A DNA stretch of 64,000 nucleotides from Xanthostigma xanthostigma (lineage: Eukaryota; Arthropoda; Insecta; Raphidioptera; Raphidiidae), in the NCBI GenBank assembly GCA_963575645.1, contig OY754464.1, positions 4,588,001 to 4,652,000 on the forward strand, given 5' to 3'. How positions within the stretch are numbered: position 1 is the stretch's first letter; the number at the start of each line of letters is the position of its first letter. The notes beneath the pieces were generated by a model that was given only the letters and a program-made list of their open reading frames with translations, was not told the origin of the DNA and searched no databases. The position numbers and the translations under genes were made by a program. This document shows positions 1 through 64,000 of the stretch, in pieces.

Positions 1-174
1 GAATTATTTGATACAACTTTTCACATAAGAGTTACTTCCCCTTGTTGGCTACTGTAAAATTAATTTGGAGGTATTACTAGTGTATAGAGCTCCGTTTCCT
101 GAATCTTTTTATTTAAAAAACGGAAAATCTGCCAATTATGCACATAAGAGCTATTACACAACCAACGACGATAA

Positions 175-234
175 GGCCTAGTTTATATGAGAGGCGTTCG
201 ACGCGCGTTGAACGCTCTTTATGTGTGCTAGGCT
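175..234. mobile_element. Short Harbinger-like MITE (60 bp)
   Basis: Same ends as the 197-bp element in the PDRG1 intron (GGCCTAGTTTATATGAGAGG ... GTGTGCTAGGCT), but with nearly all of the interior lost. TAA flanks both sides (172-174, 235-237). The right edge overlaps the TAA stop of a possible minus-strand exon. Confidence 0.65.
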
Positions 235-405
235 TAAGTACAGTTGACTGCTTTGTCAAAAACCAACTCTGTCATGATTTGTGTCAGAAATGTCTCTGCG
301 GTCAGATTTCTAAACTCGTGCAGAGGTCCCAGCCCAGCGTCAATAACACAAGCTTTGAACAATTTTTTTATGATATATTTAAAGATATCGTTTATTAAAT
401 AAAAT
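234..405 (-). CDS. Possible terminal exon of an unidentified gene
   Basis: On the minus strand an open frame follows a plausible acceptor (TTTTTTTGTAG at 416-406) and runs to a TAA at 236-234. It encodes about 56 residues: a hydrophobic/basic start (FYLINDIFKYIIKKLFKA), then VIDAGLGPLHEF, NLTAETFLTQIMTELVF and a short tail. The composition looks protein-like rather than random, but I do not recognise the family and found no upstream exon in the next kilobases. It could equally be a transposon remnant. The stop codon is supplied by the edge of the 60-bp MITE. Confidence 0.2.
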
Positions 406-901
406 CTACAAAAAAATGTACGTTTCTTTCAGCAAATTCGGTAATTAATTTATCAAAATTTACATTTTGTAATAAACAAGTGAATCGGTAATCATTAGAA
501 ACAAAAATATTCTAAGGCTGATTTCTATATTAGGAAATGTTGATGTTCTAATTCCTTTACTCTGCTATACCTAATTAGCTCAGGTCCACCCAAACAATAA
601 AGACAGCACCGGTTTTACCACCTTTTCGTTATAATTATATTTAAATTTAAAAAAAACCTAAGTAAGGGGATGACCCCATTCACTAATCTCTTTATGTATT
701 TATTTATGCAAGTATTTTGAATCAGCGATATTAATATTACAGACATCCTTATTTTATCTTCCCGCGGAAATGTGTTCAACCACAATTTTTATATCTACAG
801 GATAATAATTTTTTTAATTACGTTTTAGTTAGGTTTTAACACGTCTGGCAAATAACATTAAATTCCAGTTTCAAAAAGTGCACTTATTGAATACTACTAC
901 T

Positions 902-1735
902 CAGTGGCGGATTTACCAGCAGGCTGAGTAGGCTTGAGCCTAGGGCGGCAAATTTTAGGGGCGGCAAATAAAAATAATTTAATTACGTTTTTGGTGTGTA
1001 CATTATTGTGTATAAGTACTAGTGATGTGCCGGATATCCGTATCCGTATCCGCGGATATCCGAGGGAGAAGCAAGATCCGTATCCGTTAGTTTTATGGCG
1101 GATCTTTTACCTTATTAATTTTCAATTCATAGATGAAATTTTATATATATAGGTAATTAGGTAATAATGAAAAACTGTTAAATTCCATTAAGATTATTTT
1201 TTATTTCTTAAAATCGTATTTGGCACCTTTATATTGCAAAAATTTATCGTAGTGAGTACCATACCAATAGTACATAACTCAAAGGTACTGATAAAAAACT
1301 ATCTTTATAATGAGATATTGCACATCGATCTTTGGAAAGAGACAATCTGTTATGAGAGTTAACTCTTAAAGAAGTCAATAACTTTTTCCCATAACAGATA
1401 GTCGATGTGCAATATTTACCGCCGCGTACTCTAAGAAAGTTAAGATCTGTATCCGCGGATCTTGAAACCAAATATCCGTATTCAGATCCGTATCCGCGGA
1501 TATGCATTTTTAACGATCCGGCACATCACTAATAAGTACCATACATTACCCCGCTTTGTTAGTCGTACGTGGTTAAGCTTTTATTAACTCAGAAATATAC
1601 CCAAAAACTATTTCTTGTGCAATTTCAACCAAATTGTTGGATTGTAAAAATAATCTATAAGAACTGACAATTGCTGCGGTAAGGGCGGCAAAAATTTAAA
1701 AGCCTATACTTGAAAAATCTGTAAATCCGCCACTG
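902..1735. mobile_element. hAT-like element with another hAT-like element nested inside
   Basis: Ends CAGTGGCGGATTTAC and GTAAATCCGCCACTG are exact inverted repeats. The 8-bp duplication CTACTACT flanks both sides (894-901, 1736-1743), diagnostic of hAT-type insertion. No transposase is visible. The 512-bp element at 1020-1531 inserted later into its interior. Confidence 0.85.
1020..1531. mobile_element. hAT-like MITE, family 1, copy A
   Basis: Ends TAGTGATGTGCCGGAT and ATCCGGCACATCACTA, flanked by the 8-bp duplication ATAAGTAC (1012-1019, 1532-1539). Next to the ends are repeats of ATCCGTATCCGCGGAT-like subterminal motifs, likely transposase-binding sites. It is nested inside the 902-1735 element. 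A close copy lies at 32218-32770. Confidence 0.88.
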
Positions 1736-1803
1736 CTACTACTTATATAATTGCCAAATAGTAGCTTGTGTTGATAACTTACACCAAAAAGTGTACGTTA
1801 TGG

Positions 1804-2301
1804 TGGCACTTCATATGGCTATTTGTGTTCGCTATTGGGTGTTTGTTGCATTTGGCAAAATATATGACGTTCAAGGCAAACATGCAAATAGAGGCAAATA
1901 CGACCATCCACACATGGCAGTCAAATAACAAACACACAAACATTTGGCAGCAGAACGCAAGGTTCAAAATTCCAGGAATTTAAGCACTGTTTCATTGTCC
2001 CAATTCATTTTCAATAGTAATTGTTCCAGTTCTCGCTCACAACACAGACACAAAAATACTGCACGTCCGTACAGGTTCGCGGCGTGTGCGCTTCTGAATA
2101 TGGCCATTGTGTGGACGGTTTATTTGCGTATTTGCCTATTTGACTCCTTTGATGTGCCTCGAAAACCGACAAGCGCACGGTAACGCGTATTTGCTATTGG
2201 CCTTATTTTTTCAAATAGGCAAATAAGGCCAACACTTTGTCAAATAGACTGTCCACACAATATTCCAAATACACAAATACAAATAGCCATGTGAAGTGCC
2301 G
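1804..2301. mobile_element. Terminal-inverted-repeat element, unclassified
   Basis: The left end (GGCACTTCATATGGCTATTT) reappears inverted at the right (AAATAGCCATGTGAAGTGCC). Inside are many short CAAATA/TATTTG motifs in both orientations. No clear target-site duplication and no transposase. Confidence 0.55.
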
Positions 2302-3324
2302 GCATTAGGTATAAAATCCATTGTTACACTTTTGTATAACAAAGGTACCTAATAGTATCAAAGTGTCAACACTTTTCAAACTCGAACACGATAGATAGAT
2401 TGTAGATTACAGTCTACAGACGCTCAACATCCGGAATCATCAGCATCTTTGTGTGTATTAGAGGAATTGATTTACAAGAGTGTTTTTGTTTAGAGAAACG
2501 TATTTTACAGATGTGTACAAAAAAAATCTAATTTATCCATTTCATCCTCGCAAGCTCTCAAAATACCTTCAAATTAGTTTGTTGAGTGAGATGTTTAATT
2601 CTCTCAAAAAATCTTAAAATATTATTACTAATTCTTAATACCTAGGTATGTGTATTTATTCAACGTCAGCGGTTGTTACAAAAAAATTAATTTTGTAAAC
2701 ACGTTTCTGCTGCAAAAACTATAGGTATACATACAAGCGTTCGCAATAGTGCAAAATTTGCGAACAGTTGCCAATCTTTTTTTTGGCAATATTTCAAGGC
2801 ATGAAAGTAAATAATTTATATACAGGCTGCTGACAAAATATCTCAAGGAAGATAGATCTAAAAGAAAACGAGGTTAGCTACCTCTATTTTAACTATCTAA
2901 TATCTATCTCTATCTAATCTTTGGGAGGCATTTTCAGTGTCGCTACTAGGGTCATCGGCTCCCATGGCAAGATACATTTTATCCCAAAAAATGATCTTAG
3001 CTGTTTAACGTCTATAATCTACAATCTCTCCCTCTCTAACCGTTGACTTAGTCTACTAAACTAACAAAATCTATTCTACATAAATTGAAATTAAGTTATG
3101 AAATTCTAAGCTAGATCAACAAAATTTTCGTGCGCTGAAACAAGCTTCCCTTCTCTTCTCAACCAAAGTATGATTGAAGACTTAAATGAAGATATTTACA
3201 TTGTAGAGATTAAATTTAACTTAATTTATTTTTTCAACTTTTCGATTTTGTTTTCTTTAAAAACAGCAATTTGAAATGGAAATAAGTTTTGAACTGAAAG
3301 GTGGGGAGGGAGAACAGTCGACAG

Positions 3325-3995
3325 TAGTGATGTAACGAATGTCAATTTTTAATCATTCGCGAATGCGAATTATTGTCGCCGATATTGTCGAATGCAAATA
3401 TTCAGTTTTCAAATCTGGCGTCTTCTGTCTAGGTCAAACATTTGACAGCTGATTGGTCGCGCAAGTCGCACGCACACATTTGTCGGATCTGGGTACTAGG
3501 TTGATTATTAATACTAAGTCTAAAGCTTTCTTACCTAATATTAAAGTAAAGACTGATAAAAGATACAATTGCAAGGTTACCTTAGCGAAAAAAATTGTTT
3601 TTCTAAAAAAGGAGTAACTAAAATTTTTTCCTAATAACAATGCTAAGAAATTAATTTTTTTTTGTCTTATTGAAAAAAATATTATTTTTTCTAATATTAG
3701 TACAGTAGAGTCTCACTAGTCCGCCACTATTAAAAACTAGGGGGTGCCGGATTATTGGAATGTTCGGATTATTGGATTCAACTTGAAAACAACACATAAA
3801 TATGTACTTACCTGCTATTGTCATAATTTTTGAGATTATACTGATGCCGGTGCGCGAGCGCGGAACGTGAGCGGAGGATGCCGTATTATTGGACGTACCG
3901 GACTACTGAAGTGCCGGATTAGTGAGATTTTACTGTATTTGCATAAATTTTACGAATGCGAATATCAAAAGTATGCGAATATTCATTACATCACT
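3325..3995. mobile_element. hAT-like MITE with a pogo-like MITE nested inside
   Basis: Ends TAGTGATGTAACGAAT and ATTCATTACATCACTA, with subterminal GAATGCGAAT motifs. The flanks show no clean 8-bp duplication. It contains the pogo-like element 3703-3935. Confidence 0.6.
3703..3935. mobile_element. pogo/Tigger-like MITE
   Basis: Ends CAGTAGAGTCTCACTAGTCC and the near-inverse ATTAGTGAGATTTTACTG, with TA duplicated at 3701-3702 and 3936-3937. GCCGGATTA motifs near both ends are typical of pogo-like families. No coding remains. Confidence 0.7.
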
Positions 3996-4612
3996 AGTTC
4001 TACAGCGTCTCTCACCTCGATACATGCCGGCCCAAACAAACAGACAGATATAACAAAATTTATAACTAATTGCAAAATATAACAACGTTCAGACTCAACA
4101 CTGAGCAGAAGCAGGATGTCTATTATTAATTATTATTGTTTATAATTATCAAAAAATTTGGCACAGTCCAGATAAATATGAAATAAATTCATGAAATATA
4201 ATATGTAGATTTAAAAGCACTACAGGTTTGTTTGCTATAAATACAATATTGGTGAGTTATGTATTATACCTACTTATTGGTTGATTTATCGTTTTATAGT
4301 GCTTCAATATTTGTAGATTATAGACGCTAAACAGCTGAGGTCATCAGCGGGCTTCAATCTTTCTAAGGGAACGCGTTATCTTGAAGACATTGCATTGGGC
4401 TTGTACTCGTTAATTTATTACCACGATTCCAAAAATTCCATTACCGAATATATATACTATAGAGGCCCGACCCGGCTTCGCCCGAGCGCAATTTTTTTGT
4501 CCGCGATTTATTATTATCATTGTGTATAATAGACTTTCCTATATAAAATAAGTTTTTTATTTACGGGATTTCATTCGTTTATATTCATTCGCTCGATATT
4601 ATAATTAATTAG

Positions 4613-4756
4613 GTTCGTTTCAAGCAGCCAGCAAACGGTTTCCCGTCACCCGCATGCGCAGTAGCTAAAACGTGTTCTAAAATCGCCACTAACAGCTTCG
4701 TTTTACCTACTGCGCATGCGGGCTTCGTTTCCGTTTGCTGACTGCTTGAAACGAAC
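4613..4756. mobile_element. Palindromic 144-bp MITE
   Basis: Long inverted arms start GTTCGTTTCAAGCAG and include GCAAACGG and GCATGCGCAGTA near the middle of each arm. The arms put two GCGCATGCG-type palindromes about 60 bp apart. Confidence 0.65.
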
Positions 4757-5747
4757 TTATTAATACAAGTTGCTTCGCTCGAAATTATAAATTATTTATT
4801 AATACACTAGCAATCCGATCCGGCATCGCCCGGTAGCATATACCACAGGCGCGGGTGAAGAAGGAATACCGGGATTATTTTAATGAAATCGTTATTTAAG
4901 TCGCCGTTAATATTATTCTACCAGAAATTTGACATAGGTAAGTGATATTACGGCGACAATATTATTTATTTTGTCTAGGTTGGTATAACAAAAGCAAAAT
5001 AACAAACTAAAAATAATAGCATGTTTTTGCTTTTGTAATCATATTTATAATTATTGATAAGTGCAGGTCAACTTCTTATGTTTTGATAAAATTTTAAGTT
5101 CAGACTTTAGAACATGAATAACAACTTTTACTAGAATTGTCCAGTGTGTTGAAATTTTCAACACACTTAGAACTTATGTAGGTACATAAAATTATTATCG
5201 TCAATGCTATTAGTAATAGAAACTTCGGTGGGTACTTCAGATAATATTATCGAAGTAAAATGTATATAAAACTACACTCAGTCCTGCCCGGATTCACCCG
5301 GATTTGTAGTTTGCCTAAATTAAAGAAAGACTTTCTTATAAAATAGCCGTATTTGTACAGCCTTGTTTTTATTATTAATTATTTAACTAAGTTATTTATT
5401 ATTAAATAACTTAATATTTGATTTATGACCAATTTATTAATAGATAATTATAAACAAAATTAAGTTATTTTAGAAATTCTCATAAAGAAAAAAATCCCCA
5501 TAGGATGCCCCAGGAATGCCCGTTCACGCGTGTATGCCCGCGCGACCACGTTTGCTTTACAGACTTGGTTTCGCTTCTCCTACTTAACCTTGATCCCACT
5601 ACGGGCGATCGGAATATGCATAAGTGGTGGGACAATTTTATAATGATGACAGTTCAAATAATAGGTAGCCCGTATAAATACAGCGTAAACCTGATGTACC
5701 TAAACTCTATATAGCGAAACTGAAGGGACCTGGTATTTTATTGCGTT

Positions 5748-6367
5748 ACTAGCGGTCCCGTCCGGTTTCACCCGGGTGTAAAAGAACGAATGGGGAAGGG
5801 GGGAACATGAGTACACACATTCATCTTAGTTTACCGAGATGAATGTTGTGTCCAAATTTCATGATGATCGGAGTTACCGTTCAAAAGCTTTTGTCGATAA
5901 AAAGCAGTATTTATACTTTTTTAAACTAATAATTTTTTTTAATTAATTAAATAAAATTAAAATAAATTTAAATGTAAGCCTTAGAAGAAAGCAATGTAGA
6001 AAATAAAAAAAAAATAAAAATATTTTCGCCCAACGTGGGGCTTGAACCCACGACCCTGATGTCGACAGTCGCATGCTCTAACGATTGAGCCATCTGACGT
6101 TGTGTACGCACAACGCTAATATGAGTATATTTAGTTAGTGCATTTCACTTGAATAGAAGTTTATTTTTGAGATACATTTAGCAACATTTTTCATTAATGC
6201 TCCGCTCCTAATGGTCGTAGCGTGATATTAAATAGCCTATACCCTTCCTCGATAAATGGGCTATACAACAAAAATTTTTTTTTTTTCAATTTTAACCAGT
6301 AATTCCTGAGATTAGCGCGTTCAAACAAACAAACTCTTCAGCTTTATATATTAGTATTAGTATAGAT
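5748..6367. mobile_element. SINE/RTE-tail composite
   Basis: Begins ACTAGCGGTCCCGTCCGG and ends in a TTAGTATTAGTATAGATA tail. It shares its head with 9299-9566, 24338-24520 and the inverted copy 27701-27841, and its tail with 9299-9566 (CGTAGCGTGATATTA, GGGCTATACAA-like and AACCAGTA segments). The shared end resembles 3' tails of RTE-type retroposons. A tRNA-like segment lies inside. Confidence 0.6.
6027..6100 (-). repeat. tRNA-like segment (SINE head, not a functional tRNA)
   Basis: The minus strand carries an A box (GGCTCAATCGTTAGAGC) and a B box (GTGGGTTCAAGCC), with a tRNA-Lys-like 3' end ending CACGTTGGGCG. The acceptor stem and the anticodon stem do not pair properly, so it is read as a tRNA-derived repeat. 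Confidence 0.6.
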
Positions 6368-7018
6368 AAAGAGTAAGAGAAAATAATATAATTTTACGAA
6401 TAAGTGGAATAATTTTGACTAAATTAAGAAAAAAAAAATTACACAACAAAATTATAATCTGTTAACTTTGCTAGTCGTTTTTTACTGTCAGTATTTTAAT
6501 TGTATCTTTTTACAACAAACAAATGAACACATTTCTACGAATTCCGTTGTTGGGGTCTAAAATAATAACGTTTCGTTATTGAGAGTGGTTGTTACGCTAC
6601 ATAAAGTTTCAATATATGCATAACAATGTAAACCAAACAATCCTTAGCGATTTCTACGTTTTAAGGAGTTTTTCGTTAAATAGAAGTTCGCTATATGTGT
6701 AGAGTATAATAATATAGATAAGTATACATTTAGAAATTGAAACATACCATTTTCGCCGTAAGACCAATGGTGTGCAGATGGTGTGAGATCTGCAGCTATC
6801 CCAATATTTATAAAAATATCTAAAACAAAAATATTTTAAGTAAATCTTCTGAAATCTAACAGACAACAGAGTACTCATCACCTCTCGAAATAATCTGATC
6901 TCTTAGGTTTAATGGCGCAACTATACAATATATAATAACTTGCGAATATTGAGATTTATACAAGAATACGTTAATAAAACAGTACTGTTTTTGAATGTAC
7001 GTTACAATCATCCAATGT

Positions 7019-7138
7019 CAGTAGATTACAGAGGTTACCTCGTTCCGCTGAAAGTAGTGGGGTGGATGACGTAATCCGGCGGACTTGTCGAATGGTATTG
7101 CGTCATTCATGGAACGAGGTAGCCTCTGTAATCTACTG
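7019..7138. mobile_element. Hairpin MITE of 120 bp
   Basis: The arm CAGTAGATTACAGAGGTTAC is repeated inverted at the right end with one mismatch across about 28 bp (GTAGCCTCTGTAATCTACTG). The loop is about 60 bp. No confident duplication in the flanks. Confidence 0.65.
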
Positions 7139-7644
7139 ATCTTAATAAGCGCCTACCTCGCTCAGCTGTCAGTTGCGGCTGTCAGATTTTGACCACTCCC
7201 TTCGCCGCACGATCGTCGCAAAATTGTTCTTTTTTTTGCAAATTAACTAATTTTAATGACATTCAATCAATTTGATCGAAAAAACAAAAAAAAATTTATT
7301 GATACGTGAAAAAAATGTAGTGCATTTATTTTTAAACAATTCTGTACATTATTGACGTTTTGATTTTGTTTTATGATAGCTCAACAAAATACAATCCATT
7401 ATTATAATTACTATAAAATGAATGTTTTTTAATGTAAAAATATTAATTTTTATTGAATTTCAACATAATTTATAAATAACACCAATGCTTGTCGCAAAAT
7501 TGATCTTTTGAAACTAAGGTCATGTCTGCCACATCTCACCAAATCTTGCCAAACCGAAGGAGGGTGTCTAAATTTTAAAAGAAAAAACACCTCATGTAAT
7601 TAATGGGCGTCCCTAAACTTCTTATTTTCTTTATAAAAGTATTA

Positions 7645-8025
7645 AAGACTGCGCACACCTGTACAGCACGGAGAAAAAAAGTCCGTTCGTGAAGGTATAT
7701 TCATGTTGTTTAACGGTGCAGCGCACATTAGACCAGCTTCTGCAACCAGCAGCCAGCACCGACCGTCAAGTCGATCGCCTGCAATTTCTCTCTAGCCGTG
7801 CTGGACCGATCTAGTGTGCTGGTGATGTGTCCTTTTCATTAATTAATTTGCGTTGATAAAACTACTTGAAAACTAAAAGTGTCTAGCGCACATCACGAAA
7901 TCTACACTAAAAATTGCAGGTTTGTGCTCGTTTACGCTGATCTAGTGTGCGACATCTTGCAGGTTTCTAGTTTGTGTTGTGCAGGTCGTTCAGGTTTATG
8001 CTTGACAAGTGTGCGCGGTCTTTTA
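7645..8025. mobile_element. Terminal-repeat element with GCGCACAC ends
   Basis: Left end GACTGCGCACAC, right end GTGTGCGCGGTC, with repeated CTAGTGTGC/GCACACTAG-type motifs inside. A further start of the same family (GACCGCGCACACTAGACC) lies at about 8429. Related in style to the 440-bp MITEs at 42876 and 46239. Confidence 0.45.
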
Positions 8026-8230
8026 TTGGTATGCAAAATCTTTAAAATCGATTATAGGCAGTGTCAAACAGTATAATTGGCAAATTAATCCCCTCTAAAA
8101 ATAAAATTAATTCGACTTAAAATGATTTGACTCTTTGAATGTGTTGTGCGATTACATCGTGGGACATCAATATTCAATACAACATCCTCATTCAACAGAC
8201 AGATATTATAAAGGGGGATTTACAATGCGA

Positions 8231-8233
<3 letters not shown>

Positions 8234-8263
<30 letters not shown>
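8234..8263. repeat. (AAT)n microsatellite
   Basis: About nine AAT units followed by ACATTTTTATTGTACAATTA. Such tails are common at the 3' ends of LINE insertions, but no LINE body is visible upstream. Confidence 0.7.
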
Positions 8264-8265
<2 letters not shown>

Positions 8266-9298
8266 ATTTTTATTGTACAATTACAAAAGACAAATCGCTA
8301 AAATGCATGTTTATTTAATTTTTAAAGAATGGGATTATTATGACGTGCAAAATATCAACATTATCACCAGATTTTTTTAAGGTAGCTAGAGCTAGTACAA
8401 ATTGAAAATCCAGTTTATACTGTTAAAAGACCGCGCACACTAGACCAGCACAAACATGCACAAGCCAAACAATTTTAGTACAAGTTTCGCGAAAGTATAG
8501 AAAATTCGAGTAATGACTAATAAAAGTTAATACATCTACAAATGATGTTGTCTTTATTTTATCGTAATAAAAAGGAAAACAGGGGTAGACCGCAAAGCTT
8601 GTCTCGAAAACAGATTATCACAATTTAGTATTTTTTTTACCGTTATTGTTCTATGTCTTTCATCAGATTAAATTTTTGGGTTTGCGCAAAAGTTTTATTA
8701 CAAATTGTAATATATTTATTTGTACGTTACCTGTGACAAAAATAACACAAAACACTGCGGAAGTCGGTTTCATTTTCACAATAAAGTTTTATGCACAAGT
8801 ATAAAACACGTTAGTTATTCGTATGGTATTTGTACGGCGTCGTGATCCGTTAATATAGACGCTGAGCGCCGCGAATTCGCTTTGCCAGTCCTGATAATGC
8901 TTATGTAGAGTACTACAGCATTGGGTATACCTCTACACTTAATACATATCAACATAATACAGACATAACCCGTTTAATAACAAAAAGTTTGTCCCTTATC
9001 TGTACTGCTCAAAAATATGCTGAATCGCTTTGATAAAAGTCACATACTGGAGTCTGGAACCCCGCAATACAAGAAAGTGCTGACAACTAGATTTTCGAAA
9101 TCTCGGTATTTTCAAAACGTATTTATCATTGGTCATAACTGAGGGTATAATGAACTTTGTTTCATAAATGGCCAGTATCTATGAGCTATCGGCGCAGTGA
9201 CAGACGGTGTCAAAGTTGAGGAAAATACAAATTATTAAAATTGCACATAGACCACCGAGCGCAATTTTATGATTTTCTTAAAAAAATTTCCTTTTTTT

Positions 9299-9566
9299 TA
9301 ACTAGCGGTTCCGCCCGGTTTCACCCGGGTGCAAAAGAACGAATGGGGAGGGGGAGGGACATGAGTACGCAACGGACAAATTTTGAGTTACATTTTTCAT
9401 TGATGCTCTCTGCTCCTATTGGTCGTAGCGTGATATTATATAGCCTATAGGCTTCCTCGATAAATGGACTATCCAACAAAAAAAAAATTCAATTCGAACC
9501 AGTAGTTTCTGAAAATAACGCGTTCAGCCAAATAAAAAAACAAATTCTTAAGCTTTATATATTAGT
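9299..9566 (+). mobile_element. SINE/RTE-tail repeat
   Basis: Starts ACTAGCGGTTCCGCCCGG and ends AAGCTTTATATATTAGTAT. It is a shorter version of 5748-6367 without the tRNA-like part. Its last bases were duplicated by the hAT-like insertion that follows. Confidence 0.6.
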
Positions 9567-9568
9567 AT

Positions 9569-10080
9569 CAGTGCCGGATTAACATATAAGCAAATTAAGC
9601 AATTGCTTAAGGCATCACGTCTCAGGGGGCACCAAGAAGCACAACTCAGAAATCAAAAAATTCCCCCCCTAAACCTAAAGTACCTCACTAAACCGTGTCA
9701 ATATTTTTTTTTCTTTTTGTCATGTTCTCAAAAATTTGATCTATACTGGGTTGTCTTTAGAAGTATAAAAGTTAAAAATAATTTATTTTTGAAAATGGAA
9801 ACGAAAAAAACATTATTTCTTAAGGGTTCAATTTTTTTAATTTTAAAGTTTTGAAAATTTTTTTCTATTAATTGTAGGTATAAGTATGCCTAAGGTCCGA
9901 TTTTATAGACAGCCAAATTTTCAATGAGAGCATTGATTGTAAAATTCAATTTTTTTCCCTAAAAATATGCTTTTTAACTTCTTTCTATCAATTTGATTTT
10001 TTTTATAAACTGAACATATTAGAGATGGGACCCATAAACAAGAAATGCTTAGGGCATCAAGAAGTCGTAATCCGGCACTG
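9569..10080. mobile_element. hAT-like element (CAGTGCCGGATTA ends)
   Basis: Inverted ends CAGTGCCGGATTA and TAATCCGGCACTG, with the 8-bp duplication ATTAGTAT at 9561-9568 and 10081-10088. It is 512 bp with no coding sequence. It inserted into the tail of the SINE-like repeat. Confidence 0.87.
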
Positions 10081-10261
10081 ATTAGTATATAGATAATGAT
10101 ACATTAATAATTTTTTTTCCACAAAAAATTGCTCTATAAATACTTATATCTTAAACGAGCTTTAAATTCTTAGTTCAGAGATGAAAAAATCGTGGGGAAG
10201 ATCACCCACCACCAAAAAATTCAGCGTTAAACAGGGTACACTTGTATTATGTGGGTAACGA

Positions 10262-10869
10262 TTAGGGCTGGGGTTTTTCTGTCAGTATATCGATACATCA
10301 TCTATATTATTATAATAGCACTTTTCATTAGAAATCCAGCTCATTCAGCAATTGAAGTTAATATAAACATGTCTGTCTGTCTGTCTGTTACAGCTTATTT
10401 TCTGCGGATCTACTGGCCGAAAACAGTTAAAATTTGGTACATACAAAGAGTTTCTGACCCAATCACGGATGTATAGCGTAAATTAACGAATTCCGATTTC
10501 AACGGGTAAATTAATATATTTTTCAAGTGCAGAAAAACAAATATAAATGCGTAGTTTAAAAACCCATTAAAGAAAATATACAAAAATCGAGAACCCCTCC
10601 GTAACACTGAAACTACTGAGCCAAAAATTTTGAAAAAAAATAGGGCAAATAGGGCCTTACGCATAGTTTACAGGAAAACTTAAGCGAACATCCTAAGTCT
10701 TAAAATTCTCAAGGAAAACGGAATCGTACGGAACCATCTCCACACGAGTTCGGTTCTGATTTTTCATATCGATAAAATCTGTGTACCGACAATTACGTAG
10801 ATTTATATATAATATCGTTTTAAATTCGATATCGATATTTTTTTTATGTTTCAATATCCCCCAGCCCTA
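10262..10869. mobile_element. Terminal-repeat element with AGGGCTGGGG ends
   Basis: Left AGGGCTGGGGTTTTTC, right CAATATCCCCCAGCCCT, with ATATCGAT repeats just inside both ends. The interior (10373-10730) holds a dispersed repeat beginning with GTCT microsatellite units. The same repeat recurs at about 58742-58870. Confidence 0.5.
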
Positions 10870-11045
10870 GAACTGTGATTGTGGCTACTGCAAACGCGTT
10901 TCGTCCCGTTCGTTGCGTTGTGCTTTGGCCAATTTACTTATGTTTCAGTAGGCTAATTATTAACTTTCAGCACATCAAGCGTGTGGACTGTGGAGTTATT
11001 CAAATGACACTAGCCTGAACCCGCGGCTTCGCTCGCGTCATCTAT

Positions 11046-11232
11046 AAAATGAATACGGGAAGGAAAAAAGTTGTGGTACCGATTTCAGTGTGTTAATTCG
11101 CACACATTGTGACGAAACATACATAGTTCTCTTCGTTTTAATGAGGGGAAGTGCATCATATAAGTTTCACACGAAGTATACGAGCTAACACACTCAAATC
11201 GCTACCACGACTTTTTTCCTTCCCGTAGTATG
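11046..11232. mobile_element. Palindromic MITE, GTGTGTTAATTCGCACAC family, copy 1
   Basis: The arms (ACGGGAAGGAAAAAAGT... and ...ACTTTTTTCCTTCCCGT) fold back. Inside are TGTGTTAATTCGCACACA and GTGACGAAACATAC. A related copy lies at 28700-28850 in CHSY1 intron 1. Confidence 0.6.
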
Positions 11233-12513
11233 ATATAGAACAGGGCTGAACAATTTCAGGAGAAATAAGAACCTCAATAAAGTTCAAACTTAAAAATTTA
11301 GTGAATTACGGTCGAATTTCGAGCAAATGGCGACCATTAATACATACTAATATAATATTTTAGCTTTGCTTCCGGCGTGAACGACAAAACAAAGTAGAGC
11401 TGGCCTAACTCGACGGAGATATACGCTTAATTAAAAAAAATTATCAAAATCGGTCAAGTGGAAATCACTGAAAGTCCTCGAGCAAAAAAAATCGTCTTGT
11501 GTTTTAGATACGTACATAGATAAGATAAAGTAGGTGCTACAAATGCATTGGCAAATTTCACTTTATCACAGATAAAAAAAGTACTTGTCCGTAAGAAGCT
11601 AAATTGCAGCCAAGATCCCATACCTAACAATTTTATAATTTATATACGTACTAGCTGTATCTCGCGGCCACGAGTTGCTTTGGCTCAGTCTAGTTTAAAT
11701 GAAAATAAAAAAAAGAAGACACACGTTTCTAATATGTTTACAATGCTTGCGAGTAAACAATGTTTTTTGTTGTTTCATTGTCAGTGCATACATAAAGATT
11801 GTCTGGTTTGCCGACTCTAGAATACGCAACATATAATTGTCCATGTGAGAAACAATCGTGTCTAGATCTAACAAACTCAATATAACAACGCAATTGGAAA
11901 CATTGAAAATGCTAAGGGACACCAGCTGTCATGAAGCACGCTGTCCGGCATTTTGCAAAAAAAGCATGTTTTCACCTGTCACACGTGGGACATCTATATA
12001 ATATAATAGGTATATAAAAACACGGGCGTATTCCATGCAACGTTGTATCAAAATTTTAAAGCAATTGCTGAAGAACTTTTGAAGATTTAAGATTTTTAAT
12101 TTTGTATAGATTAGTAATGGCTCTGATTCACCATACTTTTTCCACGTTTGTGGTTTGGCCGGAATTCCTACTTGTTATTTTTTGTTAGAACGTTTTTACC
12201 TATATTTAATCATTTTTATTGGCAATATCCTTTTCAGTAATCAATGTAAAAATTGCATCTTTATCACATAAAAATTGCGACAGTTTTGATAAAAGGTTTT
12301 TTCAGGACAGGATTTACTTTTTGTTGTTTATTTTTTCCTTGACACATGAAATTTTTTAGGAAACATTTATTCACAATGATTTTCATCAAATGTGTTCCGT
12401 GTTTCGTAAACAAATCTCGTTTGGAGACGTCCATTAATTACGTGGTGTGTTTTCTCTAAATTTGGCTCCCCTCCCCCATACCTCATAGTTTTTAATAATG
12501 TTATCTGTTAATA

Positions 12514-13324
12514 TATTACAGAGTAGCTACTGTCTGCTACAATTGTTAAGAAACACTCATTGTTACAACGCTATCAACATAGAAAAATTAGTTTATTTTT
12601 TTAAAACAATGTCACCGTCGGGACAGTGCCGTAAATAGGGCGGTGCCACCGGTGCCCAGGCACAGGGCGTAGACTCTGGGGGGCGCAAGAATGGCCAGAC
12701 CAGGCAGGACTATTATTTTTTCGGTTTGCTTCTGATAAGTTCCCGCTGCGCCCCTAGTGCTCGATTCCAACACATACGTACCTACATGCCAGTATCATCA
12801 AAAACGTCTATTAAATTAGACAAAACACCAAGTTCCTTGTGCTTTATTTCATCACCCTGAATGAAATAAAGTAGGCCTATACATAGCATTGCTCTAGGGT
12901 ACCTATAATATCTAAAAAAAACAAGGGCGCAGTTATAGAAGCTCGCACAGGGCGCAAAAAAGGCTATTTACGGCACTGCGTCGGGATACGATCCCCGAAT
13001 CTTTCCACTCTCGCGGATCGTATTTAATGTAAGGAAACAATTTCACCTTTGATTCACTCATAGCTGATGGTTCACATCTAGCGTTAACTAATATAATTGG
13101 CTCTTGCATGATGTGAAATAATCAGTTACCAATGCTATAAATATTAGAATGATAGTTTGATAGTTGTGTCACTGTGGTGTAATGTAACTCAGTCCACCGC
13201 GAGAGTGGAAAGATTCGGGGTTCGTATCCCGACGATGACATTGTTTAAAAAAAATAAACTAATTTTTCTATATTGATAGCGTTGTAACAGTGAGTGTTTC
13301 TTAACAGTAGCTACTCTGTAATAC
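12514..13324. mobile_element. Long palindrome (foldback element) interrupted by a hAT-like insertion
   Basis: The left arm (TATTACAGAGTAGCTACTGT onward, through CAACGCTATCAA and AAACAATGTCA) is repeated inverted to 13324. The arms continue into CGGGATACGAATCCCCGAATC-like sequence, about 150 bp in all. The 355-bp element 12624-12978 sits inside the left arm. Confidence 0.7.
12624..12978. mobile_element. hAT-like MITE (CAGTGCCGTAAATAG ends)
   Basis: Ends CAGTGCCGTAAATAG and CTATTTACGGCACTG, with the 8-bp duplication CGTCGGGA at 12616-12623 and 12979-12986. Removing it restores the left arm of the surrounding palindrome, which confirms the boundaries. Confidence 0.9.
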
Positions 13325-14344
13325 CTATATTATAATAAAAACTAACTTTAACATAACTCATCTAAAAAGTAATTATCTGTTAATTAATGTATATTTTCAG
13401 AGTTAAAAAAAAAACGATATTGACGTCGTTATGGTTTTTTTATCAAAATCGAATCAGCCGTATTTTGTTTAAAAATACTGCAAAAAAAGTGGATTTCACA
13501 CGAAATCTCGCGAATAAAAAATGAGATTGACTTTGTTAGGGTGCCAATCGAAACCTTATGAACTTCAAGTATGATTTGAAAGAAATTTTATCAGAATCGG
13601 TCCAGCCATATTTTTTTTTTTTTGTTTCAACAAAAAGACTGCAAAAAATTATATTTCAGGATTTTTTGAAAAATATTTCTGGAGTTTAATTTGTTAAATA
13701 TCTACATGTATTTAATATTCAATATTGACCATACTGGGAAGTTGGTTGTGTGGTCGTCTTTCAGGGTCGGTCTTGTAGAGTCCCAATAAAACGAGTCACT
13801 CATTGTTTCAAAATGTAGTAATATAGACATTATTATCAAAATGTTTGCCAATAACGGCCGTTCCAAATATTTAATCGATAAGTTACGAAATAGTGACAAA
13901 ACAAGGAAAAACCACTTAATGATAAAAGTGACACGGAAAACATATTTACGTACACTCATCGATATTATCTTTTTATATCGCCTAGTCAAAAAAGGTTTTT
14001 GTAAATGCATATCAGACAAATCTGTACTAAATTATACAATAGTGAATCTGTGTGCAGCACATGCTGAAATGACCACTTAAGACAAATTGTGTTTAAAAAG
14101 AATATAATAGAGAGATAATGGAGCGTAAAGATAGGGACAGAATAAGTGGTGTTACATCAGATAAATCATAGAAAGGGGCACATTTTTTGCTGCCAGCAAC
14201 AAATCACATTCTAAACGACACCGGTGAAAACAAATCTATATCAATGTTGCCAAATGTAACTGATCAATGAATGATGTAATTGATAAAACATGGATTACTA
14301 AAAATGATACTTTCAGGTCAGTTATTGATGGTATCAGTGATATA
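13325..14344. repeat. Decayed dispersed repeat
   Basis: Contains two roughly 150-bp units with GATTTCACACGAAATCTCGC and ATCGGTCCAGCCAT. Similar units recur at about 41380-41700. The part from 13841 to 14080 has overlapping open frames on both strands, but I recognise no protein family there. Confidence 0.4.
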
Positions 14345-14904
14345 CAGTATGTAAACGCGTAAGGTGCACATAGGGAAATTAGCATTGGGAAAAAATACTT
14401 GGATCAGAGTTAGCCATGACTGCATTAATTGTTATTTCTATTGAATTATCGTGGTAATCTTGAGGATTTCTATTTTATTTGGATTTATTTTTGTTTTACT
14501 TGGCTTTTTTAATAATAAAAGTTCTTTTTAATTTTTTTGTACAAAAATAAAACAAAAAAACAACTCCATCTGTTTGGAAACATTTCATTCAAAAATTGTC
14601 TGACTGGTATGACATATGCGCGTTGGTAAATCAGTGACCCAATGTCTTTAGGTTCAACACGAATAGGCGGAGATATTTGATCTCGCACCATATTTAAGTA
14701 TTTTTGGGAATTTAATGTCCCATTAATAAAAAAAGTCCGATTATGTTGTAATCATTTGAATATTTTCTTCGGTAGTATACACATTCATATTGCAAAAGAA
14801 TATTATCTGTCAAATTGAAAAACAAGATTTCAAAGCTCACTCTGATCCAGTCATTTTTTCCCAATGTTAATTTCCCTATGTGCACCTTACATGTTTACAT
14901 ACTG
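14345..14904. mobile_element. Mariner/Tc1-like deleted element, family 2, copy 1
   Basis: Inverted ends CAGTATGTAAACGCGTAAGG with arms of about 65 bp, flanked by TA. On the minus strand 14691-14509 encodes a transposase fragment containing VRQFLNEMFPNRW, a motif of DDE_3 transposases. The rest of the enzyme is missing. A second copy lies in the opposite orientation at 22930-23482. Confidence 0.8.
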
Positions 14905-15250
14905 TAGATAAGATAAATTTTGAAATGGGTAGAGCCAGTTTTTACCCTACACTTTATTACTTTCCTTTTCCTCAGAGCCGAAATTTGGTAACGTTGCAAA
15001 TTTGACAATCTGTAGCAGCCAAATCACCATGGAGACCACATGAGTATTGTTTTACCTTAATATTTTTCTCGAAAGGGACATTTTGTGCGATTTTATTGTG
15101 AATAAATATATATATTTTTTTAATTTCGAACTGTTCGCGATTTTTAAGAGTATTTAAAAATAGGGGAATTATAAAACGGTCGAATAAAAAAAAAATTTGG
15201 GGACTGATGATGAGATACTGTTTTAATAACTTGAGATATTAAAATAATAG

Positions 15251-15361
15251 TTGGGTGACTAAATTACTAAGTGAGCGACTAAATTACTAAGTGAGCGACT
15301 AGATACCTAAGTGAGCGATTAAATTACTAAGTGAGCGACTAAATTACTAAGTGAGCGACTA
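15251..15361. repeat. 20-bp tandem repeat, about 5.5 copies
   Basis: Unit GTGAGCGACTAAATTACTAA, nearly identical copies, ending GTGAGCGACT. A single inverted unit occurs at the other end of the element (about 15950), so the array grew at one terminus. Confidence 0.9.
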
Positions 15362-15486
15362 GAATGCCTTCGGTAATTTTGAAGCAGATATCTTCTTTTG
15401 TTTTTACTTTTTATTTCACTTTGAGACTACAACTTAAAACTCACATTTTCATGAAGATTGAAACACACCGCTTTTTTTTGATAAAG

Positions 15487-15708
15487 GGGTATGCGAATTG
15501 TCTCGCAGTGAAACGGGAAGGGGCAAGTGTGGAGTTTTTAAAAAATAATTCCGGGGTGAACGATAAACGGGTATGCAAATTGTAATTCCGGGGTGAACGA
15601 TAAACAGGTACCTATGCGAATTGTCTCGCAGTGAAACGAGAAGGGGCAAATGTGGAGTTTTTAAAAAAACATTTCTGGGGTGAACGATAACGGGGTATGC
15701 GAATTGAA
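15487..15708. repeat. Tandem array of the GGGGTGAACGATAA family, copy 1
   Basis: Repeated blocks AATTCCGGGGTGAACGATAA and GGGTATGCGAATTG alternate with a longer unit holding TCTCGCAGTGAAACGGGAAG. This is the reverse complement of the array at 56361-56569, with a few substitutions and a CTATG insertion near 15612. Confidence 0.85.
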
Positions 15709-16236
15709 TAGTTAATTGTTTGAATAGAACTGCGTTTTCTAAAAAATGTATATTTAATTGACAGATGCCGCTCAGAATAAATAAATCATTTGCCAAATTT
15801 TGAAAAAAATGCAGGACGTAACGTTGACACTCAAACAAATATTAGGTCGCTCAAATATTATGAAGTTTCCCCACTTTGTATTTTAAGTAGCTCAAATGGA
15901 TGTTTGTAAGATGCTGTTTTGTTGATTTCTCGTCACGCGCAGTCAGTCGCTCACTTAGTAATACAGTAACCCAAATTGATTATTTTTGTCACCCAAAATT
16001 GTAATTTACAGTCACTCGTTGAAATACTACCCTTAAAAATAGTTAAGTAGTGCTATGTGTGTAAGAAATCTAGAAAACCTTTTTTCAAGAAAAAAAAATA
16101 AGCAGAACGTGAAAGAATGTGTTTCAAATAATAATTATAGAGCACATTTTGCAACAATAAATATTTATTGCCAAAATTATAATATTATAACGGCACATAT
16201 TAAATTTAGTTATTTCTTATAGCTACATACCTATGA

Positions 16237-17070
16237 CTACAAAGCACGCCCCCCCATTACTTGTCGAACTGCATTCATTTCTTCACCGGACAGTGGATTT
16301 AACATTAAACCAGGAACAGGTGGTAAATATTCCAAATCTCTTAATTTGTTCACTTTCACTTTCAATTCGCTTCTTAATATATTAATCTGTGCTTCTATTT
16401 TCGTTTGATCTGCAATACATAATTATTTTACTATATTACATCTATAAAATGTGAAAAAATTAACATTTGTATTTGGAAATTTTTTTGAAGAATAAAGATA
16501 ATAAAAGATTAAGGCCTAGTTTATATGAGAGGCGTTCAACGCGCGTTTACAGTTTCTATACAATTGTATAGAACTGTTTATAAGATAACGCGCGTTCAAC
16601 GCGCGCCGCTAACGCGCGTTATCATATAAACAGTTATATACAATTGTATAGAAATTGTAAACGCGCGTTGGGCCAACGCGCGTTGAACGCTCTTCATGTG
16701 TCCTAGGCCTAACTGCCAAATGGAATAAAAGTTATTTTAACGCTAGAGGGTTTCGTAATTTGTACTTCAAAAGGAACCTTGTAGGATCACTCGATTGTCT
16801 GTAGTTAGTTTCTTGATTTTACTTACCTTTCAAAATAACTTCTTCGCACTGTTGTTTCGCCGTTTTTAACATCATTCCTCCAATACATATCCACTGTTTA
16901 TTTTTATTTGATTTCTGTATAGCTCGCAAAGCTTCGCGATTTTTATTCATTTGATTACTTAATTCGATTATTTCTCGTTTATCTGATAAGATCTCTTCTG
17001 CTAAAAACTCAATTTTCTCCAAGTACTCTATACTTTTCTGAAGATTTTCATCGTCTACTATATTATCCAT
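16237..17070 (-). CDS. PDRG1: PDRG1 homologue, prefoldin-like subunit (2 exons)
   Basis: Exon 1 is 17070-16827 and exon 2 is 16409-16237. The donor is AAAG|GTAAGT, the acceptor TTGCAG|AT, and the phase-1 junction rebuilds an Asp. The product is 138 aa; human PDRG1 is 133 aa. Seen: an N-terminal helix with FLAEEILSDKREI, then NREALRA, a central IGGMMLK strand, KDQ exactly at the splice junction, a second helix with LKVKVNKLRDLE, and a C-terminal LNPLSGEEMNAV. This order matches PDRG1, a beta-type prefoldin-like coiled-coil protein. Family knowledge: it is a cytosolic subunit of the R2TP/prefoldin-like (PAQosome) chaperone complex that assembles RNA polymerases and other machines. A 197-bp palindromic MITE sits in the single intron. 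A poly(A) signal AATAAA lies at 16169-16164 on the minus strand. The gene is divergent from IER3IP1. Confidence 0.95.
16513..16709. mobile_element. Palindromic Harbinger-like MITE in the PDRG1 intron
   Basis: A 197-bp element that folds on itself. Its ends are GGCCTAGTTTATATGAGAGG and the reverse complement of that start (ATGTGTCCTAGGCC). The interior is made of repeated AACGCGCGTT blocks and a mirrored TATACAATTGTATAG. It is flanked by TAA on both sides (16510-16512, 16710-16712), the 3-bp duplication expected for PIF/Harbinger. A 60-bp relative lies at 175-234. Confidence 0.75.
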
Positions 17071-17607
17071 TTTTTTAAAAGGACTTCGTCGAAAAATTTG
17101 CGAATAACCTCCAATTTTTTGTTTGTAAACAATATATTATGTCACGTTTTTTTCATGCATAGCATTTTTTTAGTTTGATGGCCTTAATTATGTAATTTCA
17201 GGCAGTGTTTTGAATATAAATTGCTTATTAGTTATTTTACTATTAACAATTTATTCACTTCCCTCCATAACTTCTAGCTAGCACAAGCACAGCCATCAAA
17301 AATCAGAGCACACAACTACAAGTGTCAAATTCTTGTTTTTAATACATCAATGGTTTAAATAAAGATGATGACGTGTGACATTTGTAACGCAATGACGTTT
17401 CTACCTCGATGGAATTTCTATAGAACTCTGCAAAGTGGGATGGTAGATTGTAGAGGTTAGTTTTTTAATAAATAAATATGTTTACTGCAACAAATAAAGT
17501 TTTACTTATATTTAACTAAATCTGTTCTTTATGTTTTCTAATATTTTTTTTTTGTTTTCATATTAGACCGTTGGTTTATGAAATGTGCAGTGTGTTAATA
17601 CGTTGAC
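17071..17607. promoter_or_regulatory. Divergent (probably bidirectional) promoter interval of PDRG1 and IER3IP1
   Basis: The two start codons face away from each other across 537 bp with no other gene between them, so both promoters must lie here or just inside the genes. TGACGT-type half sites occur around 17370-17400. I see no TATA box that I would trust. No transposon ends were recognised here, unlike in most of the window, which fits constraint on the interval. Confidence 0.6.
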
Positions 17608-19666
17608 ATGGCATTTACTTTATGGAATTTATTGGAAGCATCTTTGCTTATGTTAAATGCTGTATGCATTTTACACGAAGAACGATTTTTAGCCAAAGGT
17701 AATACTCATAAAACACCGCTAATTTTACTAGGTTAGGTATAGATCAATACCTTATTGAAACCGAACAAATATTTTGTAATATAATGTACTGTCATTGAAG
17801 GAGTTGAGAATAATTTCTTTTGAGTATTTTCGTATTTCGGTGCACTCCTACTCTTAACAGTTAAAGGCAGATAGAATAATCTTTCACTAGTGATGTGACG
17901 TCACACGCCAGTTACATTTTTAGTTAGTTTAAATTTTAAAAATCTGTCAATCCGCTAACGTTAAACTGACCGTTGAAGTAAAATAATTAGTGTACATACA
18001 GATTGTATCAAATCAAAACGATCCATAGAACATTCTGTGTGTAAGACAGAGACGATATATAAAGCAGTAAGTAAGAATGAGATAAATGATCGCTAATAGT
18101 TACTGTGGTTACGTAAATAAATAATTACGTACACTGTAAATCAACAACTAAACTGTAATATTAATTCGTATTATTATTTATATCCGGTACAAAAGTTTTA
18201 ACAATACTTTTAATAATTAATTTATTAAATGTTCAAAAAGACCTCCACGTTCTGCCAAACAATATCCTAATCGATTATAAATATTTTCCCTCACATTGGC
18301 TGACATCTCATGGTCAACTGACTGACATGCATTGGAAATCTGTATTTTCAATTCATTCAAATTATTAGCTCTATTTTCTTGAAAGCCATAAATTTTGGAT
18401 TTTACAAATCCCCATAAAAAAAAAAAAATTCGGAGATAGGCAGCCATTTGATTCAAATTCTCGTATGACACTGCGAATTGTTATTTTAGACGGAGACTGT
18501 TTTCAAAGGCAGCTACAAATAAATTTATTATATCGGCGGTTGAATTACCACCATAAAACCATTTAATTATTTGGATTTTTTCCCGAACAGTATAAATAGC
18601 CAATTTATCAATAATTTCACTAGTGAATACTGACATTTGATAAAATTGTGATTTTTACTGTCTAAAAACAAAGACGATACTATCAGATTGTATACCCACC
18701 ACAGATTACTGTTCTGTGATACCCACAGTAACTATTAGCGATCATTTATCTCATTCTTACTTACTGCTTTAGTGCTTTATATAATATCGTCTCTGTCTTA
18801 CACACAGAATGTTCTATGGACCGTTTTGATTTGATACAATCTGTATATTTTCTCTAAACTAATCAATGTCCATGTACAATTTTTAATAACATTTGATAAT
18901 GTTTGTTTACAGTTGGTTGGGGTCCTAGAACACAACAAGAATTTGGCGAAGCACCTACCGTTAAATCACAGCTCTTGCATCTCGTAAGGTCAATTCGAAC
19001 AGTTACTAGAAGTAAGTTAATGTGATATATTTTTATTGTGAGAAAATTGCCTTCATTTGCTGTGGAGTAGTTCCATCTGATCTCTAACTGCTGACTAGAT
19101 TAACGATTCAGAGCAGCGCCTCGACACAAAGTAGAAACTATAGAGCAATGAAGTTATGGTGTAGCTGTCGGGTGTAAATTGTACCAAATGTACTTGCGCT
19201 GTAGTAGTAAGTTCCACTCATCAAAGACTTACTGAGTCCACTGCACACGTGACTGATTTTGCAGCTTGATTAACTGCAAGTTTCAGAGCGTGATGTCGCA
19301 CTGGATTGTGTGATGGTTTGTAGACAGTTCGAATGTTAACAAAAGTGAACGCTTATTGTGTCTGAACAGTACACCATATATTTAATACCCTCTATATTGC
19401 TAGCAAAGATCGGGAGAAAGACTTAAATACTACGGTGCAGACATTTATACGTCTGTCTCACTTATTATACTCTGAGTCTCATGCGCTTTTAGCTCACAGT
19501 CCGTTAATCTAGTTAAATATAGAGATCAGTAGTAAGTTCTCCACCTACAAATATTTTTGTTAGGTTATAAATTACAAAGAACGAGTTTATATATGTTTCT
19601 TTTGTTTCAGTTCCGTTGATATTTCTCAACGTTTTAGTAATATTTATAAAATTAATACTTGGATAA
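17608..19666 (+). CDS. IER3IP1: IER3IP1 / Yos1 homologue, small ER-Golgi membrane protein (3 exons)
   Basis: Exons are 17608-17698, 18913-19011 and 19611-19666. They are joined in phases 1 and 1 with GT/AG borders (AAAG|GTAATA, TTTACAG|TT, AGAA|GTAAGT, TTTCAG|TT). The product is 81 aa against 82 in human. Seen: start MAFTLWNLLEASLLMLNAV followed by LHEERFLAK, then the conserved GWG, FGEAP, QLLHLVRSIRTVTR, and a hydrophobic tail ending in LILG. This is the full IER3IP1/Yos1 pattern: two membrane segments (about residues 2-21 and 64-81) around a short conserved loop. Family knowledge: an ER/Golgi membrane protein needed for ER-to-Golgi transport and ER homeostasis. Intron 1 carries an 845-bp mariner-like element. 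The first AATAAA downstream is near 20028, in the 844-bp convergent gap before the CHSY1-like gene. Confidence 0.96.
17999..18843 (-). mobile_element. Deleted mariner/Tc1-like element in IER3IP1 intron 1
   Basis: Terminal inverted repeats of about 115 bp start CAGATTGTATCAAATCAAAA and are interrupted only by a short indel. The target-site duplication is TA (17997-17998 and 18844-18845). On the minus strand, 18636-18481 encodes a 51-residue N-terminal piece (MSVFTSEII..., with YTVREKIQIIKWFY) that resembles the DUF4817-type DNA-binding start of insect mariner-like transposases. A stop follows, and then, in the same frame, 18471-18217 encodes the C-terminal end (FVKSKIYG, RENIYNRLGYCLAERGG, LFEHL) typical of the DDE_3 transposase family. 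The catalytic middle is missing, so this is an internally deleted, non-autonomous copy. Confidence 0.8.
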
Positions 19667-20510
19667 CGACATATATTAAAAATTCATATTTTATTTTGTA
19701 TTTTGTAAAAAAATAATGGCTGCCGAAAAATATATAAATTTGAAAACTTGGTCTTGGAGAAAGTTATTTTCCAATTCTAATTAAATCAACATTTATCTTG
19801 CCCGAACGAACACCCAATCTTCGCAGGGGTTTGTTTTTCTTGCCCTGTTAGAAAGTACTAATTGTTATGAAAATAGGTAGGCTCCTGCGTTTCCAGTTCC
19901 TAAATTACAGCGTATCAAAAACGCAAAGATCTAATAAAATTCCGAAAAAAAATGTGTAGACTGAATCCTATACTTCCCTACCATAAAGGTGCGGAAGTAA
20001 AAATATGTTTACAGTTGCATTCCCAAAATAAATAAAAACAAAAAATCTGTAATAAATACTCGCTACAAAAGGAACTATATCATATTTATTTTTAGATATG
20101 TTTAAAATCGGTCTAGGCGCTAAAAACGTATCGTCAATGAATTTTTAATAATTGAAAACGAGTATTAAAATAATTATTTTATTTATTTATAAATTTAAAG
20201 TACAAATTATTCCAAAATATCACATTTGTTTTTTTTTTTTTTTTGGTCTCAGATCAACTAAGTTTATGTAAAAATTATATTTAGTTTCTGGGATACTTCA
20301 CACTAATAGCAGAGAAATTTGAATAAAAAATTGTAATACTAAAGTCAAATTCGTGTCAGCTGTTTTGACTAACGTATTTAGCGTTTGCGTAAAAAAGGTC
20401 AGAAGCTTTTCAAGGATAAATCCATAACTGTCTGTGGGAACGAACCTAATATTCAAAGCAATTAATAATACCTCTGATTTTATTTTCAATACATAATTAA
20501 TTATTGAATA
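19667..20510. other. Convergent gap between IER3IP1 and the CHSY1-like gene
   Basis: Holds the 3' ends of both genes. AATAAA on the plus strand near 20028 fits IER3IP1, and AATAAA at 20484-20479 on the minus strand fits CHSY1. A T-tract lies at 20227-20244. Nothing else recognised. Confidence 0.6.
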
Positions 20511-23500
20511 TTATAAATTTGTTAAAACATATTCCTGTAAATTTGTCCAAGAACCTAACGTGTTAGCTCTACTTCCTATACACATTTCTCTTTGAGCTAG
20601 TTCCATGTCTGGAACGCAATTTATTTTATGATATACATGCATTAAACTAGGATCACAACTTCTAAAAATAGTTATGTTGGAATTTACAAACTTTTCATAC
20701 AAAGTAACATCTTCCAACCCCCAACCTTTTAATGTTGTATTAAAACCCCCTATTAAATCTAAATCACACTTGTATACACTCACAATACCATAACCAAAGT
20801 GTCTCCAGTACCCGGCGTTTTCGTTTGTATTAAATGGCGCACTAATATTTTTTGAAACTGTTTGTTTGTATTCGGTATTAATAGCATCACACGAAATATT
20901 TGTATAATCATTTACAAAAATTGGATTGTATTGACTAAAAATTACCGGGAAATAGACTTGACTTCTTTTGACAGTATTGATTCGAGAATTCGTTAATATA
21001 TCTTTCGAAAATATTATATCCACATCGATAAAAAACAACAGTGCATCGTCTTTGAATCGGTGACTACCGATTTGTAACGCTTCCCCTCTTGAAAAAGGTT
21101 TGTTCAACACTGGTATAATTAACAAAGAATTCTTCATTGTTTTATATTTTGCTTTAAGATCACTTATAATCGCGGCGGTATTTACATAATCACTAGACTG
21201 CTCGAAACTTGGATAGATTATGATCGTGAGGGAAACCTTTTCATTATTTTTGAGAAAGGTTTCTTCAAAATAGTACATAAAACGTCTGAACGTTTTTAAG
21301 CGTCCCGATAACGGAAGAATAAAGTTAACTTGAATACAGCTATATTCATTACAAGGTTTCTTGTTAAAAAGCGATGGCAGCAAATTTATATTTCGTATCT
21401 TCAAAAATTCAAATGCTGGATTTAGCTCATTGTCATTTGGACCACTCAACGGAATTTCTCTAATTTCAATACCTACAACAAAAGAAATTCCAATTATTAG
21501 AAAAAAATGTTCGTAATTCAAACTAAAATTTTTTTTTTTAAATACCAACAGTAAAGTTCACTGTAAAAATGGATCACTAGATCGGTACGGTAGGTATACT
21601 TATAATGTAAAATTATAACATAGAAAAAAGTGTGATTCACCGTGGGGGAAATGTTCTACTAAGTAAGTAAATTTTGCTCTGTCGACTAACGAAATTCTAG
21701 TAACTAAATAAATATAGTTTAAAAAAAAATAAAAAACACGCTTTATATCGAACTAAAAAGTAAAAAATAATTTAAAAAAAAAAAAGCTTAAAAAGCGTGG
21801 GGCGCTTTGTTCCACATTTTCGTACATCAAGCGCCCCACGCTTTTTAAGCTTATTTAAAAAAAATTTTTTTTTACTTTTTAGTTCGATATAAAGCCTGTT
21901 TTTTAGTTTTTTTTAAACTACATTTATTTTTCACTTTTTAGTTTGATATAAAGCGTGTTTTTTAGTTTTTTTTAAACTATATTTATTTTCCACTTTTAAG
22001 TTCGATTTATTGTCAAAAATTTGCCGAAAAAAAATAAATAATTTCTGCGTGGACGGGATTAGAACCCACGACCCGTGATTCCGAGAGTTGACGTCAGCTA
22101 AGACCCGTGCCTTAGACCACACGGCTAGCCAGTGTACTTACAGAGCTGGCATATTATACCACTATATAAACCACTTTGTAGTCCAAACGAGTTTACAAAC
22201 ATACATACATACTTACATACATACATACAAACTTACAAGTGAAACTAATATAAAGCGTGTAATATCGGCCTGTAACTAAATTTTGCCGTCATCTAGTTGT
22301 CGCCTTTAGCAAAAGCCAAGTTATAATCCAACGCATACACAAAGCAAGCGTCACGCGCTAACATCTATTTATGCTACCCTCCATACATCAATTGAAATAT
22401 TAGTATCCGAATTTCGCTGTTATCTAGACGTCAACTGAAGCCATGTTTAATCCAAAGCACACAAACGTTTCGTCCTCCCATAAAAGTTTGGCCTCATTTG
22501 CACAGTTTTACTCCCGATCAAACGCGCCATTAGATGTTTCAGCTGTTACATAAAAGCTGGCATTATCGCCCCTAGAATACCTAAACCATAGAACATATTA
22601 ATTTCTAAAAATTCAACTGCAATACCGACCTGTGAATGTTTGCTGTAAATAAGCATGCCTGCGTACAGGCACCGTCATCTTATGTCCACGGTATTTACGA
22701 TAAACCAGCAGCATGTCCAGTACCCAGTCTACGCCGTGCTGCACGTTCAGACGACGGTAGCCGTAGAGAACCTCGCGGAAGTCAATAATACGGCCTCTTT
22801 GTTTCGAGTACTTGTTTATATTTTCCATGAACTAAAATTGAACATAGCGTCGAATTATATAGAGGTTTGACATAATACACGAGTGGCGTTTAGATCAAAT
22901 GTAATGTCTAATCCGTCATTTTTTATATACAGTATGTAAACACGTAAGGTGCACATAGAGAAATTAACATTGGGAAAAAATGACTGGATCAGAGTGAGCC
23001 TTGAAATCTTGTTTTTCAATTTGACAGATAATATTCTTTTGCAAAATGAATGTGTATACTACCGAAGAAAATATTCAAATGATTACAACATAATCGGACT
23101 TTTTTTATTAATGGGACATTAAATTCCCAAAAATACTTAAATATGGTGCGAGATCAAATATCTCCGCCTATTCGTGTTGAACCCAAAGACATTGGGTCAC
23201 TGATATACCAACACGCATACGTCATACCAGTCAGACAATTTTTGAATGAAATGTTTCCAAACAGATGGAGTTGTTTTTTTGTTTTATTTTTGTACAAAAA
23301 AATTAAAAAGAACTTTTTATTATTAAAAAAGCCAAGTAAAATCAAAATAAAATAGAAATCCTCAAGATTACCACGATAATTCAATAGAAATAACAATTAA
23401 TGCAGTCATGGCTAACTCTGATCCAAGTATTTTTTTTTCCAATGCTAATTTCCCTATGTGCACCTTACGTGTTTACATACTGTATATTGAGATTTTACTT

Positions 23501-26500
23501 CGAACATGCGTCATCCACTTTAAATTTCAGTGAACTATCCTATGCGAATCGTCTCATAGTAAAGTATTACGCGGTATTATTTTTGTAAATATTTATTGTT
23601 TACAATTATAGGAGTTACGCACGTCATAGCTTTGTAAAGAGGCAATGCAAAACGCGATGTGATTACTATCTCCATTTTATATGTGGCTTACAATTCGGCC
23701 ATCATTGCCAACATATGAACTTATTGCTTTTAAGGCGTACCTCACGTACTACATCGTTGAGACCTTCTTGCAGAGCAGCGTCAATTTTCCGACGAGGGTT
23801 TGGCTCGGTATGCGTGTAATACGATTTCGAAATAAAATCCCATACAAGCACATCACTGAACTTTTTTGGTTGGTATCTATTCAAACCTGCATCAGTACCT
23901 GCAAAAAAATGAAATAAATATTAGTTAAATAGAACACTATAATACGCGCCACGAATCTAAAAGGCTCGGAAGTTAGATGCGAATGCGGGCTTGCGCTTGT
24001 ACAGTAGCTGTTGAAAAACTACAAACTCGCAACTCAACAAAACTAAAATAACAATAACAACTTGACAATAGCGTACACGACTGTACTTTAAAGCAGGAAA
24101 ACGACAAGTGACAAAGGCAACGAGCGATCACGGCCAATCACAGACGAGCGCACGTTCCGTGCAGGTAGCTGGGAGGTGGTGGGGGTTTCAACGGCTCTAA
24201 AATGTGCTTTTGCGACGCTGGTTGTGACTAACTTCCGAACCTTTTAGATCCGTGGCGCGTATTATACATTATTATAGTCCCAGATCTATCAAACATTTTA
24301 ACAGCAGCAAACATGCAACTTTTCAATTTTATATAATACTAGCAGTCCGTACCGGTTTCACCCGGGTGCAAAAATTGGGTGTGGGGTTGAGAACATGAGT
24401 ATGCACATTAATCTTAGTTTACCAAGATGAATGTTGTGTCCAAATTTCATGATGATAGGAGTTACCGCTCAAAAGTTTTTGTCAGGCAGACAAATTTTGA
24501 TTTTGAGTTTTATATAGATAGATGACTAGGGCAATTTACTCACTCTTCCTTTACCTTCCATTCGGAACCCAAAGGAATGGTGAGACCTCTGGTGAAAAAT
24601 GCGCCGAACTGCCATAAGGGCGGTTTTTGACAGGTAAACATTGATATGGAGGCAGGTCTAGCCTCCATCATGCGTTTCTAAGTCAATGTTTACCTTATGT
24701 CTCTATAGTTTACCTGTCAAAAACCCCCCTTATGGCAGTTCGGCGCATTTTTCACCAGAGGTCTCACCATTCCTTTGGGTTCCGAATTGGATAGATTAGA
24801 CCGTGGACGGCAAAAATTTTAGAACGGACTACTTACCAATAATTGAAGTATTTCCGAAATAATTAGAAGACCCTTTTGGTGCATCCGGCGGTAATATATT
24901 CGCAATATTAATGTTCTTCTCTTTTAATTTAACGCTTGCTGAAGCAATTATTCGATGTAATTTAATACCCGTTTGTTGCAGCTCTTGAATTTTCAAAGCC
25001 TGTAACAAGAAAGAGAGGTTTAAACGCCATTTTCATCATTTTACCATTCCGACACAAGTGTTGTTTTTTTGAGGATTGATAGACACCTTGAAATAATTAT
25101 GAATCCTGTAGAGATGTTGAGGATTTTTCACAGGATGTACTGTAATTGCTCGATGAACTTCCCGTAGTTTTAATGATCCAGTGAAGGCACTTTCACCGCT
25201 TTGATTGTGATATAGGATTGTTTGCATCTGAAATTTAAAATATTACTTCAAATTATTGTTATCAGAATTTCATATTATTATTTATAGGTAGAATAGTATC
25301 GTTTTGAGAAGATAGTAGCGTCACTTCTGCACACAAACGAATTTTGAGTCGGACGGATCTATGTTTTCTAACAAGGGGTGATTCTGTACTTAAATATGGT
25401 CGAGACGCACCATTAATACAGATGGCTGACCTTGAAATATCTTAATCACGCTGCAACCGATCGCTTTTCCCATTCTTTTTACTAACGCAGATTCCCCACC
25501 TTGCTTTATCTTCTCTAAACGTACTACTGTACTATTCTTGCGGGTCTATTGCAAGCCATCAGTTCTCAAGTTGTAATTCGAGAGCTGGTAAAAATATCAA
25601 TTGGATTTTCAACTTACGTATTATTATAATGAATTAATAGTATATTGTGCGACTAGTGAGAGAAGGAGAAGATTCCATGAGCGAGTGGAATATTATTCTC
25701 CTTCGATCAATGGTCGCACATAATACTTTATTCAACTAGCAGGAGTAATATGTAATCGGGGCCCTGATAAAAGAGGGAAAAATATTAAATCACTTCATTG
25801 ATTGACGTACCCACCGCCCTCGATGCACACAAGATGGCCCTGAATTTCGCTGAATTGCGATGCTGTTTTCATATATACAAATCACTACCGCGTTCCTATT
25901 GGTCCAGAAACTATGCACTAATAATTCATTATCGTACAGTTTCGGCTCGCTACCGCGTTCCTATTGGTCCAAAAACTATGCAGTAATACATTATCGTACA
26001 GTTTCGGCTCATTTTAGCACTCTACGCGTCAACATGAAGTAATTTATTATTTCTTCCTAATTTAGCAGTGCTCCGAAATTATATATTACTCACGCGTGTT
26101 GAATAAAAATATTAATTATATATAAAGAAGTAAAATTTGTGTGTTTGTTTGTATGGGATACTATTGATCCGAGTCTAAAAATGTTTTCACTAACAAAAAG
26201 CTATACTATCCCTGAGCATAGGCTATAATTTATTTTGATTAAAAATAAAAATACCAAATAAATTGGCTTTTGAGTACATTGTGGAAATACAGCAATTTTA
26301 TGGTGGAAGTACGGGTATATAAAAAATGTCTGTGCGCTCCAAAACTCGGCAAAACTAATACGGTGGAGCCGACGACTCCACTAACAATTGTCGCTGCAGT
26401 GCTTCATCTCAACGCGCGTGGAGCTTATAAAAGTATCGCACCAATTGCACGGTTTTAACTCCCAACCAAACGCGCTATTATAGATGTTTCACATAAAAAA

Positions 26501-29500
26501 TGCACAAGTATTTTTGGAACTAAAATACAGTGTAAACTCGTTATAACGAAACTCAAGGGACCGAGCATTTTTTATCGTTATAGAGAGTTACCGTTATATG
26601 GAGTGAAGAAAGAAAAACAACCAAATTAACAATAATCTTCAATGTACTGTATAATCTCTTTATAACGAATTTTAAGGGACCGAACATTTTTTTCGTTATA
26701 AAGAATTTTCGTTATATGGAGGGAAGAAAGAAAAATAACCAATTTTCACAAATTTAATTTATTCCAAACACATATACCTATAGTTTGGCGTCATCAAGTG
26801 CTTGTTGAATAGATGGTGATGGTTCAGAATGGTCCTCTTTATGTCTGTAAACATTTGCTGACGCCTAAATATGAACATATATTTCTTCGTAATAGAGAAT
26901 GGCTGTTGCGTTATAAAGAGGGTATTAATGTATAGGTTTTAAGGTAAACCAACCAAATCGTAAAAATTTCGACGTTATAGGGAGTTTTTCGTTATAACGA
27001 AGGACGTTATAAAGAGTTTACACTGCAGTTCTGAGCCAGCCTTTATAACACAGGCCGGACAACAATGTGTAACTGAGAGGAACAATTTCCGGTCTACGCG
27101 GTAAATTTTGCGTTGACATCACAACACAGAGAGCGTTGTTTTAGCGCAATTGTTAAACATGTGGAACAGATCATTAAATTGGACAACGGAGAGTAACACT
27201 AGAATCTACACTGCAAAAAATAAATTTGCACAAGAAACTCGTGGCTGATTCTAACCATTCTTGTACTCAGATAAATATTGCGCTAATTTTTTGCTGCCCG
27301 CATCTAATCACATTCTGAACGACGCCGGTGAAAACAAATCTATTGGCGTTTTCGGCACCGATAACTGCCCCGGCGCAGGTCCTGCCGAATGGGTTACTAT
27401 TGGTAAAAGAAATTGGTTTATTGTTTAAAGGCCGCTGCTAGATTTGTGTACTAGTTTTCTCGATCGCTGTTAAGTGCTCGCTTCAAACGAGACTACTTTT
27501 CAAGCTTGGTTTGTGGATAGATCTGGTGCACACGCCGTGACAGTTCGAATAATAATATAAACACAGAGCAAAACGTGTCTGTTGTCTGACGCCACGATGG
27601 TTTATGGGCGTTTGTTCAAGTGCCCACGTGACAAGATACTGCTTCTTGATTGGTTCTTGCTCATATACCTAGCGGAAGATCTAGCAGGGAAAATAGCCCC
27701 TGTCCGACAAAAACTTTTGAACAGTAACTCCGATCATCATGAAATTTGGACACAACATTCATCTCGGTAAACTAAGATGAACGTGCGTACTCGTGTCCCT
27801 CCCCCATTCGTTCTTTTGCAACCGGGCGGGACCGCTAGTTATGTCTAGCTAGCAGCTGGTAATGGTAGGTAGGGTTGAAAATTTGCCCCCCCAGGATAAA
27901 ATCGCTGCTACGCCTATGGTCACGCACCCAGTGGATAGTTTCAAAACAGAAAAACATGTTATCGAAACAGTTAGCAGTTATGATTTTACGGGACTTTTTT
28001 CAGTGTATGCACATTGTAAATATGGTGGTACATGCAAGTATGTACATTATAAGCAAACACAGGATGTTGAACATAATACGACACACTTGCAAATCTATCC
28101 GCAAACTTTGAACTAGTGTAAACAGCAAAACTACAATAGTACCTCAGTAATCAGTAATCACTAATCAGTATCAAAGTACACTTGTGTAAAAAATTACACC
28201 CCCCTACTTCAGAGTAAGCTTGATTGTTATCTTGCTACCTGTCACTGAAGAATTTCTATTTGCAATCAAATTAAAAATTAGTTTTTGATCATTCCAAAAA
28301 AGTATAACTTGTAACGCACGTAGGTACATAAGTAAACGCACCTGTTTTGTTTTAGCGGTCGCCCTATGGTCAAAATTAGACCGTAACACACTACGCATTT
28401 ATTCCGCTAATCTTTTACAGTGTATGAACGTAAACAATGAATGTTTTATTTGATTTAATTTAATGCATTTGTAAACGCATCCATAAATTTTATTTTTATG
28501 AGCTCCTTCTCCATAAGTACTTTAACTATGCCAAATCTCACACTCCTTTGCTTAAAAAGATACAACGTTTTTTCTTCGCGTATTAATATATAGATCCCCT
28601 AAAATTGCTATTAAAATGGCTATATAATCTCCATTTACAGTACAAATACATTGTATAACAAATGCATGCGTATTATATGGATTTTTCCTGAATCGATTTT
28701 ACCTGTGTGTTAATTCGTACACGCGGTGACGAAACATATATTGTGCACTTCCCCTCATTAAAACGAAGAGAACGATGTATGTTTCATCACAATGTGTGCG
28801 AATTAACGTACTCAAATCGGTACCGCACTCTTTTTTCCTCGTATTTATATATAGATATTTTTTACCAGAATAGTTACCATCTTTTTTTTAAATTAGGCAT
28901 TAAACTTGCTCATATGTTTATCGTTTTAATTATATTTTGGTACATTTAAACGTAGAAAAAAGGCGAAGCAAATAAAAATGCCGTAAGTGTTCAGTAAGGA
29001 GTCGCATTGTCATTGTTGCACCTGAAACAGTGATCTAGCAACGCTACCGAACTTCGGTCTTATTTCATCTATATAATCTGCATAATCTAAAGAGGACAGT
29101 CATTCACGACATATATTATATATATTATTTTATGCACCGCACATAACTATAGCCATTATTACTCAATTTATTGTCTTAAGAAACGAATTTAAGTGCAGAT
29201 TTAAAATGATAAGATAATAGCGTGTGGCGAGATTGCAATAGGTACTACAATAGTCACAGAGTTCGATATTATTAATGTTGATTAGAACAATTATAGTCCA
29301 ATATTACAATATAAAAAAGTAAACACCAATGTTTGTACAGATGTAATCAACTGTCCATACATTTGGTCTTTGGAAATTTGGAGGACATAGTTTTTTACTA
29401 CCTGCGTATTCTGAAGTTACTTTTAATGAAATATCAAGAATAATAATTCACCAGACCCTTCATACCTATCATTATTTAATGATAATGATAATGAGCGGTG

Positions 29501-31164
29501 ACACTAATCCATTAAATTCGTTATATCTAATTGAATTAAGTGATATCAAACAGAACTGGTATAAAAGACAGGATAGGATTTATTACTGTCATAAAAAAAA
29601 TATAACTTTTGATAAAATATTAACTACTGTTTAAGATATGAGCTGGACAGTGCTGAGACCATATATCTATATTAATTAACTATTTGAATCATTGCCTATC
29701 TACTCAATGTGCGATGAGTGAACGCAACAAAACGTATATCGAAAATATATCTGCGTCTCTTTCTTCGATGTAATTCCCTGATTTCTCCGATGTTAGGATT
29801 GGTTGATGTACTTGCATTCAATCTGAATAAAATATCTCTGTTTCAAGAACTTTGTCTTTTTCTATGACGTTAACATGGGCATACCCAGCGTTTGGCCCAG
29901 GAGGGGGCAAACTAGAAATTTCTTCGGGTCCCCCACGCTTGTTTTGCCCTCGTGGATACGCCAGTGCTTACGGCGTAAAAAAAGACAAAGTATATGTTTG
30001 CACCCTAATGGTTCGATTGCGATTTTATTCCTATGCTCAGTATAGAATAAAAGTATATGGCTGAGACTCATTGCTTGTAACTTGTAATAATGCTTAAAGC
30101 ACTTTGTAAAACAGATGGTCAATGCTTAGAGCACTTGCTACACTTATTAAGCACGTATTAATAAGCGTTCAACAAACTTACGCCTATCTTTTATTAAACC
30201 TATTTCGTTTAATGTTAGAGATCAATTTCTCGTATGTTTAAGCCCAAACTTCCCCATCAATTAGAAATATTGTTCATGTTCAAAATCAATCTAACAACTT
30301 AATGCTGAAAGTCAAGATTTAAGAAGTTACTTTAAAACGCTTGATGCTTAATTTTTAAGCGATTGAGTGTTTATGAAACTGATCGGTGCTTTGCCCAGCT
30401 CTGCATTGTAGACTTACCTCATAGGACCAAGTGCATGAAATACCCGCGTACTGTTTTACGCATCTGCCCAACTCAACATCTTCGTGTGTCGTATAGAAGT
30501 TCTTAAGACAGTCCTTGATGTGTGGTGCAATTTTCCTCAATGTCTCGCGACTTAATATAACACCAGGACCGCCCATGCAAAAGTTCTCATCGTAATCCAA
30601 CGACAGCGTACCAATTTCTTCGTTGTTACCGCGCCCTGCCTGGCCGATATAGTGCAGTTTACGACTGTCGATCGATCGAAGAAACAGTTCTAATCTATCG
30701 GTCCTCACGTAAATGTCGTCATCGGCTCTAAAGAACCATTCAAATTGTTCAATGAAATTATCATGGATGTATTGCAGCATCAGAAACGATTTCTTCTGCG
30801 GTGGATAGTTGTCGTCAACTGTTTTTAAAGCTACGAGAGGCAAATTGTTGCTATGTGAAAATTCCGAACTGAAGAACATAATTCTTCCGTTAGATGATTG
30901 TAAGCTTGATCCCCAAGTTTCGTAGACAGCTTTGGCGCGAGTGTTTAAATATTTTGCCGCTGTCAAAACACCAACAAAAACTAATGAACTATTTTTCGGT
31001 TGGTTTTTGTTTTCATTTGTTTTTTGCACGTAGCTCGGTACATCGTCCGATTGATTATGGCACATATTTATTTCGTTGCGATTGTCTTTTAATTGATTAT
31101 GCAAAAACACACCGACAATTATGCCCGCAATTAACTGTATTATTATTCCTTTTCTCCGGGCCAT
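20511..31164 (-). CDS. CHSY1: Chondroitin sulfate synthase (CHSY1 type), 6 exons
   Basis: Exons on the minus strand: 31164-30418, 25227-25087, 24999-24837, 23898-23741, 22831-22630 and 21472-20511. Phases match at every junction. The product is 790 aa; human CHSY1 is 802. Seen: an N-terminal signal anchor (residues 7-21); a GT31-type domain starting LVFVGVLTAAKYL (61-) with the metal-binding DDD at 148-150 and THEDVELGRCV; a linker with VHRAITVHPVKNP, RGRIIDF, YGYRRLN and MTVPVRRHAYLQQTF; and a C-terminal GT7/CHGN domain with ILPLSGR, D620-V-D622 and GWGLEDV (residues 719-725). Family knowledge: a Golgi type II membrane enzyme alternately adding GlcA and GalNAc to build chondroitin. The exon 5 donor is weak (ACAG|GTCGGT) but is the only one in phase. 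A minus-strand AATAAA lies at 20484-20479, just past the stop. All but the 86-bp second intron hold transposons. Confidence 0.95.
21726..21975. repeat. AT-rich foldback repeat in CHSY1 intron 5
   Basis: Arms AAAGCTTAAAAAGCGTGGGG and its inverse around CGCTTTGTTCCACATTTTCG, extended by inverted ACTTTTTAGTTCGATATAAA. The right arm is partly tandemly repeated (21870-22010). Confidence 0.65.
22045..22135 (-). repeat. tRNA-like SINE head in CHSY1 intron 5
   Basis: The minus strand has an A box (TAGCCGTGTGGTCTAAGGC) and a B box (GTGGGTTCTAATCCC), but an over-long middle and unpaired ends. CATA tetranucleotide repeats at 22200-22230 lie nearby. A tRNA-derived repeat, not a tRNA gene. Confidence 0.6.
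22290..22570. repeat. Dispersed repeat, CAAAGCAAGCGTCACGCGCT family, copy 1
   Basis: Shares AATCCAACGCATACACAAAG, CAAAGCAAGCGTCACGCGCT and following blocks with 35640-36010 and 46870-47110. The last part is also seen at about 26400-26500. Class unknown. Confidence 0.6.
22930..23482. mobile_element. Mariner/Tc1-like deleted element, family 2, copy 2 (CHSY1 intron 4)
   Basis: Same ends as 14345-14904 but inverted overall, so the transposase fragment (23143-23355, with SLIYQHAYVIPVRQFLNEMF) reads on the plus strand, opposite to CHSY1. TA flanks both sides. The two copies differ by scattered substitutions only, which suggests fairly recent mobility of this deleted form. Confidence 0.8.
23940..24264. 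mobile_element. 325-bp MITE, TAATACGCGCC family, copy 1 (CHSY1 intron 3)
   Basis: Inverted ends TAATACGCGCCACGAATCTA and the inverse of that start (GATCCGTGGCGCGTATTA), TA duplicated at 23938-23939 and 24265-24266. The right-hand neighbour in transcription is CHSY1 exon 4, whose acceptor is only about 40 bp away. Confidence 0.85.
24338..24520 (+). mobile_element. SINE/RTE-tail repeat in CHSY1 intron 3
   Basis: Starts ACTAGCAGTCCGTACCGG and ends TTTTATATAGATAGATGA. It shares the CCAAATTTCATGATGAT and GGAGTTACCG blocks with 5748-6367. Confidence 0.6.
24557..24790. mobile_element. Foldback MITE in CHSY1 intron 3
   Basis: Arms of about 75 bp, starting TCCATTCGGAACCCAAAGGA and including GTGAAAAATGCGCCGAACTG, are repeated inverted at 24710-24790. 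It lies within about 50 bp of the exon 3 donor. Confidence 0.7.
25884..26015. repeat. 66-bp tandem duplication with inverted CCAAT boxes
   Basis: Two near-identical units, each with CTACCGCGTTCCTATTGGTC followed by ACTATGCA and TCGTACAGTTTCGGCTC. ATTGGTCC is an inverted CCAAT box. The third unit is absent. Confidence 0.75.
26528..27025. mobile_element. Tigger-like MITE (CAGTGTAAACTCGTTATAACG ends)
   Basis: Inverted ends CAGTGTAAACTCGTTATAA and TTATAAAGAGTTTACACTG, with a further internal duplicate of the left end at about 26645-26720. TA precedes the left end. The same end motif is seen in the larger element 43863-45064. Confidence 0.7.
27429..27690. mobile_element. Partial copy of the GGCCGCTGCACACGAGG MITE family
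   Basis: Matches the left half of 42876-43322 (TAGTTTTCT, GTGCTCGCTTCAAACGAGAC, TTTGTGGATAGA, AACACAGAGCAAAACGTGTC), with the right terminus missing. The SINE-like repeat 27701-27841 abuts the broken end. Confidence 0.65.
27701..27841 (-). mobile_element. SINE/RTE-tail repeat, minus orientation
   Basis: Reverse complement of the 5748 family head: ends CAACCGGGCGGGACCGCTAG and carries ATCATCATGAAATTTGG in inverted order. Confidence 0.6.
28700..28850. mobile_element. Palindromic MITE, GTGTGTTAATTCGCACAC family, copy 2
   Basis: Carries GTGTGTTAATTCGTACAC near the left, GTGACGAAACATATA, ATTAAAACGAAGAGAACG, then the inverted start. Related to 11046-11232. Confidence 0.55.
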
Positions 31165-31471
31165 TATCTACGCTCTTATCACATTTTCACTGTTTTTCAT
31201 TTTATACTAACACTTTATGCTTTCGTTACCTTACACTGCAGTCTTCAATTCTTTTTTGCACAAAGAATGAAGATTCGAATATTTCTGTCCATAGTGTCAC
31301 CATTTTTATCTAGTTTTTAAAAAAAGTACATTATGTAACGATTGTGTTTTTAACCGGCTTCATTTAGGACTCTAATTTGGGACATATAAATATTAGAATT
31401 AGTTTTATGCGTGTATAAAATATGGTGTAAATCAATCGGAAGAGAAACAACTTTTTGACAAGCATATAGAA

Positions 31472-31723
31472 CAGGGGCGGTCAAAATTTTTGATCGCCGG
31501 GCCACATAGCTGATGAAAATTCGACCGCGGGCCGTATAGCTGATGAAAATTTGGAGCAAAAAAAAAGGTCCTCACATTCTATTTCCGCATTTGGAGAGCA
31601 AAAAAAAAGCTCCTTTTGTCTGTTCTGGCGCCCTTGCTATTTCTTTACTAGTTTTCTAAAAATTATAAAATGCTTCGCGGGCCGGACAAAATTGTGCTGC
31701 GGGCCGCCATTTGCCCAGGCCTG
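31472..31723. mobile_element. hAT-like MITE (CAGGGGCGGTC end)
   Basis: Left end CAGGGGCGGTCAAAATTTTT, right end GGCCGCCATTTGCCCAGGCCTG, with CGGGCC repeats inside both. The 8-bp duplication ATATAGAA is at 31464-31471 and 31724-31731. Confidence 0.85.
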
Positions 31724-31966
31724 ATATAGAACTTATTCTATAAAAAATAATTTCGCAACATTCAATTTTTTTTTTTACTTGAGAAACGTGCTCAGCAGCT
31801 TAGGCTATATGCACGCGGATGATTATAGGTAAGTGTATACAAATCATTATTCTGTAACATTCAATTAAAAACATAAATAACAATATAATAGGCGCGTCGA
31901 CTGATTTGGCAAATAACAGTAGGTATGTCAAACGTGCATCGAATAACAGTGTATTCACCAAAGTGG

Positions 31967-33090
31967 TAACAGTGAATAATTCGTCTTTAAAAAAAAAGTT
32001 TTAATAGTTTTACCCGAAATTTACTGTCGGAAACTGCTGAGGTATATTTTTTTGTACTTCAAACTCAACCGGAAGTGTACAATCATATTATTTTTCAATA
32101 TATTTTTTGTTACATTTTCAAAATCTCTATTTTTTGCTCTATGAATCCATATAAAAATTTCGTAAGGTTACATAAGAAAATATTCGAGAAAAACGTTAGC
32201 AATTTATTAATTTACACTAGTGATGTGCCGGATATCCGTATCCGCGGAGCTCCGAGGGAGAAACAAGATCCGTATCCGTATCCGTTAGTTTTATGGCGGA
32301 TCTTTTACGGATCTTTTACCTTATTAATTTTCAATTCATAGATGAAATTTTATATATATATATATATATAGGTGATTAGGTAATAATGAAAAACTGTTAA
32401 ATTCCATTCAGATTATTTTTTATTTCTTAAAATCGCATTTGGCACCTTTATATTGCAAAAATTTATCGTAGTGAGTACCATACCAATAGTACATAACTCA
32501 AAGGTACTAATAAAAAACTATCTTTATAATGAGATATTGCACATCGATTTTTGGAAAGAGACAATCTGTTATGAGAGTTAACTCTTAAAGAAGTCAATAA
32601 CTTTTTCCCTTAACAGATAGTCTCTTTGCAAAGGTCGATGTGCAATATTTTACCGCCGCGTACTCTAAGAAAGTTAAGATCCGTATCCGTCTCCGCGGAT
32701 CTTGAAACCAAATATCCGTATTCAGATCCGTATCCGCGGATATCATTTTTAACGATCCGGCACATCACTAATTTACACATGTGTGGAATGCTATGAAAAA
32801 TAATTATTACTGTGCATTTAGATAATAAATTGATAACGCTTTTCTCGAATATTTTCTTATGTAACCTTATGAAATTATATGAATTTAAAGAGTAAAAACT
32901 GAAGATTTCGAAAATGTAAAAAAAATATATATTTCGATTTGAAAAAAAATGCATGTACACTTTCGGTTGAGATTGAAGTACAAAAAAATTACCTGGGCAG
33001 TTTTCGATAAATCTCGAGTTGAACAATAAACTATTTAAACTTTTTTTGTATCTATTACGTGATACACGAATGATTTCACTGTTATCACGA
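31967..33090. mobile_element. Long palindromic element split by a hAT-like MITE
   Basis: The left arm (GTGGTAACAGTGAATAATTC to about 32217) and right arm (about 32780 to TGTTATCACGATAA) are inverted copies of about 240 bp, with moderate divergence. The MITE 32218-32770 sits between them. A further relative of part of one arm occurs at 45585-45730. Confidence 0.7.
32218..32770. mobile_element. hAT-like MITE, family 1, copy B
   Basis: Same ends and interior as 1020-1531, with its own 8-bp duplication ATTTACAC (32210-32217, 32771-32778). It carries a (TA)n tract at about 32350-32371. It lies at the centre of the older long palindrome 31967-33090. Confidence 0.88.
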
Positions 33091-33300
33091 TAAGCGTAGC
33101 AACGATTTTATCCTAGGGGAGGGAAAAAATTTTCAACTTTACCTACCATTACCAGCTGCCTGCACTTATACATAATTTGAAAACTGTTCATAGAAGCGAA
33201 ATTGATCAATACGACTTTCTGGAGAAATTTCACGACAAAGAAAATATGTAGATTATTGTAGATGTATCTTGTTATTTGTACGTGAACAATTTTTATTCTA

Positions 33301-33690
33301 GATGTTGAAAAAGTATCGATGTATCGATATTTTTAACCGATATATTTTGATCCGATATATCGATACAAAATATCCAATATCGAAAATTGTATCAAAAACG
33401 ATGTATTTTTTTTTATTTATGTAACTAAAGTCACTAGAATTCAAAACCGTAAACTAAAAACAAATACTGGTAAAAATACCTTTTTTTGTGCATTAAAATA
33501 ATGTACATTTTGTATAAAAATTACTATTGATAATATTAAGCTAAATACACTTTTATTTTAAAAGCGCAAAATCTTCTGAAATGTTGACCGATATATCGAT
33601 ATTTTTTCCTCGATATACCGACGTCGATATTGATATTTTTATAAATATCGATACTTATATCGATATTTTTTTTTCACTTCCGACATCCCT
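33301..33690. mobile_element. TIR element with TATCGATA-rich ends
   Basis: Both ends carry many ATCGATA repeats (left AAAGTATCGATGTATCGATA; right ATATCGATACTTATATCGAT) and close with GATGTTG / CGACATCCCT. ATTCTA is repeated on both flanks (33295-33300 and 33691-33696), consistent with an 8-bp hAT-type duplication. Confidence 0.65.
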
Positions 33691-34895
33691 ATTCTAGAGT
33701 GGGCCAGGAGGATTCTAGAGTGTACCAGGCATATATGGCCCCCCTTTTGCTACGCCAATGCTTATCACTTTCAGTGAACGCACTATATTGTATATCCTCT
33801 CATTTTTATGGATTCCTTTAACATTTACAAAAACAAATAGAAAAGATAAAATTTTATAATATTGTATCTATCTACTTTAATACTTAGAAGTGATATGTTC
33901 ATTGTTTAACCGTTCTTCAGGTCAACTTTTTTTTAACCGTCTCAACTAACTCGATTCCACAAATTGTCCGGTTTGACCACTGATTAAATAGAAGTATCAA
34001 TGACCTGCATAAGGTAGTCTTTAAAATATCTCAATCTAACGCAAAATGCAAATCATTATTTCTTTCAGTTTTTACAGACGTCTTCGTTCGCGTGAACTTT
34101 TTTTTTGTCCGCAAATTCGTCTGTTTAATGTCGGTTTTGACGGAAACTTTTAGCTTAGCGGAATAAAAAATTCTTTATATCTGACGACCATAATAACAAT
34201 GTGCATTTATATAAATAATTTTTTTACAAATTTTGGAAATTGTGCACGTAACAGCCATTTTTTGAGTTCATATATTTTACTAAATGCAACGGAATTGGAA
34301 GCGGTCCCAAGATGTAAACAGTAGCCGGCACAACGTAAATTATTGTTGAAAGACAAAAAAAACTGTTTTTATTATCGAAAATGAACATCTGAAATATATT
34401 CTAACGCGGAATGCTTGGGTAGGTATTTTAATTAACACATTTTTTTTATTATAACAATTTTTGTATTAGTAATGTCTTAGCACTTCACACACTTTCAAAC
34501 TTTAAAGACTTACGAGATGTTCTAAAATTTCTGTGAAATCAAATACACTTACAACAAAAAAGATCGGAACAAAAATAGAATGGTACCTGTGTACAACATA
34601 GGTATATTTTAAATTTTATTAATAAGAAATTGTCATGCCAATCACGGTCCACTTAATTCACCACAAAACATCTCGAAGACTTGAACTAATGCTGCTAATG
34701 CACTGCAATCTTGAAGGTTGGTAAACTGGTGCCAGAATAAGTCTGCTAAACATCTTCGCATGTGCTTTGGCTTCGACAACTATACAGTGTAAAATTTTGT
34801 ATATTTGTATACGACCACTTAAACACTAAACAGGGATGTCCGAATATTGTGTAAATTCTAAACAAACAATTTGCTTAACGTAAGTCCAGGCATTA

Positions 34896-35215
34896 TAGTA
34901 CGCGCCACGAATCTAAAAGGCTCGGAAGTTGCGAATGCAGGCTTGCGCTTGTACAGTCTGTTGAAAAACTACAAACTCGTAACTCAACAAAACTAGCATA
35001 GCAATAACAAAGTTGACAATAGCGTACTCGACTGTACTTTAAAGCAGGAAAGCGACAAGTGACAGAGGCAACGAGCGATCACGGCCAATCACCGACGAGC
35101 ACACGTTCCGTGCAGGTAGCTGGGAGGTGGTGGGAGTATCAACGGCTCTAAAATGTGCCTTTGCGACGCTGTTTGTGACTAACTTTCGAACCTTTTAGAT
35201 CCATGGCGCGTACTA
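34896..35215. mobile_element. 320-bp MITE, TAATACGCGCC family, copy 2
   Basis: Same family as 23940-24264 (ends TAGTACGCGCC/GGCGCGTACTA), with TA duplication at 34894-34895 and 35216-35217. Intergenic. Confidence 0.85.
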
Positions 35216-35639
35216 TACAAGTTTTCTATTGAGTTTTAGACTAATAATTTATGTAAAGGTTATAGAGTATTATTTCATGTGACTGTAATTTGTCGTTTTC
35301 ATCCCAGTTCAATCCCGCTCTAATGCCCGCTAGCGGCGCTACTAGTATTCGTGGAAGTAAACGTCGAGTAATATTTTTTTTTACATTTTTCGAAATAATA
35401 ATTATGCTCAATATACTTTTTCAGTGCAACATTACATAAACGCTATATCTCCTTAACTGGGTATAAAAATTTTGATAATTAAAGGTTTAGTTTAATTATT
35501 ACTACAATTATTTGAAAAATACGCATCTGATACGATTTTTAAGAGAATGAAAAATTGCGAACGGTAGGCGGTGCTGCCACCACGACCGCAATGAATACAG
35601 TTCTTCTCGACAGAAAAAAAAATGTGAACAGTCGATGGA

Positions 35640-36010
35640 CACCTAGTAGATGTGAGACATAGAATCCGAAATTCTTGTTACTAAATTTTACCCTTTCAAC
35701 TAACGAAATTCTAGTGACTAAATATAACCCTACAACTAACTTTCCGCCTGTAACTTTTTGATTGTCGCTTTTAACAAAAAACAAGTTAAGTTCCAACGCA
35801 TACACAAAGCAAGCGTCACGCGCTGTCATCTAATAAAATACTAGTAATTAAATTTCGCCCTGTGATCTAGATGTCGCCTTCATCTAAAGTCATGTTAATT
35901 CCAACGCACACAAACGTAACGTTCTTTCATAAAACGTCGTCCCATATAAGTGTTATTCCCCACTAAACGGTGCTATATGTTTCACATCAAATATAAGAGT
36001 TAAGAGGCCT
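35640..36010. repeat. Dispersed repeat, CAAAGCAAGCGTCACGCGCT family, copy 2
   Basis: Same family as 22290-22570, with AACTAACGAAATTCTAGT at the left and TGTTTCACATC at the right. It lies in the intergenic region. Confidence 0.6.
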
Positions 36011-36685
36011 TGGTGCTTGATGCAAACCCTCTCCTGCCGTCGATGATTTTTTTAAAATCCCGCCTATACGATTATCTGCATCTAAAAAATACTGTTAACT
36101 GAAGGTTTATTATTTGGCCAACCCTAACCAGTGCACCATTTACGAAAGGTCGTCCCATTGCAGTCCTGATGGGAAGCGGTTCGAACTCGGCTCAGACGTA
36201 GAACTGGAGGCTGTATACAGTATACTTATAGGTACATGGTTTAGGGATGCTCAAAACATCGTTGATCATCGAATTATCAAAATAGATGTAAAAATATCGA
36301 AACAAAAATATCAGTATTTCAAAAATAGATATTTTAAGTAGTTTACTGGTATATATTTAAATTTAAACATATCATAAAACCTAAGTTGCCCCAAGGGCGT
36401 AGATATTTTTTTTTCTTTAATGCAAAAAAATCAATATTTTTTTTAGTTTTATATCACACAAGAATACTCACGAAGGAAGGCAAAGCAAAATATTAATTCA
36501 CAAACCAATATTACAAATTGTTTTTCAAGAAGTGTTTCTAAAATGTATTTTTTAGCCAGGTATTCGTATTATTTTCATTTTTTTATTATTATGATCCTGG
36601 GAGGTTATTACCAGCATTACGATATGATTAAACTTAAGTAGGTAGGTTATTAAAAAAAATGAAAAACATCGATATTGATCGATAG

Positions 36686-37334
36686 CAGTGGCGGATCCAC
36701 GGGGGGGGGTCGGTTCCAAACCGGGGGGGTTTGGAACCGACCCCCCCCCCCCGATTTTTGATTCTACGGAAGGGGGGTTCCGTAGAATCAAAAATCCCAG
36801 ATTAAAATCTTACTGCGCGATAAAAAGAAAAAGCTTTTCATGTTTTTCATGAATTCTCCGCAACATTAATTCTGTCGGAGGTTAAAGACTTATCTGAGAA
36901 ACACTATGGGGCAAGAGCGTCTCAATGGACTTGCTTCTTTAAACATTCATGATCTAACTGAGGACGAAATTCTCCAAACTTTTTTTCAAAAAGCCTCGGA
37001 AATTGCAGAATACATTAAAATCAATGTAGCTTTGGTTCACTCGAACTATACAAAAACGTGCTTATCATCCGTTTGGGAGTTGCAAGGCACTTTTGTCACC
37101 GCGTACCTAACTATTATTGTAAAGATAGAATTCATTTAATTGTATTTCATATAAACGAGTGTGTTGGTAGAATTGACTTGAACTTCGCATGTACATAATA
37201 CACTATGGAATAATTTATATACCTATATAAAATGATCTCAAAAAACTGCATATCAGTTAGAAAAACATTTTTCACAAAAGGAGTAAAAATTTTTCAACCC
37301 CCCCCCCCTTGCCGTAATTCTGAATCCGCCACTG
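36686..37334. mobile_element. hAT element remnant with C-terminal transposase fragment
   Basis: Ends CAGTGGCGGATCCAC and CTGAATCCGCCACTG, with the 8-bp duplication ATCGATAG (36678-36685, 37335-37342). The plus-strand frame from 36906 begins MGQERLNGLASLNIHDLTED, which matches the hAT dimerisation region (family knowledge: this block lies at the C terminus of hAT transposases). A G/C-tract hairpin occupies 36700-36755. Confidence 0.85.
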
Positions 37335-39331
37335 ATCGATAGAGTAATAACATCGATGCGTGCACATCCCTAGCTTAGTTCACGCAAAGCCAGAGTGAGC
37401 TATCTCGCGATGAGCTGATAATAGATTTCATATATCTTATCAAAATTAACAATAAAGATTTAAATTGGAGCAACGTCTAATTTGAGTGAAGCCCAAAATT
37501 TAGTCATTGAAAAGTGTAGGATCACTTTTCAATGACTAAATTTTGGACTTAGTTCAAATTTTTTTTATTTACATAAACACGCATCACTGAGACTGTATGC
37601 GCTATAAATTGAAAAAAAAGCTACAAATTTATTATTTTTAGTAAAATATCTGTTGGTATTCGTAATGGTACAGCTATATTGCAGTTTTCGATTCTCCATA
37701 AAATTCTAAAGTCAATTTGTATTAAATTGAAATCAGGCCCTTATATGTACGATGTACATATTATTGTAAAGTAAAACAAAAGAAATGCGATTTTACAAAT
37801 CCAATAGTAATTTCCTTGTCAGTTGTCATTTTAAACCGTATGAGCAACAGAGACAGCAAAGTAGGCGCAGTATTCGTATAAACAATCCTAACTGATTCCA
37901 ATATAGCCGCAATAAATAAATATAAACTTATTATGAAGCGAAAATCAACTATTTTATAGAAGATAAGGTATAGTATGTATCTCGAACGTAATACTATTAT
38001 TCCTCTTACTAAATATTTAGATCAGCGTTCATAATTTAAGCCATTGTTTTTCAAGTTCAAAAATAGATTAATTAATCAAATTGCAAAAAAATGACATTTG
38101 CATAAAAAAGTGAGATCAAAATTGAATTGGTGATATTGGCGGCGGAAAGGAGGTTTGGGAGGACTAAAACCCCATCCCCTAAGTATCGTCAAGCCCCTCA
38201 AAATTGTGAACTAATCAAATGTAAACTATTTCTTGATAAATATATCTTCTTTTGTTAACAATTCGTGGGCCAACCAGCTCACATAACAAATACAAATATT
38301 TTCAAATAAACGTGCTAAGTTATGCAGCACTCATGACCCCCGAGACCTCGGACCCGCGTCTGAGTCCATTTTGAATAAGGGTTCTTATAGGAGTAAGAAA
38401 TCATCAATCGAATATTATTATGTCGCTCCACATGTTGCTTTACTTTAACACAAAGATGTTAAAATTATCTGATTCGTTATCCATTAATTTAGAGATCAGT
38501 GATTCATGTTCATTTTGCACAGCATTGCCATCTATGAACGTTTCTACAAACTTATTAGATTTTTGAACAGAGATCTTTTAAATACTTATTTGTAATACAG
38601 CATTTCAGTTCAAGAACTGAATATTTTTACTTCATGCATAATATAATAGTAATATAAGTAGTATAAATAGTTTTTGCATCCTGCCTTAATTTTTACTGTC
38701 AATAATGAACAAAAATTATTCATGAAAATAAATAATGTCTGTAAAAATTAAAGGATGCCTTCTATGGTAGTTTTATTTCAAAACTCCAAAGAAAAAGAAG
38801 GAGGATAAATTTTTCTACAAATAAAACAGAAAGAACACTGAGTTTTTAGAAATAACTAAAAAAAATGCTAATTAACTACCAATCTCACCCACATTATAAT
38901 CACAGATTATAATGCATTGGCTGTGTATCAATATTATAATGTTTTATAATATTTTTCTAAAGCAATGTGTCTACGTTTTCAGTGAATAATTATTATAATT
39001 TACTTTTGCATTAATAAATTTAGAATTAAAACTTAATTAATATATATGCTAAACATTATATAATTTTATATTTGATATATTTTTTAAATAAGAAATATTT
39101 TAAATTGAAGATATTTCAGTTTGTATTTCCCGCTTTACGCACTCTACCATAAACAATTCGAACCTCGCCCTTTCTCCTACTACCAATAAGCGCACAATCA
39201 CAATGGTTTACTATAATCCTTCAATCAAAAGTCCATTTTCCTTACAGAAGTAGATCATTATTTGTAGAATAGTTAAGATAGATTAAAATTCGTACTTTTA
39301 AGTTTAGTATTATTGATAGTGAGTGTTTATT

Positions 39332-39351
39332 ATGGAAGAATATGATTATGG
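39332..39351 (+). CDS. Hrb27C: Hrb27C alternative first coding exon A
   Basis: The ATG opens six codons (MEEYDY) plus two bases (GG), followed by a strong donor GTAAGTAAT. The two bases complete a Gly codon with the A that begins exon 2 (GG|A), giving MEEYDYG before KLFVGGL. The short acidic leader resembles the start of Drosophila Hrb27C (acidic residues, then RGKLFVGG). Confidence 0.7.
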
Positions 39352-42300
39352 GTAAGTAATTTTTTTTGTAAATTCGATAGTTGGTAACGGCGCAATGTTG
39401 CACATCCTTTGTAAGTGGACGGAAGTCGAGTAGCTGCCATTGCTGTCTGATGCTTGTGTAGTGTAAAAACCGGCTAGTGGTCTATTTTAGTGTTTTTATT
39501 GGTTTTACAAGTTATGCGAGGTCCTCAAGACATGGATGACGATGAAAAGGGGTATTTATTTTTCACACTTTATTATGTTCATATAATTTTATAGTTCTTT
39601 AAAGCAAATATGAGTGAATTTTGGATATAAGGTCACGACATGCAAGGCTTGGCATAAGTATCATGTTTGTTGTGTATTACTCCGACGTTTTTAGTGCTGA
39701 AATAATCAGTTTTGGCTATTTTATATGAGGTATTAATGATAATGAACATTTGTTTATGCGATTTTTTTTTGCAATAAGTGATTTCCATATACGTGGAAGG
39801 TTCATTTGGTTTATAACCGGCTTGTAAGCGGCCAGCGACCCCAAGCCACAGCAATTCAGCGTTGTGTACGGTCAAGGAATACCTACTATTGCACCTAATT
39901 GTCCACTATCGTATACTGTTCAAGTCACGTTGATTATGAAATGTTGATATTTTCAAGTTTTTCTTCGTGTTGAACGTCAAATCATGTTATTATTGTTTTA
40001 TTTTCCGTAATGCAGGTATAATTAATAAATTACAAAATAAACGGTTCATTTTTTTGTTCCTTTTACTATGTAAAATCTATCCATATTTTTGTAATTTGTT
40101 GTGCGTATAATAGTTCAGCACCTATATTTATAGACTTTGACGAATCTCTTTTTTTCCCTTTTTTCGTAACTGGAAAGATATTTTAATGGATTAAAATTAA
40201 GCGGGAAAATATTCAGTTAGGTAACTAAAATTTGTATAACACAAATTCTGAAAGGTAATGAAATATAAATTAAAATAAAAAAAATACCTGTATCAATAAT
40301 AATTGCAACCACAGAAGTTTTACTCGTTAATGTCATTGAATAATATACTAAAATATTCATTTAACTTTCAGCCTAATATCCACATTTACATATTGTAAGC
40401 AATTTACAGGCGTACCTATTTTTAATGCAGTTTATTTTTTATCTAAGTTTTTTAATGTCGAAATCGTTACCGTGATTAACCGCTTTCACTTAATTAGAAA
40501 ATTACATTTCTTATTTTTAGCTTTGTTTTCATTTTAACTCTTATCTCTCAGAAATGAGAAGTCTAAATGGTTCTGATTGTATCATGTACTTTTCGTTGAA
40601 TCTAAAATACATATTGCATATATTAACAATTTTAAAGAAACATATTTAAATGATGGTCATTTTCAATTTGTTCTTTAAACTATAGAGAGATTGGTTTAAT
40701 AAGTGTACTTACAAAATAAACATGTAAAAAGGTTAAAACTTATTCGTTTTTTAAGAAATTAAATAATTCGCAATAGTTAATTTAAATGCAGATATGAGCT
40801 AATTTATATAAGATATATTATCAATACAGGTATTAAGTACTAAAACAACACACAGAAAAATGGTATATGATGATAACATTGTCAGTTATTAATGACGTCG
40901 CCTATAGAGGTACTATTTTACTCGATTGTGACTAATTTAATAAAATCAAAGACTTGGATTTACATATTATGGTTTTAAGTAGCTGTTAAGTCTGGTTCCC
41001 TCCGCATGTTTTAGCGTAGTCAATGTCAAAGTGACGTAGTAATCCTCAAAACCAGCGGTTGAACACTAAACTAAGAGCTGAATAATAAATATCGCGTGCT
41101 GTCGCCATAGTAGATTGTCGAGCATTGCCATCTCCCCCAGTTTTCTAACCCCAAAACTATCACAGAATAACGCAGGTAATGACCAAAATCCGTATAAATG
41201 CATATTTTTAACTTCCTGGTATTGAAAACTTAAAAAAAGGATAAGTTTCGGTCAGATTACGAAACAAGTTTCGTCGGTTTTTCACGTTTTGGAGTCCTAG
41301 GACGCTATTCTGACTATTTTTGGATTGACGTCCGTATGTATGTGTTTGTGTGTGTAAACGATCGTTATTTATTCGCGAGATTTCCTGTAAAATCTACTTT
41401 TTTGCAGTCTTTTTTGATTAAATAAAAGACGACGGCTGGACCGATTTTTATAATTTTTTCCGGATCAAAATGACGTTAACAAGTTTGAATTGACACCCTA
41501 ATGAAATCCATATATAGTTTTTTATTCGAGAAATTTCGTGTAAAATCAACTTTTTTGTAGTATTTTTGTTTAAAACAAAAAGCCGACTGAACCGATTGTA
41601 ATGAAACTTCTTTCGGATAAAAAATACACTAACGCGTTTGAATTGACACCCTTATAAAATCGATATTATTTTTTATTTGGGAAATTTTGTGTAAAGACTA
41701 CTTATTCTGCAGTCTGATCTGACTATTAAAACATAATTTTTATTCTATTATTAATAAATTAAACTTTAGTATAATCACGTAACACTCAACTATACACCTC
41801 CCCCCTGCTTGACGCATCTTGACGTATATGCCTTGGGTTCCCATTTGTAACGTCAATAAACTAGAACAAGAGACTCAAACACCGGATTTTTGAGCTCAAA
41901 ACCCGAACGAAGTTGCCAAAAAAATTCTTGTTTCACTAATGAAATTAAATATTATACTTTGTTGTAATTTATTATATTTATTATTATAATTAACTACTAC
42001 ATTAAAAATTGTATTAGAGAATTAGTATTTATAGATTTTTACAATCTTTAGCGCACATTAACGTAAAATATTAAAGTATTATATAGAATTTTTTAAACTT
42101 TTATTTAGTTATATCTCTATTGTCTTTGGTTATTAAAATCAGAAAAACCAAATAATAACTCTTTCTTTTTTCCAATAAGCAACAATGAATCCTTTCGAAT
42201 TAAAGAAACTAAATTCTGCTAAGCGTCTATTGATAAAATTGAGCGGAAAACTTTTAAAATCCTTACTGTAAACAAAATCCCGCTCGGGCATCTTTAAAAA

Positions 42301-45300
42301 GTAAACAAATCCGGAGGAACCCGAACGGATGACAACCTTATCCATTTCCCTCCCTTATAGACCACCACGTGGTTAATGTTAGCCCAATAGTAAATGCAAG
42401 GTGACAGGAATTATTAATTTACACTCAATGTAACATGAGATTGTTGCAATACCTATTCGTAATATAAATAAATGTTTTTATTTCTGCTGAAATTTTTGAT
42501 AATAAACTCTGTAAGTAATACGAGTCAAGTACCTATCTATAACTAACTGAGACTTTAAGCCAAAACAGCTTATGTCCTAATTTTCGCTAATATTTTCTGT
42601 GACCTCAAGATAGGTATTGAAACACTAATCTATGAAACTAAAAACGAATGGTGTATAGTTACGTACGTTAGAAGTTATACATCTTTGGCGTGATTAAAAA
42701 CTTATTTTTAAATTGCGTCTTACCAAATCTCACCGACGGAGGGATCTTATTTTTTTTTTTAAACGCATCACTTAATGAACGTCCTCTTAGACACTACGCG
42801 CCTGCGAACATGGTCTCTATCCTCCTCACTCAGTGAATCGAAAAACTACTACAACGATATATGGCCATTAGTATGAAGGCCGCTGCACACGAGGCTAGAA
42901 ACGCTGCTAGATTTGCCTACTAGTTTTCTAGCACTGGTTTTCTTGATTGCTGCTATGTGCTCGCTTCACACGAGACTATACTTTTTAAGCTTGTTTTGTG
43001 GATAGACATGGTGCGCGCGCAGTGACAGTTCGAATATAAACACAGAGCGAAACGTGTCTGTTGTCTGACTGAACAGAATGACGCCATGTTGGTTTGTGGG
43101 CGTTTATAGAATTTGTTCAAATCGCACACATGATAAGATACTGTTTCCTGATTGGTTCTTGCTCATACCTAGCGAGGAAAATTGTCCCTGTTCTAATTTT
43201 AGAACCTATCTTGTGAGTTAGCAGGTCAGCCCGTAGTGACGTCATTTCCAACTTCGTACCCAGCCTACCGGCCAGCAGAACTCCTAGCAGCGTTTCTGTA
43301 AGGCTCGTGTGCAGCGGTCTTAAGTCAGTGGTCGCTACATCTGTTATGTTGGTAGTCTGCGAGCAACTTTTTCCTGTTAATTTTGATGCTACAGTGCGCG
43401 CACGCGCACCTTAAAAACTCGCTCGTATCGTTTCTTCCTCGCGCCAAAAGAAGTATACAACTCCAAAAACACTTTTCTGAAACTGCAAATTGAAAATGCG
43501 TTTCAAAACGGCTTATTGACCCTTCACTGGGTGTGGGTAAAAAAATGAAGGTATGAAAAACTCGACATAAATGGTTTTGTCCTGATACCATAGACAAAGA
43601 TAATGATACTAAGAAGTACGTTATAAAACAATTCGAACGTGTCGGTGGAAGTAACAAATTAATGTTTGAAGAAATATTTGACCAGACTTGGAATAGAATC
43701 TATTGCTTGCGAAGTGTTCATTAATAAAATATTAAAAATGACAATGCAAAACTATGCTTCGTACTGCCTGTAATGAAGAAAAATTTACAGTGAAGATTGT
43801 TTTCCGCGCATAAAATGTTCAAGTTATATTTTTATACAAAGGATCAGTTCCGGTTTGTAAATACAGTGTAATATATTATAGCGAATTTGAAGGGTTAAGA
43901 GTATTCGTCCCTGCAAACACCCCCTGCAACCTTCATCTCAAATCTTTTCCCCTCGCCTAAAAACGGTTCGCGCTCTCCCGACGCTATTTTTAAAGCTAGG
44001 GGGTTCTAGTAAACGCCAAATGAAAGACAAAGAATCAGACTACAGATCCTTCAGGTGAATTTTTTGAAAAAAATTCCTGAAAAAACTTACAACCTTTTGA
44101 AAAAAATAATAAGTTACGTAATATTTCACACGTAGGCGAAACTGTTTTTCAAAAAATTCGCCTGAAGGATCTGTAGTCTGATTCTTTGTCTTTCATTTAG
44201 CGTTTACCAGAACCCCCCAGCTTTAAAAATAGCGTCGGGAGAGCGCGAACCATTTTTAGGCGAGGGGAAAAGATTTGAGATGAAGGGTGCAGGGGGTGTT
44301 TGCAGGGACGAATACTCTTAAACGGAGAGTAAAAGGAAGCAATATAATTTTACCAATAAGTTAAGTGAAAAAAATTTACGTAACAAAATTATAATCTGTT
44401 GACTTTGTCTTTTTTTTTACTATGCCAGTATTTTAATTGTATCTTTCGGTGTATTTTATTCATATCTTGGGATATAGTAGGATCGTCTTCGTTAAATAAG
44501 AGTATTTTTTCTAGTAATTTAGCGGCATGCAGAGCTTGTTCAATGGCTTGGTGGTGGCTCAAGATCATCCACTTCGTTTTGTTCATCGCCTTGTTTGAAA
44601 ATAATGTTTAAGTGGGGTCTAAATAATGACGTGTTGTTTCGCTATTAAGAGTGGTTGTTATAATATAAAAGGCTCGGAAGTTAGATGCGAATGCGGGCTT
44701 GCGCTTGTACAGTCTGTTGAAAAACTATAACAAACTCGCAACTCAACGAAACTACAATAGCAATAACAACTTGACAATAGCGTACTCGACTGCACTTTAA
44801 AGCAGGAAAGCGACTAGTGACAAAGGCAACGATCGATCACGGCCAATCACCGACGAGCGCACGTTCCGTGCAAGTAGCTGGGAGGTGGTGGGAGTATCAA
44901 CGGCTCTAAAATGTGCTGTTTGTGACCAACTTCCGAACTTTTTAGATCCGTGGCGCGTATTATACGCTATGTATAGTGTTTCAATTTATGGGTAGCAATG
45001 TAAACCAGACAAACCTTAACAATTTCTACGTTTTAAGGAGTTTTTATATAGATTTTACATTGTATAAAAATTTTTGGATTTGTTTTATTGTTTGAAACTT
45101 AAAAAGATTGAAATACCAGGAATGTGTTGATCATTTAAATTTTATATTATATTACATACGTCAGATCTTTGGGAGCTATTTATAACTAAAATAAAATTAT
45201 ACCTTGTTAATATACTGTTTCTAATAAAAAATATATAGGTATACATAAAATATATCACAAGCCTCTGCTATTTAATCACTCTAATAGGAAATTGCAGGTA

Positions 45301-48300
45301 ACTTACTTTTTACTCGTTTTTAGAGATCCCTGTGATCCGGGACTTTTTTCGGTGACGAAGTCGTTTGTAAGCATGTTAATATTACGATGCTATGTAAAAA
45401 TCGACTATTGTATTGTTTTTGGTAGAGGGCGGACAAGATAGCCATATTGGCTTGTCCGTACCCTAATAAAGAATTATTATTATTATACTCAATGTTTCTA
45501 ATAAATTGTAGATAGTAAAAACAAAAAACACGTGAAAATTGTACAAAATATTTTCTCTTCTCAACGATCATTTCGGACATTGTCTCAATAAATTTATCTA
45601 AAATTTTCGTAAGGTTACATAAGAAAATATTCTAGAAAAAACGCTGTCAATTTATTAAACACACGGTAATAATTATTTTCATAGCACTCCTTTTTGTCGA
45701 ATATTTTCTCATGTAAAATTTTAAATGACTATTGGAAAAAAAATGTATACCGATGAAAATTTGGCGATCCTAAAAGTATGTGGGCGGAGCCAAAATGCCG
45801 ATATAAATTTATTAATCGTGTAAGGTGATTTTCAAAATACTAGCGATGCGCTTTTGTTGCCAGTCATAGATACGCAATAGGACTATAATTATAGTTGAAG
45901 GACTTCAATGGGTTAAATTTTCTATTTCGATATGTTATGAAAAATATCAAATTACATTTTTTTTTAAATATGATGCTGTTTGTGTTTGCAACTAGCATAG
46001 CGAATGGTACACGATGTATCATTATGATAGTCACTTCATTAAACAGCACAGTTATTAGTTCTTGGTATTCGTTGCTCTCAAACGTGTCGTACTTTTAACC
46101 AAACCAAAATTAAACATATTTCATTATTAGGGTGGCTTACATTTTCAAGATAAAATTTCATTTGAACAAGTCGACTATATTAAGTTATCAATCAAAAATC
46201 GGAAGAGAACATTACTTAGTTTATTGGTGTTAAGCCTTAAGGCCGCTGCACACGAGGCTAGAAACGCTACTAGGAGCTCTGCAAGCCGGTAGGCTGGGTA
46301 CGAAGCTGGAAATGACGTCACTGCGGGCTGCCTTTCTAGCTCAGAAAATAGGTTTTAAAATTAGAACAGGGCCTATTTTCCCTGCTAGATTTGTTGCTAG
46401 GTATGAGCAAGAACCAATCAGGAAGCAGTATCTTCACGTGGGCACTTGAACAAACGCCCACTTGGCGTTATTCTGCTAGACAACAGACACGTTTTGCTCT
46501 GTGTTTATATGCTGTCACTGCGCGCGCACCAGATCTATCCACGAAACACGCTTGAAAAACAGTCTCGTGTGAAGCGAGCACTTAACAGCGATCAAGAAAA
46601 CCAGCGCTAGAAAACTATTAGGCAAATCTAGCAATGAATCTAGCAGCGTTTCTAGCCTTGTGTGCAGCGGCCTTTAGTAAACAAATCAAACGTTTATTTG
46701 GCTCCTCTTATTGCAAGCCTCCAGTATATGCACGCTTGAGATCAGATCATTAGCGATCCTGGTGGTTGATCGCCTGTGAGAAACAGGCGGATAGACGGAC
46801 ACATGAAGTGATTCTATAAGCGTTCCGTTAAAAAAATAATGTGAGTCGTCGTGGGGGGACGCCTGGTAGATGAGAAACATAAATTTAAGCGAAATTCTAG
46901 TTACTAAATTTCGCCCTGTAACTATATTTTGCCCTGTCATCTAGTTGTCGCCTCTAACAAAAGCCAAGTTATAATCCAACGCATACACAAAGCAAGCGTC
47001 ACGCGCTGTCATCTAACGAAATGCTAGTAACTAAATTTCGCCCTGTTATCTAGATGTCGTAACGTCCTCCCATAAGAGTGTCGCGCCAATTGCAAAGTTT
47101 TACTCGTCGTTACGTTTCAAGTTGCTTACTCAAATGTTCTGAAATCATTTGTGAAATTTAGCATAAGAAAATAAGTTTTATTACGGAAATTGGATTGCCA
47201 ATATGATAGAGAAACTGAAATATTTTTGTTTTCAAATAAATAAAATTGTCGACCAATTTTTTTCAGAATACATATTAACAAAAATAAAATTATAAATCAA
47301 TAATACAAAATATGACGTTTTGATCTGGGTTTAGATCTTCTTCAGAAATATCTAAAAATATAAAAAAATAATTAGTAAATTCTACTTATTTTATAATAGA
47401 ACGCAGAAGTTAACTGAAAAAAATTGGTCGACAATTTTATTTATTTGAAGAGTTCTATTCAGACGTTAATCAAAGATTTAAAATATTTATGTGTTCATAT
47501 TTTTTTTTCCAGAAAATTATTTGTTGGTGGCTTATCATGGGAGACATCGCAAGAAAATTTACAGCGATACTTTACGCGTTACGGTGAAGTTATCGACTGC
47601 GTTGTAATGAAAAACTCTGAATCAGGCCGCTCGCGTGGTTTTGGCTTCGTTACATTTGCAGATCCGGCAAATGTTGCTTTGGTTTTGCAAAATGGACCCC
47701 ATACACTCGACGGCAGGTGAGCATCAATATTATTGCTTCGAAAAAAAAATTGACCTTGTTTTATACTTAGGGAGGTTGATGCGTTACAGTCCCAATCAAA
47801 AGTAAGTCGAATTCTAAATGGGAACTTTATTACAAAAGGTTACAAGTCGATGATACCAATAAATTATTGTCATAAAGGCATAAATCAATTTTTTTTTTTT
47901 AATATTAATTATTTCAATATTTTACTTTATGGACTAACTTTTGAATTTTTTGTACAAAGTTAGGTTAGAAAAAATTTATTTATATAAATATCTGTATTTT
48001 ACATATTTTTTGCAATAAATAATTAAAAAAAACCGGTCAAGTGTGAGTCGGACTCGCACACGAAGGGTTCCGTACACTATGTACTTTTTAAATACTTTTG
48101 TAAAAGAAACAAGAGAGGCGCTATAACAATATGTAACCAGTGGGAGTATGCAAGTAGTTCGAGAATTTCAAGGCGTGAAATTTTACATAATTCACCCGAC
48201 GTTTTTATATTATAAACACTTTTTTAACAAAAATTTCTTATAGAATAAAATAATATAAAGTTTTGATAAATACACCATTATATCAAATAACAATGTTATA

Positions 48301-49457
48301 GAAAAAATCTCTGTTGCGCATGCGCCGATTTCTCCAAAAAAAAAATACAAAACTTTAGAATAATAAACCATTATGAAAAATACACCATTATTCTATAAAA
48401 ACAATGTTATAGCACATATCTTTTCTGCGCATGCGCCGCCTTTCCCCCTAAAACTTTTTACAAAACTTTCTTTTAAAATAGAATAAATAAACCATTATGA
48501 CATATATACTATTATTATATAAAACAACGTCATTGCATATATTTCTTTTGCGCATGCGCCAATTTTTCCCAAAAAATTTACAAAACTTTTGTAAACATAG
48601 ATAGAATAATAAACCGTTATGAAAAGTATACCGTTATTATATAAAAAAACAGCCTTATAGTATATATTTCTTCTACGCATGCGCCGATTTTTTTCAAAAA
48701 TTTATTTTACAAAACTCCTGTTAAACAAAATAATAAGCCCTTATGAAAAGTATACTATTATCTTATAAAAACAACATTGAAATATATATTTCTTTTGCGC
48801 TTGCGCCGACGTCTCTCAAAAACAATAGGCCTCTTCATATTTGCATATCAAACATCCTCCCAAAATTTGGTTTCATTCCGCTCATCCATGGTGTTGGAAT
48901 GGTAAAAAATGTCAAAAATGACGTTTGCATCTGTCAAAGCAATATGTTCTAATAATTAAAATTAGTTATTCAAATCGTTAACTCAGAAGGCGTTGCATTT
49001 CACAATATATTAATGTCAAAAGACTGACTAATATTTGAAATGACATTCGTTTTTGAACAAATGCAATCTTTTTTTTAAGACAAAACATACGCAATTTTTA
49101 AATTCCCATAGTACATTATGCAACAAACGAAGACAGACGATCCCCGTGTATGCTATGGATTAGACAAAATTGAATTTATACATTATATTTCTATATAAAG
49201 CTGTATAAAAAAAGTGTTTTGACGAATTCTGTTATACAAAATCTATGTAAAATTTTCTCCTCTTTCGTTTAAGACAGGTCTCGAAACGATCTGATTTAAA
49301 TTGAGCGAATTATCAGCAAAAAACTTAGTTTGCTCCTCTTTTGGGAGTTTTGGGGGGTTTTTAATTATTTGTTGTTCTAGCGGCAATAGAAATACACAAT
49401 CTGTGAAAATTTCAACTCTCTACCTATTACGGTTCTTGAGATACAGCCCGCTGACAG

Positions 49458-49492
<35 letters not shown>

Positions 49493-52400
49493 GACAGCGG
49501 AGGCTTAGTAATAGGGTCCCGTTTGACCTTCAGGTACGGAACCCTAAAAAGAAATTGGAAGTAATAAAAATTAAAATTAAATCATTAAAAACTTGAAAAT
49601 TCAGTTAAAATTGTTAAAATTGTCAAAAATAAAAGTCCATAATCGAAAAGTGCCAAGGTTTAATATTTTTTTTTTATTGATTAAAAGTCTCCTAATTAAA
49701 TTGAAAAAAATATTAAAACATGCGTAAGACATCGATGCTTTACATAGTTACTTTTCAGAACTGCTGACATTATTTGGTTATTTGCAAAAAATTAAAATGT
49801 ACCGTTTGCATGCTAGGTTGACATGTTTTCCATAAGACTGCATGTAAAAGTCTTTTTCAATTTTTAACTTTAGAAATCTCCTAATGATTTTGGATTTTTT
49901 ACAGAAAATTTTGTCATAAAAAAATTATTAAAAAAACTTTATTTTTGATTTTTTTCATTACTTTCGTTTAACGCCGCAACCTCCTTAATATTGTAGTTCA
50001 CACCTTCAAATAATATTTTATTCAACTCATGCGCGTTATTCATGTTTTATCATGCCTAAAAACCGAACCCTAAATAGCCATTTACCGACTGGTGACAATT
50101 ACTTGTCATAACTCAATGAAGATTCCTACTAGCTCGGCCATTGTGGAGTAATGAAAATAAACGTAACTATTTTCTGAGTCGTAACGAAATAGTAGGTAAC
50201 AACAACTCCGTTGTTACCCATTAAGGCTAAAATTGAGAGGCCGAATGTTTTCGACATGGAGTTTATTCATAACCGACTAACCTCAAACCAAAACATTGAA
50301 TCGTGCTGTTTGGTGCTGTTAGTATTGACAGTTTTTTTTATAAAGAAATAAATAGATATTTACAACATCTCATTATAATTAAAACATGAATAACGCGCAA
50401 TTGTTGAATAAAATTATGGGCGCAACTTGTAGGCTAAGTCATGACCTGTCAGCGCGATGAATGACTTAGACTACTAGTTACGCCAATAACTATTAAAATT
50501 CCGCCCTGTAAGTCATTTTTTCCCCTTTGAATAAAATAAGTTTAATATAATAATTAATAACTAATGCAGTCCTTCATTCAATGCAGTACAGACTTTATTA
50601 TGTACTAGTGGCCCGTCCTGGCTTTGTTAATGCTAATTAAAGAAACGCATAGAATTATTCAATAAAATTAATCGTAAACATGCACAAAAATTAGTTCGCT
50701 GAAGCACAACTCGCATAAGGAGCCGACGATAATGTTCGATTCTCGGCGTGCGCCTAACCGACCCCCGACTCGACACTCCGTGGCCGCGTTATATGGTCGA
50801 AGAACCTTCCTGAATAAAACTGGCGATATCGAATACAAAAATAATTTTATATATTTCGTCATCGAAGCGTTAATTTGTTTGCAGAACTATCGATCCAAAA
50901 CCCTGCAATCCCCGCACTTTGCAAAAACCTAAACGCGGAGGTGGCTATCCAAAAGTGTTTCTGGGCGGTCTGCCATCCAACGTTACAGAAACGGACCTTC
51001 GCACCTATTTCACACGATTCGGTAAAGTTATGGAGGTAGTGATTATGTACGACCAGGAAAAGAAGAAATCAAGAGGTGAGTCAAATAAAATAACGTCGAT
51101 AAAACAAACGCGTTATTCTCACATTTTCGTATAATTTATTCATTATATAAAGTAATCCAATGTTCAAGAATAGGTCATATGCATGTATTTTTTTTATGTT
51201 TTTAATAGACTCTTTAGTCAACCATAATACGAAAAAAATTGATAATCATTTAAAAATGTAATATTATAAGAAAAAAAATAATAAATTTCACATTCAAAAA
51301 TTGACAGTTTAAACAATCGGGCATGTTGGCGGGCTTATTTGACGTCATGATATACGCTGCATGTCAACCTTGATGTCAAATTGTCAATGTTCTAAATGAA
51401 GTTTATTTCTTGTTTTCTCTAAATACTGACAATCTTACTGTGAGACAACACAGTCGTCATGGAAACTGTTGTTGATATATACTTTGACGTCATGCTGCGT
51501 TTTGAAAATTCAAAAATAGCGCGTATTTTCTACATTTCTTTTTTATTATTTGTATTTTTTTGAGTGATCATATTAATAAAATAACCATTACGATATGATC
51601 AGGAACTAAAATATATTTCGAAATAAAAATTTAATTCAATTTGAAGCCTCATGCATATGACCTATTGTGAATATTTTACACAAGCAAGTGCAAGAGAAAT
51701 TTACATATCAAAACTTTTACAAAATCAATGTCTTTTTATTACAAAAAAATGACATTTTGAATAAAAAAAAATACTTCCGTTATTTGGATGCATTTTAAAT
51801 CTTCTTTTGTTATAATTTATGGTAAATGTACATATTTGAAAAAAAAAAGCTAGTAATCACAGTGTAAAGTTAACACATGGTTTTTAAATTTAATTTGTCA
51901 GTTGGTAGCTACATTTACTCCCCCGCTTTTTTTTGACAACTGAATTTCCAAGTTTTGTTTGTTTATTTTTTCAGGATTTGGTTTTTTGTCTTTTGAAGAC
52001 GAAGACTCTGTAGATCGTTGTGTCGCAGAGCATTTTGTTAATTTAAACGGAAAACAAGTAGAGATTAAGAAAGCCGAGCCACGTGACGGTTCCGGAGCTG
52101 GAAAAATGTCCGGCACAGACGCAAGCGCTTGGGGACCACCGCAAGCCCCTATGGGCATGATGCAAGGACCGAACGGTCAGATGGGTGGACCACCGATGAA
52201 TATGGGTGCGCCGATGGGCCCCAATATGCTGCAGGGCTACCAGGGATGGGGTACATCGCCCCAACAACAAAGCTACGCCGGTTACGGTACCCCGTCCGGA
52301 CCTGGGTCTTACCAAGGATGGGGTGCTCCGCCTGCTCCACAGGGACCACCACCACAATGGGGCAATAATTACGGAGGACCTCCACAACAACAAGGCTATG

Positions 52401-55400
52401 GCTCTTATGGTAAGTTTGCTAAATGTTTTTAAATTACAAATGAGCCTTTTTCACGAGAGCAGTGCCTCCGATTAACTACGCGGTGCAGCACCTGTGGTAG
52501 AGACAAGCATTATTTATTTCCCATTTAGCAACTTGTTATTTTGGTGATGGAAATTTATTGTTATAAATTATTATACAAAAGAAATAAAAAATAGTGTCAA
52601 TGCCAACAAAATATTGTAGTTTTGCTAGTTGTACTTCGAATAATCAATGAATTTTTATTGAAAGTAAACTAAATTGATAAATGCATATTCATTGAAAAAC
52701 ATAACCTCTATTTTTATAAATTGAAATTCATTAACTATAACTTTAATTTTTTTAATTTCCAAATATATTTAAGACTTTATTCTCAAAAATAAGTTGCAAA
52801 CCTAAAATTATTTTATACTTTTGGTATAATACATTTTAACAAGCAACTGTAAAGTAATTATATGAAAGTAATATATATAAAGTAATTATTATTATTATAT
52901 GCCTAACTTACTCACCTGTCGATGAATTTATTTTTTCTTCGTGAAATTTTTAAATTACAAGTTAGCGAGCATTTTAATGTTGCTATATTATTGTCTTTTA
53001 CGTTTTAAAATTTTATTTTGTGTCGACATTTTTTTTGCGTAATGTTTGCCTCTACCGCTGTACTAACGCTGCTAGTGGGAGTTTTTTCATAATGATGAAA
53101 ATGGCTCATTGAAAATTATTTTAAAAGTTTGCTTTTGTGAATTGATGTGGCCGGTTCAACGTATTGTTCCAAAACAGCTATTTATAATCATATGAGTAAT
53201 TATTAACAAAAGGGCTCATCAACTTTGTCTATATAGTAGCTAAGCGGATCGCTCGGAGTGCAGGCGACAATATTACACAGGGTGAGTCACACCACCCGTA
53301 TCAGTCGTTTTTTTCGAAAACGGTTAGTCGTAGAGAGTTGTCTCAAAAATCTGTATTATAAAAGCCCTAATGAAAAATCGAATGGTGATATTTTTTCCCC
53401 CCGGAAAGGTCGGCTTCCCTGTTAGTTTGCTCCGGAATGTTCAGAACTCCGGAATTTTAAATGGCACGATAGGTCGAAAGTGGTATTGTTGAAAAGATCT
53501 TTAAAAAATAAGCAAGTTTTGTAGGACATTTTTTTTTGTTACTGCCACCCCTGTTAAGTAATATTCGTTTGAAATTATTAAATTAACATGTCAGAATAAC
53601 AAAAAAGTCGGCATTTAAAATCTAGTTACCTAATTAAACAATGTCACAATAAGTTTTCAATAATTGCAATTGTTTTTTTTTTTGTCGGAAAATACTTCCA
53701 GGTACTCATAACATATCTAGAAGAGCTCTGCAGTGTTTAGAAGTAAATTGAAGACAGTTTGAACATTTGTGACATTGTTTAATTAGGTAACTAGATTTTA
53801 AATGCCAACTTTTAAAATTAAGTTTGTTATTCTGACATGTTAATTTAATAATTTCAAACGAATATTACTTAACAGGGGTGGCAGTAACAAAAAAAAATGT
53901 CCTACAAAACTTGCTTATTTTTTAAAGATCTTTTCAACAATACCACTTTCGACCTATCGTGCCATTTAAAATTCCGGAGTTCTGAACATTCCGGAGCAAA
54001 CTAACAGGGAAGCCGACCTTTCCGGGGGGAAAAAATATCACCATTCGATTTTTCATTAGGGCTTTTATAATACAGATTTTTGAGACAACTCTCTACGACT
54101 AACCGTTTTCGAAAAAAACGACTGATACGGGTGGTCTGACTCACCCTGTATACTGCATAATTCACTAATAATACATTAAAAAAAGACAATACATAAAACA
54201 GTATTTCGAATCTAGAGGAGCCATTCAGAGCATTGCCAATATTTCTCAGTCCTTTGACATTTGTGTGGCTGTTTTATTCATTCGATCACGATTTCACAAA
54301 TCGCAAGACCAATTTGTTACAACATAAACTTCATTTGCTCCTTGTTATATAATAACTCACGAATGCCTATATATTCAGAGCTCTCGGACGATGAAAAAAG
54401 TTTTATTAATAACGTCAAGTTTCTTGTCTTGCACTGACCACAATATTTGAAGCAATACAGTGCACACTGAGTGCACTCGATTGGGATTTTACTTCGAACA
54501 TGCGCCATCTACTCAGCATTTCGGTGAACTATCCTATGCGAAGCGTTTCATATAGTAAAGCGTTGCGCGCTAACCATTTTATAAATATTTATTGTTTACA
54601 ATTATGGAAGCTACACACGCCATTGAAAAATCGAAAGAGAAGCATGATATGTGTTGTACAGTACCTAATTGTGTTAGCAGATCAATTGCAAATGTTGATA
54701 TCGAATTATTAAATTGAAAGGTAACAGCTGATTATACGTCGTCGATTTCATGCTGTTTCTCTTTCAAATTTGACGTTGGCATGCAGAAAGCAACAAAGTT
54801 AACCTTACCACAGCTTGTATAAATTATTCTGCCACATTTTATGATCTGATTTGCACTCGAGATTTTCGCATACTGTCGATGCAAACGCTTCTCATAGGGC
54901 GGTGATATTGAATATTTTGAGTTGGGCTCCGCCTACATGTAAAATCCCAATTTCTTTCTTTTTTTTTACCCTCAACTGAACACAAAAAACTTGTAGCGAA
55001 TGCACTGTAACTGTAAACATTCTCTAGTCAGAGCGTTCTCAGCAAGCACACGGGCAGTCAAAAGAAAATGTTACGATATGAGTATTTAGTCATATGATTA
55101 TAATATAGAACTTGCGTAAAATATCCATTTAAAAAAATGCACGTTTGAATGTACTGTTTTTTGTTAGCGACAGTGTTCAAATAATTAAATTATTTGTTAA
55201 TACACACAGTCAAAATCGATGTTCTTGGCGCCACACGTAAGGCGCGGTTATACACTTGATAATAATCGACACAAGTAAACAAAATCGTAACTTTGCCTGT
55301 AATCGCAAATTTCGACTTGGATGTACAGCTTGCACATTCGAACCCAGTTTTAGCTGTTTTTAATTTTTTTGTGTTACGTTTGTTCATTTAAAAACTACTG

Positions 55401-58400
55401 AACCGATTATGATCGGACTTCACTGCAGTGCTGGTACACGTCAGAGAATGAAGTTCAGAAAGGCGTAGCTTACTAGAATCGAACTATGGGCGATGGCAGT
55501 GGAAAGTCGTTGCAATAATTACATGGTGACAGCGCAAATAATTATTTTTATTTGTGTCCTGTGCCATAACCGAAAAATGGCAAATCGATAAAACATCCAA
55601 CTGTAATGTTAACTGTGTCGTGAACTTCGGGAACCGTTGAGCTGTAGATATGGAGTGCTGATGCCTTTCTGCGCATACAAACTGCGCAGGAAAGAGAAGG
55701 CGATAAACACAGCATATGTAATATGTCTCTTTTTTGCCACTTGTATGGCGTTGAACAAGGACGGAATGGTTACTACAATTATCGCTGTCTCTGCCTGTCA
55801 TTTTGCTGACACAGCACTAGCACTTCATATGTGCAGCTCATTGGCGGGAGCAAGCAAAAAAAAAAAAGAGAAGACGTTAAATATTGTTTTTTTCCCGAAA
55901 ACCTCATAAATTTGAGCAGAGATAAAAGTGGATTCGAGCGGTTAAAAAAATAAAATAATCAGTAAATATGAATCACGTAAGTTAATGACATTTTTGTCTT
56001 AAAAATGGAAGATTCTGTTGATGCTTCGAATCTCCCTGTCAAACGTTTAGAAGTTATCAATTTGATCACTTTACCTTTTGTCGACAATCGGAAATTGTTC
56101 TCAAAAGTTGTGTTCGAAAAGCCAGTTTCTAGTACATTATTGTCACCTGTCAGAATATAACCACAACAATATCATTTTGTCAAGAAAACGGTGAACGCGA
56201 AGAAAATTTGTATTCACGGCTTAAGAAATAGTGAATACGGTAATTATACACTTTCATGGTCACCTGGTTTTTTGGCTCTAGAAAATCGAAAAATAGATGG
56301 ATTTCAATGATCTCGGTCTCAAAAAGTTCCATTTTACGGCGGATTTATGAAAAAAATTAGTTCACCCCGGAATTACAATTCGCATACCCGTTTATCGTTC
56401 ACCCCGGAATTACAATTCGCATACCCGTTTATCGTTCACCCCGGAATTGTTTTTTTAAAAACTCCACATTTGCCCCTTCCCGTTTCACTGCGAGACAATT
56501 CGCATACCCCTTTATCGTTCACCCCGGAATTACAATTCGCATACCCGTTTATCGTTCACCCCGGAATTGTTTTGAAATTTTTTTTATCAAAATGCATAAA
56601 TTGGAACATTCGTGTAAATGTGATTTAGAATGTGAAATAGAATACATTTTAGGCTGTAAAATACCGAAAAATTAACTTTTTTGAAAATTTTTTTTTTCAA
56701 AATATTAATTTTTTTATGTAGATTGCGAAAAAAAAATATACGAACTTGATTCCACGACGTCAGAAACAGTTATAAAGGATTATATGTAGAAAGTCAATTT
56801 TTTTTTGCATTTAAAGTCATGAAACTGTGAGAAATATTGATTTTTTCAATTTTCGTATTTTTTTCCATAAATCCGCCATAAAAACGAAGATTTAAAAAAA
56901 AAATTCATCGAAATCCGATGATTTTTCGATTTTCTAGAGCCAAAAAACCAGGTGACCGCGAAAGTGTATAATTACCGTGAATACTTACTGATAATAGCCA
57001 ATTTCAATAATACTATTTATTAAAAATTTCTGAAAACTAAATAACTAATGACGCGTAGGATCAATACAGAACACCCAAGAACTTTTGCTATTTGCCACGA
57101 GTTATATATTATCATCGCGCTTCTACTTAAGGGAGTTCCCTCCATAAAAATTAACCAAAACACGCCATTAAAATATTGTGAATATTCGGAGTTCAGTTAA
57201 AAATTTGTAAATATTTAAAGCCGATATTTACGAAAGCTCGTTGCAAAATGCGAACTCATTTCTCGGAGCTTCCGTAAAAAGATGCTATGCAATAAGTACG
57301 ATGTGTACTTGTTGAGATTGTGAACAAGCCACTAGTTAGGTGAAATATGGCAACGTCGTAAGCGCGCTAAAATTTGAATTCATACACTAAATGTTTTACG
57401 TTATCAACTATTACTAAAAGGTATATAAAAAACAGAAATACTCATTACATAACTCCCCATTAATAACTTTCCATAACTGGTAGTTTACTCAGTGAACGGA
57501 CAATTATTTTACCGATAAAATTCAATACTTATAGTAAAATGTGGAAGTTCACGAAAAGCATATCAATAGGTATACATAAGTACTTATAGATTGTATTCCA
57601 AGGGAAAAAGTACATCCCAATTTCCATTTTTTTTAACGTTTGAAAAAAAAAGCAACAAAATAGTTGTACTAATTACAATAATTAATATACACAGACGCGC
57701 CATTTTGAAACAGCTGATACACCGTAAGTCTCTTACACAGTAGTGCCAACTGTATAATCATGAAATTTCAAGCTGAGACGTTGCCACTCGCCTACCTCTG
57801 AAAACGATTGCTGCTTTTTCACAGCTCAAATTTTTGTTCATAACATTGGCAATAGCATGCTAATCCTATGCTTTTACTATAGGAGTTTACCCCTTGCCTC
57901 GCTTCTTCCCGCTCTACCAGTGGAACTTCCTTAACACTTTCTTCTGTTTCTTTAAAATAACATTCTCACTATAGATATCGCGTCTATCGTGATAATAACA
58001 ATGAGAAAAATTGACAGGTAATGTGATAAGATAGATTTATTTTTTATTGTGAAGCGTTACATAAAATAAATCTATCTTATATTTTTTGATCCACATACCT
58101 GAAAATTTTTCATATTATGTGTGGTATTACGCGCAAGGTCTCTTTGTGAGGGCGGGGCCGATCGAATCGAATTGGTTCGATCGGCCCACGACTGACTAGA
58201 TTTATTAATATAATTTGGTGCATTTGTTGATTTGATAAAAAAACTAGTACAGTTTATTTAAAACTGAGAGTAGTTTTTTTTTCTATAATTAATTAATTAA
58301 TTTATAAAAGAAAAAGTTTAATTTCACAAAAAATAATTAATAGTAGATGCGTTTGTTGCAGGTCCAACTGCTGGCAGTGGTGCGGCCAATTGGAATAGCT

Positions 58401-61188
58401 GGAACATGCCCCAGAACAGTCAGTCAGCTGGACCTTCTGGTGAGTCTACTTTATATTATTTTTTATCGGAAAAGTTGTATTAAAAAGTAGCACCAGAAAA
58501 TATTACCGTTAGTTTCTCTATTATAGACCTTTTCGTAGTTGAAATTATTTGTGCGCATGCCTCAACTTCCGCCATATTTTTCGGGCACCTTACACATGTA
58601 TAAGCTGTGAATGTTATGTTTTCAATGTAATTAAAAAAAAAACATTTAATTATTTCGCTATTGGTAGTACAATTTTAATTAAAAATGATGGTTATAATTT
58701 AATAAACTTTGAATAATTAAGACCTTTGCAGGGTCACTCTCGTGTCTGTCTGTCTGTCTGTCACAGTTTATTTTCTCCGAATCTACTGGAAGAAAAAAGT
58801 TGAAATGCGGTACATATGTGGAGTTAGATGACCCAATCACGGACCTATGGCGTAAATAAGCAAATTCCGATTTTGGAGGTTAATTTTGGGACGCAACTTA
58901 AAAAAAAATTTCAAGGGCGTCGTGATACATCAAATGGAGCTCGTTGTGAGAAATACGAACATATTTTTTTTTGTAATTTTAAAATGCATACCTAGTTTAA
59001 AAAATGTTAAAGAAAAAATACTAAAATCGAGCATTCGTTTACGAAAAGTGCCCGAAAATTTTGAATATCGCGATGCGTAACCTTGACGACGGCACTTGCG
59101 CTTTAGAACGGTGAAAAGGTTTATTGCGGCATTTTAGAACGGCTATCAGAAAATTCGAATACAAAATGACATCATAAATTGCTATCAGTAGAGCGTTGTC
59201 CACACAAATTATTCAGAACCGGCGCGAATGCGACACTGCACAGCATGTTTCTTTTTTGTTTTGTTTGCTTGTGTTTTATTTTTTTTTGCGATTGTGACTT
59301 GTTCCGTTTGTAAATGTAATTGATATTGGAATTTGACGCTGCGATATCTGGTGGCAGTAAATGATGTAGCAAAATTATATTGCTACGATTGTTTTCGCTA
59401 TGATATAATATGGTGGCGGAAAATTAAAGTACAGCAAAATGCGATTGCCGCGCCTCTGTGTCAAATCCTTATACTAACAAGACGTATAAATGTAAAACAG
59501 GGATGTCCTAGATAATGGTTCCCCAGGTCTGTATCTCAATTATTTTTCAAGATATTCGTAAATGAGATGAAATTTTCAAAGAATGCGATAAATTATGGAC
59601 AAGATTTCCGTATAGGCCAGAGGGGCAAATCACTTTTTTTATAGGACCAAGGATCGCTTACCATTCCAACTCAAGTATGGAATTATACTAATTTATATCA
59701 AAATTCACTTTTCAAAATCTTACAATACAATACTGATGATGTGATACCGCTATTGTAGTTTGGTCAATGAGTGCTCATAAGGGGAATGTAGATGGAAAAG
59801 TCGAAAGCAGAACGTTTGACTTAGGAACTTTGTTTGAACATATTAAAAGTCCTTACCCCTCCGAGGTACGCCCGAAGAGAGGGGGAGCACAAAGAATTCC
59901 GTTTTTTGGTTTTTTGCTAAAGAGAATTTAACACATTTTTGAAAATTGACCATTTTTCGGAGCTCATAGCTAGGCAAAGATTGGAGATAGATAAAAAGTG
60001 TGAAAGCTAAAGTTGTAGAGAATTTTATCAGCTTTCATTATGTATTACAACAAAATTTCGTACGACGTACCGTTTTCGAGATGAAAGCAAAAAACCAAAA
60101 AACGGGACCTTCTTTGTGCTCCTCCCCTTCGGGCGTACCTCGGAGGGGTAAGGACTTTTAGTATGTTTATCTCCTAACTAGTACAAACAAAGTTCCTAAG
60201 TCAAATGTTCTGCTTTCAACTTTTCCATCTAGAAATTATTCGTTGCTTAAGCTATTGACTCGAAACAGATTGCGTCACAGCAGATGTCAAAAATGACTTA
60301 AAAAAAAAAAATATTTCCAACCGCACAGAAAATTATTATGATTGGTTTTCTTCTGCCTAATTAGTATGTATGGAACTCTCTTCATCCTAAGATTATAGTA
60401 TTATTCAGTTTCTTTTGTATAATTTCAGTCTCTCGTATGAAACAGGATCCATATTTGTCCATTGTTCGTATCTGTTTGTGTGTGTGTTTGTGTATTTTTA
60501 TCTATTTGCTATCCGCATCTCTGCACTGCCATTTTTTTATCGTAGTATTAGCAGTCTCAGCACTAGGTAAATAATAACTGGAATAAAAGAAATGCATTGT
60601 GTTGCAAGAAATTCAACGAAGCGCCTTAAAATCTACTTCACTCCTATTAAAAGCAAGAGGTTTTTTTCATGATAATTATTATTGAAATATTAGCAATAAA
60701 TGTCTTCGATAGTTTTCAGTTCTTAGAGTTAACGACCTGTAAGTTTAGTGTGTCGACGAAATCCGTTTTTGGATTAATTTAAACTGGATACCCGATAATT
60801 ACGAATAAAAAAAAAATGCAAGGAAAAGTCTGAGTAGGTATAAATAGATAAACAATAGACAGTATAAGATGGTAGACATAACCATGATGCAGTATTGTGT
60901 CCTGCAGGAGACATGTACTCCCGGCAACCATCCGGTCCAGCGTCGGCGAGCGGACCTCCGGCGATGGCGCAATCATCGACGGCTGCGAGCAAACCCGCGT
61001 CGGATTATTCGAGCTACAGCGCCGGCTACGGGGCGAGTTATGCTGCTGCGGACCAGACGGCCGGATACGGACAGCCGCCGCGATCGTACGGCAGCGAGGC
61101 AGGCTCCCAAGCCGGAGGCTACGCATCGCAGCCACCCAACGCAGGTGCCAAACATTTCAATGATTTTAAAGAGTGGCCCAGTTCTTGA
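39332..61188 (+). CDS. Hrb27C: hnRNP A/B-type RNA-binding protein Hrb27C (hrp48), 6 coding exons
   Basis: Alternative first exons 39332-39351 or 39514-39551, then 47513-47716, 50885-51075, 51975-52409, 58362-58439 and 60908-61188. All borders are GT/AG and in phase, giving 402 or 408 aa (Drosophila hrp48 about 421). Seen, numbered on the longer form: RRM1 with RNP2 LFVGGL (15-20) and RNP1 RGFGFVTF (54-61); RRM2 with VFLGGL (105-110) and RGFGFLSF (144-151), the latter split by intron 3. The Gly/Gln/Tyr/Pro-rich tail contains NMMQ-like MGMMQGPNGQMGGPP, YQGWGTSPQQQ, GSYQGWGAPP, NWNSWNMP and DMYSR, as in Drosophila Hrb27C. Vertebrate DAZAP1 is the wider family. Family knowledge: nuclear/cytoplasmic hnRNP acting in splicing and in localisation and repression of mRNAs. 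The low-complexity tail is prion-like. Confidence 0.96.
39514..39551 (+). CDS. Hrb27C: Hrb27C alternative first coding exon B
   Basis: The ATG opens MRGPQDMDDDEK plus GG, followed by donor GTATTTATT. It ends in the same phase as exon A and also yields a Gly at the junction. An internal ATG (39532) would give MDDDEKG. The DDDEKG ending is closer to the Drosophila leader than exon A, but the donor is weaker. It lies only 162 bp downstream of exon A, inside the intron that exon A would use. Confidence 0.7.
42876..43322. mobile_element. 447-bp MITE, GGCCGCTGCACACGAGG family, copy 1
   Basis: Left end AAGGCCGCTGCACACGAGGC followed by TAGAAACGCTGCTAG, right end inverted (CTAGCAGCGTTTCTG ... GTGCAGCGGTCTT). 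Inside: GTTTGTGGGCGTTTATAG and CTGATTGGTTCTTGC. No transposase. Confidence 0.8.
43899..44317. mobile_element. 419-bp long-hairpin MITE with TTAA duplication
   Basis: Arms of about 190 bp, starting GAGTATTCGTCCCTGCAAAC, are nearly perfect inverted copies around a loop of about 40-60 bp. TTAA flanks both ends (43895-43898, 44318-44321), the duplication typical of piggyBac-type transposition. Confidence 0.85.
44661..44962. mobile_element. 302-bp MITE, TAATACGCGCC family, copy 3
   Basis: Same family, but about 13 bp of the left end is missing just inside the terminus. TA flanks it (44659-44660, 44963-44964). It is nested in the Tigger-like element of Hrb27C intron 1. Confidence 0.8.
46239..46674. 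mobile_element. 436-bp MITE, GGCCGCTGCACACGAGG family, copy 2
   Basis: Same family as 42876-43322 but in the opposite orientation within the same intron, so the two copies could pair as a long intramolecular duplex in the Hrb27C pre-mRNA. Confidence 0.8.
46870..47110. repeat. Dispersed repeat, CAAAGCAAGCGTCACGCGCT family, copy 3
   Basis: Same family as 22290-22570, inside Hrb27C intron 1 shortly before exon 2. Confidence 0.6.
47226..47452. repeat. Inverted repeat just upstream of Hrb27C exon 2
   Basis: Arms of about 40 bp (AATAAAATTGTCGACCAATT with TTTTTCAG, and its inverse CTGAAAAAAATTGGTCGACA) enclose about 150 bp. The left arm itself ends in a TTTTTTTCAG acceptor-like string at 47266. 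Confidence 0.65.
47717..50884 (+). other. Hrb27C intron 2
   Basis: 48027-49545 is a dispersed repeat starting CGGTCAAGTGTGAGTCGGAC, with GGGTTCCGTAC at the left and GTACGGAACCC at the right. It contains a five-unit tandem array (48240-48830) and an ACAG microsatellite (about 49454-49496). Around 50190-50225 and 50410-50470 are small hairpins. The remainder shows nothing clear. Confidence 0.6.
48240..48830. repeat. Five-copy tandem array with GCGCATGCGC palindromes
   Basis: Units of 111-125 bp, each with a TTATGAAAA-ACACCATTAT part followed by TTGCGCATGCGCC. The palindrome occurs at 48316, 48427, 48550, 48675 (ACGCATGCGC) and 48797 (GCGCTTGCGC). Units differ by scattered substitutions, so the array is not recent. 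Confidence 0.85.
51076..51974 (+). other. Hrb27C intron 3 with a TIR element
   Basis: An element at about 51170-51668 has inverted ends AATAGGTCATATGCATG and CATGCATATGACCTATT. Its interior is AT-rich and non-coding. The remainder of the intron is unremarkable. Confidence 0.55.
52438..53112. mobile_element. TIR element in Hrb27C intron 4
   Basis: Left CAAATGAGCCTTTTTCACGA and right AATGATGAAAATGGCTCATTG, with inverted GTGGTAGAGACAAGCATTA / TAATGTTTGCCTCTACCG further in. No coding sequence. It begins 28 bp after the exon 4 donor. Confidence 0.55.
53278..54148. mobile_element. 871-bp foldback element in Hrb27C intron 4
   Basis: Left arm from CAGGGTGAGTCACACCACCC to about 53654, right arm from about 53765 to CACCCTG at 54148. 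The arms are about 375 bp and almost identical, with a loop of about 110 bp. TA follows the right end and CA precedes the left. The end motif resembles mariner-type TIRs. No transposase. Confidence 0.85.
54481..54950 (+). mobile_element. TIR element with a possible THAP-domain fragment
   Basis: Ends TTGGGATTTTACTTCG and ACATGTAAAATCCCAA. The plus-strand frame 54604-54717 encodes 37 residues with HDMCCTVPNCVSRS, which resembles the first zinc ligands of a THAP domain, the DNA-binding head of P-like transposases. The rest is missing. A relative of the left part lies at 23488-23620 in CHSY1 intron 4. Confidence 0.45.
56239..56976. mobile_element. 738-bp TIR element carrying a tandem array (Hrb27C intron 4)
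   Basis: Ends GGTAATTATACACTTTC and GAAAGTGTATAATTACC, with arms of about 65 bp that include CCTGGTTTTTTGGCTCTAGA. The 8-bp duplication GTGAATAC is at 56231-56238 and 56977-56984. The interior holds the 56361-56569 array and an inverted GGCGGATTTATG / CATAAATCCGCC pair. No coding sequence. Class uncertain (8-bp duplication fits hAT, P or Merlin). Confidence 0.85.
56361..56569. repeat. Tandem array of the GGGGTGAACGATAA family, copy 2
   Basis: Order: 37-bp unit, 37-bp unit, 83-bp unit, 37-bp unit, partial unit. The short unit starts TTCACCCCGGAATTACAATT and ends CGTTTATCG. The long unit inserts a block with TGCCCCTTCCCGTTTCACTG. Reverse complement of the array at 15487-15708. Confidence 0.9.
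57000..58361 (+). other. Right part of Hrb27C intron 4
   Basis: AT-rich with no coding signal. A short inverted repeat around 58030-58085 (GATAAGATAGATTTATTTT) and another around 58155-58190 (GGGGCCGATCGAATCGAATT and its inverse) are the only structures noticed. Confidence 0.5.
58440..60907 (+). other. Hrb27C intron 5 with a foldback repeat
   Basis: 58742-58870 is the GTCT-headed dispersed repeat also seen inside 10262-10869. 59790-60230 is a foldback element with arms of about 150 bp (AGATGGAAAAGTCGAAAGCA, CCTTACCCCTCCGAGGTACG and their inverses). The rest is unremarkable. Confidence 0.6.
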
Positions 61189-64000
61189 CAACTTTTTGAT
61201 AACGTCAGTACCGAGAACCCGGCGGCGCAGGCGTCAGTTGGGGTGACGCCCGACGGCAAGGCGACAGGCGTCGGCTACTATAAAAACGGGCAGGCGTACT
61301 ACCCGGCCGACGGTTGTGCCAAGGTCGCGGACGCCGCGGCGTTGGCCAGAAACGGCGCCGGCTATCGGACAGAAATGGCACCGCCTGCGGTCGGGTTGAA
61401 GCATCACCTCGACCACAAGGCGAACAGTGTCAGTATCGTGTCTTGCAATAGCTGGACGCGCGTCGCCCCGGCCGCCGCCGCCGCCGCCGCCAAACTTGGT
61501 TTCAACGATTAGACAGACACGTTATCTTGCCTCCCTCCCCACCAACCGCCAGGCCTCCCCACTACTACTACTACTACTACTCTACTACCACCGCCCCCCC
61601 GCCTTCTTTCTCCCTTCATGTTCACCGTCACGGCGATCTGGCGATCACCACAGCGCGCGCCGCCATCTCCTCACCGTGTGCAACTGTTGTCGCGTGCAAT
61701 CTCTCCGTCGTCTCAATTCTCTCATCGGGTCCGATTTGAAAGACGGCAAGTCGCAGCGCATTCTATTATTCTATGCGGACAGACGGGCAGAAGTGTTGAC
61801 TATTTTTAAGCACTGCTCAAGTTGTCATTAAACATAATTAATTAAAAGTACATAGCAGTAATATAATTAAATAACGTTTTATAAATTTTATCTGCCTATA
61901 TTATTATTAAATTATTAAATATTAGAGTCTCCTCTCGCGCGAGGTGTTGCCGGGGCGGCAGTCAAGTTTGCACGGTTCGTCGTTACGGCACGGCATTTAC
62001 ATTGTGATGTAATTTTACTTACGGCTCTTATTTTTAAAACGTAGACGTAATAAATTATTTAAACGAAAAACCCAGTCCGACGCGGAAATGATTTTAACGA
62101 ACGTATTTATTAATTGTATCTATTTTATTACTTATCGATATATTTTATATACGACTAGACTATATATTTATATCTAATGATTTTTATAAACGAACGCACT
62201 ATCCCACGTCCCGTGCAAACTTTTCACTCGCCCAATCGGCAGTGTGGTTTCCCTAGGTATTTACATATATTCTCGATTTTAAATATTTGTTGTTAATAAT
62301 TTTATTGCATCTCAAGGATACTATTTTGAATAATAATTGTATTATAATTAAACATAGGACAAATTTATAATATATACAAAGGACTATTTATATTAAATAC
62401 TACTTATTTAGGAAATTACAAATTACGTCTAGTTTATATTATATGATTCCCGTGAATCTGTTTTTGGGAAAAGTTGATATTCAGGGAGCCTGTTATATTG
62501 TCCTTAGAAACCTTAAGCATAGCTGTAACGTGCTTAGCTAGACTCGAGTCACTTAAGTATTCGTTTTCGCTCGGTACTCCTCCCCTCTGTCCCGTCCTCG
62601 GGTGACGGTGTGTGGGATACATCGATTTAATTAATGATCCGTTGACTGTTATGATATATTAATTATTAATATTATATTTTTTGTTATATGTTCGGAGATT
62701 TTTCTTTTTTCTTTTTTTATCTGTGGTTATTATAAAGATTTTTATTACCTGTATCTGATCTAGTTAATGTTAACTATGAGATAACTGACTTAATAAGGAT
62801 TTCTAGCTTTCTAGAGTTTAAATTATTATTAATTATCGAATAGTGTATTTTTATGTACCTATGACAGAATATTATGTAGAACAGTACACAAGTGCAAGTA
62901 CCTTTATTATATCTACAATAGAAATATCGCATTTTAAATTAATTATTATCAGTCGATAACGTGTCTCTGTGATCACGTGCAGTGCTTTTAATATAGTAAG
63001 TTATAATGTGACGACGACTCTTAGTATAAATTTGGTTGTGATATTAATGGATATATATTATAATTTTACGTATAGATTTACTCTACTAAAATTAAGTTCT
63101 CACCGCACTGCATATGTCACTCGATTCATCGTCTCTTTCTTTCTCTCTCTCTCTCTCTCTGTCTCCTCCAAATCGCTCCCCCAAGACCCAGACCCGCCCA
63201 ATCCCCCAGCCACCCGTCTTCTTCATCTTCTTCTTCTTCGTCTTTTCTCTCTCATCGCAATAGTGTTTCGGCGCGCGGCCGCCCCGCCTCTTCCGGTCGG
63301 GCGCGTCGAAATGTGCCGCTCTACACTGAAATCGTAGTTTTTGTTATCGGTCTGATTAATAGGCTGTTGATTATGCGTGTTAGAAATTTTTTCTAGGGAA
63401 TTACAAATTATAATAGATAAATTAAATTAATTAAATTATTAATGTCCTATTTAAATAAACGATTATATTGACTTCTAGATAATCGATAGTCCTTAGTAAT
63501 TATATAAAATAATAGTTAGTAAATATTGTTCTGCCTGTCTGTCTCGACAAACACGTGTCTGGCTGATCGTTCGGTTGGCAACCTGGTTTATTTTGTAAGC
63601 TCTAATTACTTCTGACAAAAGCCTGACAATCTCTTCTCTTAGCAAAATATAAATTATATTACGATCCACTTTTTGGGATCACAAAACTGATTCAGTGCCG
63701 CCTCTAGTATTGGACACGAAGCTTACAAAATAAGATCTCTGCAAGCAAAATAGCACTATTCACTTAATGATAATAATATGATAATTAAATTAAATAATAA
63801 TATATAAATTAATAATATATATGATATCTACTACATATTATTATTATATCGTTGTAACTTTATTTGGTTAGTAGTACACACATGCGTGCGTGCGTACGTA
63901 CGCACAAACAAACAAACATACATACATACATTCATACAAACAAACAAACATGCATACATTTACATTTTACTATTATCGATCTTGTTTGACTGGTTGTGGT
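61189..64000 (+). other. Hrb27C 3' untranslated region (extent uncertain)
   Basis: After the TGA at 61186-61188 comes about 550 bp of GC-rich sequence, then AT-rich sequence with no coding signal. AATAAA occurs at 62049-62054 and 63454-63459, so transcripts of about 0.9 and 2.3 kb of UTR are possible. Simple repeats within it: ACT triplets (about 61559-61583), CT repeats (about 63138-63162) and tetranucleotide CATA/CAAA tracts at 63893-63958. No further gene is seen to the end of the window. Confidence 0.55.

Follow-up and report, generated by a model that had tools for sequence, protein, structure and literature searches.

A tandem-repeat array shared by separate transposon families of Xanthostigma xanthostigma and its probable passage between them

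The 64,000-nucleotide stretch of DNA analysed here (the window) contains two TIR elements of distinct families, designated e1 and e2, which carry the same tandem-repeat array, and some copies of e1 elsewhere in the genome share with e2 not only the array but also adjoining non-array sequence. We consider it probable that these two families came to share the array when an internal block of e2 was copied into e1 by repair, and that array size subsequently shifted and the array spread onward. The initial annotation had proposed that one tandem-repeat family travels in at least two transposon backbones, which was borne out, further contexts being found as well. The seeding of satellite DNA across genomes is a long-standing question, and in this single genome several of the steps can be followed, namely the transfer of a block, the change in array length, the carriage with clean duplications and a copy of about a hundred units. 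The case exposes a step whereby transposons can spread and seed satellite DNA.

The element e1 (56239..56976, + strand) is a non-autonomous TIR transposon of 738 bp with the array inside it. Its left inverted arm of 121 bp (56239..56359, +) is 82% identical to the right arm (56856..56976, -), with 54 of the outer 56 bases in common, and the element is bordered by the 8-bp target site duplication GTGAATAC, whose left (56231..56238) and right (56977..56984) copies match exactly. A window-wide scan for 8-bp duplications, in which at least 11 of 15 terminal bases had to match, gave 12 pairs, compared with 1 in one shuffled control. All 15 terminal bases match in seven of these pairs, e1 among them, and some of the others are located inside palindromes. 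Genome searches were run against the 623 Mb assembly (28 contigs, the window being on contig C1), with the best 40 candidates scored per query, so that copy counts are lower bounds. Dispersed copies of e1 were represented by 160 matches among the best 40 of 523 candidates, and its two ends were recovered, paired end to end, in 29 of 30 fetched loci, L050 being the exception. The flanking 8-bp duplication was exact in 19 of these 29 loci and carried one mismatch in 3 more, the pairs lacking an exact duplication thus numbering 10 of 29, with L044, which displays a 9-bp match at its ends, entered as not exact at 8 bp. If L046 and L048 are taken as a single insertion, as they appear to be, the independent exact duplications amount to 18 of 28. 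Likewise, nine extra e1 loci (L096-L104) included six exact duplications (that of L098 determined by eye) and two that differ at a single base (L097, by eye, and L103), and L099 was without a left end. These arms and duplications uphold the TIR transposon that the initial annotation had placed at these coordinates, and e1 has moved to new sites, as its duplications show.

No transposase is present in either element, given that no stop-to-stop frame of at least 150 aa in the window overlaps e1 or e2. With inverted ends, a duplication of fixed length, dispersed copies and no transposase gene, e1 qualifies as a non-autonomous TIR (MITE-like) element, and from duplication length we take hAT, P, Merlin or MULE to be the candidate superfamilies for e1 and e2. 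Two further details of the e1 boundaries were noted. At 56210-56219, 11 bp to the left of the duplication, the window reads GTATTCACGG, the reverse complement of the right boundary CC|GTGAATAC, and a hairpin may have been the target. In the copies L097 and L098, read by eye, both ends have changed together, GGTAATTATTTAC replacing GGTAATTATACAC.

The second element, e2, occupies 15163..16032 and is assigned to the - strand, on which its array reads as in e1. It is flanked by a 9-bp duplication, TTAAAAATA, at 15154..15162 and 16033..16041. The similarity of its outer arms alone is not significant (p 0.51, or 0.11 by anchored extension), so that its ends were placed by means of the duplication and the genome copies. 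With 15164-16032 as query, 18 of the best 40 candidates, among them the copy in the window itself, gave an unbroken alignment that starts at most 4 bases from the left end and stops at most 1 base from the right end, the other candidates giving partial or piecewise alignments. A G precedes the counterpart of 15164 in all 25 paired copies, and the start was therefore moved to 15163. The second element reported in the initial annotation is accordingly real, of a separate family and with the inverse array inside, but the ends then given, 15251-15974, are ruled out, as genome copies extend beyond them and they lie internally; a gapped duplication ending in AATAGTT (p 0.05), the first guess made here, was also dropped. 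Among 30 fetched loci, picked by likeness to the window's e2, 25 were paired (L064, L068, L071, L074 and L080 were left out), and the 9-bp duplication was exact in 14 of the 25 and had one mismatch in 6 more, 11 of 25 pairs thus lacking an exact copy. As its duplications show, e2 has also transposed. Its 20-bp array (15257..15361, +), previously described as terminal, is in fact subterminal, starting 94 bp inward from the element end, and diverged repeats lie on the other side of e2. Such subrepeats, which foldback-like elements have in their long inverted arms, are not displayed by the window's e1; a 5.3-kb e1-type copy, described below, has arms of about 460 bp.

The array is composed of units of 37 bp (S) and 83 bp (L), S being, by reading, L minus 46 bp of its middle, save one base. 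In e1 it runs from 56360 to 56573 on the + strand, a slight extension of the 56361-56569 assigned earlier to a 37/83-bp array within this element, and comprises S (56360-56396), S (56397-56433), L (56434-56516), S (56517-56553) and a partial unit (56554-56573). In e2, sequence comparison identifies the same units at 15480..15706 (-), in the order partial-L-S-L. The two arrays lie in inverse orientation with 92-94% identity in the two longest pieces, and the S and L consensus units of e1 are identical to those of e2. The G+C content is 0.453 in the array vs 0.273 in the rest of e1.

Beyond the units themselves, e1 shares with e2 a block whose non-array flank shows that more than the array is held in common. 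This internal block of e2 (15480..15764, -), which in the window's copy consists of the array and 58 bp of flank, is also present in a long form of e1, and when the 29 e1 copies were compared with the window's e2, similarity was restricted to e2 positions 269-553 (E up to 1e-5, same strand). Six of the 29 loci (L042, L045, L046, L048, L049 and L051) match the window's e2 for 58 bp past the array, and most e2 copies other than the window's have about 86 bp of shared flank, in which a hairpin lies. The long-form stretch matches 25 of 30 e2 loci continuously over about 115 bp at 88-96%, hairpin included, and the window's e2 copy (L052) in two pieces. A tree was built from a 106-bp segment of the block, of which about 86 bp are non-array, with 30 rows (7 of e1, 22 of e2 and L025) and an arbitrary root. 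The same six loci together with L082 make up one e1 clade (bootstrap 97, a value not settled, and SH-aLRT 94), enclosed by the e2 rows as an unresolved star. The L025 row, labelled e1 by its locus number, falls among the e2 rows and was not counted; it appears to be an array copy from that locus's flank and is read as e2. Since about 86 bp of e2 sequence from outside the array are present in seven e1 loci, which form one clade, the block moved between the families. Probably this happened a single time, with e2 as donor and e1 as recipient; given the arbitrary root and the e2 star, the reverse direction is less likely but compatible with the tree. The arms of e1 are the less diverged, with a median pairwise distance of 0.019 vs 0.047 in the more diverged e2, which is probably the older family. 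On inspection, the window's short-form e1 is what would remain of the long form after a deletion joined at GT. No array-free complete copy of e1 was found among the 29 paired loci, each of which has at least one core of the array, or in a search with the right arm alone, in which nine loci were read from the best 40 of 560 candidates; array sequence occurs in all nine extra loci L096-L104. At L050, which has one end only, an e1 right arm abuts other sequence and lacks an adjacent array. The acquisition of the array is therefore not documented by copies from before and after it.

Units of the e1/e2 array were also encountered in five more contexts, one of which is an autonomous Helitron. An 861-bp array from L037, with the order L-S-S-S-S twice followed by L-S-S-S and L-S-S, was used as genome query, and 23 places among the best 40 of 501 candidates have one array variant of 556-566 bp at 86-88%. 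Three of these 23 places were read (L087, L088 and L089), and two extended places (L094+L087 and L089+L095) contain a 7.1-kb element, e3, with 93.8% identity between copies and a 1555-aa stop-to-stop frame harboring Helitron_like_N and PIF1, a similar long frame being found in the second copy. Helitron ends were sought as 5' TC and 3' CTRR with no duplication; by eye, the 3' end is CTAG followed by T in the two copies, and the 5' end is TC in one and CC in the other. The remaining variant places would belong to the same Helitron. In both copies the array is located between the Rep/helicase frame and the 3' end. The array of e4 (L090) is enclosed by inverted arms that bear ACAAAATATCCCC-type subrepeats, that of e5 (L083) by CAAAACAACTC-type arms with 60 bp of the e2 right flank retained, and e6 (L084 and a place near C1:39061.6k) displays, by eye, another common left flank. 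Among 20 array loci picked from the places that a genome search listed, 15 match e2 on both sides, whereas L108, L115 and L124 match it in only about the first 48 bp of its right flank and have a common left flank, by which they were designated e7. L109 has no match to the test flanks and is assigned to e7 by its left flank, compared by eye, and L110 combines the e2 right flank with e4-like and e5-like sequence. The L consensus is the same in e1, e2 and e4, and differs by 1 in e5 and e7, by 2 in e6 and by 7 in the Helitron; that of S in e5 and e6 is the same as in e1/e2, and differs by 1 in e7 and by 2 in e4 and the Helitron, where e4, e5 and e6 are represented by one locus each and the Helitron L by 4 units from two loci. 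Elsewhere in the window, a 59-bp array with a palindrome at 21706-22006 resembles by eye the left flank of the array carrier L110, and a tandem array of about 122 bp with GCGCATGCGCCGA lies at 48246-48822, a similar stretch being seen, also by eye, to the left of the e1 copy in L085/L093.

Several explanations other than a transfer between e1 and e2 must be weighed against these data. An independent capture of the array by each backbone, from an existing satellite or from the Helitron and with no e1-e2 transfer, is unlikely in our view. It would agree with the occurrence of the array in further contexts (the Helitron variant places, e4, e5, e6 and e7), and a model in which transposons take up tandem repeats that already exist has been published, at least as outlined in the available part of a review (PMC12628747); however, it leaves aside the roughly 86 bp of non-array e2 sequence in long-form e1 and the part of the e2 right flank kept by e5, e7 and L110, and the Helitron L units differ at 7 positions where e1, e2 and e4 are identical. 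If array and flank were instead a small mobile element of their own, nested in different transposons, the right border TTTATCAAAA common to e2, e5, e6, e7 and the e1 copy L045, and the left borders, which are often AATTCGCATACCC, would find a ready explanation. Nevertheless, we regard this as quite improbable, as an unsystematic reading noticed no inverted ends or duplication at the block borders, e5 and e7 share the right flank over different lengths, and the left join of e4 shows, by eye, a 5-bp overlap, GACAA.

It is highly improbable that the array was inherited by e1 and e2 as offshoots of a single family that have since diverged. The motif GGnAATTATAnA is found in the ends of both, exactly at 15164, 56239 and 56965, but when one mismatch is tolerated its 17 matches in the window amount to no enrichment (shuffle mean 13.2, with 17 reached by 16 of 100 shuffles), and the duplications are of 8 bp vs 9 bp, the inverted ends differ, and the 29 e1 copies bear no likeness to the window's e2 outside the block. 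By these duplication lengths, ends and lack of likeness we read e1 and e2 as distinct families. The concern raised in the initial annotation, that both backbones might prove to be one family with mis-drawn ends, was justified with respect to the ends of e2, but the families stay distinct; nor is the array confined to unique, non-mobile sequence, since it is carried in dispersed copies of e1 and e2 with duplications.

Based on the transfer from e2 to e1, which we favor, we hypothesize that an ancestral e1 received an internal e2 block comprising an AT-rich hairpin, a flank and the S/L array, most likely when an ectopic e2 copy served as template for the repair of a break, or of an excision gap, within e1. 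The block would have been joined at poly-T and poly-A runs, a junction composition that is suggestive of break repair. A later deletion with a 2-bp (GT) join may then have removed the hairpin and the flank, giving rise to the short-form e1 of the window, and the array within e1 would have gained and lost units by unequal exchange or slippage, up to 102 in one copy. Ordinary transposition of the elements, by putative transposases, carried the array to new sites, and the same kind of copying may have placed it, sometimes with part of the e2 right flank, in the other backbones. More tentatively, the S/L array could be a hitch-hiking module that crosses between transposon families, a satellite in this manner spreading by changing carriers instead of arising afresh within each transposon; its dispersed copies would offer ectopic homology, from which the repair of excision gaps would copy the array into unrelated backbones.

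Whether array length varies between insertions had been posed as a check in the initial annotation, and it does. When counted as 15-bp cores with at most 3 mismatches, by which diverged units can be missed, the array ranges from 1 to 18 cores across 29 e1 loci and from 1 to 3 across 25 e2 loci. L046 and L048, 36 kb apart, have 8 vs 7 cores and the duplication GTTCTGTA in common. Their left flanks are 99.2% identical over 1400 bp and their right flanks 99.6% identical over the initial 272 bp, beyond which L048 has an extra stretch; the two seem to stem from a single insertion that was duplicated together with its surroundings. Such length differences point to unequal exchange or replication slippage. 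In addition, an e1-type element of 5338 bp at C1:39062034-39067371, with an exact 8-bp CTTTATTT on both sides, contains 92 forward and 10 reverse cores, 102 altogether, between recognisable ends, the forward cores being spaced mainly by 37 bp (75) and 83 bp (9). The presence of a 102-core array inside an e1-type element with an exact duplication makes the seeding of satellite-sized arrays plausible, as had been suggested; on the other side, the array of this copy, about 4.5 kb, is the longest seen, none longer being found among the candidates scored (best 40 of 501 with the 861-bp array query).

Transposons with internal arrays have been put forward as possible satellite seeds in several reports, as far as their available parts indicate (PMC4079207, PMC12628747, PMC8268682, PMC5139131, PMC7492417), and another is listed as concerning a minisatellite within a bacterial MITE (PMC4596501). 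Tetris/TIR-220 of Drosophila virilis, a foldback-like element, is non-autonomous like the elements described here and has internal tandem repeats of variable number, and the available description mentions alleles differing by one unit and longer satellite-like arrays of its unit; however, its repeats occur in its own TIRs, from which they were suggested to originate, whereas here the array lies between the arms, on several backbones and with e2 flank in e1 (PMC4079207). Cg_HINE of Crassostrea gigas is likewise non-autonomous and genome-dispersed with short central satellite-like arrays, but it is portrayed in the text at hand as Helentron-type and without duplications, each array cluster being tied to a specific flank pair (PMC7492417), in contrast to one array with several flank pairs and carriers that include 8- and 9-bp duplications. 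A TIR-type MITE with a captured tandem repeat of variable copy number is also known from Xenopus, miDNA4, which according to the portion of a review that covers it may give satellite arrays, AT-rich microhomology being proposed; it is described there with one host family, and that portion describes no transfer between two families (PMC12628747). The mollusc satellite/transposon networks resemble the present case in their abrupt junctions between array and mobile element, for which insertion or recombination was proposed, but they involve the Helitron superfamily and anonymous DNA, with no traced family-to-family transfer in the description available (PMC5139131). Judged by the descriptions of these known cases, the present one stands out by having one array on several backbones of different transposition type and a traced block.

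Other features of the window include an 879-bp near-perfect palindrome at 53274-54152, 90% self-complementary and one of several palindromic elements, and another inverted-repeat element that is represented by two copies in opposite orientation, with 95.7% identity, at 14340-14911 and 22923-23487. Elements with 8-bp duplications and CAGTG/TAGTG-type ends, presumably hAT-like, are located at 902-1735, 1020-1531, 9569-10080, 32218-32770 and 36686-37334, that at 1020-1531 being nested in the one at 902-1735. Matches of viral contigs to the 15-bp core, in 21 stretches, are alike to e1 or e2 over only 15-28 bp and were discarded as due to chance, and a frame from the window, compared as protein with viral contigs, had no match. 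Among the open frames at 20511-21557 (-), 30355-31167 (-) and 51944-52432 (+), glycosyltransferase-like exons were recognized by eye along with an hnRNP-type RNA-binding exon, one window frame resembling animal hnRNP-type RNA-binding proteins.
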